A stretch of 64,000 bases of DNA from Nocardioides ginsengisegetis. GTDB taxonomy: Bacteria; Actinomycetota; Actinomycetes; Propionibacteriales; Nocardioidaceae. The position numbers were made by a program, and so were the translations under genes. The notes beneath the pieces are model-generated. The model worked only from the letters and a program-made list of their open reading frames with translations. It made no database searches and was not told the DNA's origin. Position 1 is the stretch's first letter. Each line of letters begins with the position of its first letter. The stretch is taken from NCBI RefSeq assembly GCF_014138045.1, contig NZ_JACGXA010000001.1:989501-1053500 (forward strand), given 5' to 3'. Positions 1-64,000 of this stretch are shown here, in pieces.

Positions 1-177
1 AAGTGGTCGGCCTACCGCCCCGGCGGCGACAACGGCTTCATGGCCGCGATGGACCGGTGGACCTTCCACCTCACCGAGAAGCACCCGGACGCGGAGGCTC
101 CGTGCCTGGCGTTCCTGCCCGCGGCGCAGCAGCGCCTGCACGAGCGGCGGCAGGCGCAGGGCGGTGCCGACGGCTGA
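1..177 (+). CDS. C-terminal end of an unrecognised protein (partial)
   Basis: The window opens inside a reading frame that runs for 58 codons and stops with TGA at 175-177. The visible tail is hydrophilic and begins KWSAYRPGGDNGF, followed by a helix-like stretch and a Gln/Arg-rich end. Codon use is the strong G/C third-position pattern of the window, which supports real coding. I do not recognise the family from this fragment. The next gene reads towards it and ends 12 nt downstream. Confidence 0.6.
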   Translation, partial: KWSAYRPGGDNGFMAAMDRWTFHLTEKHPDAEAPCLAFLPAAQQRLHERRQAQGGADG

Positions 178-189
178 GCGAGCCGGACT

Positions 190-345
190 TCAGCGCGCTC
201 CGGCCGCCTCGCGGCGCTTGTTCTCCTTGTCGACGGCGACGGCGATGTCGTGGACCAGGCGCGAGTGCCACCGCTCGTGCGTGGCCAGGTCGTCGGTCAG
301 GGCGTGGCAGTCGGGGCAGGCCATCGGCTGTGCGGACGCTTCCAT
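190..345 (-). CDS. Small 51-aa putative zinc-binding protein
   Basis: A 51-residue ORF starts with ATG behind a clear ribosome-binding site (GGAGGTGAG, 5 nt before the start). Residues 10-13 are CPDC, followed by H14, H23 and H27. This CxxC-x9-HxxxH spacing resembles a small treble-clef or C2H2-like zinc site. The C-terminal half is a charged helix ending KENKRREAAGAR. I infer a zinc-stabilised DNA-, RNA- or protein-binding peptide, but no family is recognised. Good codon bias and a strong Shine-Dalgarno argue that it is expressed. Confidence 0.6.
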   Translation of the reverse strand: MEASAQPMACPDCHALTDDLATHERWHSRLVHDIAVAVDKENKRREAAGAR

Positions 346-421
346 GTGCTCACCTCCAGCAGGACGTCATCCCACGGTGGCACGACCTCGACGGGGCGTC
401 CATGACCCGGTCAGCCCTGCC

Positions 422-937
422 TCAGGCGCCCGGGGGACGGGTGAGGTGGAAGCGCTCGATGATGTCGTCCAGCCAGGGGACCCGAGCGAGGACCAGCCCG
501 TACTTCTCGGCCAGCGCGCCGAGCTCCTGGGGGTCGGGCGGTCCGGACGCCACCAGGCCGCCGACCGCCCAGAAGAAGTGCTCGAAGCCGGCGGGGCTGA
601 TCACCTCGATCATCCGCGCCGGTTCGGAGCCGGCGTTCCACATGGTGTGTGCCTCGCCCCGGGGCTTGGTGATGTAGCCACCGGCCCCGAGCACGACCTC
701 GCGGTCGCCGGACCGGAACCCGATCTCCCCTGCGGTCACGATGGAGTACTCGTCCTCGAGGGTGTGGATGTGGGGCGGCACGCACGCGCCGACAGGGAAG
801 GGGTGCTCGACGATCGAGACCTGCCCGTTGGTCTGCTCGCCGAACAGCTTGAACACGACGCCGATGGTGCCGAGGTCGCGCTCCTCACCTTCTCCCGGCT
901 GCAGGATGGTGAGCTCCGGGGCTGGGGAGGTGGTCAT
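422..937 (-). CDS. Cupin-domain protein
   Basis: The 171-aa product has a single cupin barrel. Motif 1 is around residues 55-76 (PPHIHTLEDEYSIVTAGEIG), giving two His and a Glu as metal ligands. Motif 2 is the PRGEAHTMWNAG segment, giving the last His. A C-terminal helical tail (HFFWAVGGL) is typical of small quercetinase- or isomerase-like cupins. The start ATG follows an AGGAG site. It is divergent from the TetR gene at 1017 with only about 80 nt between them, so TetR is the likely regulator. The substrate cannot be read from the sequence. Confidence 0.8.
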   Translation of the reverse strand: MTTSPAPELTILQPGEGEERDLGTIGVVFKLFGEQTNGQVSIVEHPFPVGACVPPHIHTLEDEYSIVTAGEIGFRSGDREVVLGAGGYITKPRGEAHTMWNAGSEPARMIEVISPAGFEHFFWAVGGLVASGPPDPQELGALAEKYGLVLARVPWLDDIIERFHLTRPPGA

Positions 938-1016
938 GGTGACGACTCCTGTCGGAAGTTGGAAGTACAGTGGTGTTCTCTCAAAGATTCACCCGGGCGA
1001 GGACGGTGTCAACGAT

Positions 1017-1664
1017 TTGAGCGAACATTTGCGTTCGACCGAAAGGCGTGTCTACCGCAAGACGAAGCGCAGCGAGGACGAGGCGAGGACCGCGGCGCGC
1101 ATCGTCGATGCGGCCGAGACCCTGCACGGCACGCTCGGCCCGTCGCGGACGACCATCGCGGCCATCGCCGCGACCGCAGGCGTGACCCGGGCGACGGTCT
1201 ATCGACACTTCCCCGACGAGGAGACGCTCTTCCTGGCCTGCTCGGGGCAGTGGCTGGCCCGGCAGCGGCTCCCCGACCCCGAGGTCTGGAGTCGGCACGC
1301 GGACCCCGTGCTGCGGCTGCGGGCCGGACTGACGGACCTCTACCGCTACTACCGTGACGGCCACCAGATGCTGGCCCACATCCATCGGGACGCCGAGGTG
1401 GTCCCCACCCGCCTCGTCGAGCGTCGCCGCGCGGCTGAGGAGCAGTGGCTCGCCTGCCTGCTCCAGCCCTGGCCCGGACGAGCCGGCAAGATCCTGCGCG
1501 CCGCGACCGCGCACGCGGCATCGTTCACGACCTGGCAGTCGCTCTGCCTCGCCCAGGGACTCTCCAACCGCGCTGCCGTCGACCTGATGGTGACGATGGT
1601 GGCCGGTCAGGCGGGGTCGGCCGGGCGGACCTCCACGACCGCGGCCGGGTCGATCGGGCCGTAG
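1017..1664 (+). CDS. TetR-family transcriptional regulator
   Basis: The product is about 215 aa with an N-terminal TetR helix-turn-helix at residues 23-65 (helix pair TTIAAIAATAGVTRATVYRHF). The C-terminal ligand-binding part is helical and family-specific. No ATG lies in frame near the HTH except one deep inside the cupin gene. I therefore chose TTG at 1017, which gives a normal family length; TTG at 1029 is an alternative. It is divergent from the cupin gene and probably represses it and itself. The last 58 nt overlap the 3' end of the DUF952 gene on the other strand, a convergent coding overlap. Confidence 0.8.
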   Translation: MSEHLRSTERRVYRKTKRSEDEARTAARIVDAAETLHGTLGPSRTTIAAIAATAGVTRATVYRHFPDEETLFLACSGQWLARQRLPDPEVWSRHADPVLRLRAGLTDLYRYYRDGHQMLAHIHRDAEVVPTRLVERRRAAEEQWLACLLQPWPGRAGKILRAATAHAASFTTWQSLCLAQGLSNRAAVDLMVTMVAGQAGSAGRTSTTAAGSIGP

Positions 1665-1930
1665 ACGTGCGGGTAGGTCTCGGTCATGCCCGGCGCCGGC
1701 ACCTCCTCGACGACGGGGGAGGAGAGCAGGTCGGTGTCGACCACGAGCAGCACGAGCGGCTCGGTGACGTCGGCGTAGTACCGCTCGTATACGCCGCGCC
1801 ACTGGTCCTCCCGGCTGGCGTGGATGTAGCCCTCCTGCTCGAGGGTGACTCCGCGGGTCGAGGTCGTGTAGGCGCCCGAGGTCTGCGCGGCCTCCCAGTC
1901 GGCGAGGGTGGCGACGTGGTAGATCCGCAT
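1607..1930 (-). CDS. DUF952 family protein
   Basis: A 107-aa protein starting [16 protein letters not shown] and carrying GYIHAS and VYGPIDPAAVVEV, the hallmarks of DUF952. This small cytosolic family in actinobacteria and proteobacteria has no established biochemical role. Its ATG overlaps the TGA of nucS by one base (TGATG), so it is almost certainly translated by coupling from the nucS mRNA. That suggests an accessory role next to NucS, but this is inference. Its 3' end overlaps the TetR gene by 58 nt. Confidence 0.85.
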   Translation of the reverse strand: MRIYHVATLADWEAAQTSGAYTTSTRGVTLEQEGYIHASREDQWRGVYERYYADVTEPLVLLVVDTDLLSSPVVEEVPAPGMTETYPHVYGPIDPAAVVEVRPADPA

Positions 1931-2613
1931 CAGAACAGCCGGTGCTCGGAGTCGTCGATGCCGCGCAGGGCGTCGTAGTCCACGACCGCGCAGGCGATGC
2001 CGCGGTCGGTCGCGAGCACACGTGCCTGCGGCTTGATCTCCTGAGCGGCGAAGATGCCCCGGACGGGCCCCTTGCTGGTCAGGAGCGGCTCGCGGTTGAG
2101 CAGCTCGAGGTAGCGGGTCAGCTGCTCGACGCCGTCGATCTCGCCGCGGCGCTTGATCTCGACGGCGACGCTGAGCCCCTCGCCGTCGCGGCACATCAGG
2201 TCGACCGGGCCGATCGCCGTCGGGAACTCCCGGCGTACGAGCGTGAGGCCGGGGGAGAGGGACGCCGGGTGCTCGGCGAGCAGCTCCTGGAGGTGCTTCT
2301 CGACGCCGTCCTTCTGCAGGCCGGGGTCGATGCCGAGGTCGTGGGACGACTCGTGGACGACCTCCTCGATCAGGATCCGGAGCGTGTCGGCCGTCTTGCT
2401 GGTGACGGTCCACTCGACCTGGCCGTCGTCGGTGGTGCCCTCGCGGAGGGTGCAGGGCGGCGACATCCAGTTGAGCGGCTTGTAGGAGCCGCCGTCGGAG
2501 TGCACGAGGACCGAGCCGTCCGCCTTGATCATCAGGACCCTGGTGGCCATCGGGAGGTGCGCCGTCAGGCGTCCCGCGTAGTCGACCTGGCAGCGCGCAA
2601 CGACGAGTCTCAC
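1930..2613 (-). CDS. nucS: Endonuclease NucS (EndoMS), non-canonical mismatch repair
   Basis: A 227-aa RecB-like nuclease that cuts both strands at mismatches. It replaces MutS/MutL in most actinobacteria. The N-terminal DNA-binding domain begins [16 protein letters not shown]. The C-terminal nuclease domain has GPVDLMCRD (metal-binding Asp), VAVEIKRRG (E-x-K) and QLTRYLELL. The last residues, SEHRLF, resemble the beta-clamp-binding tail known for mycobacterial NucS. I chose GTG at 2613 because it matches the family N-terminus and lies 8 nt after a TAGATT -10 box, as expected for a leaderless mRNA. A longer frame extends upstream but lies in the divergent promoter. Confidence 0.95.
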
Positions 2614-2621
2614 GGGCGACG

Positions 2622-2631
2622 AATCTACAGT
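2622..2631. promoter_or_regulatory. Two overlapping divergent -10 boxes (nucS / GNAT)
   Basis: On the minus strand TAGATT (2627-2622) ends 8 nt before the nucS GTG. On the plus strand TACAGT (2626-2631) ends 7 nt before the acetyltransferase ATG. The hexamers share two base pairs. Both spacings fit leaderless actinobacterial transcripts, so two RNA polymerases could not occupy the site at once. Promoter activity is inferred. Confidence 0.65.
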
Positions 2632-2638
2632 GGCCGTC

Positions 2639-3190
2639 ATGACTCCACCGGCCCGCGTCACCCCCGGCATCACCCTCCGCCTCGCGCGGCCCTCGGACCT
2701 GCGTCACCTGGCCGCGGTGGAGGACTCGGGCGGGCCGATGTTCGCCGAGGCGTTCGGTGAGGACATCGCCCCCGTGCTGCTGTCGCCGGCCGGGTCGGGC
2801 TTCGACCGGGCGCTGCTGCCGGGCTTCATCGTGGTGGCCGGCGTCGACCGCGAGGTCGTGGGCTTCGCCCACGTGCTGGACGTCGAGGGGCACGCCCACC
2901 TCGAGCAGATCTCGGTGGTCCCCGAGCAGGGCCGGCGCGGGATCGGATCGGCGCTGGTGGCGGCGGTGCTGGAGGAGGCGCGGTGGCAGGGGTACGACGA
3001 GATGTCGCTGTGCACCTACCGTGACCTGCCCTGGAACGGGCCCTTCTACGCGGGCCTCGGCTTCGTCGAGGTGGCCGAGCTCGAGCCCTGGCAGCGGCGC
3101 CTCCACGAGCACGAGATCGCGCTCGGCCTGGAGCACAACGGGGCCCGGATCGTCATGACCCGTCCGGTCCGTGGGCGTTTGGATCGTTAA
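2639..3190 (+). CDS. GNAT-family N-acetyltransferase
   Basis: A 183-aa acetyltransferase with the GNAT acetyl-CoA signature near residues 95-110 ([15 protein letters not shown], fitting the Q/RxxGxG/A pyrophosphate loop). A preceding beta strand reads HLEQISV, and the C-terminal [13 protein letters not shown] completes motif B. The acceptor substrate is unknown. ATG at 2639 is preferred because it lies 7 nt after a TACAGT box; GTG at 2630 in the same frame would lie inside that box. It is divergent from nucS with 25 nt between start codons. Confidence 0.85.
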
Positions 3191-3250
3191 GTTACCGGCG
3201 AGTGAAGTGCGCCACGGTGAGCCTCCGTGAGCCGTGCCATGATGCGCCCC

Positions 3251-5068
3251 ATGACGAGCACTTCCCCTGAATCGACCGCGCCCGCAGCCGGCCGCGACTT
3301 CGGCACCATCGGCGTGATCGGACTCGGCACCATGGGTGCCGGCATCGCCGAGGTCTTCGCCCGCAACGGCTTCTCCGTCGTGGGTGTCGAGCTCAACGAC
3401 GACGCGGTGGCCCGCGGTCGCCAGCACCTGGAGCACTCGACCGCGCGCGCCGTGAAGCGCGGCAAGATCACCGAGGCCGAGCAGGCCGAGATCCTGGGGC
3501 GGATCCAGCTCACCACCTCGATGAAGGACCTCACCGACGCCGACTTCGTCGTCGAGGCGGTCGTGGAGTCGCTGGAGATCAAGAAGGGCATCTTCCGGGA
3601 GCTCGACGACATCGTCGGCCCCGACACCGTGCTCGCCACCAACACCTCCTCGCTCTCGGTCACCGAGATCTCGACGGCCAACTCGCGCCCCGGTCGGGTC
3701 ATCGGCGTCCACTTCTTCAACCCGGCCCCGGTCCAGAACCTCGTCGAGATCATCCGCACCGTCGTCACCGAGCAGACCGTGCTCGACGACGTGAAGGCGC
3801 TCGTCGAGAAGCTCGGCAAGAACCCCGTCGTCTGCGGCGACAAGGCCGGCTTCATCGCCAACACCCTGCTGTTCGGCTACCTCAACCACGCCGTCGCGAT
3901 GTACGAGGGCAAGTACGCCTCGCGCGAGGACATCGACGCCGCCATGCGCTTCGGCTGCGGCTACCCGATGGGCCCGCTGGCGCTGCTCGACCTGATCGGC
4001 CTCGACACGGCGTACGAGATCCTGGACACGATGTACAAGCAGGGCCGCGACCGCCTCCACGCGCCGGCCCCGCTGCTCAAGCAGTACGTCACCGCCGGGC
4101 TGCTCGGCCGCAAGTCCGGCCGCGGCTTCTACACCTACGAGGCGCCCGACAGCCCGATCGTCGTCGACGACGCGCACACCCCCAGCGCGGACGACAAGCC
4201 CCAGCTCAAGCACGACATCAAGCAGGTCGGCGTCGTCGGGACCGGCACGATGGCCGCGGGCATCGCCGAGGTCTTCGCCAAGGCCGGCTTCGACGTGCTC
4301 TTCGTCGGTCGCTCGCAGGACAAGGTCGACGGCGTCCTGGCCACGGTCACCAGGAACTTCGACAAGCAGATCCAGCGCGGCCGCGCGACCGAGGAGGGCA
4401 AGGCCGAGGTGCTGGCCCGCCTGACCGGGTCGACCTCGCTGGACGACCTGAAGTCCGTCGACATCGTCGTCGAGGCGATCGCCGAGGACCTCAAGATCAA
4501 GACGACCCTCTTCGAGAACCTCGACGAGATCTGCAAGCCCGGCGCCATCCTGGCGACCACGACCTCGAGCCTGCCGATCATCTCGATGGCCAAGGTGACC
4601 AAGCGTCCCCAGGACGTCATCGGCATGCACTTCTTCAACCCCGCCACGATCATGAAGCTGGTCGAGGTCGTCTCGACCGTCACCACGGACGAGGACGTCA
4701 CCGAGACCACGCGCGCGCTGTGCGACCAGGTCGGCAAGGTCGCGGTCTCGTGCGGTGACCGGGCCGGCTTCATCGTCAACGCGCTGCTGTTCCCCTACCT
4801 CAACGACGCGGTCAAGATGCTCGAGGCGCACTACGCCACGGCCGACGACATCGACGTCGCGATGAAGCAGGGCTGTGCGCTGCCGATGGGCCCCTTCGAG
4901 CTCCTCGACGTGGTCGGCAACGACGTGTCGCTGGCCATCCAGCGCGAGCTCTACCTGGAGTTCCGCGAGCCCGGCTTCGCGCCGGCGCCGCTGCTGGAGC
5001 ACCTGGTCACGGCCGGCTACCTCGGCCGCAAGACCAAGCGCGGCTTCCGCGACTACAGCGCCCGCTGA
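3251..5068 (+). CDS. Tandem-duplicated 3-hydroxyacyl-CoA (3-hydroxybutyryl-CoA) dehydrogenase
   Basis: A 605-aa protein holding two complete dehydrogenase modules of about 290 residues each. Module 1 has the NAD loop GVIGLGTMGAGIAEVF, the catalytic-His motif VIGVHFFNP, GDKAGFIANTLL and MGPLALLDLIG. Module 2 repeats them as GVVGTGTMAAGIAEVF, VIGMHFFNP, GDRAGFIVNALL and MGPFELLDVVG. The reaction is NAD-dependent interconversion of 3-hydroxyacyl-CoA and 3-oxoacyl-CoA. The protein probably serves beta-oxidation or the acetoacetyl-CoA to crotonyl-CoA branch feeding Ccr. Module 2 has Ala for Gly in the last dinucleotide-loop position. The ATG chosen follows a CATGAT box by 7 nt. Tandem versions are known in actinobacteria; both halves look functional. 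Confidence 0.92.
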   Translation: MTSTSPESTAPAAGRDFGTIGVIGLGTMGAGIAEVFARNGFSVVGVELNDDAVARGRQHLEHSTARAVKRGKITEAEQAEILGRIQLTTSMKDLTDADFVVEAVVESLEIKKGIFRELDDIVGPDTVLATNTSSLSVTEISTANSRPGRVIGVHFFNPAPVQNLVEIIRTVVTEQTVLDDVKALVEKLGKNPVVCGDKAGFIANTLLFGYLNHAVAMYEGKYASREDIDAAMRFGCGYPMGPLALLDLIGLDTAYEILDTMYKQGRDRLHAPAPLLKQYVTAGLLGRKSGRGFYTYEAPDSPIVVDDAHTPSADDKPQLKHDIKQVGVVGTGTMAAGIAEVFAKAGFDVLFVGRSQDKVDGVLATVTRNFDKQIQRGRATEEGKAEVLARLTGSTSLDDLKSVDIVVEAIAEDLKIKTTLFENLDEICKPGAILATTTSSLPIISMAKVTKRPQDVIGMHFFNPATIMKLVEVVSTVTTDEDVTETTRALCDQVGKVAVSCGDRAGFIVNALLFPYLNDAVKMLEAHYATADDIDVAMKQGCALPMGPFELLDVVGNDVSLAIQRELYLEFREPGFAPAPLLEHLVTAGYLGRKTKRGFRDYSAR

Positions 5069-5073
5069 TCGAC

Positions 5074-5112
5074 CCCGCTGGTCGGGGTGCGATGGGCACC
5101 TCGACCAGCGGG
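5074..5112 (+). terminator. Strong hairpin after the dehydrogenase gene (REP-like)
   Basis: Arms 5074-5087 and 5099-5112 pair over 14 bp with one G-U, around an 11-nt loop. The hairpin begins 5 nt after the stop at 5068 and precedes the MFS gene. No T-run follows, as is usual in this genome. The arm words CGCTGGTCG and CGACCAGCG resemble the ends of the REP-like repeats at 12809 and 50029, so it may be both repeat and terminator. Confidence 0.7.
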
Positions 5113-5160
5113 TTGGGTGACGAGGGTTACGTCTGCGATCCAGTGGGTACGCCTCTGTGC

Positions 5161-6639
5161 ATGGGAGCAGAGACAGGACGTATCACGACCGACATCCCCG
5201 CCCGGCTCGACCGGCTGCCGTGGGCGAAGTGGCACTGGCTGGTGGTGATCGGGCTCGGCACGGTGTGGATCCTCGACGGCCTCGAGGTCACCATCGTCGG
5301 CTCGATGTCGACCGCGCTGGCCGACCCCAAGACCGGCCTGGGCATGAGCAGCTACCAGGTGGGCCTCGCCGGCGCGGTGTACGTCGCTGGCGCCTGCCTG
5401 GGCGCGCTGTTCTTCGGACAGCTCACCGACCGGCTCGGCCGCAAGAAGCTGTTCCTCATCACGCTGGCGGTCTACACCCTCGCCACCGTGCTCACGGCGT
5501 TCTCCATGAACCCCACCTGGTACCTCGGCGCCCGCTTCCTGACCGGCGCCGGCATCGGTGGTGAGTACGCCGCCATCAACTCCGCGATCGACGAGCTGAT
5601 CCCCGCGAAGTACCGCGGCCGCATCGACGTCGCGATCAACGGCTCGTTCTGGGTCGGTGCCGCGGGCGGCGCCCTGCTGACGATCCCGCTGCTGGACCCG
5701 ACCCTGGTCGACCAGAGCTGGGGATGGCGCGCGGCGTTCGGCCTCGGCGCGATCCTGGCCGTCGGCATCCTCGTCGTCCGCCGCAACGTGCCCGAGAGCC
5801 CCCGCTGGTTGTTCATCCACGGCCGCGAGGACGAGGCCGAGCGGATCGTCACCAGCATCGAGAAGACCGTCACCGACGAGACCGGCAGCCGGCTGGAGCC
5901 CGTCTCGGACTCGATCACCATCCGGCAGCGCAAGACGATCAGCATCGCCCTGATCGCGCGGACCGTCTTCACGCTCTACCCCAAGCGCACCGTCCTGTGC
6001 TTCTCGCTCTTCGTGGGCCAGGCGTTCCTCTACAACGCCTTCTTCTTCACCTACGGCGACAGCCTGACCACGTTCCTCGGCGTGAAGCAGACCGGCTGGT
6101 ACATCGCGGTGTTCGCCGTCAGCAACTTCGCCGGCGCGCTGCTGCTGAGCCGGCTCTTCGACACCATCGGCCGGGTCCGGATGATCACGTTCACCTACAT
6201 CTTCTCCGGCGTGGTCCTGGGCATCACCGGCTTCTTCCTCGGCAGCGTCACCGCCGTGACCCTCACGTTGATCGGGTCGCTGATCTTCTTCTTCGCCTCG
6301 GCCGGCGCGAGCGCCGCCTACCTCACGGCGAGCGAGGTGTTCCCGATGGAGACCCGGGCGCTGTGCATCGCGTTCTTCTACGCGATCGGCACCGCTGTCG
6401 GCGGCATCACCGGTCCGCTGCTCTTCGGCAAGCTGATCGACGACGCGTCGGCCAGCGGCGACATCACCGGCATCGCGCCCGGCTACTACCTCGGCGCCGT
6501 CCTGATGGTCGCCGGCGGGGTCGTGGCGGCGTTCCTCGGGGTGAAGGCCGAGGGCCAGTCGCTCGAGAGCATCGCCCAGCCGCTCACCGCCGAGGACGCG
6601 GAGGGGGCCGACCTCAGTCCGGCTGCGGCCGGGGCCTGA
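5161..6639 (+). CDS. MFS transporter, sugar/aromatic-acid symporter type
   Basis: A 492-aa integral membrane protein with 12 predicted hydrophobic segments and a hydrophilic central loop. The loop between segments 2 and 3 carries the MFS signature GQLTDRLGRKK, and VPESPRWLF follows segment 6 as in sugar-porter-like families. A first charged-aromatic segment (WAKWHWLVVIGLGTVWILDGLE) is typical of metabolite:H+ symporters. It is preceded by the hairpin at 5074, so it has its own transcript. The ATG at 5161 gives a normal N-terminus, although no convincing Shine-Dalgarno is visible. Substrate unknown. Confidence 0.85.
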   Translation: MGAETGRITTDIPARLDRLPWAKWHWLVVIGLGTVWILDGLEVTIVGSMSTALADPKTGLGMSSYQVGLAGAVYVAGACLGALFFGQLTDRLGRKKLFLITLAVYTLATVLTAFSMNPTWYLGARFLTGAGIGGEYAAINSAIDELIPAKYRGRIDVAINGSFWVGAAGGALLTIPLLDPTLVDQSWGWRAAFGLGAILAVGILVVRRNVPESPRWLFIHGREDEAERIVTSIEKTVTDETGSRLEPVSDSITIRQRKTISIALIARTVFTLYPKRTVLCFSLFVGQAFLYNAFFFTYGDSLTTFLGVKQTGWYIAVFAVSNFAGALLLSRLFDTIGRVRMITFTYIFSGVVLGITGFFLGSVTAVTLTLIGSLIFFFASAGASAAYLTASEVFPMETRALCIAFFYAIGTAVGGITGPLLFGKLIDDASASGDITGIAPGYYLGAVLMVAGGVVAAFLGVKAEGQSLESIAQPLTAEDAEGADLSPAAAGA

Positions 6640-6691
6640 CCGGCCCGGCCCGCCCGGAGGCGGCTCACCCGGTCATCCGTATCCTGAACGC

Positions 6692-7465
6692 ATGATGGGC
6701 GTCGTCGTACTCCTCCTGCTGGTGGGCCTCGGGTTCGCGGTCGTGGCCGCCCGGCGGAACAACGAGAAGCGCCTGGCCGCGCAGCGGGAGGCCGAGCTCG
6801 AGCCGGTCCGCAAGCTGGCCTTCGAGGACATCACCGCCCTCGGCGTGGAGCTCCAGTCGCTCGACCTCGACCTGGCGGGCCGCGAGCTCGGGCCGGGCGA
6901 GAACGCCGACTACCAACGAGCGCTGGACGCCTACGAGGCGGCCAAGTCGGCCGGCGACGCGATCCAGCGGCCCGACGACGTCAAGCACGTGACCGAGATC
7001 CTCGAGGACGGCCGCTACGCGATGGCGTGCGTGCGGGCCCGCGTCGACGGCCGGCCGCTGCCGACCCGCCGGCCGCCGTGCTTCTTCGACCCCCGCCACG
7101 GTCTCTCGACCGAGGACGTCCCCTACGCCCCGCCGGGCGGTGCCGTGCGCGACGTACCCGCCTGCGCGCTCGACGCCGAGCGCGTCCGGGCCGGCGCCGA
7201 GCCCGACTCACGCATGGTCATGGTCGGGTCCCGACGGGTGCCCTACTGGCAGGGCGGTCGGGCCTACCAGCCCTACGCGAGCGGCTACTTCGGGCACTTC
7301 GGCGTCATGGACATGATGTTCATGGGCATGCTGTTCGGCGGCGGCTTCGACGGCCTCGGTGACGGGCTCGGTGCCATCGGCGAGGGGATCGGCGACGGCA
7401 TCGGGGCGATCGGGGACGGCGTCGGCGACATGTTCGGCGACATCGGGGACATGTTCGACTTCTGA
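6692..7465 (+). CDS. Membrane-anchored protein with glycine-zipper-like C-terminus
   Basis: A 257-aa protein of no recognised family. Residues 2-20 form one transmembrane helix (VVVLLLLVGLGFAVVAA), followed by a charged helical region. A Pro/Cys segment contains PPCFFDPRHG, and an aromatic patch reads PYASGYFGHF. The last 40 residues are a repeat built on the pattern DG(L/I/V)G(A/D)(I/M), rich in Gly and Asp, ending GDIGDMFDF. The Gly-every-fourth-residue pattern could pack as a glycine zipper or bind cations. The start is directly after TATCCT-6 nt, so the mRNA is probably leaderless; ATG at 6695 is an alternative. It converges on the subtilisin gene with a 5-nt gap. Confidence 0.7.
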   Translation: MMGVVVLLLLVGLGFAVVAARRNNEKRLAAQREAELEPVRKLAFEDITALGVELQSLDLDLAGRELGPGENADYQRALDAYEAAKSAGDAIQRPDDVKHVTEILEDGRYAMACVRARVDGRPLPTRRPPCFFDPRHGLSTEDVPYAPPGGAVRDVPACALDAERVRAGAEPDSRMVMVGSRRVPYWQGGRAYQPYASGYFGHFGVMDMMFMGMLFGGGFDGLGDGLGAIGEGIGDGIGAIGDGVGDMFGDIGDMFDF

Positions 7466-7470
7466 CCCCC

Positions 7471-9327
7471 TCAGCGCCGGCGCAGCTGGGCCGCCTGGAG
7501 GAACACCACCCGGCCGTTGACCGAGTCGGAGTCGAGGGTGTCGGGGTCGGAGGCGGCGTAGTCGCCGGTGACGGTGATCGTGTAGGCGCCGGGCTTGACG
7601 CCCTTGACCAGCACGTGGGCGATGCCGGTGGTGTAGAGCAGGTCGGTGGTGGTCACGCCGACCTCCTTGCCGGCTGCGTCGGTGACCGTCGCGGTGAAGC
7701 TCGCGGCGTTGAAGGCCGTGCCGGGCGTCGGGTAGACGAGCGCGACCTTGAGCGCCGAGACGCCCGACGCCACGGTGACCGTGTGGGTGGCGGTGTAGGA
7801 GCCGCCAACGGAGGCCGGGGGAGCGTCCTCCTGCCACAGGTCGGCGCGGGTGACCGCCCACGCGTCCTGGCCGGCGAGCCGGTGGTCGGCCCGCTGCTTC
7901 GCGGCCCGCAGGTCGGCGCGCCAGTCGCTGCCGCGGACCAGCGCGACGGCCTTGTCGAGGTTGATGTGGCCGTAGCCGACCTGCCACGAGCCGAGCGTCT
8001 TGTCGCCGGCCTTGACCGGCGACGCGGTGGCCTTGATGGCGTCCTGGACCTGGCCGACCGACAGGTGCCTGTTGGCCTGGAGCAGCACGGCGGCGGCGCC
8101 GGCGATGTGCGGGGAGGCCATCGAGGTGCCGGAGGCGGAGGCGTTCTCGCCCGGAGGGCACGGGCCGATGACGGTGCCGGTGGTGTCGCAGGAGGAGGAG
8201 ATGTCCGATCCCGGCGCCATGACGTCGGGCTGGGTGTTGCCGATCCGGTCGCCCGTGAGGACGGTGTGGCCGTCGGCACCGATCGGCACCGCCTTGCCGT
8301 TGTCGACCTCGAGGCCGTTGGAGGAGAAGTCCGCACGCTCGCGCTTGAGCGAGCCGGCCGCGACGGAGATGACCCACGGCGCCTGGTTGAAGGGGCTCAC
8401 GCTGGCCTCGCCGCTGTCGGACCCGGAGTTGCCGGCGGCGAAGACGACCACGACGCCCTTGTCGGAGACGGCCTTGGTGGCGACGTTGACCGGGTCCTGC
8501 GGGTCGTACTGCCGGAAGCTGTTGCCCCACGAGTTGTTGATGACGTCGATGGAGAACAGGTCGGGCTGGTCGAGGATGTAGTCGAAGGCCGTCACGACCG
8601 CCGTCGTGGTGATGACCGCGCCGATGGCGAAGCAGGCCAGGTCGGCGTCGGGGGCGACACCGAGGTGGTCGGGGCTCGTCGTGCCGTCGGCGGCGATGAT
8701 GCCAGCGACGTGGGTGCCGTGCCCGCTGCCGAGGTCGGTGTTGTTGAAGGGGCCCTGGTCGATCGGGACGACGAGGGTCGGGTCGGTGCCCTGGTTGGCG
8801 TACTCCGGGCTGTAGAGCGTGACGTTGTGCGTGATGTGGTCCGCGAGGTCCGGGTGGGTGCCGTCGCAGCCCGAGTCGATGATGCCGACCGTCTCGCCCT
8901 TGCCCGTGAAGCCCTTCGCCCGCAGGGCCTTGGCGGCGCCCACGGTCGAGGACATCGCGTCCGAGGACGCGGTGTCGGTGTACTGCAGCTGCTCGTCGGG
9001 GTAGACGTCGGTGCCGATCCCGGACGTGACCGCGGAGGTGATCTGGGCGACCGAGCCCTGGACGAGGGCCATCGGCAGGCGGTGCATCGGCTGCACGGTC
9101 AGGCCGAGGCCGCGGAGCGCGCTGACCTGCGCGGCGGTGGGGACCGAGGGGAGCTCGACGATCGCGCGGCCGGTCGGCGTGCCGCCCGCCAGCAGCCGGG
9201 CGAGGCCGGGGTGGGTGCCGGCGAGGGCCTGGGCAGAGGCCGACTCGGCGCTGGTGACGCCAGTGGTCGACAGGACGGCAGCGGCGGCGCAGGTGAGCGC
9301 CAGGAGCCGGGTGCGGAGGTGCGACAT
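7471..9327 (-). CDS. Secreted subtilisin-like serine protease (S8)
   Basis: A 618-aa exported protease. A signal peptide covers about residues 1-32 (MSHLRTRLLALTCAAAAVLS). A short I9-like prosegment follows. The catalytic domain has Asp in VGIIDSGCDGTHPDL, His in GSGHGTHVAGI, the oxyanion Asn in VINNSWG and Ser in GTSMASPHIAGAA. A beta-rich C-terminal domain of about 170 residues ends GRVVFLQAAQLRRR and lacks an LPXTG or transmembrane anchor, so the enzyme is probably released. I chose the ATG at 9327 because the frame extends far upstream without signal-peptide character and this start places the signal sequence at the N-terminus. Confidence 0.93.
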   Translation of the reverse strand: MSHLRTRLLALTCAAAAVLSTTGVTSAESASAQALAGTHPGLARLLAGGTPTGRAIVELPSVPTAAQVSALRGLGLTVQPMHRLPMALVQGSVAQITSAVTSGIGTDVYPDEQLQYTDTASSDAMSSTVGAAKALRAKGFTGKGETVGIIDSGCDGTHPDLADHITHNVTLYSPEYANQGTDPTLVVPIDQGPFNNTDLGSGHGTHVAGIIAADGTTSPDHLGVAPDADLACFAIGAVITTTAVVTAFDYILDQPDLFSIDVINNSWGNSFRQYDPQDPVNVATKAVSDKGVVVVFAAGNSGSDSGEASVSPFNQAPWVISVAAGSLKRERADFSSNGLEVDNGKAVPIGADGHTVLTGDRIGNTQPDVMAPGSDISSSCDTTGTVIGPCPPGENASASGTSMASPHIAGAAAVLLQANRHLSVGQVQDAIKATASPVKAGDKTLGSWQVGYGHINLDKAVALVRGSDWRADLRAAKQRADHRLAGQDAWAVTRADLWQEDAPPASVGGSYTATHTVTVASGVSALKVALVYPTPGTAFNAASFTATVTDAAGKEVGVTTTDLLYTTGIAHVLVKGVKPGAYTITVTGDYAASDPDTLDSDSVNGRVVFLQAAQLRRR

Positions 9328-9400
9328 GGGTGGTGGGTCCCTTCTCGGTCGTGACACCACAACGTCGTACGCCGATCGCTGGTTACGGTGACGCCCCCGA

Positions 9401-9406
9401 TAACCT
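9401..9406 (+). promoter_or_regulatory. -10 box for leaderless alpha/beta-hydrolase operon
   Basis: TAACCT lies 6 nt before the ATG at 9413. Transcription starting 6-7 nt downstream of the box would begin at or next to the start codon. No Shine-Dalgarno is present. Confidence 0.55.
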
Positions 9407-9412
9407 CGGGAC

Positions 9413-10204
9413 ATGTCCGCCCCAGCCCGCGCGTCCGGCCTGCACACGACCTCGCTGGGAGAGTCCGGCCAGCGGGTCGTCTTCTGCCACGGGTTGTTCG
9501 GGCAGGGCAAGAACTGGACCCGGATCGGCAAGGAGCTCGCCGCCGACCACCGCGTGCTGCTGGTCGACATGCCCGACCACGGGAAGTCGGCGTGGAGCGA
9601 GGAGTTCGACTACCTCGCCGCCGCGGACCGGGTCGCCGAGCTCTTCTCCGCCGACGACCCGGTGGCCCTCGTCGGGCACTCGATGGGCGGCAAGATCGCG
9701 ATGCTCGTCGCCCTGCGCCACCCCGAGCTGGTGGAGCGGTTGTGCGTCGTCGACGTCTCGCCCGTGGCCTATCACCACACCTCCGAGTTCGCCGGCTACA
9801 TCGAGGCGATGCAGGCCCTCGACCTGGACGCGCTCGAGCGCCGGAGCGAGGCGGACGCGGCCCTGGCGGACGCCGTACCGAACCCGGTCGTGCGGAGCTT
9901 CCTGCTCCAGAACCTCCGGCACCACGACGGCTGGTCCTGGCAGCCCAACCTGGACCTGCTCGGGCGCGACCTCGAGCGGCTCGGCGGCTGGCCCGAGGAC
10001 CGGCTCGAGCCCGGAACGACGTACGACGGTCCGGTGCTGTGGATCGCCGGTCAGAAGTCGGACTACGTGACCGACGACTACGCCGCCGCGATGGACCGGT
10101 GGTTCCCGAGGAACCGTCGCGTGACGATCAAGGGCGCCGGGCACTGGGTCCACTCCGAGCAGCCGGAGGTCTTCGGCGAGGTAGTGAAGCGCTTCCTCGG
10201 ATGA
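9413..10204 (+). CDS. Alpha/beta-hydrolase (YbfF/esterase-like)
   Basis: A 263-aa hydrolase with oxyanion motif FCHGLFGQGKNW near residue 25, nucleophile elbow VGHSMGGK near residue 86, the acid in the strand before AGQKSDY, and the catalytic His in KGAGHWVHSEQP near the end. This arrangement is like YbfF-type thioesterases/esterases and some haloalkane- or ester-cleaving relatives. The substrate is unknown. It is the first gene of a two-gene unit, with its TGA inside the ATGA that starts the next hydrolase. Confidence 0.88.
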   Translation: MSAPARASGLHTTSLGESGQRVVFCHGLFGQGKNWTRIGKELAADHRVLLVDMPDHGKSAWSEEFDYLAAADRVAELFSADDPVALVGHSMGGKIAMLVALRHPELVERLCVVDVSPVAYHHTSEFAGYIEAMQALDLDALERRSEADAALADAVPNPVVRSFLLQNLRHHDGWSWQPNLDLLGRDLERLGGWPEDRLEPGTTYDGPVLWIAGQKSDYVTDDYAAAMDRWFPRNRRVTIKGAGHWVHSEQPEVFGEVVKRFLG

Positions 10205-11043
10205 CGGTCACCGTCGCGGAGGGCGTCGACCTGTGGACCTCCTCGGGTCCGCCGGCCGCGTCCGGCGCCGCGATGGTGCTGGTCCACGGCGGTCCGGGGC
10301 TGTGGGACTACCTCGCGCCCGTCGCCGGCTTGGCCGACGACCTGGTCGTCACCCACCGCTTCGACCAGCGTGGCTGTGGCCACTCCTCGGGCCCGGTCCC
10401 CTCGATGACGGACCTGCTGGACGACCTCGAGGCGCTGCGCGTGCACTGGGGCCACGAGCGGTGGATCGTCCTCGGCCACTCCTTCGGTGCCACCGTCGGC
10501 CTCGCCTACGCCGCCCGCTTCCCCGACTCCGTCCAGGGGCTCGTGCACTGCAGCGGGGTCGGTCCGGGCACCTCCTGGAAGACCGACCACCGCGCCGCCT
10601 CCGCCGCACGGCTCACCGCCTGGCAGCGGATGCGCCGCGACCTGCTCGGGCAGCTCGAGCACCGCACCTGGGCCGAGGAGGTCGAGTGGCGGGCGCTGTC
10701 CTGGCTCCCGGACTTCGCCGATCCCGACCGCGCCAGCGCCTGGGCGCACGAGGACGCCCGGGTGCACCTCACGATCAACTGGGACGCCAACCGCGCCCTC
10801 AACGCCGAGGTCGACGGCGAGCCCGAGTCCCTCCAGCGCGACCGCTGCCGCGCGGTCCGGTGCCCCACCCTCGTCATCCACGGCGACGGCGACCCCCGTC
10901 CGACCTGGAGTGCCGCCGAGGTGGCCGACCTCGTGCCGGACGCCGAGCTCGTCGTGATCCCCGGCGCCGGCCACGACCCCTGGCGAGAGCGGCCGGAGGA
11001 GTTCCGGGCACACCTGCGGGCGTTCGTGTCCGGGCTCAGCTGA
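10201..11043 (+). CDS. Alpha/beta-hydrolase, proline iminopeptidase-like
   Basis: A 280-aa protein whose ATG overlaps the upstream stop by 4 nt, so it is translationally coupled. HGGPGLWDY (oxyanion loop), DQRGCGHSSG, GHSFGATVG (nucleophile Ser) and the C-terminal PGAGHDPWRERPEEF (His) match the prolyl aminopeptidase / S33 branch. The cap region is rich in Trp and Arg. Peptidase activity is inferred from family likeness only. The pairing with a second, unrelated hydrolase suggests stepwise cleavage of one substrate. Confidence 0.88.
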   Translation: MTVTVAEGVDLWTSSGPPAASGAAMVLVHGGPGLWDYLAPVAGLADDLVVTHRFDQRGCGHSSGPVPSMTDLLDDLEALRVHWGHERWIVLGHSFGATVGLAYAARFPDSVQGLVHCSGVGPGTSWKTDHRAASAARLTAWQRMRRDLLGQLEHRTWAEEVEWRALSWLPDFADPDRASAWAHEDARVHLTINWDANRALNAEVDGEPESLQRDRCRAVRCPTLVIHGDGDPRPTWSAAEVADLVPDAELVVIPGAGHDPWRERPEEFRAHLRAFVSGLS

Positions 11044-11044
11044 G

Positions 11045-11383
11045 TCAGCCCCAGGCACTCCACGTCGCGGAGTACGGGGTCCCGGAGATCTCGGCGCTGC
11101 TGCCGATGCTCCGTCCACCGCTCCACTCGTAGCCCTGCTCCAACCAACCCCTCGTCGACGGGGCGCTAACACCAGGGAGCCTTGTGCTCGACTCCGATGC
11201 CAACGGCGAGATGCACCGAACTCGCCCCGTCGAAGCTGTAGCGGCGGACGAGCAAGGTGGCAGAGCCTGGATCTGCCGGCACGACGGCGTAGGCGGCGAA
11301 CTCCGCATCACCGCTCGCAGGTCGCGCGTCACGCGCGAGTAGGCCTCGTCGGGCGGTCCCTCGGTGCCCCAACGATCGCCCAT
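11045..11383 (-). pseudogene. Frameshifted remnant of a small gene
   Basis: An ATG at 11383 sits 6 nt after TAGGCT and opens the reading MGDRWGTEGPPDEAYSRVT. Coding quality then switches frame at about 11315. The alternative frame reads ASGDAEFAAYAVVPADPG and continues with sensible residues to EHKAPWC before TAG at 11166, while the original frame becomes Ser/Pro-rich junk. The EAYSRVT motif is reminiscent of the DUF6226 N-terminus, but I cannot confirm this. G/C third-position bias is weaker than in neighbours. Either a single-base indel destroyed the gene or two short proteins exist. The -10 box overlaps the stop of the DUF222 gene. Confidence 0.4.
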
Positions 11384-11392
11384 CTCCCCAGC

Positions 11393-12694
11393 CTAGGCGA
11401 GCAGGCGTGTGTCGGTAGGCGTGACGAGGTAGGTCCGGCCGTGGGGTCCGGTCCAGGTGTAGGTGCCGTCGGGATTCCTGGCGTAGTGCCATCGTCGGCT
11501 GGTCTTGCAGCGGTGATGCCGCCTGCAAAGTGGGCCGAGACTCTCTGGTCGGGTCTGACCGGGTGGCCCGCCCTCGTCCATCGGCACGTAGGGCTCGATG
11601 TGGTCGAGGTCGCAGCCCCGGGAGTCCTTCTGGCACCAGGGGAAGACGCAGTGGGGGTCGCGGAGCCTGACCTGTTCGGCCATCCAGGCCGGCGGGTCGT
11701 GCCGGTCCACCGCGTCAGTGCGGCGCATGTCCAGCACGGGGAGGATCGTGGCCCGGGTGCCGGCCAGCCAGTCGCGGATCTTGGTCACCGTCGCCGGGCC
11801 GAGGCGCTCGGCCCACCCGGTCGCGGTCGGGTCGGCGAGGTCGTCGGCGTCGATGTGGAGGTACATCCGGGTCACCGGCGTCGCGCCACCAGCACCGGTC
11901 TGTGTGGCGATGACACCGACCGCACGGGCCTTGCGGACCTCCAACGACTCCCCGCTCCAGGGACTGTCGTCGGTGAGGAGCTGGTGGGCGGTGGCACAGA
12001 TCAGGTCGTGCAACGCGGTCACGTCCGCGGTGTCGCCGGTGATCTCCAACGTCGAGGTGCCCGCCCACACCCCGATCCGTCGGGGTGAGCCGTGGGTGAG
12101 TCGCACACCCCAGGCGGCCTTGGCCTCGTCCTCGGCGTCGGCGACGGTCTCGGGGTCGAGGTCAGCGACCGCGGTCGCGATGGCGTTCTCGATCGTGGTC
12201 ACTCCCCAGGCACCCATCCGGTCCGCCAGGGCGGCGTCGACGTGGGCTGCGACCGCGGCGGACTGGGCGGCGCACATTTGCGCGACCCGGCGGGCCCGCC
12301 AGGCGGGGACCTCGAGGGCTTCGACCTTGGCCCAGATCCGGGGGTGGCGGTGCTGCAGGTTGAGCGCGTCGGCCATCAGCTGGACCGCTGCGCCGGTGGA
12401 GATCTGGAACGCCGCCCCGAGTCCCTCGGCGGCGAACGCAGCGACCAGCGGGGTGCCCTCCCCACCGATCGCCTCGTCACACCGCAGCGCCTCGGGACCC
12501 GTCTCGGCCCAGGTCGCGACCCCGGTATCTGCGGTGGCGGGGTGCAGCACGCACCACTGGCCGGCGTAGCGCAGCTTGCGCCGCTCGGCCTGGCGGGACT
12601 GGACCTCGGCGTCCTCCATCAACGACACCAGCCAGTCGGCATCCAGGTCATCGACCTGGATCCCCCACCCGCCCTGCATCGTCTCCACCAGCAT
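11393..12694 (-). CDS. DUF222 / HNH endonuclease domain protein (13E12-like)
   Basis: A 433-aa protein of the large actinobacterial DUF222-HNH family. The N-terminal two thirds are helical (DUF222; AWRARRVAQMCAAQS region). The C-terminal HNH nuclease has CVFPWCQKDSRGCDLDHI with zinc Cys and catalytic His, then LGPLCRRHHRCKT. Related genes are multicopy in Mycobacterium (13E12 repeats) and Nocardioides, and are thought to be selfish or mobile-element-associated nucleases. Function is unproven. No intron or intein boundary is visible. Repeat REP-B follows 115 nt upstream of its start. Confidence 0.88.
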   Translation of the reverse strand: MLVETMQGGWGIQVDDLDADWLVSLMEDAEVQSRQAERRKLRYAGQWCVLHPATADTGVATWAETGPEALRCDEAIGGEGTPLVAAFAAEGLGAAFQISTGAAVQLMADALNLQHRHPRIWAKVEALEVPAWRARRVAQMCAAQSAAVAAHVDAALADRMGAWGVTTIENAIATAVADLDPETVADAEDEAKAAWGVRLTHGSPRRIGVWAGTSTLEITGDTADVTALHDLICATAHQLLTDDSPWSGESLEVRKARAVGVIATQTGAGGATPVTRMYLHIDADDLADPTATGWAERLGPATVTKIRDWLAGTRATILPVLDMRRTDAVDRHDPPAWMAEQVRLRDPHCVFPWCQKDSRGCDLDHIEPYVPMDEGGPPGQTRPESLGPLCRRHHRCKTSRRWHYARNPDGTYTWTGPHGRTYLVTPTDTRLLA

Positions 12695-12808
12695 GGGTCC
12701 ATTCCAGCAGCGACCGCCGACAGTACCGACCCGCTGACCTGCGGTTGTCCCATCATGCGAGACACTTTTCGAAATTCTTTTCCCACACGGTCGACTCCCG
12801 GCTCACCG

Positions 12809-12854
12809 GGTTTCGAGGCTCGGTTGCTGCGCAACCTCGCACCTCAACCAGCGG
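12809..12854. repeat. REP-like dispersed repeat, copy B
   Basis: A 13-bp end (12809-12821) and a 20-bp end (12835-12854) flank a short central hairpin GGTTGC-tgc-GCAACC. Both ends recur exactly, in opposite orientation, at 50029-50048 and 50061-50073, while the centre differs. The remainder of the 244-nt gap 12695-12938 shows no gene. Confidence 0.75.
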
Positions 12855-12938
12855 GGGGACCCGTGACGACACGGATGCCCAGGAAGACGTCGCCGCCGGA
12901 CCGTGGGGGCACACAGCACCCTCACGAAAGGAATCCCC

Positions 12939-13703
12939 ATGCTGTCCCACGCAACAACCACTCGCCCACGCCCGGGAGGACCCACCCACCGGCACCCCGC
13001 CGTCGTGGTGCACGACCTGGTCGTCCGCCGCGGCGGACGCCTCGTGCTCGACGGCATCTCGCTCGGCATCGGCCGCGGGTCCGTGACCGGCCTGCTCGGG
13101 CCGAGCGGCTGCGGCAAGTCGACCCTGATCCGCGCGATCATGGGCATCCAGGTGGTCGAGTCCGGCCGGGTCTCGGTGCTCGGCCAGCCCGCCGGGTCGC
13201 CGTCGCCCCGGTCGCGGGTCGGCTACGTGACCCAGCGTCCCGCGCTGTACGACGACCTGACGGTGCGCCAGAACCTCGCCTACTTCGCCAGGCTGACGGG
13301 CGCGCCCAGAGACCGCATCGACGAGGCGCTTGCCCTCGTCGACCTGGGCCGGGTCCAGGACCAGCGGACGAGCGACCTGTCCGGCGGCCAGCGGGCGCGG
13401 GTGTCCCTGGCCAGCGCCCTCCTCGGCCAGCCCGAGGTCTTGGTGCTCGACGAGCCCACGGTCGGCCTGGACCCGGTGCTGCGGCAGGAGCTCTGGCACA
13501 CGTTCCGCGGCCTGGCCGAGGCGGGCACCTCGCTGCTCGTCTCCAGCCACGTCATGGACGAAGCGGCGCGCTGCGACGACCTGCTCCTGATGCGGGACGG
13601 CACACTGCTCTCCTCCGGACCACCGGACGAGCTGCGGGCCCGGACGGGGGAGCAGGACCTGGAAGCGGCGTTCCTGCAGCTGGCGACGGAGGCATCGTCA
13701 TGA
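12939..13703 (+). CDS. ABC exporter ATP-binding protein (ABC-2 type)
   Basis: A 254-aa ATPase with Walker A GPSGCGKST (about residues 54-62), Q-loop VGYVTQRPALYDDLTV, signature LSGGQRARVSLA, Walker B VLVLDEPTVGLDP and switch His in SSHVMDEA. The YDDLTVRQNLAYFARL pattern belongs to multidrug/antibiotic ABC-2 exporters. The ATG at 12939 is chosen because GAAAGGA precedes it by 7-8 nt; a longer GTG-type extension has no support. It forms one transcript with the permease at 13700 through a 4-nt ATGA overlap. Substrate unknown. Confidence 0.92.
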   Translation: MLSHATTTRPRPGGPTHRHPAVVVHDLVVRRGGRLVLDGISLGIGRGSVTGLLGPSGCGKSTLIRAIMGIQVVESGRVSVLGQPAGSPSPRSRVGYVTQRPALYDDLTVRQNLAYFARLTGAPRDRIDEALALVDLGRVQDQRTSDLSGGQRARVSLASALLGQPEVLVLDEPTVGLDPVLRQELWHTFRGLAEAGTSLLVSSHVMDEAARCDDLLLMRDGTLLSSGPPDELRARTGEQDLEAAFLQLATEASS

Positions 13704-14425
13704 GCCTGCGCGCCACCGCCGCGACCGCCCGTCGGGTCGCGCTCCAGCTGCGACACGACCACCGCACGCTGGCGCTGCTCCTGGTCGTCCCGTGCGTCCT
13801 GGTCACGATCATCCGGTTCGTCTTCGACGACGGCGGCACCTTCGACCGCATCGGCGGGCCGCTGCTCGGTGTCTTCCCGCTGCTGTCGATGTTCCTGGTC
13901 ACCTCGATCGCGATGCTGCGCGAGCGGACCAGCGGCACCCTCGAACGGCTGCTGACGATGCCGGTCGGCAAGATCGACATCCTCGTCGGGTACGCCGCGG
14001 CCTTCGCGGCGGTCGCGGTCGTCCAGGCAGCGCTCGTCGCAACGGTCTCGATGGGTCTGCTCGGCCTCGACGTCCAAGGCCCGACCTGGGCTGTTCTCCT
14101 CCTGGGCATCGCGAACGCGCTGCTGGGGATGGCGCTCGGCCTCTTCGTGTCCGCCTTCGCACGCACGGAGTTCCAGGCCGTGCAGTTCCTGCCGGCGTTC
14201 CTGCTCCCGCAGCTGCTGCTGTGCGGGCTGCTGACGCCGCGTGACGCCATGGCGCCGGCATTGGAGGCGGTCTCCCGTGCCCTCCCGATGACCTACGCGT
14301 ACGACGCCCTCGACCGGGTCACCCGCGACGCCGGGGGCGCAGCCGCACCCACCTCCGTGGTGCTCGCCTGCACCGCGCTGGCGTTGGCCTGCGGGGCGCT
14401 CACGCTGCGTCGGCGTACGTCCTAG
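13700..14425 (+). CDS. ABC-2 type permease
   Basis: A 241-aa membrane protein with six hydrophobic segments. A first helix near residue 27 reads LALLLVVPCVLVTIIRFVF. The cytoplasmic motif RERTSGTLERLLTMPV is diagnostic of ABC-2 (NodJ/DrrB-like) permeases. The final helix is LACTALALACGALTL. It is coupled to the ATPase gene by ATGA, so the two form a DrrAB-like exporter. The LAL regulator begins 33 nt downstream from its own promoter. Confidence 0.92.
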   Translation: MSLRATAATARRVALQLRHDHRTLALLLVVPCVLVTIIRFVFDDGGTFDRIGGPLLGVFPLLSMFLVTSIAMLRERTSGTLERLLTMPVGKIDILVGYAAAFAAVAVVQAALVATVSMGLLGLDVQGPTWAVLLLGIANALLGMALGLFVSAFARTEFQAVQFLPAFLLPQLLLCGLLTPRDAMAPALEAVSRALPMTYAYDALDRVTRDAGGAAAPTSVVLACTALALACGALTLRRRTS

Positions 14426-14446
14426 GCAGGGCCGACCAGGCTCGGT

Positions 14447-14452
14447 TACCGT
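14447..14452 (+). promoter_or_regulatory. -10 box for the LAL regulator gene
   Basis: TACCGT lies 6 nt before the GTG at 14459. A leaderless transcript is inferred, since no Shine-Dalgarno precedes this GTG. Confidence 0.55.
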
Positions 14453-14458
14453 GATGGG

Positions 14459-17221
14459 GTGCTCATCGGGCGCGCCGCCGAGCGGGCCGCCATCGAGGGG
14501 TTGCTCACACGGGCCGGCGATTCTGACGGGGGAGTCCTCCTCCTGCGGGGCGAGGCCGGAGCGGGCAAGAGCACGCTCCTGGCTCGGGCCGCGCAGGTGG
14601 AGGGCTTCCGCGTGCTGCAGGCCACGGGAGTCGAGGCCGAGTCGGAGCTGGCCTACGCCACGGTCCACCAGCTGTTCCACCCGTTGCTGCCGCTGCTGGA
14701 GCAGGTCCCTGCGCCGCAGGCCGACGCGGTGCGGGTGGCACTCGGCATGGACGCGGCAGGGCGTACGCCGGACCGCTTCCTCGTCGCGCTGGGCTTCTTG
14801 TCCCTCGTGAGCGAGGCCGCGCGCGAGCGGCCGCTCCTGTTGGTGCTCGACGACCTGCAGTGGTGCGACCGGGCCTCGGTCGACGCCGTCCTCTTCCTCG
14901 GACGGCGGCTGACGGCCGAGCCGGTCGCGATGCTGCTCGCGGTGCGTGACGAGCCCGGAGCCGGCGCGGGCGATGTCGTCGTCGCACCGGGGTTCCCGGA
15001 GCTGGTGCTGGGTGGACTCGAGGACGCGGAGGTCGCCGACCTCGTGGCCGGTGCGGCCGTGGCCCGGCCGTCGGACGAGGTGGCGTCCCTGCTGGCCGGG
15101 CGCACGCACGGCAACCCGTTGGCGCTGCTGGAGCTCGCCGGCGACCTCGGGATCGAGCAGCTCACCGGCAAGCGTCCGCTGCCCGACACGCTCCCGGTGG
15201 GTGACCGGCTGGGCCGCACGTTCCTCGACCGGTCCGCGGGGCTGTCCCCGGCCGCGGACGACCTGCTGCTGCTGGCGGCCGCGGCCGAGGTCGGCGAGGT
15301 CGACCTGCTGGTGCGGGCCGCCGAGCCCGCAGACCCGGCCGCGGCGGTCGCCGAGCTCGAGGCGACCGGCCTGGTCTCGCTGCGTGCGGACCGGCTGACC
15401 TTCACGCACCCGCTGGCCCGGTCGGCCGTCCTGGGCGCCGCCACGACGGTCCGCCGCGTCGACGCGCACCGTCGGCTGGCCGACGCGCTGGCCTCGCGCG
15501 GCGAGCACGACCGGGCCCTCTGGCACCGGGCCGCGGCCGCGTTGGGGCCCGACGAGGAGCTCGCGGACGCCCTCGAGGACCTGGCCCGACGGTCCGGCGC
15601 ACGCAGCGGACAGGGCGCCGCATCGGCGGCGTACGAGCGTGCGGCCGCGCTGTCCACCACCTCGGAGGTGCGCACCCGGCGACTGCTCGACGCGGCCGAG
15701 GCGGCCTGGCAGTCCGGTGACCCCGCTCGGGCGCGCACGTTGGGCGACCGGGCGGAGGCCGGAGCGGCCCGAGCCGGCAGTCGAGCGCGGCTGCTGCACC
15801 TCCGCGCGCGGGCGGCCTCCCGGCGGGGCGAGGTCCGCGTGGCGCACGACCTGCTGCTCAAGGCCGCGGCGCTGCTGCGCGAGGACCAGCCGGGGGCGGC
15901 GATGGAGATGTACGCCGAGGCGGTCGAGGGTGCGGCCTACGCCGGGGACCTCGATCGTGTGGCCGCGGTGTCGGAGGCCGCGGTGGGCCTGGGGCCGGGC
16001 ACGACGACGCGCGAGGAGTTCCTCGTGAGCTGGCTGGCGGTGGGCAACGCCGGTCTGCGCGGCCGCCTGGCCAGCGACGCGGCACTGCTGGAGCGGGTCC
16101 TGGCGCTGGGGGAGCGGCTTGAGGACCCACGGCTGCTCGTGTGGGCCGGGATCTCCGCGCTGAACCTCGGGGACGTGCCCGCGATGCAGGGGTTCTACCG
16201 CAGGGCGCTCGACGTGGCCCGGGCCGACGGGGCGGTCGCGAGCCTGCCCTACGCCCTGGAGCACGCGTCGATGAGCCAGGCCCTCGCCGGCTCCTACGCC
16301 TCCGCGCGGGCGGCCGCCGAGGAGGGGCTGCGGCTCGCGGTCGAGACCGAGCAGCAGCGCTCGGCGAGCATGCTGCTCGCGATCCTGGCCTTCCTCGCCG
16401 CCACGACCGGGGACGAGGAGGAGGGCACGCGGTACGCCGAGGACGCCCGCGCGATCGCAGCCCCGCTGGGCCTCGGCCTGCCCACGGCGATGGCGTTGTG
16501 GGCCACGGCCCGACTCGACCTCACGGCCGGCCGCTACGACGCCGCCGTCGACCGCCTGCTGACGCTGGCCGGTGCTAGCCCGGAGGTCGGCCACCCGATG
16601 GTGACGACGTGGACCACGCCGGACCTGGTCGAGGCGGCGGTCCGGGCCGGCCGGCAGGACGAGGTGCTGGCGGGGGTCGACCGGCTGGTGCAGCTCGCTG
16701 AGGCCACCGGGAGGTCCGGCGCGGCCGCCGCGGCCGCGTGGTGCCAGGGGATGCTCGGTGGGCCGGAGGCCGTCGAGCGGCTCACGATGGCGATCGAGGT
16801 GTTCCGGCTGGCCCCGTTGCCGCTGGCCGAGGCCCGGGCGCGGCTCGCGCTGGGGGAGCTGCTCCGCCGCGACCGGCAGCCGCGCCTGGCCCGCGAGCAC
16901 CTCCGGGCCGCCGTCGAGGGGCTCCGGCAGCTGGGGGCGCGGCCCTGGGCCGACAGGGCGGCCGCCGAGCTGCGCGCGAGCGGCGAGTCGGCGCCGGCCC
17001 CCGAGACCAACGGTCTCGAGACGCTGACCCCGCAGGAGCTCCAGATCGTGCGCTACGTCAGCCAGGGCTCCTCCAACCGCACCATCGCCGCCCAGCTCTT
17101 CATTAGCCCACGGACGGTGGAGTACCACCTCTACAAGGCCTACCCGAAGCTCGGCGTCTCCTCGCGCACCCAGCTGATCGGCGCCTTCCCGGCCGAGCCG
17201 GTGCTGGCCACCAGCGGGTGA
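14459..17221 (+). CDS. LAL-type LuxR-family ATP-binding regulator
   Basis: A 920-aa regulator. The N-terminal AAA/NACHT-like ATPase has Walker A GEAGAGKSTLL near residue 30 and Walker B LLLVLDDLQWCD near residue 125. A long Ala/Arg-rich helical (TPR-like) middle spans residues 400-830. The LuxR helix-turn-helix occupies the last 60 residues (LTPQELQIVRYVSQGSSNRTI, then RTVEYHLYKAYPKLGVSSR). Such proteins are activators that sense a ligand or partner through the repeats. The adjacent ABC-2 exporter is the nearest candidate target. GTG at 14459 gives MLIGRAAER, the usual LAL N-terminus. Confidence 0.93.
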   Translation: MLIGRAAERAAIEGLLTRAGDSDGGVLLLRGEAGAGKSTLLARAAQVEGFRVLQATGVEAESELAYATVHQLFHPLLPLLEQVPAPQADAVRVALGMDAAGRTPDRFLVALGFLSLVSEAARERPLLLVLDDLQWCDRASVDAVLFLGRRLTAEPVAMLLAVRDEPGAGAGDVVVAPGFPELVLGGLEDAEVADLVAGAAVARPSDEVASLLAGRTHGNPLALLELAGDLGIEQLTGKRPLPDTLPVGDRLGRTFLDRSAGLSPAADDLLLLAAAAEVGEVDLLVRAAEPADPAAAVAELEATGLVSLRADRLTFTHPLARSAVLGAATTVRRVDAHRRLADALASRGEHDRALWHRAAAALGPDEELADALEDLARRSGARSGQGAASAAYERAAALSTTSEVRTRRLLDAAEAAWQSGDPARARTLGDRAEAGAARAGSRARLLHLRARAASRRGEVRVAHDLLLKAAALLREDQPGAAMEMYAEAVEGAAYAGDLDRVAAVSEAAVGLGPGTTTREEFLVSWLAVGNAGLRGRLASDAALLERVLALGERLEDPRLLVWAGISALNLGDVPAMQGFYRRALDVARADGAVASLPYALEHASMSQALAGSYASARAAAEEGLRLAVETEQQRSASMLLAILAFLAATTGDEEEGTRYAEDARAIAAPLGLGLPTAMALWATARLDLTAGRYDAAVDRLLTLAGASPEVGHPMVTTWTTPDLVEAAVRAGRQDEVLAGVDRLVQLAEATGRSGAAAAAAWCQGMLGGPEAVERLTMAIEVFRLAPLPLAEARARLALGELLRRDRQPRLAREHLRAAVEGLRQLGARPWADRAAAELRASGESAPAPETNGLETLTPQELQIVRYVSQGSSNRTIAAQLFISPRTVEYHLYKAYPKLGVSSRTQLIGAFPAEPVLATSG

Positions 17222-17224
17222 GAG

Positions 17225-17638
17225 TCACCGGCAGAACGCGTGCACCGTCATGCCGGGGTGCCGGTCGGTGCCGAAGACGTGGTCCAGGGCCTCGTCCACG
17301 AGGCCGGCGGAGTACGTCGGCCGCGGGTGCGGCGTGCGCCGCGTCGGGGCGGGCGTGACGATGACGTGACCGGGGCGCCGGCCGCGCAGGTCGGGCGGCA
17401 GGTCCGCCTCACCCGTCCAGCAGTCGTGGGCGGCGAACAGCGTGTCCGGGGAGCCGGCGTCGGGGCCGTCCTGGACCTGGCTGTCCAGGATGCCGGCGCC
17501 CGGCAGGAGCCCGGCGGCGACGGCGGCCGCCCCGCCGGCGTACCCGGCTGCGGCGCCACCGACGACCAGGACCGGCGTGAGGACGGCACGGGCCAGGGTC
17601 TGGGCGAAGGTACGGCGAGTGGTGGTGCGGGGATGCAT
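17225..17638 (-). CDS. Small exported or membrane-anchored protein, unknown
   Basis: A 137-aa protein starting MHPRTTTRRTFAQTLARAV, with a basic Arg-Arg leader and one hydrophobic stretch (LTPVLVVGGAAAGYAGGAAAV). A soluble tail of about 85 residues contains AAHDCWTGEADLPPDL and ends TVHAFCR. The two tail Cys could form a disulfide outside the cell. The ATG follows a GGGAG site. It is preceded by the terminator at 17668 that ends the MMPL transcript, so it is probably transcribed alone. No family recognised. Confidence 0.65.
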   Translation of the reverse strand: MHPRTTTRRTFAQTLARAVLTPVLVVGGAAAGYAGGAAAVAAGLLPGAGILDSQVQDGPDAGSPDTLFAAHDCWTGEADLPPDLRGRRPGHVIVTPAPTRRTPHPRPTYSAGLVDEALDHVFGTDRHPGMTVHAFCR

Positions 17639-17667
17639 GACGACTCCCGGTGGGTGGGAAGGGAAGG

Positions 17668-17701
17668 GGCCCGCGCGGCGCGGGGGTGCGCCGCGCGGGC
17701 C
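17668..17701 (-). terminator. Hairpin terminator after the MMPL gene
   Basis: Perfect 14-bp arms (17668-17681 and 17688-17701) enclose a 6-nt loop, 9 nt beyond the MMPL stop. There is no poly-T tail. Confidence 0.75.
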
Positions 17702-17710
17702 GAGAGTGGG

Positions 17711-19936
17711 TCAGGCCGCGCCGACGGGAGTCGGCTCGGGCTCCGGCTCGGGGTGCTCCGAGGCCTCGATCGTGAGCGGGGGCAGCACCCGGTCCAGCCA
17801 GCGCGGGATGTACCAGGCCCGGCGGCCCAGCAGGTGCATCAGCGCCGGGACCAGCACCATCCGGACGACCAGCGCGTCCACGAGGATCGCGACACCGAGG
17901 CCGACACCGAACGCCTTGACCGTGCGGTCGTCGCCGAGGACGAATGCCCAGAAGACGACGCCCATGATGATGCCGGCGGCGACGATCACCTTGCCGATGG
18001 CGGCGACGCCGGTGCGGACCGCCCCGCGGGCGTCACCGGTCCGGACGTACTCCTCGCGGATCCGGCTGACCAGGAAGACCTCGTAGTCCATCGACAGACC
18101 GAACAGGATCGAGAGCACGACCATCGGGATGAACGACTCGGTCGGTCCGGTCACGTCGAGCCCGATCGCGTTGCCGAACCAGCCCCACTCGAAGACCGCG
18201 GTCAGGGCGCCGAAGGCTGCGAAGGCCGACAGCATCGTGGTCAGCGCCGCCTTGGCCGCCACCACGACCGACCGGAACGCCATCGACAGGATCAGGAACG
18301 TGATGCCGACGATGTAGAGCAGGAAGAGCGGCATCCGGCTGTCGATCTTGCTCGCGATGTCCTCGTACGATGCCGTCGCGCCGCCGACGTACGCGTGGGC
18401 CGGTGAGCCCTCGAGGGCCGCAGGGATCACGTCGTCGCGCAGCCGGTGCAAGGTCGCGGCCGTCTCCTCCGACTGCGGCGAGGTCGTGAGGATGACCGGC
18501 AGCTGCGCGGTGTCCCCGGCCTCGTTGACGAGCGGCTCGGCGACGGCAGCGACCCCGGGGTCCTGGGCGATCGCGGCGGCCAACTCCTCGGTCGCGTGCG
18601 GGTCGCCGGTCTGGTCGACCGCGACGAAGAGCGGGCCGTTGATGCCCGGGCCGAAGCCCTCGGCCAGCAGGTCGTAGGCCTTGCGGGTGGTCGTGTCCGA
18701 CGGGTTGGTCCCCGCGTCGGCCGTCCCCAGCCGCTGGTCGGTGGCCGGGATCGCGAGCAGGCAGACGATGGCCAGCGCCGCGGTCGCCATCGACTTCGGG
18801 TGCCGGGTGACCAGCCCCGCCCACCGGGCGAACGGGCCGCGGTCGGGATTCGGCGTCCTGCGGCGGCGGGCCGGCAGCCGGCCCCAGTCGATGCGGTGCC
18901 CGACGAGGGCCAGGACGGCCGGGAGCAACGTGATGGCGGTGAGCACCGCTCCCACGACCGTCATGGCCGCGCCGATGCCGAGCTTGGCGACGAAGGGGAT
19001 GCCGACGACCGCGAGGCCCGAGATCGACACCGCCACGGTCGCGCCCGCGAAGATCACGGCCCGGCCGGCGGTCGAGGTCGCGATGATCGCGGCGTCCCTC
19101 GAGGTGTGGCCGTCCGCCAGCGCCTGGCGGAATCGCGTCACGATGAACAGCGCGTAGTCGATGCCGACGCCGAGCCCGATCATCACCGCCAGCGTGGGGG
19201 TGACCTCGTTGAAGTCGGTGAAGCCGGCGGCCAGCGTCAGCAGGGTCATGCCGAGCCCGACCGAGACCAGCGCGGTGGTGATGGGGATCGCCATCGCCAT
19301 GGCCGAGCCGAGGACGACGAGCAGCACGAGCATCGCCGCGGCCATGCCGAGGATCTCGCTGGTGTGGCTCTCGGGCTGCACGCTGTCCATGACCGAGCCG
19401 CCGAACTCGATCTGGAGGTCGGTGCCGTCCGTCGCCGCCCGGACGTCGTCCTCGAGCTGCTGCACGTCGGCGTCGTCGATCTCGGCCGACGGCTTGTCGA
19501 ACTGGACGTCGGCGAAGCCAATGGTGCCGTCCTCGGAGATGCCGCCGCCCTTGCCGGCGTACGGGTCGCCGACGCTGATCACGCCGGGGACGTCGGCTGC
19601 GGCCGCGCGGGCGGCCTTGACGTCGGCCCGGGCGGCGTCGTCGCCGAGGTGGCCCTGCTCGCTGTGGAACACGATCTGCGCCGCGTCGCCGGCCCGCTCG
19701 GGGAACTTCTCCTGGAGCAGGTCGACGGCCTGCTGGGTCTCCGAGCCGGGGATCACGAACTCGTTGACGAGGGCGCCTCCGAAGGTGCTGGAGGCCATGA
19801 CGATCGCGAGGAGCGCGGTCGCCCAGATGACGATGGTCCGGACCGGGTGCGTGGCCCCGGCCCGGGCCACCGCCGTCAGCGCGCCTCGTGTCGGCACGCC
19901 GTCGGGTCGCGCTGACCCGTGGGTGGGGGATGACAT
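17711..19936 (-). CDS. MMPL-family RND transporter
   Basis: A 741-aa inner-membrane transporter of the MmpL type, duplicated in two halves. Each half has a transmembrane helix, a periplasmic loop of about 150-170 residues, and five or six further helices. The second and fifth helix clusters carry the proton-relay-like GLGVGIDYALFIVTRFRQAL and LFGLSMDYEVFLVSRIREEY motifs (G-x-D-Y). MMPL proteins export lipids, glycolipids or peptides. The ATG at 19936 follows AAGGAGAG. It is divergent from the EamA gene, and the transcript is closed by the terminator at 17668. Confidence 0.92.
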   Translation of the reverse strand: MSSPTHGSARPDGVPTRGALTAVARAGATHPVRTIVIWATALLAIVMASSTFGGALVNEFVIPGSETQQAVDLLQEKFPERAGDAAQIVFHSEQGHLGDDAARADVKAARAAAADVPGVISVGDPYAGKGGGISEDGTIGFADVQFDKPSAEIDDADVQQLEDDVRAATDGTDLQIEFGGSVMDSVQPESHTSEILGMAAAMLVLLVVLGSAMAMAIPITTALVSVGLGMTLLTLAAGFTDFNEVTPTLAVMIGLGVGIDYALFIVTRFRQALADGHTSRDAAIIATSTAGRAVIFAGATVAVSISGLAVVGIPFVAKLGIGAAMTVVGAVLTAITLLPAVLALVGHRIDWGRLPARRRRTPNPDRGPFARWAGLVTRHPKSMATAALAIVCLLAIPATDQRLGTADAGTNPSDTTTRKAYDLLAEGFGPGINGPLFVAVDQTGDPHATEELAAAIAQDPGVAAVAEPLVNEAGDTAQLPVILTTSPQSEETAATLHRLRDDVIPAALEGSPAHAYVGGATASYEDIASKIDSRMPLFLLYIVGITFLILSMAFRSVVVAAKAALTTMLSAFAAFGALTAVFEWGWFGNAIGLDVTGPTESFIPMVVLSILFGLSMDYEVFLVSRIREEYVRTGDARGAVRTGVAAIGKVIVAAGIIMGVVFWAFVLGDDRTVKAFGVGLGVAILVDALVVRMVLVPALMHLLGRRAWYIPRWLDRVLPPLTIEASEHPEPEPEPTPVGAA

Positions 19937-20052
19937 GGTGGGTCTCTCCTTGAGATGGGGTGTGGCTCTGTGCCAGCCCTCACCTTCGGCGAGGCGAGGA
20001 CCCCGCGGCATCCGTGACATCACCGGTGCAGGCCCCGGTGGACGCCGCGGCA

Positions 20053-20058
20053 TACGCT
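20053..20058 (+). promoter_or_regulatory. -10 box for the EamA gene
   Basis: TACGCT stands 6 nt before the ATG at 20065, consistent with a leaderless mRNA. The rest of the gap back to 19937 shows no obvious operator. Confidence 0.5.
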
Positions 20059-20064
20059 CCGGCC

Positions 20065-21030
20065 ATGGCGACGACGCAGCAGGCGATGGCGACGGGGAGC
20101 AGGTCCGCGTCCGGCCTCGGGTTCGCGGCGCTGTCGGCGATGTCCTTCGGGCTGTCGGGAGCCCTGGCCAAGGGCCTGCTCGACGCCGGATGGACGCCGG
20201 GGGCAGCCGTCGCCGTGCGCATCCTCGTGGCGGCCGCCGTGCTCGTGGTGCCGGCGGCGCTGGCGCTGCGCGGCCGGTGGGGGCTGCTGCGTCCCAACGC
20301 CGGCCTGGTGCTGGCCTACGGCCTCGTCGCCGTGGCGGGGTGCCAGCTGGCCTACTTCAACGCGGTCGAGCACATGCAGGTCGGCGTGGCGCTCCTCATC
20401 GAGTACACCGCCCCGGTCGCGGTGGTCGGCTGGCTGTGGCTCAGGCACGGCCAGCGTCCCGGCCCGCTGACCGTCGTGGGCGGTGCCGTCGCCGCCGCCG
20501 GCCTGGTGCTGGTGCTGGACCTGGTGTCCGGCGCGGACCTCAGCGCCCTCGGCGTCCTGTGGGCGCTCGGGGCGATGGTCGGCGCCGCGACGTACTTCGT
20601 GCTCTCCGCGCACGAGGGCAACGGGCTGCCGCCGATCGTGCTGGCGGCCGCCGGTCTGGTGCTCGGCGCGACCGCGCTGCTCGTGGCGGGTGCGGTCGGT
20701 GTCGTGCCCATGCACGTCTCCGCGGCCCGGGTGGAGTACGCCGGCACCGAGGTGGCCTGGTGGGTCCCGGTGCTGGGCCTGGGCGTGGTGACGGCGGCGC
20801 TGGCCTACGTCACCGGCATCGCCGCGTCGCGGCGCCTCGGATCGCGGCTGGCGTCGTTCGCGGCGCTGCTGGAGGTGCTGTTCGCGTTGGTCTTCGCGTG
20901 GCTCCTGCTCGACGAGCTGCCGCGCGGTATCCAGTTCCTCGGCGGCGCGCTCGTCCTGACCGGCGTGGTCGTGGTGAAGCTCGGCGAGCGGGAGGTGGCT
21001 CCGGCCCCGCCCGTCGAGCCGCTGGTCTGA
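20065..21030 (+). CDS. EamA/DMT-superfamily permease
   Basis: A 321-aa protein with ten hydrophobic helices forming two EamA repeats. Repeat 1 opens GLGFAALSAMSFGLSGALAK, and repeat 2 includes ALGVLWALGAMVGAATYFVL. Both end with the family-type EYTAP and LEVLFALVFAWLLLDE segments. Members export amino acids, nucleosides or other metabolites (RhtA/RhaT-like); the substrate is not predictable. Eight nucleotides separate its stop from the next ATG, so the two may share a transcript. Confidence 0.88.
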   Translation: MATTQQAMATGSRSASGLGFAALSAMSFGLSGALAKGLLDAGWTPGAAVAVRILVAAAVLVVPAALALRGRWGLLRPNAGLVLAYGLVAVAGCQLAYFNAVEHMQVGVALLIEYTAPVAVVGWLWLRHGQRPGPLTVVGGAVAAAGLVLVLDLVSGADLSALGVLWALGAMVGAATYFVLSAHEGNGLPPIVLAAAGLVLGATALLVAGAVGVVPMHVSAARVEYAGTEVAWWVPVLGLGVVTAALAYVTGIAASRRLGSRLASFAALLEVLFALVFAWLLLDELPRGIQFLGGALVLTGVVVVKLGEREVAPAPPVEPLV

Positions 21031-21038
21031 GGGAACGC

Positions 21039-22019
21039 ATGGCCCGTCGCGCGCGTCTGTCCTCCATGGTCGATCTCCGGCGCCACCTCTTCCCGCTGCT
21101 CGCGGCCCTCGCCGTCCTGGCCGTCACGGCGGTCGGCGTCACGGTCGGCTGGCTGACCGGCCCCGACGACCGACGCGTCCACGGCGGTGCCTCGCCGGGG
21201 GAGGTGCGCACGGAGTACTGGCGCGATGCCCAGGTCGACGTGCCGGCCGAGTGGGGGTGGGGCAGCGCCCCGGAGTCCGGCCCGGTCGAAGGAGCGGACG
21301 ACGGCCTCTTCTGGTGCGGCGAGCCCGGCGCTCTCGTGACCAGCGACGGCACGCGACTGCAGGAGGCGGACCCGACCATGCCCTACGTCGGGCGGCCCCT
21401 GGGGCAGTCCGACATGTGCCAGGGCGGGATCGCGGACGCGACGCCGCAGGCGCCGTACCTCTGGATCGGGGTGCCGCTGGAGCCCGGCCGCACCGACCTG
21501 GGCGGCGGCTGGGTGCGCGAGACCCGCGAGGTCAACGGCAGCACGGTGACGGTCGCGACCCGGGACGCCGCCCTGCGCGAGCGGATCCTGGACTCGGCGC
21601 GGGGGAGCGAGAACTGCTTCAGCGAGCTCGACGCGATGCCGGCCGTCGACGGCGAGGACCACCAGCAGCCCGGCACGGTCTGCGCCTACCGCACGGTCGA
21701 GAGCCTCGACCGCTTCGACCTCGTGTACGCCGCGGAGTTCACCGGCGAGCCGGCCTTCGACGCGGCCGCGGGCCGGGCAGGGGAGGCGGCGTCGTGCGAG
21801 CGTCCCGGGCAGGAGTTCGTCGTGCTGACCGCGGCCGACGGATCGGTCCGGGTCGTCGACACGGGCTGCCCGCGGATCGAGGTGGCGCCGGGGGACTACC
21901 GCGCCCTGACGCCGGCGACGACGGAGCCGTGGGCCACCGGCGGACTCCCGGTCGTGCTGACCGGTCCGTTCCTGGGCGACCCACGGCTCGCGCCGTGGTT
22001 CGTCGGCGTGCAGGGGTGA
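21039..22019 (+). CDS. Single-pass anchored extracytoplasmic protein, unknown
   Basis: A 326-aa protein with a basic N-terminus (MARRARLSSMVDLRRH), one transmembrane helix (LFPLLAALAVLAVTAVGVTV) and a soluble outer domain of about 290 residues. That domain holds six Cys, among them FWCGEPG, SDMCQGG, ENCFSE and TVCAYR, in a spacing that suggests disulfides. No catalytic motif is seen. Similar DUF-type lineage proteins occur in Nocardioidaceae, but I do not recognise a named family. ATG at 21039 has a weak GAGGGA site; ATG at 21066 is an alternative. Confidence 0.7.
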   Translation: MARRARLSSMVDLRRHLFPLLAALAVLAVTAVGVTVGWLTGPDDRRVHGGASPGEVRTEYWRDAQVDVPAEWGWGSAPESGPVEGADDGLFWCGEPGALVTSDGTRLQEADPTMPYVGRPLGQSDMCQGGIADATPQAPYLWIGVPLEPGRTDLGGGWVRETREVNGSTVTVATRDAALRERILDSARGSENCFSELDAMPAVDGEDHQQPGTVCAYRTVESLDRFDLVYAAEFTGEPAFDAAAGRAGEAASCERPGQEFVVLTAADGSVRVVDTGCPRIEVAPGDYRALTPATTEPWATGGLPVVLTGPFLGDPRLAPWFVGVQG

Positions 22020-22026
22020 GCTGCGA

Positions 22027-23259
22027 CTAGCGCGCGTCCTGCCGGGGCATCAGGACCTCACGCACGAGCAGCAGGATCGCGGCGGCCGTGGGGATGGCGA
22101 GGAGCGCCCCCACGACGCCGAGCAGTCCGGCGCCGATCAGCGCGGCGATCACGATGACGGCCCCCGGGATGTCGACCGAGCGCGACATCACCCGCGGGTA
22201 GATCACGTAGTTCTCGAGCTGTTGGTAGACCACGTAGAAGACCAGGCAGGCCAGGCCCATCGTGGGGTCGGTCGCGAAGGCGATCGCGGTCACGATCACG
22301 GCGCCGATGGTGGCGCCGATCATCGGGATCACGTCGAGCAGGGCGACCACGAAGGCCAGCGCCACGGCGTACTGGCCGAGCCCGATGGCGAACAGGAACA
22401 CCAGCGTGGACACGCCGGCCGCGACGGCGACGACGAACGCCCCCGACACGTAGGAGCCGACGTTGCTCAGGATCTGGTCCCCGAGGCTGCTCACCCGCGG
22501 CCGGCGCGAGGCCGGGGCGAGGTGGTAGAGCGCGCTCTTGGTCGCCGGGAGGGAGGCCAGGAAGTAGAGCGTGAGGACGGTGATGATGAAGATGTTGGCC
22601 AGGGCCGACAGGACGGCGATGCCGATGCCGAGCACGCCACCGAAGGCCGTCGAGGCGAACTTCCCGTGGGCCAGGTAGTCCTTGGCCTTGGTGATGATGT
22701 CGTACTGATCGTCGAGCTTCTGGACCTGGTGGTTGTGCTCGAGCCGGTCGAGCCAGTCCGGGGCGTTCGCCACCAGCTGGCTCACCTGGTCGCTGATGAC
22801 CGGCACGATGGCGACGAGGAACAGCGCCAGCGCCACGATCACCAGCGCCGTCACGGCGGCCACTGACCAGGCTCGCTTGAGCCCCCGGCGCATGAAGAAC
22901 TCCACGACGGGGTTCAGCCCCACCGCCAGGAAGAAGGCGACCACCACGAGGATGAGGGTGTTGCCGACCGCGAGGATCTGGTGGCCGAGCCAGATGGCCA
23001 GGATCGCCCCGAGGGCACCGAAGAAGCCGATGTAGAACGGTGAGTGCCGGGGGAGCGGGTCGCCGGGCTCGACGTCCTCGATCTCCTCCTCCAGGAGGAA
23101 GTCCTCGACGTCGAGGACCTCGATGACCTCCTCGGCGGCGGACTCCGCACGGTCGGCGGCGTCCTCGGCCCGATCAGCCGACTGCTCGGCGTGCTGGGCC
23201 GCCTCCTCGGCCTCCCCGACCGCCTTGTCGGCGGCGGCCGGGTCGGGGCGGTCTGTCAC
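22027..23259 (-). CDS. AI-2E family permease (YdiK/PerM-like)
   Basis: A 410-aa membrane protein. Residues 1-70 form an unusual acidic, alanine-rich heptad segment (AEEAAQHAEQSADRAEDAAD, then VEDFLLEEEIEDVEPGD). A standard AI-2E domain follows with eight hydrophobic helices, including FFLAVGLNPVVEFFMRRGLK and DVIPMIGATIGAVIVTAI. The family includes autoinducer-2 exporters and Na+/H+ antiporters, so the substrate is open. Its GTG start overlaps the stop of the coiled-coil gene by GTGA. Co-translation and the shared heptad character suggest the two proteins may interact. Confidence 0.88.
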   Translation of the reverse strand: MTDRPDPAAADKAVGEAEEAAQHAEQSADRAEDAADRAESAAEEVIEVLDVEDFLLEEEIEDVEPGDPLPRHSPFYIGFFGALGAILAIWLGHQILAVGNTLILVVVAFFLAVGLNPVVEFFMRRGLKRAWSVAAVTALVIVALALFLVAIVPVISDQVSQLVANAPDWLDRLEHNHQVQKLDDQYDIITKAKDYLAHGKFASTAFGGVLGIGIAVLSALANIFIITVLTLYFLASLPATKSALYHLAPASRRPRVSSLGDQILSNVGSYVSGAFVVAVAAGVSTLVFLFAIGLGQYAVALAFVVALLDVIPMIGATIGAVIVTAIAFATDPTMGLACLVFYVVYQQLENYVIYPRVMSRSVDIPGAVIVIAALIGAGLLGVVGALLAIPTAAAILLLVREVLMPRQDAR

Positions 23260-24536
23260 TCGTCGTCCCCGAAGCCCGCCACCACGTCGCGGAGGGAGGC
23301 GAGCTGCGCCGCGATCGCGTCGCGGCGCTTGGTCATCCGGTCGACCTCGGCCTTGATGGCGGCCAGGTGGCGCTCGGCCTCGGCGTCGCCCGACGAGGTG
23401 ATCGAGTCGGCCTGGGTGCGGGCCGAGGCGACGATCTGCTCGGCCTCGCGGCGGGCCCGGGTCAGCAGCGACTCGGACTCGGCCTGCGACTGCTGACGGA
23501 CCTTGGCGGCACTGGCCGTGGCCTCGCGGGAGCGCTCCTCGGCGGCGTCGGCGCGCTGCTCGGCCTCCTCGACGAGTCGCTTGGTCTCGGCGGTGGCGCT
23601 GGTGTGGTGGTCGGTGGCCTCGCGGGCGAGGCGCTCCTTCTCCACGGCCAGCGCGCGGCGGGCCTCCTGGACCTCGCGGTCGGCGGCGGCCCGGGCCTGC
23701 TCGGACTCGCGCTTGGCCGACGTGCGCAGCTCGTTGGTCTCCTGCTGGGCGGCCAGCCGGATCTGGTCGGCCTGGCGCTTGGCGGAGGCGAGCGTGTCGG
23801 CGGCCTCGGCCTTGGCCAGGGCGAGCTCCTGCTCGGCGTCGGCCACGAGGCGCGAGCGGCTCTCGTCGAGCTCCTTGAGCTGGACGACCTTCATGTCGTC
23901 GGCCTCGCGGAGCGCGTCGGCCCTGATGGCCTTGGCGTCGCGGGAGGCCTGCTCGCGGATCTCCGCGGCGTCACGCTGGGCGTTGGTGCGGACCTCGTCG
24001 GCCTCTTCCTCGGCCAGGCGCAGCATCGCGCTGGCGCGGCCGCCGAGCCCGGCGTAGGAGGGGCTGGCGTTCTCGGCGAGCTCGGTGCGCGCCTGCTCGA
24101 GCTCGGCCTCGAGCGCGGCGACGCGCTTCTCGGCCTCGCCCAGGCGGTCGCCCAGGCCGGACCTCTCGCTGGCGATGCTGCGCAGGTGCGCGTCGACGGC
24201 GTCGCGGTCGTAGCCGCCGCGGCGTACGACGGGGAAGCCGGCCTGGCTGGTCGCCGGGGCGGTGGGGGCGCTGGTCGTGGTGGGCCGCGGCGCCGAGGCG
24301 GCCGAGGCGGCTGCGGTGGCCGGACGTGCGGGCGGGATGACCGGCTTGGGCGCCGCCATCCGCTGGGCGGGGGCGGACTGGACCACCGGCACCTGCTGGG
24401 TGCGCTCGTTGTCGGCGTCGGAGTTCCTGGACACGGTGGGGATGACCTGCGTGGCGTCGCTGTCGGCCGTCCCGCCATCGTCGGACGCGGGAGCCTCCGG
24501 CTCGTTGTCGAAGATGGACAGACCCTGGTCGCTCAT
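23256..24536 (-). CDS. DivIVA/Wag31-like coiled-coil protein
   Basis: A 426-aa cytosolic protein. Residues 1-95 are disordered and Ala/Pro/Thr-rich. Residues 100-130 carry a DivIVA-like lipid-binding start (GYDRDAVDAHLRSIASER). A long heptad coiled coil runs from about 135 to the end and is rich in Ala, Glu, Arg and Gln (repeats of the type AEIREQASRDAKAIRADALR). Such proteins organise poles, septa or cell-wall growth. ATG at 24536 is favoured over the longer frame because it has sensible composition and an upstream AGAGGTAG. It is coupled to the AI-2E permease gene. Confidence 0.8.
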   Translation of the reverse strand: MSDQGLSIFDNEPEAPASDDGGTADSDATQVIPTVSRNSDADNERTQQVPVVQSAPAQRMAAPKPVIPPARPATAAASAASAPRPTTTSAPTAPATSQAGFPVVRRGGYDRDAVDAHLRSIASERSGLGDRLGEAEKRVAALEAELEQARTELAENASPSYAGLGGRASAMLRLAEEEADEVRTNAQRDAAEIREQASRDAKAIRADALREADDMKVVQLKELDESRSRLVADAEQELALAKAEAADTLASAKRQADQIRLAAQQETNELRTSAKRESEQARAAADREVQEARRALAVEKERLAREATDHHTSATAETKRLVEEAEQRADAAEERSREATASAAKVRQQSQAESESLLTRARREAEQIVASARTQADSITSSGDAEAERHLAAIKAEVDRMTKRRDAIAAQLASLRDVVAGFGDDE

Positions 24537-24605
24537 GGCAGCGCTACCTCTTCCCGGATATTGGTGGACGTCGGGGCCAGTCTCCCCGATCGCCCGCAAA
24601 CAACC

Positions 24606-24641
24606 CACCCCGGCTCGCGGACGAATCCGTGAACCGGGGTG
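24606..24641 (-). terminator. Hairpin terminator after ccr
   Basis: Sixteen-nt arms (24606-24621 and 24626-24641) pair with one mismatch and one G-U around the tetraloop CGAA, 21 nt beyond the ccr stop. Nothing else is seen between 24537 and 24662. Confidence 0.75.
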
Positions 24642-24662
24642 GTGGGCGGGGTGAGGGTTGTC

Positions 24663-26003
24663 TCAGACCCCGCGGAAGCGGTTGATCGCGGTCTCGTGCC
24701 GGGCGCGCATCTCCGCATCCCGGACGCCGAGGCCCTCCTCGGGCGCCAGGCAGAGCACGCCGACCTTGCCCTGGTGGGCGTTCTTGTGGACGTCCAGGGT
24801 GGCCTGGCCGACCTCCTCGAGCGTGTAGGTCTTCGACAGGGTCGGGTGGATCTTGCCCTTGGCGATGAGGCGGTTGGCCTCCCACGACTCGCGGTAGTTG
24901 GCGAAGTGGCTGGAGATGATCCGCTTGAGGTTCATCCACAGGTAGCGGTTGTCGTACTCGTGCATGTAGCCCGAGGTCGAGGCGCAGGTGGTGATGGTGC
25001 CGCCCTTGCGGGTGACGAAGACCGAGGCGCCGAAGGTCTCACGGCCCGGGTGCTCGAAGACGATGTCGATGTCCTCGCCGCCGGTGAGCTCACGGATCCG
25101 GGCGCCGAAGCGCTTCCACTCCCGGGGGTCCTGCTGGGTGCCGTCCTCGTTCCAGAACTTGTAGTCCTCCTCGGAGCGGTTGATGATCATCTCCGCGCCC
25201 ATGGAGCGGGCGATGTTGGCCTTCTCCTCGTTGGAGACCACGCAGACCGGGTTGGCGCCGCCGTTGAGGGCGTACTGCGTCGCGAAGCCGCCCAGGCCGC
25301 CCGAGGCGCCCCAGATCAGGACGTTGTCGCCCTGCTTCATGTTGCCGGCGTTGGTGGAGACCAGCTGGCGGTAGGCGGTGCAGTTGACCAGGCCCGGCGA
25401 GGCGGCCTCCTCCCAGGTGAGGTGCTCCGGCTTGGGCATCAGCTGGTTGGCCTTGACCATCGCGACGTCGGCGAGGCCGCCGAAGTTGGTCTCGAAGCCC
25501 CAGATCCGCTGCGAGGGGTCGAGCATCGTGTCGTTGTGGCCGTCGGGGGCCTCGAGCTCGACCGAGAGGCAGTGCGCGACGACCCGGTCGCCGGGCTTCC
25601 ACTTGGTGACGCCGGGGCCGGTCTTGAGCACGACGCCCGACAGGTCGGAGCCGACCACGTGGTAGGGCAGGTTGTGTCGGGCACCCAGGTCGGACTCGCG
25701 GCCGTAGCGCTCGAGGAAGCCGAAGGTCGAGACCGGCTCGAAGATCGAGGTCCACACGGTGTTGTAGTTGATCGCCGAGGCCATCACCGCGACGAAGGCC
25801 TCACCGGGGCCGAGCTCGGGCAGCGCGACGTCGTCGACGTGCAGCGACTTGCGCGGGTCCTTCTCCCTGGTGGTCTGGCCCTCGAACATGTCCACCTCGT
25901 CCTTGGAGACGAAGGCGGCGCGGTAGTGGTCGGGGATCTCGAGGTTCGCGAAGTCGGCCGACGTGGCGTCGTCGGAGGCGATCGCGTCGAGGATGTTCTG
26001 CAC
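24663..26003 (-). CDS. ccr: Crotonyl-CoA carboxylase/reductase
   Basis: A 446-aa zinc-independent MDR-family enzyme that reduces crotonyl-CoA with NADPH while adding CO2 to give ethylmalonyl-CoA, the key step of the ethylmalonyl-CoA pathway. The NADP loop is IWGASGGLGGFATQYAL. The CO2-pocket residues described for the Kitasatospora enzyme are all present (N81 in INYNTVW, F170/E171 in WGFETN, and H366 in ISSHF, equivalent to H365). This marks a true carboxylase rather than a plain enoyl reductase. GTG at 26003 follows AGGAG by 5 nt. A TetR-like palindrome covers its promoter. The gene ends at a hairpin. Confidence 0.96.
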   Translation of the reverse strand: MQNILDAIASDDATSADFANLEIPDHYRAAFVSKDEVDMFEGQTTREKDPRKSLHVDDVALPELGPGEAFVAVMASAINYNTVWTSIFEPVSTFGFLERYGRESDLGARHNLPYHVVGSDLSGVVLKTGPGVTKWKPGDRVVAHCLSVELEAPDGHNDTMLDPSQRIWGFETNFGGLADVAMVKANQLMPKPEHLTWEEAASPGLVNCTAYRQLVSTNAGNMKQGDNVLIWGASGGLGGFATQYALNGGANPVCVVSNEEKANIARSMGAEMIINRSEEDYKFWNEDGTQQDPREWKRFGARIRELTGGEDIDIVFEHPGRETFGASVFVTRKGGTITTCASTSGYMHEYDNRYLWMNLKRIISSHFANYRESWEANRLIAKGKIHPTLSKTYTLEEVGQATLDVHKNAHQGKVGVLCLAPEEGLGVRDAEMRARHETAINRFRGV

Positions 26004-26035
26004 TTCTGCTCCTGGGGTCGGGGGCGTTGCGCCGA

Positions 26036-26052
26036 AGATTACTGATCGGTAA
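26036..26052 (-). promoter_or_regulatory. Candidate TetR-type operator over the ccr promoter
   Basis: TTACTGATCGGTAA (26039-26052) is a 14-bp near-palindrome with arms TTAC/GTAA around GATC. On the minus strand it runs into the -10-like TAATCT (26041-26036), with a weak -35 (TTCCCC) 17 bp upstream. A bound dimer would block RNA polymerase. Inferred from sequence only. Confidence 0.5.
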
Positions 26053-26075
26053 CCCGTGGGGGAACCGCGTGTGAC

Positions 26076-26531
26076 CTAATGCGCAGCCGAGGACGCGGCC
26101 GGCTCGACGAGCTCCACCAGCACGCCGCCGGCGTCCTTGGGGTGCACGAAGTTGATCCGCGAGTCCGAGGTGCCGCGGCGAGGGGCGTCGTACAGCAGGC
26201 GGACGCCGCGCTCGCGCAGGATCGCGCTGACCGCCTCGACGTCCGTGACGCGGTACGCCATCTGCTGCACGCCCGGGCCGGAGCGGTCCAGGAACTTGGC
26301 GATCGTGGACTCCTCGTTGAGGGGCGCGAGCAGCTGGATGCAGGAGCCGGAGTCGCCCACGGCGATCATCGCCTCGCGGACGCCCTGCTCCTCGTTGGTC
26401 TCCTGGTGGGCCAGGCGCATGCCGAAGGTCTTCTCGTAGAACTCGATGGCCGCATCGAGGTCGCGGACGGCGATCCCGACGTGGTCGATCGCGGTGAACA
26501 GGTGTTCGGGAATGCTCAGGGACTCACTCAT
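26076..26531 (-). CDS. mce: Methylmalonyl-CoA epimerase
   Basis: A 151-aa glyoxalase-fold (VOC) protein. [20 protein letters not shown] supplies the first metal His, GVQQMAYRV the internal position, and [17 protein letters not shown] the second His and the last Glu. The enzyme interconverts (R)- and (S)-methylmalonyl-CoA and, in ethylmalonyl-CoA-pathway organisms, also ethylmalonyl-CoA. It lies just upstream of ccr on the same strand with a 72-nt gap that holds the ccr promoter, and divergent from the thiolase gene. ATG at 26531 is used; an in-frame ATG nine bases earlier is possible. Confidence 0.93.
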
Positions 26532-26699
26532 GCGGCACATCGTCGTACGACCCACGTTGCACCCGCATCGCCTTGTGAGATGTTCCTCATCGGGTCCCGA
26601 CGGACACCCCTGCCGGTGGAATGGACCGGTGGGTATCGTCACGAGAGCGGATCAAATCGACCCAGTTCGACCTCGAACCAGCTTTGTGGAGGCACCAAC

Positions 26700-27890
26700 A
26701 TGTCCGGAAACGTGATCGTCGCCGGGGCACGCACCCCCATCGGACGGCTGCTCGGCGGCCTGAAGACCCTGTCGGCCGCGGACCTCGGTGGCGTGGCCAT
26801 CAAGGGTGCGCTCGAGAAGGCCGGCGTGGCCGCCGACCAGGTCGACTACCTGATCATGGGCCAGGTCATCCTGGCCGGCGCGGGCCAGAACCCCGCCCGC
26901 ACCGCCGGTGTGGCCGCCGGACTGCCGATGAGCGTCCCCTCGATCACCATCAACAAGGTCTGCCTCTCGGGCCTGAACGCCATCGCCATGGCCGACCAGA
27001 TGATCCGCGCCGGCGAGGCCGAGATCGTCGTGGCCGGTGGCATGGAGTCGATGACCAACGCTCCCCACCTGCTGCCGAAGTCCCGCGAGGGCTTCAAGTA
27101 CGGCGACACCACCCTCGTTGACTCGATGGCCTACGACGCGCTCTACGACCAGCTCACCCAGCAGGCCATGGGCGGTCTGACCGAGGAGTACAACGCGGCC
27201 GGCACCAAGCTCACCCGCGAGGAGCAGGACGAGTTCTCCGCCCGCTCGCACCAGCGTGCGGCCGAGGCGTGGAAGAACGGCGTCTTCGACGACGAGGTCG
27301 TCCCGGTCGAGATCCCGCAGCGCAAGGGCGACCCGATCGTCATCAGCACCGACGAGGGCGTCCGCGGCGACACCACCGCCGAGTCGCTCGGCAAGCTCCG
27401 CCCGGCCTTCTCCAAGGACGGCACCATCACCGCCGGATCTGCCTCGCAGATCTCCGACGGCGCCGCCGCGGTGGTCGTGATGAGCAAGGCCAAGGCCGAG
27501 GAACTGGGCCTGACCTGGCTCGCCGAGATCGGTGCGCACGGCCAGGTCGCCGGCCCCGACTCCTCGCTGCAGATGCAGCCGGCCAACGCGATCAAGAAGG
27601 CCGCCGAGAAGGAGGGCGTCGCCGTCTCCGACCTCGACCTCTTCGAGCTCAACGAGGCGTTCGCCGCCGTCGGCATCGAGTCGGCCCGCGAGCTGGGCGT
27701 CGCGGAGGACAAGGTCAACGTCAACGGCGGCGCGATCGCGCTGGGCCACCCCGTCGGGATGTCCGGCACCCGCGTCGTGCTGCACCTCGCGCTCGAGCTG
27801 CAGCGCCGCGGTGGCGGCATCGGTGCCGCGGCCCTGTGCGGCGGCGGCGGCCAGGGTGACGCCCTGATCGTGCGTGTCCCGAAGAGCTGA
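26700..27890 (+). CDS. Acetyl-CoA C-acetyltransferase (thiolase)
   Basis: A 396-aa thiolase condensing two acetyl-CoA to acetoacetyl-CoA, or running the reverse reaction. The nucleophilic Cys is in [12 protein letters not shown], the His/Asn catalytic pair in [10 protein letters not shown] and [14 protein letters not shown], and the second Cys in [17 protein letters not shown] site 7 nt before ATG fixes the start, one of the few strong Shine-Dalgarno sites here. The 168-nt divergent gap to mce contains a TATCGT box. The last 17 nt overlap meaB. Its product feeds the dehydrogenase, crotonase and Ccr steps. Confidence 0.95.
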
Positions 27891-28839
27891 GCATGACGTC
27901 CGGGACCTCGTCGAGCGCGCCCGCGCCGGCGAGGCCCGGGCGGTCGCCCGCCTGATCTCCCTGGTCGAGGACGCCTCGCCACTGCTGCGCGAGGTGATGG
28001 CCGCGCTGGCGCCGCACACCGGCAACGCCCAGGTCGTCGGCATCACCGGCTCCCCGGGCGTCGGCAAGTCCACGTCGACCAACGCCCTGGTCACCCAGCT
28101 GCGCCGGGCCGGCAAGCGCGTCGGCGTGCTGGCCGTCGACCCGTCCTCACCGTTCTCCGGCGGGGCCCTGCTCGGCGACCGGGTCCGGATGCAGGACCAC
28201 GCCCTCGACGCGGGCGTCTACATCCGGTCCATGGCCTCGCGGGGGCACCTCGGGGGCCTGGCGTGGAGCACCCCTCAGGCGCTGCGCGTCCTCGACGCGG
28301 CCGGCTGCGACGTGATCCTCGTGGAGACCGTCGGCGTCGGGCAGAGCGAGGTCGAGATCGCCGGCCTGGCCGACACCACGATGGTGCTGCTGGCGCCCGG
28401 CATGGGCGACGGCATCCAGGCCGCCAAGGCCGGCATCCTCGAGATCGGCGACCTCTACGTCGTCAACAAGGCCGACCGCGACGGCGCCGACCAGGTCCGC
28501 CGGGACCTGCGCTCGATGCTCGCGCTGGCCACGGGGCGTGACGGCGCCTGGAAGCCGCCGATCATCAAGACCGTCGCCCAGACGGGGGAGGGCGTCGACG
28601 AGGTCGTCGACAAGCTCGCGGAGCACCACGCGTGGCTCGCCTCCAGCGGCGAGCTCGAGCGACGACGCACCCGCCGCGCCCGCGGCGAGATCGAGGCGAT
28701 CGCCGTGACCGCGCTCCGGGAGAAGTGGGGCGACGTGCACGGACGCTCGGAGCTCGACACGCTCGCCGCGGCCGTGGCCGCAGGCGACGCCGACCCCTAC
28801 GGGGCGGCCGACGAGCTGCTCGCCGCGTTCACCGACTGA
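27874..28839 (+). CDS. meaB: MeaB/ArgK GTPase, mutase chaperone
   Basis: A 321-aa G3E GTPase that loads and protects adenosylcobalamin in methylmalonyl-CoA or ethylmalonyl-CoA mutase. Walker [10 protein letters not shown] is near residue 56, the switch is in [13 protein letters not shown], base recognition is NKAD, and the helical C-terminus ends DELLAAFTD. The only in-frame start that keeps the family N-terminus ([16 protein letters not shown]) is GTG at 27874, inside the thiolase gene. The nearby ATG at 27893 is out of frame. The 17-nt overlap implies coupling. The mutase genes are not in the window. Confidence 0.93.
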
Positions 28840-28899
28840 TCACCCGCGCGTCCACGCGCCTGTTCCTGCCCGTTCAACCCCCCTCGACACGGTGGACCC

Positions 28900-30021
28900 A
28901 TGCGCGTCGCCGTCGTCACCGAGTCCTTCCTGCCCCAGGTGAACGGGGTCACGAACACCGTCCGCAAGGTGGTGGACCACCTCCGCCGCACCGGCCACCA
29001 GGCCCTGATCATCGCGCCGGGCCCGGGGCCCGCCGACTACGAGGGCGTCCCCGTCGTACGCGTCCGCTCGGTGGGGATGCCCGGCTACCGCTCCTTCCCG
29101 ATCGGTCTCCCCGACGCCTCCGTCGAGCGCGCGCTGGCCGACTTCGACCCCGACGTGGTGCACCTCGCCTCGCCGATCGCGCTCGGTGCCGTCGGACTGA
29201 GGGCCGCGCGCCGCCTCGGCCTGCCGACCGTCGCGATCTACCAGACCGACATCGCCGGCTTCGCCCGCCACTACAAGATCCGCGCCGACCTGCTGACCTC
29301 CGCGTGGGTCGGCCGCCTCCACCGCCGCGTCGACCGGACGCTCGTGCCCTCGCGCACGTCGTACGCCCAGCTCGAGGCGATGGGCGTGGAGAACCTCCAC
29401 CTGTGGCGGCGCGGCGTGTCCCTCGACCTCTTCGGGCCCGGCCGCCGCAGCGAGGAGCTGCACCACGCGTGGGCGCCCGAGGGCGAAACCGTCGTCGGCT
29501 ACGTCGGCCGGCTGGCACCGGAGAAGCAGGTACGCCGGCTCGCGGAGGTCGCCAGGCTGCCCGGCGTGAAGGTGGTGGTCGTCGGCGACGGGCCGGATCG
29601 CGCCGCGCTCCAGCGGATGATCCCCGACGCCGTGTTCACCGGGATGCTGGGCGGGGAGGAGCTCGCGACGGCGTTCGCGACGCTCGACCTGTTCGTGCAC
29701 CCGGGGGAGTCCGAGACCTTCTGCCAGACCGTGCAGGAGGCCCAGGCCAGCGGCGTCCCGGTCGTGGCCGTCGCCGCGGGCGGACCGCTCGACCTCGTCG
29801 ACCACGGCCGCACCGGCATGCTCTACGACCCGCGCGCCGCCGGCGCGCTCACCCAGGTCGTCGCCACCCTGGTCGACGACCTCGACCTGCGACAGACGAT
29901 GGCCGCCCGGGCCCTCACCGAGGTCGCCCAGCGGACCTGGACCACCGTGGTCGACCAGCTCGTCGACGTGCACTACCCGGCGGTCCTGCGCCGCCCGCGC
30001 GCGTCCTCCGCGGCGGCCTGA
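28900..30021 (+). CDS. GT4 glycosyltransferase, MgtA/PimB-like mannosyltransferase
   Basis: A 373-aa GT-B enzyme. The N-terminal Rossmann half opens MRVAVVTESFLPQVNGVTNT and holds DVVHLASPIALG. The C-terminal nucleotide-sugar half has VGYVGRLAPEKQV and the retaining-GT E-x7-E motif in HPGESETFCQTVQEAQASGVP. The sequence matches GDP-mannose-dependent alpha-mannosyltransferases of actinobacterial glycolipids. The 60-nt gap before it has no clear promoter. It is separated by 3 nt from the second GT4 gene, with which it forms an operon. Confidence 0.9.
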   Translation: MRVAVVTESFLPQVNGVTNTVRKVVDHLRRTGHQALIIAPGPGPADYEGVPVVRVRSVGMPGYRSFPIGLPDASVERALADFDPDVVHLASPIALGAVGLRAARRLGLPTVAIYQTDIAGFARHYKIRADLLTSAWVGRLHRRVDRTLVPSRTSYAQLEAMGVENLHLWRRGVSLDLFGPGRRSEELHHAWAPEGETVVGYVGRLAPEKQVRRLAEVARLPGVKVVVVGDGPDRAALQRMIPDAVFTGMLGGEELATAFATLDLFVHPGESETFCQTVQEAQASGVPVVAVAAGGPLDLVDHGRTGMLYDPRAAGALTQVVATLVDDLDLRQTMAARALTEVAQRTWTTVVDQLVDVHYPAVLRRPRASSAAA

Positions 30022-30024
30022 CGG

Positions 30025-31173
30025 GTGCGCATCGCCCAGCTGGCCAACTTCATCGGCCCCGCGTCCGGCGGCATGAAGACCGCCGTGCAGACCCTCGGGG
30101 AGGGCTACACCGAGGCCGGCGTGCCGCGCCTGCTGGTGGTGCCCGGACCCCGTGACGCCCGCACCCAGACCGAGCACGGTGACGTCGTGCAGCTGCGCGC
30201 GCCGCGCGTCGGCGGCGGCTACCGGCTGATCGTCGAACCCTGGCGGGTCACCGAGGTGCTGGAGCAGTTCGGCCCGACGTCGATCGAGATCTCCGACAAG
30301 GCCACCCTGATGCCGGTCGCCCACTGGGCCAGACGCCGCGGCGTGCGGTCGCTGCTGTTCTCCCACGAACGCCTCGACGCGATGCTGTCGCTGCGCACCG
30401 GGTGGGAGACCGGCATCGCGGCTCCCGTGTCGGTGCTCAACCGGATGCTCGTGCGCAGCTTCGACGAGGTCGTGGTGACCTCGCGGTTCGCGATGCGGGA
30501 GTTCCAGCACCTGGCGGCCTCCGCCGGCACCGCGCTGCACCGGATCTCGCTGGGCGTGGACCTCGCGACCTTCGCCCCGACGCCGACCCGCGAGCCGCGG
30601 GGTGACGTGCTCCGGCTGGTGCACGCGGGACGGCTCTCGCGGGAGAAGAGCCCGCACCTGGCGGTGGCCACGGCAGTCGCCCTGCACGAGCGGGGCGTCC
30701 CGGTGCACCTCGACGTCTACGGCACCGGCCCCCACCGCGACGAGCTCGAGGAGATCGCCGGCACCGCGCCGGTGACGTTCCACGGCCACGTCGCCGGCCG
30801 CCGGGCGCTGGCCCGCCGCCTCGGCGAGGCCGACATCGCGCTGTCGGTGTGCCCCGGTGAGACGTTCGGGCTGGCCGTGCTGGAGGCCCTGGCCTGCGGC
30901 ACGCCGGTCGTCACCGCGGCGTACGGCGGAGCGCTCGAGCTGGTCGACGACCTCTCCGGCGCCTGGGGCGAGCCCGACCCGGACAGCCTGGCCGACGCGG
31001 TCCTGGACCTCGCGTCACGGCCGGCCGAGGCCACCCGTGAGGCGGCCCGCGAGCGCGCCGAGCAGTTCTGCTGGAGTCACACCGTGCGGGACATGCTCGC
31101 CCTGCACGCCGGGCTCACGCCCGGACCGACCGCGGGGCTGGTGCTCGCGGGACGGGAAGAGCGGACGGCCTGA
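30025..31173 (+). CDS. GT4 glycosyltransferase
   Basis: A 382-aa GT-B enzyme beginning VRIAQLANFIGPASGGMKTA with GTG, 3 nt after the previous stop. The donor-binding half shows LRLVHAGRLSREKSPHLAV, and the E-x7-E is in CPGETFGLAVLEALACGTP. The pairing with the MgtA-like gene, an MptB-like transferase and UDP-glucose dehydrogenase points to glycolipid, lipomannan-like or envelope-polymer synthesis at the inner membrane. The donor is unproven. Its 3' 59 nt overlap the MptB-like gene on the opposite strand. Confidence 0.88.
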   Translation: MRIAQLANFIGPASGGMKTAVQTLGEGYTEAGVPRLLVVPGPRDARTQTEHGDVVQLRAPRVGGGYRLIVEPWRVTEVLEQFGPTSIEISDKATLMPVAHWARRRGVRSLLFSHERLDAMLSLRTGWETGIAAPVSVLNRMLVRSFDEVVVTSRFAMREFQHLAASAGTALHRISLGVDLATFAPTPTREPRGDVLRLVHAGRLSREKSPHLAVATAVALHERGVPVHLDVYGTGPHRDELEEIAGTAPVTFHGHVAGRRALARRLGEADIALSVCPGETFGLAVLEALACGTPVVTAAYGGALELVDDLSGAWGEPDPDSLADAVLDLASRPAEATREAARERAEQFCWSHTVRDMLALHAGLTPGPTAGLVLAGREERTA

Positions 31174-32539
31174 CCGCCCAGGTGAGCCCGATCGCCACGC
31201 CGACCACCAGCGTGATCGTCAGGGCGATCGCCACGTAGAGGCCGCGCAGCTCGGAGTCGAGCGGTGCGGTGATGCCGAGCGCGAACGAGAACCACACCAG
31301 CACCGCCAGCCAGCGGCCGCGCAGGTGGCAGGCGGCGACCAGCGGCAGGCACCAGAGCGGGTACCACGGGTGCACGACGGGGCTGAGCACCACCGTGACC
31401 GTCATGATCAGCGCGGCCGCCCGCAGGCCGGCCTCGGCCGAGCCGGTCGGCCAGCGCAGTGCCACCCAGGCGACCACGCCGAGGGCTGCCAGCTCGCCGG
31501 CCACGTGGGCGCCGGGCACGACGTAGCCGATCGTCGTGGTGATGGACAGGGGCGTGCGCACCGTGCCGGGCACGCCGAGCGCGTGCACCCAGCCGATCCC
31601 GACGCCGGCCCACTCGCCCACGCCCACCAGTGTCGCCACGCTGACGGCCCCGACCTGACCGAGCCGCACGAGCCGTTGCCACGTCGTCGCGGCGACCGGC
31701 AGGGAGAGCAGGGCGACGCCCACGCAGACCAGTCCGCCGGGCACCTTCACGCTGGCCGCGAGCCCGCCCACGACCGCCCCCAGGAGCCAGCCGCGCTCGG
31801 CGGCGAGCACCAGCGCGACGCCCGCGAGCCCCACCATGAGGAGGTCGTTGTGCAGGCCGCCGACGCCGTGGGCGAGCAGCAGCGGGCACGGGAGGACCAG
31901 CGCGGAGACGAACGCCGCGTCGTACCTCGTCCAGGCGGCGAGCCGGGGGAGCGCCCAGGCCAGCAGGGCCAGGCCGATCAACGCGAGGAGCCGGTGCGCG
32001 ACGACCAGCGCCCACGGCGACTGCACGAAGTGGAGCGCGGAGGAGCCCCACAGCAGGGGGAGTGGGCCGTAGGGCGTGGGCGTGAGCATCCAGCGCGGGT
32101 CGACGGCCTCGACGATCGGGCCGCGCAGGATGCCGGGCCCCCAGACGTAGGGTGACAGGCCGATGTGGGTCAGCTCGCCCTGCGCCGCGTAGCTCCACCC
32201 GTCGCGGCTGAACAGCGGCGGCGCCAGCAGCAGGGGGGCGCACCAGATCAGCGTGGCCCGGCGTACGGCGCCGAGGTCGACCTGGTGCCGGCCGGCGGCG
32301 CGCCACAGCCGGACCCAGGCCACCGACATCAGGGCGAGGCCGGTCACGACCACGGTCAGGCCGGTCATCCGGCCCGGCATCGTGTGCCGCAGCGGGATGT
32401 GGGAGACCCACGAGCTCTCGGGCACGGCCGAGATGACGAGGCCCCCGAGGAGCACCAGGGTGGCGCCCAGGAGGCCGGGGTTCACGACGCGCGCGGGCGC
32501 GCGTCTGGCGGTCACGAGCAGGGTCCCCTCGGCTGTCAC
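31115..32539 (-). CDS. MptB-like polyprenyl-phosphate-mannose alpha-1,6-mannosyltransferase
   Basis: A 474-aa GT-C membrane enzyme with about 12 hydrophobic helices. The first extracellular loop carries FSRDGWSYAAQGELTHIG with the catalytic Asp expected in this family. Later blocks include PTPYGPLPLLWG and SPVVHPWYPLW, typical of the MptA/MptB group that extends mannan chains from decaprenyl-phosphate-mannose. GTG at 32539 lies 6 nt after TAGGTT, a leaderless pattern. It is convergent with the GT4 pair, with overlapping 3' ends, and divergent from UDP-glucose dehydrogenase. Confidence 0.83.
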   Translation of the reverse strand: MTAEGTLLVTARRAPARVVNPGLLGATLVLLGGLVISAVPESSWVSHIPLRHTMPGRMTGLTVVVTGLALMSVAWVRLWRAAGRHQVDLGAVRRATLIWCAPLLLAPPLFSRDGWSYAAQGELTHIGLSPYVWGPGILRGPIVEAVDPRWMLTPTPYGPLPLLWGSSALHFVQSPWALVVAHRLLALIGLALLAWALPRLAAWTRYDAAFVSALVLPCPLLLAHGVGGLHNDLLMVGLAGVALVLAAERGWLLGAVVGGLAASVKVPGGLVCVGVALLSLPVAATTWQRLVRLGQVGAVSVATLVGVGEWAGVGIGWVHALGVPGTVRTPLSITTTIGYVVPGAHVAGELAALGVVAWVALRWPTGSAEAGLRAAALIMTVTVVLSPVVHPWYPLWCLPLVAACHLRGRWLAVLVWFSFALGITAPLDSELRGLYVAIALTITLVVGVAIGLTWAVRPSALPVPRAPAPRSVRA

Positions 32540-32545
32540 GGGCTG

Positions 32546-32551
32546 AACCTA
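32546..32551 (-). promoter_or_regulatory. -10 box for the MptB-like gene
   Basis: TAGGTT on the minus strand lies 6 nt before GTG 32539. No Shine-Dalgarno is present. Confidence 0.5.
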
Positions 32552-32696
32552 GGGGTGCTCGGGGACCGGTCGGTCACCACCGGATGAACGCTGCGGCAAC
32601 GGCCGTCGTCGTGGGCACTGCGACGTTCGGCGCGCGTTCACCCGACCTTCAGGACGAGGGGGCGAACGCGTCGGCTGCGGCTCGGACGGTGTCATC

Positions 32697-34025
32697 ATGC
32701 GACGACTGAAGCCGAGACTCACCGTGATCGGCACCGGCTACCTCGGTGCCACCCACGCGATCTGCATGGCCGTGCTGGGCTACGACGTGCTCGCCGTGGA
32801 CTGCGACCGGGCCAAGGTGGACGCGCTCGCCGCGGGCACCGTGCCCTTCCACGAGCCGGGCCTGCCCGAGATGCTGCGCAAGGCGCTGGACTCCGGACGC
32901 CTCCGCTTCACCACCGACCTCGCCGAGGCCGGTGCCTTCGGCGACGTCCACTTCGTCTGCACCGGCACCCCGCAGGTCGCCGGCTCCATGGCCGCCGACC
33001 TCTCCCAGGTCGAGGGCGTCGTCCGCGGCCTCGCCCCGCACCTCACCCGGCCCTGCCTGGTGGTCGGGAAGTCCACGGTCCCCGTGGGCACGGCCGCCCG
33101 GCTCGCCGAGCTGCTCGCCGGGCTCGCCCCGGTCGGCGCGGCGGCCGAGCTGGCGTGGAACCCGGAGTTCCTCCGCGAGGGCCACGCCATCGAGGACACC
33201 CTGCAGCCCTCCCGCCTCGTCTTCGGCGTCGCCTCCGAGACCGCCCGCGAGTGGCTCGAGGCGGCGTTCCGGCCGCTGCTGACCGCCGGCGTGCCGTGCG
33301 TGGTCACCGACCTCGCCACCGCCGAGCTGGTCAAGGTCGCGGCCAACTCCTTCCTCGCCACCAAGATCTCCTTCATCAACGCGATGGCCGAGATCTGCGA
33401 GTCGACCGGCGCCGACGTGCACGAGCTCTCGACCGCACTCGCGTACGACGACCGTATCGGTGGGCGCTTCCTCAAGCCCGGGCTGGGCTTCGGGGGCGGC
33501 TGCCTGCCCAAGGACATCCGCGCCTTCATCCACCGGGCCGAGGAGCTCGGCACGGGGGAGAGCGTGTCGTTCCTGCGCGAGGTCGACGCCATCAACCAGC
33601 GCCGCCGCTCGCGCACCGTCGACCTGGTCCGCGAGCAGGCCGGCGGTGACCTGGCCGGCGTACGCGTGTGCGTGCTGGGCGCCGCCTTCAAGCCGCACTC
33701 CGACGACGTCCGCGACGCCCCCGCCCTCGACGTGGCCCGCCGGCTGCACGAGGAGGGCGCGAGCGTGGTCGTGCACGACCCGCAGGCCATGGACAACGCC
33801 CGGCGCACGCACCCGGAGCTGGAGTTCGCCGACGGCGCGCTCGAGGCCGCCGCGGGCGCCGCGGTCGTCGCGCTGCTGACCGAGTGGGACCAATTCCGCG
33901 GGCTGGACCCGGTCCGGCTGGGCGAGGTCGTGGCCGGCCGGTCGGTCGTCGACGCCCGCAACGCCCTCGACGGCGCGACCTGGCGGGCAGCGGGCTGGAC
34001 CTACCGCGCGCTCGGGGTGGCGTGA
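32697..34025 (+). CDS. UDP-glucose 6-dehydrogenase
   Basis: A 442-aa enzyme oxidising UDP-glucose to UDP-glucuronate with two NAD+. The NAD-binding start is LTVIGTGYLGATHAICMAV. STVPVGTA and WNPEFLREGHAI form the substrate pocket. KVAANSFLATKISFINAMAE carries the catalytic Lys/Asn, and GFGGGCLPKD contains the nucleophilic Cys. A C-terminal UDP-binding Rossmann domain starts GVRVCVLGAAFKPHSDDVRD. The product is a precursor for glucuronic-acid-containing envelope polymers, which fits the adjacent glycosyltransferases. ATG 32697 has no strong Shine-Dalgarno. Confidence 0.93.
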   Translation: MRRLKPRLTVIGTGYLGATHAICMAVLGYDVLAVDCDRAKVDALAAGTVPFHEPGLPEMLRKALDSGRLRFTTDLAEAGAFGDVHFVCTGTPQVAGSMAADLSQVEGVVRGLAPHLTRPCLVVGKSTVPVGTAARLAELLAGLAPVGAAAELAWNPEFLREGHAIEDTLQPSRLVFGVASETAREWLEAAFRPLLTAGVPCVVTDLATAELVKVAANSFLATKISFINAMAEICESTGADVHELSTALAYDDRIGGRFLKPGLGFGGGCLPKDIRAFIHRAEELGTGESVSFLREVDAINQRRRSRTVDLVREQAGGDLAGVRVCVLGAAFKPHSDDVRDAPALDVARRLHEEGASVVVHDPQAMDNARRTHPELEFADGALEAAAGAAVVALLTEWDQFRGLDPVRLGEVVAGRSVVDARNALDGATWRAAGWTYRALGVA

Positions 34026-34097
34026 CTCAGGCCTGAGCCGCACGTCACACCCGAGGTCGCGCGCGCCTCCGGCGCGTGGGGGAGCGACCCTGCTAGA

Positions 34098-34111
34098 CAG
34101 GTCTAGACCTG
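34098..34111. repeat. Perfect 14-bp palindrome, possible operator
   Basis: CAGGTCTAGACCTG is self-complementary and lies 33 nt before the ATG of the 55-aa membrane-protein gene. A repeated word ATCTCGGAC occurs twice between it and the start. It may be a repressor site for the small-protein/PH-domain unit. Inferred. Confidence 0.45.
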
Positions 34112-34143
34112 CGCCTTCCCCATCTCGGACGGAGATCTCGGAC

Positions 34144-34311
34144 ATGAACACCAAGAAGGTCCTGCTGACCCTGCTGGTGGTGTTCCTGGGCTTCTGGATG
34201 TTCCACGACCCGCACGGCTTCGCCGTCGCGGCGAAGTCGCTGGGCTCCGGTTCCTGGGATGCCCTGACGCAGCTCTTCACGGGCCTGATCCGCTTCTTCG
34301 ACCAGCTCTAG
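34144..34311 (+). CDS. 55-aa single-helix membrane protein
   Basis: The ORF opens MNTKKVLLTLLVVFLGFWMF, so a basic N-terminus leads straight into a transmembrane helix. A short amphipathic tail with HDPHGFAV and FTGLIRFFDQL follows. GGAG lies 9 nt before the ATG. Such tiny proteins are conserved beside PH-domain membrane proteins in actinobacteria as far as I recall, but the function is unknown. It is followed after 26 nt by the PH-domain gene, and both are probably on one transcript. Confidence 0.72.
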   Translation: MNTKKVLLTLLVVFLGFWMFHDPHGFAVAAKSLGSGSWDALTQLFTGLIRFFDQL

Positions 34312-34337
34312 CGCATGAGCGGGATCGGGGGCGGGGG

Positions 34338-34859
34338 ATGGGCCTGATCGCCTCGATGAGCGACCCCAACATCGCCAAGCACCTGCTGCGCGACGAGGGC
34401 GAGGTCATCGTCGACGAGGTCAAGCACCACTGGGTGGCCTACGTGCGGCCGGTCCTGGAGGCAGTCATCGCGCTCGCGCTGCTGGCGATCACGCCGTTCA
34501 TCGCGATGGGCATCGCGTGGGTGCCGATCGTGCTGGCCGGGCTGGTGCTGCTGCACGCGGCCTGGGCCGGGCTGGGCGAGCACCGCGACCGGTTCGTGGT
34601 CACCAACATGCGCGTCTTCCGGGTCCACGGCGTGCTGTCGCAGAACCTCGCGACCATGCCGCTGAGCCGGATCCTCGACATCACCGTCGTCAAGCCGCTG
34701 CACGGCCGGATCCTCGGCTTCGGGCACTTCTGCTTCGAGTCCGCAGCGCAGGAGCAGGGGCTGCGCGACATCCGCTACGTGGGCAAGCCCGACCAGCGGG
34801 ACCTCGCCATCCAGCGGGTCGTGCAGCGTTCGGGTCTCCGCGGCCCGCGCGTGAACTAG
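34338..34859 (+). CDS. PH-domain (bPH2) membrane protein
   Basis: A 173-aa protein with two adjacent transmembrane helices at about residues 38-75 (PVLEAVIALALLAITPFIAM, then a second). A bacterial PH domain follows (RDRFVVTNMRVFRVHGVLSQ, PLSRILDITVVKPLHGRIL, FGHFCFESAAQEQGLRDIRY). This YdbT/bPH2 arrangement is usual in Gram-positives. Some members are linked to envelope stress or small-molecule resistance, but most are uncharacterised. ATG 34338 follows a purine-rich GGGGCGGGGG. Confidence 0.85.
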   Translation: MGLIASMSDPNIAKHLLRDEGEVIVDEVKHHWVAYVRPVLEAVIALALLAITPFIAMGIAWVPIVLAGLVLLHAAWAGLGEHRDRFVVTNMRVFRVHGVLSQNLATMPLSRILDITVVKPLHGRILGFGHFCFESAAQEQGLRDIRYVGKPDQRDLAIQRVVQRSGLRGPRVN

Positions 34860-34862
34860 ATT
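34857..34862 (+). promoter_or_regulatory. -10 box for the MarR gene
   Basis: TAGATT lies 8 nt before ATG 34871. Its first three bases are the stop codon of the PH-domain gene, so gene boundary and promoter share bases. Confidence 0.5.
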
Positions 34863-34870
34863 CCCCCTCG

Positions 34871-35359
34871 ATGTCGCTTCCCTTCGATCCCATCGACGAG
34901 GCCGCGCGCCAGTGGGGCAACCACTGGGACGGCGTGCCCGCGATGCACGCCGTCACCTCCCTGATGCGGGTCCAGCAGCTCGTCATCGGCCGGCTCGACG
35001 CGCTGCTCAGGCCGCACGGCCTCACCTTCGCCCGCTACGAGGCGCTGGTGCTGCTCGTCTTCTCCTCGCGGGGCTCGCTGCCGCTGGGCAAGATGGGCGA
35101 GCGCCTGCAGGTGCACCCCACCTCGGTCACCTCGATCGTGCGCCGGCTCGAGTCGGCAGGCCTGGTGACCCGGCGGCCGCACCCCGAGGACGGCCGGGCC
35201 GTGCTCGCCGAGATCACCGAGGCCGGGCGCGCCGTCGTCGAGGCCGCCACCAAGGACCTCATCGGGGCCGACTTCGCCCTCGGGGCGCTCTCCGACGACC
35301 AGCTGGCCACGCTCTCGGAGCTGCTCACCCCCGTGCGCCACGCCGCCGGAGACTTCTAG
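34871..35359 (+). CDS. MarR-family transcriptional regulator
   Basis: A 162-aa winged-helix regulator. The N-terminal dimerisation helix includes HAVTSLMRVQQLVIGRLDAL. The recognition region is KMGERLQVHPTSVTSIVRRL, and the wing contains RRPHPEDGRAVLAEITEAG with the family Asp-Gly-Arg. The ligand and target are unknown. The neighbours downstream (the YjbR-type and CnoX-like genes) read the same way but have their own start signals. A leaderless start is inferred from TAGATT-8 nt. Confidence 0.92.
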   Translation: MSLPFDPIDEAARQWGNHWDGVPAMHAVTSLMRVQQLVIGRLDALLRPHGLTFARYEALVLLVFSSRGSLPLGKMGERLQVHPTSVTSIVRRLESAGLVTRRPHPEDGRAVLAEITEAGRAVVEAATKDLIGADFALGALSDDQLATLSELLTPVRHAAGDF

Positions 35360-35369
35360 GCCGATCGCC

Positions 35370-35918
35370 GTGGTCAGCTCCGACGACGTACGCCGCGTGG
35401 GTCTGGCCCTGCCCCGCACCCACAAGCGGATGGTGCGGGGGCGGTGGAAGCTCCGGGTCGGGCAGATCGTCTACGTCGCGTTCTCGCGCGACGAGCAGTC
35501 GATGGGCTTCGGCTTCCCCCGGGCCGAGCGCGACGGGCTGGTCGACTCCGACCCCGAGACGTTCTTCCTGCCGCCGACCGCCGACCTGCGCTACCAGTGG
35601 GTGTGCGCCCACCTGGTGCGGCTCGAGCAGGACGAGATGCGAGAGCTGGTCACCGACGCCTGGCGGATGTGCGTGCCGAAGATGCTGCACGAGCTGCCCG
35701 AGCAGCCCGCACCGGCGGCAGCGTTGTGGGCCGCGATCGAGCGGCAGGAGTGGGGCGAGGTGCGCCCCCTGCTGCACCCCTCCCTGCACTGGACCGACCG
35801 GACCGTGTCGCTGCGGGGCCGGTCGGCCGTGCTGGCCCACCTGCAGGGCCACCCGACGCCCCGGCCACCCCGCGAGGTCGAGGTGCGTGACGGGCAGGTG
35901 TACCGCTGGGTGCGGTGA
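35370..35918 (+). CDS. MmcQ/YjbR-family protein with extra C-terminal domain
   Basis: A 182-aa protein. Residues 1-105 are a MmcQ/YjbR fold (DDVRRVGLALPRTHKRMVRG, then VTDAWRMCVPKML), a DNA-binding-like small domain of unknown role. Residues 112-182 look like a shortened SnoaL/NTF2-type barrel (AIERQEWGEVRPLLHPSLHW, RGRSAVLAHL, ending REVEVRDGQVYRWVR). This fusion is unusual for a family that is normally about 120 aa. It starts with GTG 10 nt after the MarR stop, so co-transcription is likely. Confidence 0.75.
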   Translation: MVSSDDVRRVGLALPRTHKRMVRGRWKLRVGQIVYVAFSRDEQSMGFGFPRAERDGLVDSDPETFFLPPTADLRYQWVCAHLVRLEQDEMRELVTDAWRMCVPKMLHELPEQPAPAAALWAAIERQEWGEVRPLLHPSLHWTDRTVSLRGRSAVLAHLQGHPTPRPPREVEVRDGQVYRWVR

Positions 35919-35931
35919 CCCGGCCGCTCCC

Positions 35932-35937
35932 TAGGAT
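35932..35937 (+). promoter_or_regulatory. -10 box for the CnoX-like gene
   Basis: TAGGAT lies 6 nt before ATG 35944. No ribosome-binding site is seen. Confidence 0.55.
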
Positions 35938-35943
35938 TGCCCC

Positions 35944-36891
35944 ATGACGCAGCAGCCGTTCTCCCGTCCCGGTGCGATCGACCTCTCCGCCCTCAAGCGC
36001 CACGCGCAGCCGACGCCGTCGCCGGCCGCCTCGGGGGCGGCCGCAGGTGGCGCCGCGGGATCGGCGTACTCCATCACGATGACGGAGGAGAACTTCCAGT
36101 CGACCATCGAGGCCTCGATGCAGGCGCCGGTGCTGCTGGTGTTCTACTCGCGGACCCGGATGCCCGAGAGCGGCGACCTCGCCGACGACGTGGAGACGCT
36201 GGCCGGCGAGTTCGAGGGGCGCTTCCTGGCGGGTCTCGTCGACATCGACGCCGTGCCGCAGATCGCCCAGGCCATGCAGATCCCCTCGATCCCGCTCGTC
36301 GTCGTGGTCATCGACGGCCGCCCGATGCCGCTGCTCCAGGACGTCGTCCCGATCGACGAGCTGCGCACCGCGCTCACGCAGGTGCTGCAGCAGCTGACCA
36401 CGCAGGGCATCACCGGCCGCCACCAGCCACGCACCGCCACCGCGCCCGTCGAGGGCGAGGAGGGCGACGAGGAGCAGGTCGACCCGCGCTACGCGGCCGC
36501 CCAGGACGCGCTCGGCGAGGGCAACATCGACCTGGCCGTCGCGGAGTACCAGAAGCTCGTCGACGCCAACCCCGCCGACCCCGAGGCGGTCGCCGGGCTG
36601 GCGATGGCCAAGGTCCTGCAGCGCACACAGGGAGTCGACCTTGCCGCCGCCCGCGAGGCCGCGGCCGCCAACCCCGACGACGTCGACGCGCAGACGATGG
36701 TCGCCGACCTCGACATGCTCGGCGGCCACGTCGAGGACGCGTTCAACCGCCTCGTCGAGCTGGTCCGCCGGTCGGCGGGCGACGAGCGCAACGCGGCGCG
36801 GGAGCACCTGATCGGCCTGTTCGGTGCGGTCGGCAACGACGACCCGCGCGTGCTGCGGGGCCGTCAGAACCTCGCGTCGGCGCTCTTCTGA
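35944..36891 (+). CDS. Thioredoxin-TPR protein, CnoX/YbbN-like
   Basis: A 315-aa protein. After a disordered leader of about 40 residues comes a thioredoxin fold (YSITMTEENFQSTIEASMQA, VDIDAVPQIAQAM, the cis-Pro loop IPSIPLVVVV). The redox motif is replaced by SRTRMPES, so no CxxC exists. After an acidic linker (EEGDEEQVDP), TPR-like helices follow (AQDALGEGNIDLAVAEYQ). This is the architecture of the CnoX/YbbN chaperone-holdase that protects proteins during bleach or heat stress. The missing Cys exclude a classical thioredoxin. Confidence 0.86.
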   Translation: MTQQPFSRPGAIDLSALKRHAQPTPSPAASGAAAGGAAGSAYSITMTEENFQSTIEASMQAPVLLVFYSRTRMPESGDLADDVETLAGEFEGRFLAGLVDIDAVPQIAQAMQIPSIPLVVVVIDGRPMPLLQDVVPIDELRTALTQVLQQLTTQGITGRHQPRTATAPVEGEEGDEEQVDPRYAAAQDALGEGNIDLAVAEYQKLVDANPADPEAVAGLAMAKVLQRTQGVDLAAAREAAAANPDDVDAQTMVADLDMLGGHVEDAFNRLVELVRRSAGDERNAAREHLIGLFGAVGNDDPRVLRGRQNLASALF

Positions 36892-36900
36892 CGCGAGGCC

Positions 36901-37899
36901 TCAGGGGCGGACGGCCCGCACGCGCTGGATGCCGGGAGCAGGCACGACGCCCACGTCGGTGAACCCTGCCGCCTCGAACTCCGCGACGAGCTCCTCACCG
37001 GTCCGCACCGGCACGCCCCAGGACGCCAGCAGGATCCCGAAGGTGGCGGCGTAGCGCGCCTCCACCCCGCGGGGTTCTGCGGCGATCGCGTCGGCGTCCC
37101 CGAAGACCGGCGCGACGGCCACCCCACCGGGTCGGAGGGCCCGGTGCAGCGCGGCGAGCGCGCCGGCGCGAGCGGGCGCGGGGAAGAAGAACTGGCTCCA
37201 CTGGGCGCGGTCGAAGGACGCCGGGCGGTCGAAGTCGGCGGCATCGCCGACCACCACCTCGAACCGGTCCGCGACGCCGAGCTCCTCGGCGCGACGCCGT
37301 GCCTCGGCGGCCAGGGCGGGGTCGAGCTCGACGCCGACGGCCGTCATCCCGGGGACGGCCCGGAGCATCGTCAGGATCCGGCCGGCCACGCCGCAGCCGA
37401 GCTCGAGTGCGGTCCCGCCGGCGCGCAGCACCTCCTGGTCGGGGTCGGCGAGCGACATCGACCGGAAGCCCTCGACCAGCCCGTCGTTGTAGGGGTTGGG
37501 GGAGACCGCCCGGGCCAGCACGAGGCGGTCCTCCAGCGGCATCGTCCAGTAGTCCTCCCCGGCGCCGACGGCGCGCAGGGCCCTGGCCTCGACCTGCGCG
37601 CTGAGGATCGTGTCGCCCAAGGTGGCGAACGCCGTGCTGGCGAGCAGCTCGCGCCACACGGCCGTCAGCGTGAACGTGCCGTCGCCGTCCTGCACGACGT
37701 CGTGGAGGAGCAACGACCGGCACAGCGCGGTCACGGTCGGCTCGGGCAGCCCGGTCGCCCTGGCGAGCGTCGGGACGTCGTGCGGATCCACCAGCCGCGC
37801 CAGGAGGCCGGACTCCTCCGCGCCCGCGACCACGGCCAGGAAGCCGTTGGCCGAGAGCACCGGCGCCAGGGCGGCGTCGTACGCCTCGAACCAGTCCAT
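36901..37899 (-). CDS. SAM-dependent methyltransferase
   Basis: A 332-aa protein with an N-terminal winged-helix-like dimerisation part (residues 1-110; PTLARATGLPEPTVTALCRS) and a class I methyltransferase fold. Motif I is LELGCGVAGRIL, the acidic ribose-binding residue is in VGVELD, and VVGDAADFDRP and LRPGGVAVAPVF follow. This layout resembles plant-type O-methyltransferases and other small-molecule enzymes; the substrate is unknown. ATG 37899 lies 8 nt after the PPDK stop, so the two are probably co-transcribed. It converges with the CnoX-like gene with a 9-nt gap. Confidence 0.85.
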   Translation of the reverse strand: MDWFEAYDAALAPVLSANGFLAVVAGAEESGLLARLVDPHDVPTLARATGLPEPTVTALCRSLLLHDVVQDGDGTFTLTAVWRELLASTAFATLGDTILSAQVEARALRAVGAGEDYWTMPLEDRLVLARAVSPNPYNDGLVEGFRSMSLADPDQEVLRAGGTALELGCGVAGRILTMLRAVPGMTAVGVELDPALAAEARRRAEELGVADRFEVVVGDAADFDRPASFDRAQWSQFFFPAPARAGALAALHRALRPGGVAVAPVFGDADAIAAEPRGVEARYAATFGILLASWGVPVRTGEELVAEFEAAGFTDVGVVPAPGIQRVRAVRP

Positions 37900-37907
37900 G
37901 CCCGAGG

Positions 37908-40568
<2,661 letters not shown>

Positions 40569-40609
40569 GCCTCGCATCATGCTCTGCGGCGAGCCGACGC
40601 GCGAGGGTT

Positions 40610-41365
40610 TCAGGAGCGGCCGGACTCCGTGTAGCCCGGGGGGCCGGAGAGGCCGGCCAGTGCCGCCTCGACCCGACGGGCGGTGAAGTCGGCGGCCCGC
40701 TCGCGGACCTCGTCGAGGGTGCAGAAGCGGGCCGAGCGGATCTCGCGGGCCTGCTTGACGATGGACTCCTCGATCTCCGCGTCGTGGACGCCGCCGTCGA
40801 AGACCAGGCAGAGCGCGTCGTCCCAGCCACCCCAGGGCGGCAGCCAGTCGGTGACCAGGAGCGGGCCGGCGGGCAGCTCGAGGCCGAGCTCCTCCTCGAC
40901 CTCGCGGACGACGGCGAGCTGCGGGGACTCACCGACCTCGACGACGCCGCCGGGCAGGTCCCAGTCCTGCTTGTAGGTCAGCTGGCACAGCAGGACCCGG
41001 GCGTCGTGGTCGCGGATGAGCATCTGGCTGATCGCCCGCTTGCGGGGCAGGAACGAGTTGAGCAGGGCCCGGAAGCCCTCCGGCTCATGGACGGGCACGT
41101 CGCTGACGATCCGGGCGTAGACGATCCGGTCGACCGGCTCGCCCCCGACGACCACCCCGCGCATCACGCCCTCGCGTCGCATCCCCGACCAGGTCGCGAC
41201 CCGCTGGGCCTCCTCGTCGGCGGGGTCGACCAGCGCCTCGACCCGGTGGTGGGTCACCAGCGCCGTCGCCACCTCGTGCCGGACGACGTCGACGGGCAGC
41301 CCGGGCTCCCAGCTGATCCGGGCGATGCCGTCCGCGACGGTGCTCACGGTGGGCTGCTCGGTCAC
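40610..41365 (-). CDS. NUDIX hydrolase
   Basis: A 251-aa protein. The N-terminal 105 residues form a GNAT-like or family-specific part (ALVTHHRVEALVDPADEEAQ, then VMRGVVVGGEPVDRIVYARI) that resembles the tail of an acetyltransferase. The C-terminal NUDIX domain has the box GGVVEVGESPQLAVVREVEE followed by ELGLEL, with all catalytic Glu present. Such enzymes hydrolyse nucleoside diphosphates linked to other groups. GTG at 41365 lies 7 nt after TAGGGT. It ends 41 nt before the PPDK start. The extra N-terminal domain is odd for a NUDIX protein. Confidence 0.85.
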   Translation of the reverse strand: MTEQPTVSTVADGIARISWEPGLPVDVVRHEVATALVTHHRVEALVDPADEEAQRVATWSGMRREGVMRGVVVGGEPVDRIVYARIVSDVPVHEPEGFRALLNSFLPRKRAISQMLIRDHDARVLLCQLTYKQDWDLPGGVVEVGESPQLAVVREVEEELGLELPAGPLLVTDWLPPWGGWDDALCLVFDGGVHDAEIEESIVKQAREIRSARFCTLDEVRERAADFTARRVEAALAGLSGPPGYTESGRS

Positions 41366-41372
41366 GGGGCCA

Positions 41373-41378
41373 ACCCTA
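41373..41378 (-). promoter_or_regulatory. -10 box for the NUDIX gene
   Basis: TAGGGT on the minus strand is 7 nt before GTG 41365. The first double-hairpin element begins about 45 nt further upstream and could influence this promoter. Confidence 0.5.
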
Positions 41379-41424
41379 GCCGTGGGTGCCGTGGCCGGTG
41401 CTGCGGGCTGGCTGCTGCGCGCAG

Positions 41425-41510
41425 CTTCACCATGAGAAGTGGGTGAGTCTGCACTTCTCATGTTGAATTCACCGTGAGAAGTGCCGCTTCGCCACCTTCA
41501 CATGATGAAG
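41425..41510. repeat. Double-hairpin element, copy 1
   Basis: Four 16-nt arms alternate in orientation: 41426-41441 (forward, TTCACCATGAGAAGTG), 41452-41467 (reverse), 41468-41483 (forward) and 41494-41509 (reverse, 12/16). Arms 1+2 and 3+4 form hairpins with 10-nt loops. The middle pair also forms a loop-free palindrome centred on TGAATTCA. About 86% identical to copy 2, in the same orientation, on the other side of the AbiEi-like gene. Confidence 0.85.
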
Positions 41511-41526
41511 CGGCGTCGGCTGGGCC

Positions 41527-42468
41527 TCACCCGGCTGTCCGGAGGGCACGCTGGAGCCGGGCCTGCAGCACGCGGGGCCGGTCGTAGTCGGACCAGATGA
41601 TCCGGATCATCGACCACCCGGTCGCCTCGCGGAGGGCGTCCTCGCGCCGCTTCTCGGCGAACACCACGTCACCCGGTGTCTGTCCGGGGCGGAGCAGACG
41701 ACCCAACTTCACGAATCCGTCGAACTCGCCGAGCTGACGGCGCTCGGGCCAGGCCCAGTCGCAGGTGCCGAGCAGGGTGCCGTCCGTGTCCCGAACCTCG
41801 TACTGGCACACCGGAGCAGGAACCCCGTGCCGGAAGAAGAAGGAGATGCCTCGGGACTCGCCGATGCTCTGGTGGAGCGGGCTCGCCAACCGCACCGGCA
41901 CGTGGAGGTGCTGGGTGAAGGGCCAGGCCTCCATGGACATGAACTGGGCCATGAGGTCCTCCTGCGTGAGCCCGGTCGCGCGCAGCAGGGCATCGAAGTG
42001 CGCGAGCGCAACCTCACCGGTGCTGCGGCCCACGGCCTCGATGGCGGCCCGCGCCGGCCGCATCACGCGACGTCCGTCGACCTCGACGACATCCTCGTCG
42101 CTGACCGAGCCGACATGGTGCACGACGTCGCCCTCGATGCGGCCCGCCCCTCCGTCGAGCCGAGTCACGTGCACCCGTTGGAGCGGGATACCCCAGATGT
42201 CGAGACCGTGCACGACCGAGGCCGACACGTGGCTGAGGACGACCGCGTCACCCAGGGAGTGCTGGGCTGCGGCGGACCGAACCCGGTGTCGCGCCACGTC
42301 GTCCATCGCCGACCACAGCACGCTGAACGTGTAGTAGCCGCGCCGGATCCGGTGCCACACGCCGCACCGGGCCGCCTCCGCCATCGCCTTCTCGCTGTAG
42401 CCGCAGTCGCGCGCGTCCGACCGCGTGAAGAATCCTCGTGCCGTGACCAGGGTGTCGAGCATGTCCAT
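41527..42468 (-). CDS. AbiEi-type winged-helix protein with nuclease-like C-terminus
   Basis: A 313-aa protein. Residues 1-50 match the AbiEi antitoxin winged helix (LVTARGFFTRSDARDCGYSE, IRRGYYT). Residues 80-170 are the usual middle domain (AVVLSHVSASVVHGLDIWG). The C-terminal 100 residues look like a Vsr/DUF559-type PD-(D/E)xK fold: CDWAWPERRQLGEFDGFVKLG, then EKRREDALREATGW with the aromatic end IRIIWSDY. In classic AbiE systems an AbiEii nucleotidyltransferase toxin follows; none is present here, since the neighbours are glgB and a NUDIX gene. It is flanked on both sides by the 86-bp double-hairpin element, so it may be a mobile or self-regulated orphan cassette. Confidence 0.78.
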   Translation of the reverse strand: MDMLDTLVTARGFFTRSDARDCGYSEKAMAEAARCGVWHRIRRGYYTFSVLWSAMDDVARHRVRSAAAQHSLGDAVVLSHVSASVVHGLDIWGIPLQRVHVTRLDGGAGRIEGDVVHHVGSVSDEDVVEVDGRRVMRPARAAIEAVGRSTGEVALAHFDALLRATGLTQEDLMAQFMSMEAWPFTQHLHVPVRLASPLHQSIGESRGISFFFRHGVPAPVCQYEVRDTDGTLLGTCDWAWPERRQLGEFDGFVKLGRLLRPGQTPGDVVFAEKRREDALREATGWSMIRIIWSDYDRPRVLQARLQRALRTAG

Positions 42469-42593
42469 GCCCCGAGTGCCTCACGACCGGCGCCGGACAG
42501 ACAGGTGCCCTTCGTCGACCTGGGGAGGGGCCGGTCATGAGCCTGCGGTGTGGACGACTGCCGGCTGCGTTGCTCTCGCCGGAGGGCACGCCG

Positions 42594-42679
42594 CTTCACC
42601 ATGAGAAGTGGATGAGTCTGCACTTCACACGGTGAATTCACCATGAGAAGTGACGCTGCGACCACTTCTCATGGTGAAG
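42594..42679. repeat. Double-hairpin element, copy 2
   Basis: Arms at 42595-42610, 42621-42636, 42637-42652 and 42663-42678 alternate in orientation. The second hairpin has a perfect 16-bp stem. The loops GATGAGTCTG and ACGCTGCGAC match copy 1 at 9/10 and 7/10 positions. It lies between the start of the AbiEi-like gene and the stop of glgB. The rest of the gap 42469-42593 shows no gene. Confidence 0.87.
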
Positions 42680-42700
42680 CTGCCGGCGGCGGTGCCAGCC

Positions 42701-44881
42701 TCAGTCGGCCCGCCGCAACCACACCGTCGCGAGGGGAGGCACGACGACGTCGGCGTACGCCGGCTGGCCCGACCAGTCGCCGGCGACGGCCGTGACGGCG
42801 CCCATGTTGCCGACCCCGGAGCCGGTGTAGGTCTCGGCGTCGGTGTTGACGACCTCGTCCCAGCGGCCGGCGGCGGGCAGGCCGAGCCGGTAGCCCTCGT
42901 GCGGCACGGCCGCGAAGTTGGCGATGCAGACCAGGTCGGCGTCGCCGTCGCGTCCGCGACGTACGAAGGAGAAGGTGTTGCGGCCGGCGTCGTTGGCGTC
43001 GATCCACTGGAACGCCGACGGCTCGTGGTCGCGCGCCCAGAGCGCGGGGGAGGAGCGGTAGGCGGCGTTGAGGTCGCGCACGAGGGACTGCACGCCCCGG
43101 TGCTCGGGGTGGTCGAGCAGCCACCAGTCGAGCTCGCGGGCCTCGGCCCACTCCGACTCCTGGCCCATCTCGGCGCCCATGAAGAGCAGCTGCTTGCCGG
43201 GGTGCGCCCACATGAAGGCCAGGTAGGCGCGCAGGTTGGCCAGCTGCTGCCAGCGGTCGCCGGGCATCTTGCGCAGCAGGGAGCCCTTGCCGTGCACGAC
43301 CTCGTCGTGGCTGATCGGGAGCACGAAGTTCTCCGACCAGGCGTAGACGAGGGAGAACGTCATCTCGCCGTGGTGGTAGGAGCGGTGCACGGGCTGGTGT
43401 TCCATGTAGCCCAGCGAGTCGTGCATCCAGCCCATGTTCCACTTGAAGCCGAAGCCGAGGCCGTCCGCGTCCGTGGGCCGCGTGACGCCGGGCCAGGAGG
43501 TCGACTCCTCGGCGATCGTGGTCGCCCCCGGCACCCGCTTGTAGACGGTGGCGTTCATCTCCTGGAGGAACTGCACCGCCTCGAGGTTCTCGCGGCCGCC
43601 GTGGATGTTCGGCGACCACTCACCCTCCTCGCGGGAGTAGTCGAGGTAGAGCATCGAGGCCACGCCGTCGACGCGCAGCCCGTCGGCGTGGAACTCCTCC
43701 AGCCAGTAGAGCGCGTTGGCGTAGAGGAAGTTGCGGACCTCGGGGCGCCCGAAGTTGAAGATGTGGGAGCCCCACTCCTTGTGCCAGCCGCGCTGCGGGT
43801 TGGGGTCCTCGTAGAGGGGCGTCCCGTCGAAGCGGGCCAGCGCCCACTCGTCGGTGGCGAAGTGGCCCGGCACCCAGTCCAGGATCACGCCGATGCCGGC
43901 CTGGTGGAGCCGGTCGACGAGCAGGCGGAAGCCGTCGGGGTCGCCGAAGCGGGAGTCGGGCGCGAAGTACGACGTGACGTGGTAGCCCCACGACCCGCCG
44001 AAGGGGTGCTGCATGACCGGCATCAGCTCGACGTGGGTGAACCCCAGGTCGGCGAGGTACGCCGGCAGCTCCTCGGCCAGCTCGGCCCACGACTTGCCGC
44101 GGCGCCACGACGCGAGGTGCATCTCGTAGACGCTCATCGCCTCGGTCACCGGCTGCTTGCCGGCCCGCTCGCGCATCCACGCGTCGTCGCCCCACGTGTA
44201 GTGCGACTCGTAGACGACCGACGAGGTCGCCGGCGGCACCTCGGCCCAGGACGCCATCGGGTCGGCCTTCTCGCGCCACTGCCCGTCGGTGCCGAGGATC
44301 AGGAACTTGTAGCCGGCGCCGGCGCCGACGCCGGGCACGAACAGCTCCCACACGCCCGAGGTCCCGAGCTGGCGCATCGGGTGCTCGCGACCGTCCCAGT
44401 TGTTGAACGACCCCTTGAGGCGTACGCCGCGTGCCGACGGCGCCCACACGGCGAACGCCGTGCCGCTGATCCGGCCGCCGCCCGGCACGTCGTAGTGGTG
44501 CACCCGGGCGCCGAGGACCGTCCACAGCTGCTCGTGGCGACCCTCGTTGATCAGGTGCAGGTCGACCTCGCCGAGCGTCGGCAGGAACCGGTAGGGGTCG
44601 TCGACCTCGATCGGGCTGTCGCCGTAGGACACCGCCACCCGGTAGTCCGGGACGTCGGCCACGTCGAGCGTGCCGACCCAGATGCCGTCGTGCTCGTGGG
44701 CGAGCTCGGTCTCGGTGCCGCCGTGCCGGACCACGACCGAGGTCGCCAGCGGCTTGTAGACCCGGACGGTCACGCCGCCCTCGTGCGGGTGGGCGCCCAG
44801 GACGGTGTGCGGGTGCCCGTGTCCGCCCTGGACCAGGAGGTCGAGCTCGCCGGTGTCGACGGGCTTCACAGAGGTGGTCAT
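42701..44881 (-). CDS. glgB: 1,4-alpha-glucan branching enzyme
   Basis: A 726-aa GH13_9 enzyme that introduces alpha-1,6 branches into the glucan made by GlgE. An N-terminal extension and CBM48 domain come first (VLGAHPHEGGVTVRVYKP; FAVWAPSARGVRLKG). The barrel carries nucleophile Asp in GLRVDGVASMLYLDY, acid Glu in TTIAEEST, and the stabilising Asp in ISHDEVVHGKGS. Usual family length. Last gene of the glgE-treS-mak-glgB operon. Its ATG overlaps the mak stop by ATGA. Copy 2 of the double-hairpin element follows 22 nt after its stop and may end transcription. Confidence 0.97.
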   Translation of the reverse strand: MTTSVKPVDTGELDLLVQGGHGHPHTVLGAHPHEGGVTVRVYKPLATSVVVRHGGTETELAHEHDGIWVGTLDVADVPDYRVAVSYGDSPIEVDDPYRFLPTLGEVDLHLINEGRHEQLWTVLGARVHHYDVPGGGRISGTAFAVWAPSARGVRLKGSFNNWDGREHPMRQLGTSGVWELFVPGVGAGAGYKFLILGTDGQWREKADPMASWAEVPPATSSVVYESHYTWGDDAWMRERAGKQPVTEAMSVYEMHLASWRRGKSWAELAEELPAYLADLGFTHVELMPVMQHPFGGSWGYHVTSYFAPDSRFGDPDGFRLLVDRLHQAGIGVILDWVPGHFATDEWALARFDGTPLYEDPNPQRGWHKEWGSHIFNFGRPEVRNFLYANALYWLEEFHADGLRVDGVASMLYLDYSREEGEWSPNIHGGRENLEAVQFLQEMNATVYKRVPGATTIAEESTSWPGVTRPTDADGLGFGFKWNMGWMHDSLGYMEHQPVHRSYHHGEMTFSLVYAWSENFVLPISHDEVVHGKGSLLRKMPGDRWQQLANLRAYLAFMWAHPGKQLLFMGAEMGQESEWAEARELDWWLLDHPEHRGVQSLVRDLNAAYRSSPALWARDHEPSAFQWIDANDAGRNTFSFVRRGRDGDADLVCIANFAAVPHEGYRLGLPAAGRWDEVVNTDAETYTGSGVGNMGAVTAVAGDWSGQPAYADVVVPPLATVWLRRAD

Positions 44882-46286
44882 GACACTCCGATCCTTGCGA
44901 CGGCCTCGAGTGGGATCGCCACCCAGGAGGGACGGTTGCGTACTTCGTAGACGGTCTCGTAGACCGCCTTGTCGGCGACGTACGCCGCGAGCAGGACGTG
45001 CTCGTCGGCGGTCAGCTCGCGGCCGGCGTAGGCCTCGAGGAAGGTCGTGCGGTTGCGCTCGGCCCACTCCGCGGCCCGGTAGGCGCGCTGCGGGGCGTTG
45101 TCGTCGTCGGTGTTGCCCCACGTGCGCTCGACGACGCGCGGCGCGTAGTCGAACGAGCGCAGCATGCCGGCCACGTCACGCCAGGGCGAGTCGGGCAGCA
45201 CCCGCTCGGACAGCGGCTTTGCCGGCTCGCCCTCGAAGTCGACGATCTTCCAGCCGCGCACGGTGCGCAGGGTCTGGCCCAGGTGCAGGTCGCCGTGGAT
45301 GCGCTGGACGCGCACGCTCTCGAGGGCCGCGAGGTCGTCGTACGCCGCGCGCAGACGGTCGGCGTGCGGCGCCAGGCCGGGGACGACCAGCAGGGCGGCC
45401 TCGAGCCGGTCCCGCATGGCGGCGGCGAGGGCGCCGACCTGGGCGGCCGAGCGCTCCTCGGTGGGGAAGTGGTGGGCGAGGCTGGCGTGCACCTCGGCCA
45501 GGGCCTCGCCGAGCCGTGCCGACTCGCCGGCGAAGTCGCCGCCGACCTCGTCGGCGTGCAGGTCGGCCTCGGCGAAGAGGTTGCGGACGCTGGCCAGGGC
45601 CAGGTCCCAGCCGTCGGTGGCGGTCTTGAGGAACTGCTGGAGCATCGCCAGCTGCAGGACCTGGTCCGTGGGCTCGCCCTCGGTCGTGAGCGAGGGCGTG
45701 TCGAGCCAGCCGTAGAGGGCGGCCACGTGGTCGGAGCCCGCCGTGGTGAGCACCTCGTGGATGGAGATGTCCGGGTTGGCGCCGGGGGTGATCTTGCGGA
45801 ACACCTTCATCAGCGAGTCGTCGCCGAAGGCGACCGAGGAGTTGGACTGCTCGCCGGCGAACAGCGTCGAGTGGGTCTCGAGGTCCAGCTCGTGGCCGGG
45901 CAGCCGGTGGAACGCGAGCGGCCCGGACTCCGGGGGATCGGCGAAGGAGCGCAGCCAGCAGGCCATCGCCTCGCGGTCGTGCACCGCGTCGTACACGTGA
46001 CACGTGCCGAAGTCCTCGTCGTGCCACTGCCCGAGGTGGGCGTGGGCGATCCGCTCCTGCGGCTCGGCGTAGAAGGCGAGCGGGAGCTGGTAGTACTCGT
46101 CCGCCCCGCCGTCCTCGAAGGACAGCGTGACGAGGTCGATCGCGACGTGCGGCCCGTCGGCGACGTGCCCGGGCACCTCACCCAGGCGCCGGCCGCCGGT
46201 GATGGAGAAGTCGCGACCCTTGCCGCCGAACCACCGGGCCTGCGCCACGAAGGTCGTGAGCAGGTCCTGCGGCTGGTCGGTGGTCG

Positions 46287-46290
<4 letters not shown>
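44878..46290 (-). CDS. mak: Maltokinase (Mak/Pep2)
   Basis: A 470-aa kinase that makes maltose 1-phosphate from maltose and ATP, the substrate of GlgE. The N-terminal cap reads [20 protein letters not shown]. The C-terminal aminoglycoside-phosphotransferase-like fold has the catalytic loop [15 protein letters not shown] and the metal-binding [15 protein letters not shown]. Length is that of stand-alone Mak, not the TreS-Mak fusion seen in some actinobacteria. GTG at 46290 overlaps the treS stop by GTGA, implying coupled translation. Confidence 0.95.
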
Positions 46291-48001
<1,711 letters not shown>

Positions 48002-48005
<4 letters not shown>

Positions 48006-49975
48006 CGGGGGCTCCTCACGCTCAGGATGTGGGCGGGCTCGTGGGCGGGGTCGAGCCGGACGTAGTTGTGCTGGCTCCAGCCCCAGTCGGCGCCGGTGAT
48101 CTCGTCGTGGACGACGAAGGAGTCGCCCCACGCCATGCCGAGCGCGGGCAGGTCGAGGTGGACCATCGTCTCTCTGGTGCCGTGCGGGTCGAGGTTGATG
48201 ACGACGATGACGGTGTCGTCGCCGTCCTTCTTGGAGAACACCAGGACGTTCTCGTCGTCGCTGGAGTGGATCGTGACGTTGCGCAGCAGGCGCAGGGCCG
48301 GGTGCGCGCGGCGGATCTCGTTGAGGCGGGTGAGGTACGGCGACAGGGTGCGGCCCTCGGCCTCCGCCTTGTCCCAGTCGCGGATCCGGATCTGGTACTT
48401 CTCGGAGTCGAGGTACTCCTCGCTGCCCGGCTTGACCGCGACGTGCTCGTAGAGCTCGTAGCCGGCGTACACCCCCCAGCTCGGCGACCCGGTCGCCGCG
48501 AGCGCGGCGCGGATCTTGAACGCCGGCGGCCCGCCGTACTGCAGGAACGCGTGGAGGATGTCGGGGGTGTTGACGAAGAAGTTGGGCCGCATCAGGTGGG
48601 CGGTCTCGGCGGAGAGCTCGCGGAGGTAGTCCTCGATCTCCCACTTGGCGGTGCGCCAGGTGAAGTACGTGTAGCTCTGCTGGAAGCCGACGGCGCCGAG
48701 GCCGCGCATCATCGCCGGGCGGGTGAACGCCTCGGCGAGGAACAGCACGTCGGGGTCGGTGCGGCGGATCTCCTTGAGCAGCCACTCCCAGAACGCCACC
48801 GGCTTGGTGTGCGGGTTGTCGACGCGGAAGATCCGGACGCCGTGGGACATCCAGTGGCGCACGATGCGGAGCACCTCGCGGCAGATGCCGGTCGGGTCGT
48901 TGTCGAAGTTGACCGGGTAGATGTCCTGGTACTTCTTGGGCGGGTTCTCCGCGTAGGCGATGGTGCCGTCGGCGCGGGTGGTGAACCACTCGGGGTTGGT
49001 GGTCACCCAGGGGTGGTCCGGCGCCGCCTGGAGGGCCAGGTCCAGCGCGACCTCGAGACCCAGGTCGGCGGCCCGGGCGACGAACGCGTCGAAGTCCTCG
49101 AGCGTGCCGAGCGCCGGGTGGATGGCGTCGTGGCCGCCGTCCTTCGAGCCGATCGCCCACGGGGAGCCCGTGTCGTCCGGGCCGGGGGTCAGGGTGTTGT
49201 TGGGTCCCTTGCGGTTGACCTCGCCGATCGGGTGGATCGGCGGCAGGTAGATCACGTCGAAGCCCATCGCGGCCACGGCGTCGAGCCGCTTCGCCGCGGT
49301 CCGGAAGTTGCCGCTGGTGACCTTGCCGGTGACCGCGTCCTTGGTGGCGCCCTCGGAGCGCGGGAAGAACTCGTACCAGGCGGAGAACAGCGCCTTGTTG
49401 CGGTCGGCGTACGCCGGGTAGGGGCCCTCGACGGTGACCAGGTCGCGCACCGGGTGGTCGTGCAGGACGGCCACGAGCTCGGGGTCCTGGAGGGCGGCGA
49501 GCCGCGCCTCGACCGGGCGCGAGGTGTCGCCGGCGGCGGCCAGGCCGCCCTCGACGACCGAGGCCGCGTGCGTCTCCGCGGGATCGAGCCCCGCCTTCAC
49601 CCGCTCCAGCAGCAGCCGGCCCTCGGTGAACATCAGGTCGACGTCGACGCCGGCCGGGATCTTCAGCCCGGCGGCGTGCTCCCACGTCGCGATCGGGTCC
49701 GACCACGCCTGCACCTCGAAGGTCCAGGTGCCGGGGGAGTCCGGGGTCACCCACGCGCTGTAGAGGTCGGGGACCTCGGGGTCCTTCTCCATCCGCACCG
49801 GGGCGCGCCGCTGCCCGTCGGGCCCGGTCAGCACCACCTCGGCGCCCAGCTTGTCGTGTCCCTCGCGGAAGACCGTCGCGGTCACGGGGAAGGGCTCGCC
49901 CACGGTGGCCTTGGCGGACTGCCGCCCGAGGTCCACCACGGGCATGACGTTCATGACTGGGATGCGTCCGACCAT
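48002..49975 (-). CDS. glgE: Alpha-1,4-glucan:maltose-1-phosphate maltosyltransferase
   Basis: A 657-aa GH13_3 enzyme that extends alpha-glucan by two glucose units from maltose 1-phosphate. The N-terminal domain ([20 protein letters not shown]) takes part in dimerisation. The barrel shows [20 protein letters not shown], nucleophile Asp in [11 protein letters not shown], acid Glu in [10 protein letters not shown] and [14 protein letters not shown]. First gene of the operon; the other three follow through 4-nt overlaps. The 5' gap to 50029 has no strong -10. Together with TreS, Mak and GlgB it forms the complete trehalose-to-glucan route. Confidence 0.97.
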
Positions 49976-50028
49976 GTCGCCACACTTCCGAGAAAGCGGA
50001 CCCCACGCAAGCCGGAGTCCGCGGCAGA

Positions 50029-50073
50029 CCGCTGGTTGAGGTGCGAGGAGCGCCAGCGACGAGCCTCGAAACC
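50029..50073. repeat. REP-like dispersed repeat, copy C
   Basis: A 20-bp end (50029-50048) and a 13-bp end (50061-50073) are identical to the reverse complement of copy B at 12809-12854. The 12-nt centre differs. It lies between the glgE start and the M36 protease stop. Confidence 0.78.
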
Positions 50074-50083
50074 TCGGAGCCGA

Positions 50084-50118
50084 AGCAGGGCGGCGACCGT
50101 CGTGGTCACCGCCCTGCT
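50084..50118 (-). terminator. Hairpin terminator after the M36 protease gene
   Basis: Fifteen-nt arms (50084-50098 and 50104-50118) pair with one mismatch around a 5-nt loop. It lies about 55 nt past the protease stop and would insulate the glgE operon from it. Confidence 0.72.
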
Positions 50119-50128
50119 CGTCTCACTG

Positions 50129-50175
50129 GGTTTCGACGCGCTCGCGCGACTTCGTCCCTCGCGCGCCGCTGGTCA
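50129..50175. repeat. REP-like element, divergent copy D
   Basis: It starts GGTTTCGA like copy B and ends CCGCTGGTCA, with a GC-rich interior able to fold on GCGCGA/TCGCGC. It is related to copies B and C only at its ends. The stop codon of the M36 gene lies inside its right end. Confidence 0.5.
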
Positions 50176-53100
50176 GTACACCTGCAGCTCCGCCGCGTGG
50201 GCGATGGTGCCGCGGTCCGACCCGGTGGCGCAGTCGGTCGCGTTGGCCGGGTCGTTGTCCTGCTCCCCGGCGTAGCCGGCGTAGCCCGTGCACTGGTTCT
50301 CCAGGACCACGAACCGGATCGCGGCCGCCTTGGTCGGCGGCACGTCGAAGGACCGCAGCGTCAGGTCGGGCGCGACGGGCCGCGGCACGAGGGCCGGGAA
50401 CGCGTCCTTGGAGGAGGTGAAGAACCGCTTCCAGGTGGCGTTGTCCGAGGCACAGTCGGCCACGCACGCCTCGAGCGCGAACTGCCGCACCGCGGTGAAG
50501 CGCGAGCCCGAGTCGGGGTCGGCCGCGAGCGGGATGTCGGTCGCGGCGGCCGGGGCCGGGTTCAGCAGGGCGCTGACCTGGACACGGCGGACCTGGTGGA
50601 CACCACCGGCGAGGTCGACGGCGACGAAGGGGTGCGAGACGTCGACGTTGTCACTGGTGATGCCGGCCCAGTTGGTGCCCTCGGTGCCGTCGATCAGCGC
50701 GCCCGGGTTGAGCGAGCCGTCGGTGGAGCCGATCACCTTCGCGCCGCTGCCGGCGAGGTTGCGCGGCGCCTTGACGACGTACGTCGAGGTGCCGGGCCGG
50801 ACCGTCAGCGTGAAGCGCTTGAAGCCCGAGGTCTTCGAGGCGAAGACCATCCGGTAGGTGCCGGGGACGAACGAGACCTTGTTGTCGAGCTTGCTCTTGC
50901 CGAACGAGTCGGCGACGGGGGTGACCCGAGCCTCGTAGTCACCGACGAAGAGCTTGCCCGCGGACGGGGTCTTGAACGTGACGGTGCCGTTGGCCGACTT
51001 CGGCGAGGCGAAGCTGGGCTTGGGCTGGTCGGAGTCGGGGGTCGACACCGCGCCCTTGCCCATGCCGCGCTTGGCGAAGGCGTCCCACATGACCTTGAGG
51101 TCCTTGCCGTAGAAGCGCATCTTGTCGGCGGCCAGCATGGCGTCGCGGGCGTCCAGCATCGACGTCGAGCCCTGCTGCAGCAGGAACGAGTCGAAGATCA
51201 GCTGCAGCCAGCGGCGGTTGCCGGGGCACTTGTTGGGGCGCACGACGCCTTTGTTGACGCCGCCCTGGGCGCACTTGAGGTTGAGCTCGCGGTTGGTGCT
51301 GGAGTAGCCGAGCGCGTTGTACTTCTTGACCAGCGCCTGGCGCACCTCGAACTGCGTGCCGTTCCAGACCTCGCCGTCGGCGTGCACCTCCTCGCCCGGA
51401 CCGTCGAACGCGATGTCGCTGTAGTTGAGCGGGTTCTTGTCCAGCGCGTAGTCGCGGATGCCGGCCTTCTTGTTTCCGGTCGCGTAGGCGCCGATGACGT
51501 AGGGGCTGGTGCCGGTGGAGTAGTGGTGCTCGTACATGTACTCCATGGCGTCCAGGTCGCTCCACGACTCACCCATGGCGCCGCCCTGGTCGGAGGTGAG
51601 GCCCTGGTCCGGGCCGCCGACCATGCGGTTGGAGATCGCGTGGGTGTACTCGTGGCCCACGACGCTCATGTCGAGGTCGCCGTCGGTGCAGGGGGAGTAG
51701 AACGCACCGGCGATGGGCTGGAAGAGGTACTGGTTGGTGATGCCCGGGACGCCGTCCTGGAGCGCGATCTGGTTGGCGTTGTCGCGGCCGAGCGCCGACG
51801 GCTGGCCGCCGCTGAGGGCGCCCGCCTGCGCGTTGCCGGTCTCCTGGTCGCCGCCGGTGCCGCCCTTGCCGCGGTTGTCGAGCTGCAGGTTGTAGTTGCG
51901 CTCGTTGAAGCCGAGGTAGTAGGCGAAGTCGTGCATCCGGTTGTGCACCGCGAACAGGTTGGTGACCACGGCCTCGATGTCGTTGCCGCCGGGGTGCAGG
52001 TTGGTCGGGTCGCACTTGGAGTTGTTCCACGCGTCGGTGAACGGCATCGTGTAGTCACGCATCGGGCTGACCGGGGCCTGCTCGGTGCCGCCCGGGGCGA
52101 GCGGGTTCAGCCACGCCTCGTGGGTGTTGGCGTTGTTGCCGTAGGTCGTGTTGGAGCTGATGCCCTCGGTGCCGATCGTGTCCCACGGGCCGGGGGCCTG
52201 GACGTTGCGCATCGGGCCGGTCGACAGGGTGCAGCCGGTGCCGACGAACCAGCAGCCGATGACCGAGTTGCTCAGGCCGTTGTCCGAGGCGGACCAGTTC
52301 AGCTTCGGGTTGGCCGGGAAGAAGCGCCAGCGCGGCTTGAACTGCGCGTCGCCGGGGGCCGGGGCCTCCTGGTCGCTGGTGGTGACGAAGCCGGCGTACG
52401 GGCCACCGACGGTGACCGGGACGGTGGAGTCCTGGAAGGGGCAGACCTGCGCGGAGTAGATGCCCGCGGGGATGACGTCGGCGGAGTACGTCGCGGCCTC
52501 CGGGCTGGTGCCCGTGTCGCCGCTGGCGAGCACGTTGCCAGCCGGGTCGAAGATCTTCACGACGATGTCGTCGGACTCCACGACCGCCGAGGCCACGACC
52601 GCGATCTGCTTGGTCGCGTTGTCGGTGATCTCGAAGGGGTGCTTGGGGCCGCAGTCGGTGGCGGTGTACTCGCCGTTGAACTGGAAGGCGTCGCTGCTGT
52701 TGTCGACCTGGCTCTGCTGGTGCAGGATCCGGCCGGTGCGGGCGTCGACCATCGAGGTGTAGGCGAAGGCGGAGCCGCCCTTGACGTCCACGACGTTGGC
52801 CTCGAAGACCGGGCGGACCGTGCCGTCGGCGAGGGCCAGCGCGCGCAGGCGGACCTGCTGCTGCTGGGCGAAGCCGGGGACGCTCAGCCGGGTCCAGCCC
52901 GCCGAGACGGTCCGGGTGACGCCGGCGAGGTCGGCGGCGGAGAGGGTGCGGCCGACACCCGCGGCCGCCTTCACCCAGCCCTGCAGGGGCGTCAGCGTGG
53001 CGGGCAGGGGAGTCGCGGTGGTCTTGGTGATCGAGGAGGAGACGTAGGCGACGTCGTGGCGGGCGATGCCCACGGTCACCATGCTGTCCAGCGCCGGGGT

Positions 53101-53604
53101 GAGGCTGCCGAAGCGCTGGCGGAAGAGGACCGCGTCACCACCGTCGAGGGCGAGCTTCTGGTCGTTGACCAGGTCGAGGGCGTCGACCTGGGAGGCGGTC
53201 AGGCCGAACACCGCGGCGTGCGCGCGCAGCCACGCGCGGGCGCCCTGGACGGGACTGCCGGGGGCCGCACCGAGCGAGCCGTCGGCCGGCAGGATCGAGC
53301 TCGGCGTGCCGAACTGGTTCCACCGGAGGTCGATCGCGCCGAGGCCGGCGGCCGCCTGCTTCTGGGCGAGGGAGGGGAGGGCGGTCCCACGGGTGTCGAC
53401 GTCGGCCAGGGTCGGGACCGAGTCGCCGAGCGTCACGACGGAGTCGGGATCGACGTGGGAGCGGTCGGCGCTCGAGGGGGTGCCCCCGGCGGCGAGGGCG
53501 GGCAGCTGCGTGAGCCCGGGGACCAGGGTGGCGGTCAGCAGGGCCAGGGCGGCCGTCGTACGACGGCTGCGTCGCACGGTGGGACGCAGGGGGTGTCGGG
53601 TCAT
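50173..53604 (-). CDS. Secreted M36 (fungalysin-type) metalloprotease
   Basis: An 1143-aa exported zinc protease. A signal peptide spans residues 1-42 (basic MTRHPLRPTVRRSRR, hydrophobic core TAALALLTATLVPG). An FTP-type propeptide includes HAAVFGLTASQVDALDLV. The M36 domain has the zinc motif VGHEYTHAISN and the distal Glu in GESWSDLDAMEY. A PPC-like region reads SFVPGTYRMVFASKTSG, and a C-terminal discoidin/F5-8-like domain contains GALIDGTEGTNWAG and VDLAGGVHQVRRV. ATG 53604 is preferred over GTG 53613. It has no evident tie to glucan metabolism yet separates glgP from the glgE operon. Confidence 0.92.
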   Translation of the reverse strand: MTRHPLRPTVRRSRRTTAALALLTATLVPGLTQLPALAAGGTPSSADRSHVDPDSVVTLGDSVPTLADVDTRGTALPSLAQKQAAAGLGAIDLRWNQFGTPSSILPADGSLGAAPGSPVQGARAWLRAHAAVFGLTASQVDALDLVNDQKLALDGGDAVLFRQRFGSLTPALDSMVTVGIARHDVAYVSSSITKTTATPLPATLTPLQGWVKAAAGVGRTLSAADLAGVTRTVSAGWTRLSVPGFAQQQQVRLRALALADGTVRPVFEANVVDVKGGSAFAYTSMVDARTGRILHQQSQVDNSSDAFQFNGEYTATDCGPKHPFEITDNATKQIAVVASAVVESDDIVVKIFDPAGNVLASGDTGTSPEAATYSADVIPAGIYSAQVCPFQDSTVPVTVGGPYAGFVTTSDQEAPAPGDAQFKPRWRFFPANPKLNWSASDNGLSNSVIGCWFVGTGCTLSTGPMRNVQAPGPWDTIGTEGISSNTTYGNNANTHEAWLNPLAPGGTEQAPVSPMRDYTMPFTDAWNNSKCDPTNLHPGGNDIEAVVTNLFAVHNRMHDFAYYLGFNERNYNLQLDNRGKGGTGGDQETGNAQAGALSGGQPSALGRDNANQIALQDGVPGITNQYLFQPIAGAFYSPCTDGDLDMSVVGHEYTHAISNRMVGGPDQGLTSDQGGAMGESWSDLDAMEYMYEHHYSTGTSPYVIGAYATGNKKAGIRDYALDKNPLNYSDIAFDGPGEEVHADGEVWNGTQFEVRQALVKKYNALGYSSTNRELNLKCAQGGVNKGVVRPNKCPGNRRWLQLIFDSFLLQQGSTSMLDARDAMLAADKMRFYGKDLKVMWDAFAKRGMGKGAVSTPDSDQPKPSFASPKSANGTVTFKTPSAGKLFVGDYEARVTPVADSFGKSKLDNKVSFVPGTYRMVFASKTSGFKRFTLTVRPGTSTYVVKAPRNLAGSGAKVIGSTDGSLNPGALIDGTEGTNWAGITSDNVDVSHPFVAVDLAGGVHQVRRVQVSALLNPAPAAATDIPLAADPDSGSRFTAVRQFALEACVADCASDNATWKRFFTSSKDAFPALVPRPVAPDLTLRSFDVPPTKAAAIRFVVLENQCTGYAGYAGEQDNDPANATDCATGSDRGTIAHAAELQVY

Positions 53605-53681
53605 GCCGATCACAACGGCGACCCCCGGTGATCGTTATGCGTACGACGGGGCGAAACGTGATGTTCACGAAGCCCGAACGT

Positions 53682-53711
53682 CTTGGATCGTTCCAAGAAA
53701 GGCGCTACCGT
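53682..53711 (+). promoter_or_regulatory. glgP promoter with LacI-like operator
   Basis: TTGGAT (53683-53688) and TACCGT (53706-53711) are spaced by 17 bp, and the GTG start follows 6 nt later. A 16-bp palindrome, CTTGGATCGTTCCAAG (53682-53697, one mismatched pair), with the central CpG typical of LacI-family sites, covers the -35. Repression by a sugar-responsive LacI protein is inferred. Confidence 0.65.
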
Positions 53712-53717
53712 CGGCGG

Positions 53718-56297
53718 GTGCGAGCGATTCGACGATTCACCGTCCGACCCGTCCTGCCCGAGGCGCTGTCCGCCCTCGGCGACCTGGCCGGCAACCTGAG
53801 GTGGTCCTGGCACCCGGAGACGCAGGACGTCTTCGAGGCCGTGGACCCCGACCTGTGGGAGTCCACCGGGCGCGACCCGGTCAAGCTTCTCGGCGCCGTC
53901 GGCCGTGCCCGGCTCGACGAGCTGGCCGCCGACGCCACCTTCCTGGAGATGCTGCGCGTCGCCCGTGCCGACCTGGAGGCGTACCTCACCGGGGACCGCT
54001 GGTTCCAGCGCAAGGAGGCCGGGTCCGGTCCCCGCGCCATCGGCTACTTCTCCCCGGAGTTCGGCATCACCGCGGTGCTGCCGCAGTACTCCGGCGGGCT
54101 CGGCATCCTCGCCGGTGACCACCTCAAGGCCGCCAGCGACCTCGGCGTGCCGATCGTCGGCGTCGGGCTGCTCTACCGCCACGGCTACTTCAAGCAGGCG
54201 CTCTCCCGCGAGGGCTGGCAGCAGGAGACCTACCCGGTCCTGGACCCCGACGGGCTGCCGATCTCGCTGCTCCGCGAGGAGAACGGCGACCGCGCGCTCA
54301 TCACCATCGCACTGCCCGGTGGACCAGACCTGTTGGCCCGGATCTTCGTGGCCAACGTCGGCCGGGTGCCGCTGCTGCTGCTCGACACCGACGTCGAGGG
54401 CAACCCCGACCACTACCGCGACGTGACCGACCGCCTCTACGGCGGCAACTCCGAGCACCGGCTGCGCCAGGAGATGCTGCTCGGCATCGGCGGCGTGCGG
54501 GCGCTGCGCGCCTACTCCCGGATCACCGGTCACCCGGCGCCCGAGGTCTTCCACACCAACGAGGGCCACGCCGGCTTCCTCGGCCTCGAGCGGATCCGCG
54601 AGCTCACCGTCGCCGAGACCGGCCCGCGCCTGGACTTCGACACCGCGCTCGAGGTCAGCCGCGCGTCCACGGTCTTCACCACCCACACCCCGGTGCCCGC
54701 CGGCATCGACCGTTTCCCCAAGACCCTCGTCGAGCAGTACTTCTCCGACGCCGGCCCGCTCCCGGGCGTGCCGATCGAGCGGATCCTGACCCTCGGCACC
54801 GAGGACTACGAGGGCGGCGACGCGGCCGTGTTCAACATGGCCGTGATGGGCTTCCGCCTCGCCCAGCGCGCCAACGGCGTCTCCCAGCTGCACGGCCACG
54901 TCAGCCGCGGGATGTTCAACGGCCTCTGGCCGGCCTTCGACGAGGCCGAGGTCCCGATCAGCTCCATCACCAACGGCGTGCACGCGCCCACGTGGGTGGC
55001 GCGCGAGATGTTCGACCTCGCGGCCGCCGAGGGTGCCGACCGTGACTCCGACGACGCCGACGCCTTCTGGGCCGCGGCCGACAAGGTGTCCGGCGCGGCG
55101 ATCTGGTCGACCAAGCGCGAGCTGCGCCAGCGGCTCGTCGTCGACGCGCGCAAGCGGCTCGCCAAGTCGTGGGAGAAGCGCGGCGCGGCCCGGGCCGAGC
55201 TGGGCTGGATCGACACTGCGCTGGACCCCGGCGTGCTGACGATCGGCTTCGCGCGCCGTGCGGCGTCGTACAAGCGGCTGACGCTGATGATGCGCGACCC
55301 CGCGCGGCTCAAGCGCCTGCTGCTGCACCCCGACCGCCCGGTCCAGCTGGTCATCGCCGGCAAGGCGCACCCGGCCGACGACGGCGGCAAGAAGCTGATC
55401 CAGGACATCGTCCGGCTCTCCGACGACCCCGAGATCCGGCACCGCATCGTCTTCCTGCCCAACTACGACATCGCGATGGCGCAGCCGCTCTACCCCGGCT
55501 GCGACGTGTGGCTCAACAACCCGCTGCGTCCCTACGAGGCCTGCGGCACGTCCGGGATGAAGGCCGCGCTCAACGGCGGCCTGAACCTCTCCGTCCTCGA
55601 CGGCTGGTGGGACGAGTGGTACGACGGCAGCAACGGCTGGGCCATCCCGACCGCCGACGGTGTCGACGACATCGACCACCGCGACGACCTCGAGGCCACC
55701 GCGCTCTACGACCTGATCGAGCACGAGGTCGCGCCGCGCTTCTACGACCTCGACGCCGACGGTGTCCCGACCCGCTGGGTCGAGATGCTGCGGCACACGC
55801 TGAAGTCGCTCGGCCCGAAGGTGCTGGCCACCCGCATGGTCCGCGACTACGTGCGCCAGCTCTACAGCCCGGCCGCCGGCAACGCCCGCCTGCTCAACTC
55901 CGACTACGCCGGCGCCGCCGAGCTCGCTGCGTGGAAGAAGCGCGTCCGCGCCGGCTGGCCGGCCGTGCGGGTCGAGCACGTCGAGAGCAGCGGGGTCACC
56001 GACGCCCCCGAGGTGGGTGACGTGCTGTCGGCGCGCGCCTTCATCGGCCTGGGCGACCTGTCGCCTGCCGACGTGGATGTCCAGCTGGTCCACGGCGTGA
56101 TCAACTCCGAGGACGACCTGGTCGACACCCGGATCGAGACGCTCGCGGTGGCCGAGTCCTACGAGGGCGGCCGTCACCGCTTCGACGGCAGCGTCGTCCT
56201 GGACCACTCCGGTGCGTTCGGCTACACCGTCCGGGTCGTGCCCCACAACGACCTGCTGACCTCGTCGGCCGAGCTCGGGATCGTCGCGCTGCCCTGA
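53718..56297 (+). CDS. glgP: Alpha-glucan (glycogen) phosphorylase
   Basis: An 859-aa GT35 enzyme that releases glucose 1-phosphate from the non-reducing ends of glucan. The N-terminus, VRAIRRFTVRPVLPEALSAL, is that of the shorter actinobacterial/archaeal-type phosphorylases. Substrate-site blocks include GYFSPEFGITAVLPQYSGGL and HTNEGHAGFLGLERI. The pyridoxal-phosphate Lys is in GTSGMKAALNGGLNLS. GTG at 53718 is fixed by the promoter spacing; the upstream frame starting at 53628 runs through the promoter. It is followed by a perfect terminator hairpin. Confidence 0.95.
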   Translation: MRAIRRFTVRPVLPEALSALGDLAGNLRWSWHPETQDVFEAVDPDLWESTGRDPVKLLGAVGRARLDELAADATFLEMLRVARADLEAYLTGDRWFQRKEAGSGPRAIGYFSPEFGITAVLPQYSGGLGILAGDHLKAASDLGVPIVGVGLLYRHGYFKQALSREGWQQETYPVLDPDGLPISLLREENGDRALITIALPGGPDLLARIFVANVGRVPLLLLDTDVEGNPDHYRDVTDRLYGGNSEHRLRQEMLLGIGGVRALRAYSRITGHPAPEVFHTNEGHAGFLGLERIRELTVAETGPRLDFDTALEVSRASTVFTTHTPVPAGIDRFPKTLVEQYFSDAGPLPGVPIERILTLGTEDYEGGDAAVFNMAVMGFRLAQRANGVSQLHGHVSRGMFNGLWPAFDEAEVPISSITNGVHAPTWVAREMFDLAAAEGADRDSDDADAFWAAADKVSGAAIWSTKRELRQRLVVDARKRLAKSWEKRGAARAELGWIDTALDPGVLTIGFARRAASYKRLTLMMRDPARLKRLLLHPDRPVQLVIAGKAHPADDGGKKLIQDIVRLSDDPEIRHRIVFLPNYDIAMAQPLYPGCDVWLNNPLRPYEACGTSGMKAALNGGLNLSVLDGWWDEWYDGSNGWAIPTADGVDDIDHRDDLEATALYDLIEHEVAPRFYDLDADGVPTRWVEMLRHTLKSLGPKVLATRMVRDYVRQLYSPAAGNARLLNSDYAGAAELAAWKKRVRAGWPAVRVEHVESSGVTDAPEVGDVLSARAFIGLGDLSPADVDVQLVHGVINSEDDLVDTRIETLAVAESYEGGRHRFDGSVVLDHSGAFGYTVRVVPHNDLLTSSAELGIVALP

Positions 56298-56320
56298 CCC
56301 GACGCCCGCTCGCACGACAC

Positions 56321-56360
56321 GAAGGCCGGTCCGCACCACTCCTGGTGCGGACCGGCCTTC
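56321..56360. terminator. Bidirectional terminator between glgP and the ABC importer
   Basis: A perfect 18-bp stem (56321-56338 with 56343-56360) has a CTCC loop. It lies 24 nt after the glgP stop and 13 nt from the stop of the convergent substrate-binding protein gene, so it can serve both. Confidence 0.88.
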
Positions 56361-56373
56361 GCCGTACGACGGG

Positions 56374-57429
56374 TCAGCTGACGTTGTCGACGAACTCGGT
56401 GGTGTAGGTCTTCGACAGGTCGATGTCGTCCTTCTTGGCCTTCACCACGTCGGAGAAGGTGCCGAGCACGTCGAGCACGGTCTCGGGACCGCCCTCGGGC
56501 ATCCGGCCGTCGGCGGTGAACATCGGCGAGGAGTCCCCGATCGCCTTCTCGTAGAGGGCCGGGTCGCCGCCGTTGTAGTCGGTGGGCATCTCGGCCGCGA
56601 TGTCGGCTGCGGTGTGCGAGCCGATCCACTGCATCGTGTGCGCGAACGCGTTGACCAGCTTCTGCACGGTCTTGGGGTTCTCGTCCACGTACGCGCAGTC
56701 CATGTACATCGACGCGGCCGGGTAGAGGCCACCGAGCGCGGCCTTGGTGCCCTCCTCGGTGCGCATGTCGATCAGCACCTTGCCCAGGCCCTTGGACACC
56801 ACGGTCGCGATCGTCGGGTCGGTGGTCATGCCGGCGTCGATGCCACCGTTCGACAGGGCGGCGAGGAACGTCGAGCCGGCACCGGCCGTGACGGTGGTGT
56901 AGTCGGAGGTGTCGATGCCGTTCTTGGTGGAGAGGTACTGCGTCAGGTAGTCGGTCGAGGATCCCGGGGACGTGACGCCGAGCTTCTTGCCCGAGAAGTC
57001 CGCTGCCCCGCCGAGCGAGGAGGCGGCCGACGTCGAGACCACCTCGGCCTCGCCGGGGACCTTCGCGAGCTGGACCACGCTCTCGATGCACTTGCCCTGC
57101 GCCTGCAGGGTGATCGTGTGGTCGTAGAAGCCGACCACGCCCTGGACCTTGCCGGCCACGAGGACGTTCTCGGCGGTCGCTCCCGACGGCTCGGTGAGCA
57201 GCTTCACGTCAACGCCCTCGTCGTCGAAGTAGCCGAGCTTCTCGGTCAGCATCGCCGGCAGGTAGATCACCTTGTCGATGCCGCCGACCATGATCGTGAC
57301 GGTCGGGCGGCCGCTGGCGGCGTCGCCGTGCTCGGCGCTGGAGCTGTTGCTGCGGCAGGCGGCCAGTGAGCTGGCCGCGACCAGGGAGACGAGGGCCACG
57401 GAGACCCGGCGGGCGGTGTTCTTGCGCAT
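56374..57429 (-). CDS. NitT/TauT-type ABC substrate-binding lipoprotein (NMT1-like)
   Basis: A 351-aa lipoprotein. A signal peptide with lipobox SLAACRS places Cys at position 25. A periplasmic-type NMT1/THI5 fold follows (VTIMVGGIDKVIYLPAMLTE, FDDEGVDVKLLTEPSGATAE, GKKLGVTSPGSSTDYLTQYL). Related proteins bind pyrimidine precursors, sulfonates, nitrate, riboflavin or aromatics; the ligand cannot be told. An AAGGAG site precedes the ATG. It is the last gene of the ATPase-permease-SBP unit, 64 nt after the permease stop. Confidence 0.9.
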   Translation of the reverse strand: MRKNTARRVSVALVSLVAASSLAACRSNSSSAEHGDAASGRPTVTIMVGGIDKVIYLPAMLTEKLGYFDDEGVDVKLLTEPSGATAENVLVAGKVQGVVGFYDHTITLQAQGKCIESVVQLAKVPGEAEVVSTSAASSLGGAADFSGKKLGVTSPGSSTDYLTQYLSTKNGIDTSDYTTVTAGAGSTFLAALSNGGIDAGMTTDPTIATVVSKGLGKVLIDMRTEEGTKAALGGLYPAASMYMDCAYVDENPKTVQKLVNAFAHTMQWIGSHTAADIAAEMPTDYNGGDPALYEKAIGDSSPMFTADGRMPEGGPETVLDVLGTFSDVVKAKKDDIDLSKTYTTEFVDNVS

Positions 57430-57493
57430 GGTGGAGCGCTCCTTCCCGGGCGGTGCCCGGTGGATGGTTGGGTGAGGGTGGGTCAGGGAGGAG

Positions 57494-58369
57494 TCAGAGT
57501 CCGGAGGCCTGGCCGCTGGCAGGCGGGCGCCACGAGGTCAGCCGGACCTCGAGCTGGGTGATCAGCCACTCGGCGACGAGGGCGAGCACGGTCGTGATGA
57601 GCATCCCGGCGTAGATGCCGGCGGCGTCGAAGTTGCCCTGGGAGTGGTTGATGAGCAGGCCGAGGCCCTGGTCGGCTCCGGTGTACTCGCCGACGATCGC
57701 GCCGATCAGCGCGAAGCCGAAGGCCACGTGCATGCTGGCCAGGATCCACGAGGTCGCGCTCGGCAGGATCACCGACCGCATCAGGTCCCAGCGGCTCGCG
57801 CCCAGGATCCGGGCGTTGTCCACGAGCACCTTGTCGACCTCGCGGGCGCCCTGGAAGGCGTTGAAGAAGACCGCGAAGAAGACCAGCACGAACGCCGTGG
57901 CGACCTTCGAGGACATCCCGAGCCCGAACCAGATCACGAACAGCGAGGCCAGGACGATGCGCGGGATGGCGTTGGCGCCCTTGATGAACGGAGCGAGCAC
58001 GTCCGCGACGAACCGGCTGCGGCCGAGCACGACGCCCAGCACGACGCCGGCGAGGGTGCCCAGGGCGAAGCCGAGCACGGCCTCCTCGAGGGTCACCGCG
58101 ATGTTGGCCCAGATCGAGCCCTGCGAGGTGCCGTCGGTGAACCAGATGACGAGCTTGTCCCAGATCTGGCTGGGCATCGAGTAGTAGAAGGGGTCGATCA
58201 CCGTGCGGGCGGTGATCTCCCACGAGCCGAGCCACACGACGATCAGGGCGGCGCGGACGGCGTGGGTCGCCCACGACTGCGACGTACGACGCCGCCGCGG
58301 GCGACGGGTGGCCGCGGGCGCGGCCGGGGCGGTGGTGGTCCGGGGCTGGACCGGGGTGTCAAGCGACAC
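57494..58369 (-). CDS. NitT/TauT-type ABC permease
   Basis: A 291-aa membrane protein with six helices after a Pro/Arg-rich cytoplasmic leader. The EAA loop is in RILGASRWDLMRSVILPSAT, and the first helix is VRAALIVVWLGSWEITA. It forms the channel for the substrate-binding lipoprotein. GTG at 58369 follows AGGAG by 6 nt and overlaps the ATPase gene by 11 nt, so translation is coupled. Confidence 0.9.
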   Translation of the reverse strand: MSLDTPVQPRTTTAPAAPAATRRPRRRRTSQSWATHAVRAALIVVWLGSWEITARTVIDPFYYSMPSQIWDKLVIWFTDGTSQGSIWANIAVTLEEAVLGFALGTLAGVVLGVVLGRSRFVADVLAPFIKGANAIPRIVLASLFVIWFGLGMSSKVATAFVLVFFAVFFNAFQGAREVDKVLVDNARILGASRWDLMRSVILPSATSWILASMHVAFGFALIGAIVGEYTGADQGLGLLINHSQGNFDAAGIYAGMLITTVLALVAEWLITQLEVRLTSWRPPASGQASGL

Positions 58370-59198
58370 GGGAGGCTCCTCTCGCACGGGTGATCTCGAC
58401 TTCCTCGCGGAGGCTGTCCCAGACCTGCTTGTAGAGCTCGATGAACTCGGGGGTCAGCCGGATCTCCTCGACCTTCCGCGGCCTCGGGAGGTCGATGGTG
58501 ACGACGTCCTTCACGGTGGCCGGGCCGGCGGTCATCACGACCACGCGGTCGGCCAGGCTGATGGCCTCGGTGAGGTCGTGGGTGACGAAGACGCAGGCGG
58601 CGCCGGTGCCCGACCACAGCCGCAGGAGCTCGTCCTGCATGAGCTCGCGCGTCTGGACGTCCAGGGCGCCGAAGGGCTCGTCGAGCAGGAGGAGGGACGG
58701 CTCGGTGATCAGCGTCTGGGCCATCGCGACCCGCTTGCGCATGCCGCCGGAGAGCTGGTGGGGGTAGCGGTCCTCGAAGCCCGCCAGGCCGACCCGCTCG
58801 ATCCAGTCGCGGGCCCGCTCGTTGGCGGCGGTCTTCGAGGCGCCGCGGTAGCGAAGCCCGAGCGCGACGTTGTCGAGCACGTTCTTCCAGGGCAGGACCG
58901 CGTCGGCCTGGAACATGTAGCCCACGCCGTCGGGGATGCCGGCGACCGCGGCGCCGTGCACGTGGACCGTCCCCGCCGAGGCCGGCTCGAGGCCGGAGAC
59001 GAGGGAGAGGGTCGTGGACTTGCCGCAGCCGGTCGGCCCGACGATGGAGACGAACTCGCCGGCGGCGACGTCGAGGGTGACGTCGCGCAGGGCGGTGAAC
59101 GGGTCTCCGCTCTTGGTCGCGAAGCGCTTCGTGGCGTCCCGCAGCGAGATCGCCGCCGGGCCCGCGCCGGGCGATCGATGGGGTGTGGTCTGGGTCAT
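58359..59198 (-). CDS. NitT/TauT-type ABC ATP-binding protein
   Basis: A 279-aa ATPase with Walker A GPTGCGKST, Q-loop GYMFQADAVLPWKNVLDNVA, signature LSGGMRKRVAMAQ, Walker B LLLLDEPFGALD and switch His VTHDLTEAI. The VLPWKNVLDNV pattern is characteristic of SsuB/TauB/NrtD-type importers. First gene of the transporter unit. ATG 59198 is used because the longer frame runs back through the divergent regulatory region. Confidence 0.92.
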   Translation of the reverse strand: MTQTTPHRSPGAGPAAISLRDATKRFATKSGDPFTALRDVTLDVAAGEFVSIVGPTGCGKSTTLSLVSGLEPASAGTVHVHGAAVAGIPDGVGYMFQADAVLPWKNVLDNVALGLRYRGASKTAANERARDWIERVGLAGFEDRYPHQLSGGMRKRVAMAQTLITEPSLLLLDEPFGALDVQTRELMQDELLRLWSGTGAACVFVTHDLTEAISLADRVVVMTAGPATVKDVVTIDLPRPRKVEEIRLTPEFIELYKQVWDSLREEVEITRARGASRVA

Positions 59199-59247
59199 GG
59201 CAGAGGACCGTAGGAGCGAGTGACGACCGTCACCAGCCTTGCGCCAG

Positions 59248-59268
59248 TTGTGGGCGATCACCGCACAA
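59248..59268. promoter_or_regulatory. Inverted repeat between transporter and two-component genes
   Basis: A 21-bp imperfect palindrome has arms TTGTGNG and CNCACAA. A second, shorter TGTGCTCACA-type palindrome lies at 59285-59294. Both sit in the 134-nt divergent gap and are candidate binding sites for the adjacent response regulator. Inferred. Confidence 0.45.
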
Positions 59269-59320
59269 GTCGCGTTCTGCGCGTTGTGCTCACACCGCCT
59301 CGGCGACCGTTCCCGGGCCC

Positions 59321-59326
59321 TACAGT
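59321..59326 (+). promoter_or_regulatory. -10 box for the sensor kinase gene
   Basis: TACAGT lies 6 nt before GTG 59333. A leaderless transcript is inferred. Confidence 0.55.
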
Positions 59327-59332
59327 GACCGG

Positions 59333-60967
59333 GTGCGCTGGCCACTTCGACGTCCCTTTCGAGGGCACCGCCTGGCGCTCAGCACCCAGGCGGTGGTGGC
59401 GCTCGCGCTGCTGCTGACCTTCGTCGTGCTGGTTTCGCTGGCCACCTCGGCGGCGGTGCTGCGCAATGACCTGGAGAAGCAGTACGAGCAGCGCGCGCTC
59501 GCCATCGCGCGCGCGATGGCCTCGGAGCCGGGCCTCGCCGGGATGGTCACCTCGGGCACCCCCGACCCCCACGGACCCGTGCAGGACGTGGCCGAGCGGA
59601 TGCGGCTCGGCACGGGCGCGCTGTACGTCGTCGTCACCGACGCCCGCGGGATCCGCTACAGCCACCCGACGCTCGCCAACATCGGCAAGCCGGTCAGCAC
59701 CAGTCCCGAGGAGGCGCTCGGTGGCCGGGAGGTCGTGGCCATCGAGCAGGGCACGCTCGGCTACTCCGCGCGCGGCAAGGTGCCTCTGCGCAACGAGGCC
59801 GGCGACGTCGTGGGCGAGGTCAGCGTCGGCATCGCGATCTCCGAGCTCGACGCGGAGACCCGCAAGCTGGTGATTCTCCTCGGCCTGGTCGCGCTCCCTC
59901 CGCTGGCCCTGGGCATCGCCGGTGCCGTCCTGCTGGCGCGCCGACTCCGTCGTACGACGCTCGGCCTGGAGCCCGAGGAGATGGCCGACCTGGTCCGGGA
60001 GCACGCGGCCGTCCTGGGTGGCGTCCGGGACGCCGTCCTCGCCGTCGATCCCCGCGGGCGGGTGACCGTGAGCAACCCCGAGGCGACCCGGCTGCTGGGC
60101 CGCGACCTCTCACGAGGTACGTCGATCGCCGACACCGGGCTGGGTCCGGAGGCGCTCGGGCTCTTCGCCGAGCAGCCCGCGCCGGCCGGCGCCCTGCGCG
60201 TGATCGGCGGCCGTGTCGTGCTGGCCACCCGCCTGGTCGTGCAGCGCGAGGGCCGCGACCTGGGCACGGTGCTGATCCTGCGGGACCGCACCGACCTCGA
60301 CGAGCTGGCCCGCGAGCTGGAGGCGACCCGGGCGCTGACCGACGCGCTCCGCGCGCAGGCCCACGAGCACTCCAACCGGTTGCACACCCTGACCGGGCTG
60401 TTGCACCACGGGGACGTCGAGGAGGCGGGGGAGTACCTCTCGTCGCTGAGCCAGCAGGGCACCTGGGTCTCCGGCGTCGACGACCCCTACCTCGCCGGGC
60501 TGCTCGCCGCGAAGTCCGCCGCCGCGTCGGAGGCAGGGGTGACGTTGCGGGTCTCGGAGTCCACCTGGCTCGAGGACCGGCTGTCCCACCCGCTCGACAC
60601 CGTCACCGTCGTGGCCAACCTGCTCGACAACGGGATCCGGGCCGCTGCCGAGGGCGCCCGGGAGCCGCGCTGGGTCGAGGTGACGCTGCTCGGCGACGGC
60701 GTCGACCTCCTCGTCCACGTCGTCGACAGCGGCGAGGGCGTGCCGGCCGACCACGTCGAGCAGGTCTTCGACCACGGCTTCACCACCCGCGACGCGGAGT
60801 CAGGAGGCGCCCCGGGCCACGGCATCGGGCTGGCGCTGGCCCGGCACACGGCCCGCGCCCACGGCGGGGACGTGCGTATCGTCGAGGCCGGCGGTGAGGA
60901 CCACGGCGCGGTCTTCGAGGCCCGGCTGGTGCGGGTGCTGACCGGCGCCCGGGAGAGGCAGGGGTGA
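59333..60967 (+). CDS. Sensor histidine kinase, CitA/DcuS-like
   Basis: A 544-aa membrane kinase. Transmembrane helix 1 is near residues 20-42 (VVALALLLTFVVLVSLATSA). A periplasmic PAS/CACHE domain of about 130 residues contains VTDARGIRYSHPTLANIGKP, the block typical of citrate/C4-dicarboxylate sensors. Helix 2 is LVALPPLALGIAGAVLLARR. A cytoplasmic PAS domain follows, then phospho-acceptor His in RAQAHEHSNRLHTLTGLL and the ATPase boxes LLDNGIRAA, VDSGEGVP and GHGIGLALA. It probably senses a carboxylate or the ligand of the divergent ABC importer. Its stop overlaps the regulator start. Confidence 0.93.
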   Translation: MRWPLRRPFRGHRLALSTQAVVALALLLTFVVLVSLATSAAVLRNDLEKQYEQRALAIARAMASEPGLAGMVTSGTPDPHGPVQDVAERMRLGTGALYVVVTDARGIRYSHPTLANIGKPVSTSPEEALGGREVVAIEQGTLGYSARGKVPLRNEAGDVVGEVSVGIAISELDAETRKLVILLGLVALPPLALGIAGAVLLARRLRRTTLGLEPEEMADLVREHAAVLGGVRDAVLAVDPRGRVTVSNPEATRLLGRDLSRGTSIADTGLGPEALGLFAEQPAPAGALRVIGGRVVLATRLVVQREGRDLGTVLILRDRTDLDELARELEATRALTDALRAQAHEHSNRLHTLTGLLHHGDVEEAGEYLSSLSQQGTWVSGVDDPYLAGLLAAKSAAASEAGVTLRVSESTWLEDRLSHPLDTVTVVANLLDNGIRAAAEGAREPRWVEVTLLGDGVDLLVHVVDSGEGVPADHVEQVFDHGFTTRDAESGGAPGHGIGLALARHTARAHGGDVRIVEAGGEDHGAVFEARLVRVLTGARERQG

Positions 60968-61647
60968 TGAACCCGATCCGGGTGCTGGTGGTCGACGACG
61001 ACTTCCGCGTCGCGCAGCTCCACGCGTCGTACGTCGCCGCGGCGGAGGGCTTCGAGGTCGTCGGCCTCGCGCACACCGCTGCCGACGCGGTCAGGCTGGC
61101 AGGGGAGCTCGCGGCGGACCTGGTGCTGCTCGACGAGTACCTCCCCGACGCCAACGGCTCCTCGATCATCCGCGACCTGCCCGCGGCGGTGCTCATGGTC
61201 AGCGCCGCCGAGGACTCCGCGGTGGTGCGTCGCGCGCTCGCGGGCGGCGCGGTCAACTACGTGCTCAAGCCGTTCCCTCCCTCGGTCCTGGTCGAGCGGC
61301 TGGTGGCGTTCGGGCGCTTCTGGAGGCAGCTCGGCGGGGGAGCCCACCTCGACCAGACCGCCGTCGACCGGGCGCTGCAGACGCTCCGGATGGCCGACTC
61401 CCCGGTCGCCACGGCCCGCAAGGGCCGCTCGCCCGTCACGTCCGTGGCCATCACCGACGCGCTGCGGTCGGCCGGTGACGCGCTCACGGCCGTCGAGGTC
61501 GCCGAGGCCACCGGCGTCTCGCGGGCCACCGCGCAGCGCTACCTGTCCGACCTGGCCCGCGACGGGCATGTCCGGCTGACCCTGCGCTACGGCTCGACCG
61601 GGCGTCCCGAGCACTGCTTCGAGTGGCTGGGCGCGCCCCCGACCTGA
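60967..61647 (+). CDS. Response regulator, CitB/DcuR family
   Basis: A 226-aa regulator. The receiver domain has the acidic pair in VLVVDDDFRVAQLH, phospho-Asp in LVLLDEYLPD, Ser/Thr in MVSAAED and Lys in VLKPF. The C-terminal winged helix has TAVEVAEATGVSRATAQRYL and ends RPEHCFEWLG, as in CitB/DpiA-type regulators. ATG 60967 shares one base with the kinase stop; GTG at 60964 in the same frame is equally possible. Likely targets are its own promoter region and the divergent ABC importer. Confidence 0.93.
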   Translation: MNPIRVLVVDDDFRVAQLHASYVAAAEGFEVVGLAHTAADAVRLAGELAADLVLLDEYLPDANGSSIIRDLPAAVLMVSAAEDSAVVRRALAGGAVNYVLKPFPPSVLVERLVAFGRFWRQLGGGAHLDQTAVDRALQTLRMADSPVATARKGRSPVTSVAITDALRSAGDALTAVEVAEATGVSRATAQRYLSDLARDGHVRLTLRYGSTGRPEHCFEWLGAPPT

Positions 61648-61650
61648 CGC

Positions 61651-63828
<2,178 letters not shown>

Positions 63829-63894
63829 TGTCCACGAGTTCCGGGGGTGACGGCAGAATGCCCCCGGGGGCGCCGGCAACCGGGGGCGCCCGAC

Positions 63895-63938
63895 CAGGAC
63901 CAGAGCAGGACCAGAGCAGGACCCGAACAGGAAGTGAA
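63895..63938 (+). repeat. Four tandem 11-bp repeats
   Basis: Units begin at 63895, 63906, 63917 and 63928. The first two are identical (CAGGACCAGAG), and the next two keep CAGGA then diverge. They end 8 nt before the crotonase ATG, and the last unit supplies the AGGAAG ribosome-binding site. A 12-bp GC palindrome lies at 63860-63871. Confidence 0.75.
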
Positions 63939-63946
63939 TCGACACC

Positions 63947-64000
63947 ATGGGTGAGTTCGTCAGACTGGAAGTAGCCGACGGCGTGGGCACCATCCGCCTT
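63947..64000 (+). CDS. Enoyl-CoA hydratase/isomerase (crotonase), N-terminus only
   Basis: Only 18 codons are visible before the window ends: MGEFVRLEVADGVGTIRL. The pattern of a short strand, a hydrophobic V-G-T-I-R-L strand and the expected Asn-Ala-Leu segment next is characteristic of crotonase N-termini. AGGAAG precedes the ATG. If complete it would hydrate crotonyl-CoA or longer enoyl-CoA, matching the 3-hydroxyacyl-CoA dehydrogenase at 3251. Confidence 0.7.
   Translation, partial: MGEFVRLEVADGVGTIRL

Follow-up and report, generated by a model that had tools for sequence, protein, structure and literature searches.

A Vsr-like nuclease encoded between palindromes in Nocardioides: a probable REPtron-like partner system with an unrelated enzyme

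Background

The described systems closest to the locus analysed here are the REPtrons, in which a gene for a RAYT (TnpA-REP) enzyme, usually present in a single copy, is flanked by palindromes that are dispersed genome-wide. According to the sections of PMC3733652 and PMC8266576 that treat them, the abundance of the palindromes goes with the gene, the gene is more housekeeping-like than transposase-like, and the enzyme belongs to the HUH tyrosine transposases. In TIRYTs the HUH domain and the catalytic tyrosine are retained, and the CGTC repeats are a family of palindromes without a dedicated transposase, as the corresponding section of PMC3733652 puts it.

How does the present locus compare with these systems? 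In the window, by which we mean the whole 64-kb stretch of DNA analysed (C1:989501-1053500 of a 4.46-Mb genome), a gene lies between palindromes of which further copies are scattered through the genome, and in this it resembles a REPtron as the sections cited portray it. It differs in the enzyme, which has a Vsr-like fold and an AbiEi region, in the palindromes, which are ~90 nt long, and in that one whole cassette is present or absent between relatives. Since no HUH tyrosine transposase family was found, the system works like a REPtron but is not one. The TIRtrons are resembled by distant paralogues of the gene, which have inverted palindromic ends with dispersed copies in the window's genome; the difference again is the HUH domain and catalytic tyrosine, which belong to TIRYTs in the section of PMC3733652 concerned.

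Other likenesses are partial. The nuclease fold is shared with the Vsr/EDxHD-type nucleases, but unlike the case of EDxHD/Vsr-like homing endonucleases such as I-Bth0305I, the palindrome that is the candidate target here has multiple copies and also surrounds the gene, and no intron or intein was noticed. The N-terminal AbiEi-like region is shared with the AbiE type IV toxin-antitoxin systems; here, however, a nuclease fold is fused to it, and no AbiEii nucleotidyltransferase gene is found in the two adjacent genes (Pfam: glgB and NUDIX). The locus also differs from a DDE-type insertion sequence, as no target site duplication was seen by eye at four sites. The open-access literature searched yielded no description of palindromes around AbiEi- or DUF559-type genes, though a subscription paper or preprint could differ, and nothing was found there on palindrome-associated GIY-YIG nucleases, which we take to be a parallel case. 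As far as that literature goes, neither the protein nor the repeat is related to a described palindrome-enzyme system, which hints that the system may be new in kind.

The cassette and the structure of its palindromes

A first-pass annotation, made from the letters of the window, had described two elements in the same orientation around one gene. This description holds: elements A and B (Table 1) are direct copies of 98 nt each, 85% identical, and their four-arm cores lie 17 nt and 126 nt from the gene. With up to three mismatches, the 16-nt arm TTCACCATGAGAAGTG occurs seven times in the 64-kb window, always inside A or B, and the eighth arm of the two elements has four mismatches to it. In 100 shuffles of the window the mean number of occurrences is 0.06 and the maximum is 1, and chance is therefore excluded for the pair. 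Element B was also matched by covariance model R2 in the genome scan described below, being itself a training sequence of R2. The pair of elements is real and far from chance, and it generalises.

Table 1. Coordinates of the cassette, its neighbours and the frames enclosed at wide-spaced loci
Feature	Position	Strand	Remarks
Whole cassette, element-gene-element	41417..42683		about 1.27 kb; within the glgB/NUDIX spacer
Nuclease gene	41527..42468	-	313 aa; N-terminal winged-helix/AbiEi-like, C-terminal Vsr-like PD-(D/E)XK nuclease fold
Palindromic element A	41417..41514	+	core 41426-41509; 3' side of gene, 17 nt after stop codon
Palindromic element B	42586..42683	+	core 42595-42678; 5' side of gene, 126 nt from start codon
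glgB	42701..45121	-	context outside the system; Pfam GlgB_N, CBM_48, Alpha-amylase
NUDIX hydrolase gene	40610..41365	-	context outside the system; Pfam NUDIX
P-loop ATPase-like frame	L060:2437-3011		wide-spaced locus
P-loop ATPase-like frame	L069:2940-3510		wide-spaced locus
P-loop ATPase-like frame	L061:922-1500		wide-spaced locus
P-loop ATPase-like frame	L068:1427-2000		wide-spaced locus

What structure is conserved in these palindromes? Each of the two elements is one long imperfect palindrome, with halves of 47-48 nt that are 77-79% complementary, and as single-stranded DNA both copies fold most favourably into a single long hairpin rather than two (z -5.1 and -7.3). An alignment of flanking elements, A3, contains 47 of them; a 48th (L062 downstream) was missed by the element picker and dropped, and the wide-spaced loci introduced below lie outside it. 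In A3, whose element centres were picked by a palindrome score that favours a long dyad, the dyad of ~90 nt pairs in 78% of cells and has two-sided changes in 41 of 46 pairs. Its covariation, a measure to which a fold and a symmetric protein-binding site in duplex DNA look the same, is 0.391 against 0.175 when shuffled and at most 0.107 for slid versions. For the double hairpin proposed at first the value is 0.156 against 0.130 when shuffled; it is not what is conserved, and covariation and folding both favour the one long dyad. A fold of three hairpins is intermediate (0.293 against 0.169 shuffled), partly because its inner helix is common to the dyad. The mismatched cells of the dyad comprise 130 G-T and 158 A-C. 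As there is no wobble excess, DNA is favoured over one RNA strand. A known RNA family was also considered and set aside, the single match in an RNA family search being MIR6024 (E 0.11), at 22.7 bits far below the gathering score of 72.

Strong predicted folding and the place of several copies just behind stop codons would suit bidirectional transcription terminators or RNA-stabilising hairpins, which was one of the options first offered. Yet a simple T-run scan, which may not suit actinobacteria, gave no terminator-like site, the dyad has no excess of G-T over A-C, and matching pairs specific to a gene would not be expected of terminators. The option is thus unsupported, and we regard it as extremely unlikely.

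Bracketing across the family

Is the bracketing peculiar to this gene? We sampled 73 family loci in Nocardioides genomes, 33 including the window's gene and 40 from the homologue list in rank order, where two at contig ends were skipped. A matching palindrome pair was taken as a local score above 25, and 70 of the 73 loci had both flanks. Such a pair surrounds the gene in 63 of the 70 loci, namely 24/28 close relatives and 39/42 distant ones, against 1/87 control genes (0/29, 1/29 and 0/29). Flanks swapped between loci pass in 3.0% (direct) and 7.6% (inverted) of cases, a null that is inflated by homologous loci. Note that the gene strand was mis-assigned by script in some loci, including L036, L040, L057, L067, L077, L083, L087 and L089, which does not affect the symmetric pair test but exchanges the upstream and downstream labels of the L040 and L057 elements. 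Whether the elements sit beside genes of this protein family had been raised as a check at first pass; the bracketing is family-wide.

The failing loci comprise L038, L072 and L086, and the close relatives L060, L061, L068 and L069, which have R2 matches on both sides further out. These wide-spaced pairs have identities of 0.79-0.83. Among named genomes (80 loci, partly the same as the sample), 66 of the 78 loci with both flanks pass, with a null of 4.2%, and the positives include Aeromicrobium, Geodermatophilus, Acidothermales and Pseudonocardia; four of the 12 failing loci would, judged by identity and strain, correspond to the wide-spaced loci. The pairs of close relatives are direct or inverted, and those of distant members are mostly inverted, in many cases with an outer and an inner palindrome.

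The wide-spaced subtype has a further feature. In 4/4 loci the pair also encloses a P-loop ATPase/kinase-like open frame of about 185-190 aa (Table 1), which resembles a passenger gene.

The nuclease and its family

AbiEi_4 was found by Pfam in 65/65 family members. In the window's protein an AbiEi-like N-terminal region is joined to a C-terminal nuclease fold that is Vsr-like, to which we take the label EDxHD to apply, and the nuclease presumably also resembles DUF559. A D..E-x-DG-xx-K/H motif is present in 71 of the 73 family loci, and D236, E247 and D249, candidate active-site residues, are invariant across 65 homologues. Pfam found no transposase domain in the 65 members, three other families matching one member each, weakly (E 0.015-0.054). 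It likewise found no HUH/Y1 tyrosine transposase family in them, the fold being Vsr-like instead, which bears out the initial statement that the protein is not a RAYT. Neither a PDB sequence search up to E 1 nor NCBIfam gave a match to the window's protein. An origin from plasmids or phages was also tried, and the protein has no match at E <= 1e-5 among 72,556 plasmid and 50,697 phage records. The nearest named proteins and genomes are those of Nocardioides, and within the genus 122 of 147 genomes carry a homologue (E <= 1e-30). The gene copies at L052 and L056 have one in-frame stop each (TAG and TGA), so some of the palindrome-bracketed nuclease genes may be decaying.

The homology to AbiEi, a name from defence libraries, raises another reading, that of a defence or addiction module in which the palindromes would serve as a mark of self DNA or as a guard on the nuclease. 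We consider it very improbable, as the adjacent genes are glgB and NUDIX by Pfam, with no AbiEii toxin, and such a module would leave the dispersed, lineage-specific copies unexplained.

Dispersed copies of the palindromes

Covariance model R2 was built from the A3 elements and used to scan 147 genomes, with both strands counted and at most 28 candidates scored per genome, so that counts saturate. Matches were found in 75 of the 147. Each of the 26 genomes that carry a close gene has 6-28 matches, and at least six are present in 16 of the 121 others (Fisher p 3e-18, the cut-off having been chosen with the data in view and related genomes not being independent). Of the 25 genomes that lack a homologue at E <= 1e-30, nine show 2-21 matches, most in G059 (21), followed by G039 (18) and G138 (7); the copies therefore either persist after loss of the gene or are moved by a different enzyme. 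Scattered copies without association to the gene family had been named at first as evidence against a unit of gene and elements. In the window's genome this is half the case, five of the seven copies being elsewhere than at the gene; taken over all genomes the association is strong, with these nine genomes as exceptions.

The palindromes differ from genome to genome. Do dispersed copies resemble the palindromes around the gene of their own genome? In a specificity test 24 dispersed copies, 16 of them from genomes with a flanking pair in A3, were compared with the 47 flanking elements. The best match was from the own genome in 11 of the 16 and from another genome in the remaining five, where it should be noted that the copies were top R2 matches and that a model trained on flanking elements may favour such matches. 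In G001, whose only close gene is wide-spaced, the dispersed copy compared is 0.78 alike to the palindrome of the G052 cassette, and no wide-spaced palindrome is more than 0.54 alike to it. The dispersed copies of G001 are of a type whose gene is absent there.

The window's genome has four full copies of the window-type element elsewhere (C1:1291785, 2762518, 3582487 and 3749898) and one half element at C1:594645, none of them at any of the genome's four family-member places. Of the solo copies, C, D and E are each found 23-34 nt beyond a stop codon. A second family member at C1:608908-609795 (L036), 40% identical to the window's protein, is bracketed by its own, different palindrome pair (G000 C1:608677-609901), and this palindrome occurs at 11 further dispersed places with 85-95% identity. 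The window's genome thus has two nucleases and two repeat families.

Could an enzyme encoded elsewhere, a RAYT or other transposase, move the palindromes, with the nuclease as a passenger or a restrainer? Such a mover would account for the nine genomes with matches and no homologue at E <= 1e-30 and for the G001 copy that is unlike the palindrome of its own gene, and the Vsr-like nuclease fold has no known strand-transfer chemistry. It would not account for palindrome types that mostly follow the nuclease gene, even for two nucleases in one genome, nor for the association of 26/26 against 16/121, and we judge it unlikely.

Some chromosomal places of the cassettes are also shared. Nine loci have the NUDIX-side neighbour in common, and seven of the nine also the glgB-side neighbour. 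In the glgB-NUDIX cassettes the two copies within one cassette are 0.82 alike (n 8), against 0.56 for same-position copies across genomes (n 64), and thus the two ends change together. Since cassettes recur at a few loci, they are in large part inherited vertically or restricted to certain sites. A chromosomal locus can also be common to close and distant family members in different genomes (L040, L041 and L047; L073, L078 and L082; others), and some of these are perhaps opposite to their neighbours in orientation, in a comparison where strands were partly mis-assigned.

Presence and absence between relatives

Four sites vary between relatives, one by a whole 1.25-kb cassette and three by solo copies. 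At site i, where G111 has a cassette (L056), G039 has 20 nt instead, with flanks 97.6% and 94.3% identical over 250 nt, and G114 has 10 nt; G052 carries the cassette, and G072, G011 and G015 hold 424-449 nt of other sequence. In this unrooted comparison gain and loss of the cassette are indistinguishable. At site ii a solo copy in G039 and G111 corresponds to 9 nt in G072, G011 and G015 and to 0.9-1.5 kb of other sequence in G114, G052 and G001.

At site iii a solo copy is present in G052, G072 and G001, with 14-29 nt in G011, G015, G111, G114 and G039. Its outer arms are of CTAGG type in G072, as at that genome's own cassette (L052), and of CAAGG type in G052 and G001, as at the cassette of G052 (L058); over the whole element, the G072 copy is 0.67 alike to its own cassette and 0.69 to two others. 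The arm types would stem from conversion to the resident type, or else from two insertions at the same place. Site iv has a solo copy in G114 alone of eight genomes, six having 13-26 nt and G001 101 nt of other sequence, and the copy is therefore most simply a gain. Its best matches are the cassette palindromes of G072 (0.80), G006 (0.79) and G114 itself (0.78).

Two further observations were made at such sites. At the site of the L123 solo copy, G052 (L251) has a different insert of ~0.87 kb where G039 has the solo element, and by eye a near-perfect palindrome of ~60 nt lies near the end of this insert. At site iv (L118:1495-1604 in G114), as read by eye, the element replaces the last codons of a gene and seems to supply a new in-frame stop.

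No target duplication was seen by eye at the four sites, where old duplications could have decayed. The 9-29 nt at the empty sites consist in part of conserved flank, so that replacement of some bases of the target is possible.

In 18 of 19 relatives the protein matches to glgB and NUDIX at the window's own site are 18-94 nt apart with no cassette between them, and the 19th (L143 of G102) has a 180-nt glgB-NUDIX spacer with a solo double palindrome of the distant type. Ten further relatives' loci comprise nine without a glgB match in the fragment and one (L154) with a longer gap, and R2 has no match at the window-site loci of the 29 relatives. Empty sites, which the first-pass annotation had suggested looking for, are seen for the L056 cassette in G039 and G114.

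These comparisons bear on a reading of the palindromes as operators, by which the protein would repress its own gene through the winged helix, with the dispersed copies as additional sites of regulation. An AbiEi-type N-terminus, a dyad that fits a dimer site (covariation being unable to tell such a site from a fold) and one copy upstream of the start codon are what it would expect. A second copy at the 3' side is superfluous for it, however, and solo copies C, D and E lie behind stop codons; whole copies of ~100 nt that are present or absent between relatives do not follow from it, and neither the nuclease-like fold nor the P-loop ATPase-like frame inside the pair at four wide-spaced loci is explained. 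Operators are therefore an unlikely account.

Discussion

What is the best explanation of these observations? We consider that a nuclease and its palindromes probably form a partner system, which works in the manner of a REPtron with an unrelated enzyme. Of the three options first proposed, the MITE/REP-like cassette with a nuclease other than a RAYT is favoured by the bracketing, by the tendency of dispersed copies to match the flanks of the resident gene and by the presence or absence of copies and of one whole cassette between relatives; terminators are not, and operators do not explain insertions. Partnership, bracketing, dispersal and copy turnover are shown by the sequence comparisons.

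For the working of the system we infer binding and cutting by the nuclease and copying through repair. An AbiEi-type region and a Vsr-like nuclease are encoded between two palindromes of ~90 nt, the same kind of palindrome being dispersed in the chromosome. The winged helix would bind its own palindrome, and the Vsr-like domain would cut within this palindrome or next to it, whether in duplex, cruciform or single-stranded hairpin form. Repair from another copy of the palindrome would then spread solo copies and occasionally the whole cassette, and may keep the copies of one genome alike. As no target duplication is visible, break and repair suits better than DDE transposition, though four sites are few. 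It is also possible that the nuclease restrains the palindromes instead of spreading them.

A wider proposal, which we hold only tentatively, is that of a distinct class of mobile elements in Actinobacteria. Its nuclease would cut the cognate palindrome, repair would copy palindromes and rarely the gene, sometimes with an ATPase-like passenger, and old copies would be converted to the resident type. Such a class would be the break-and-repair analogue of RAYT/REP, with an origin separate from HUH and DDE chemistry.

In Nocardioides and some of its relatives among soil bacteria, the system resembles a small mobile element of an undescribed kind. The known partner enzymes of REP palindromes are HUH tyrosine transposases, in the relevant sections of PMC3733652 and PMC8266576, in contrast with the Vsr-like nuclease here. 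If the reading is true, there would be a second, unrelated enzyme class with its own palindromes, and palindrome-enzyme partnerships would have arisen more than once. It would also point to a role for the large group of proteins that carry the label antitoxin at present. Two nucleases and two palindromes in one genome make a natural experiment.
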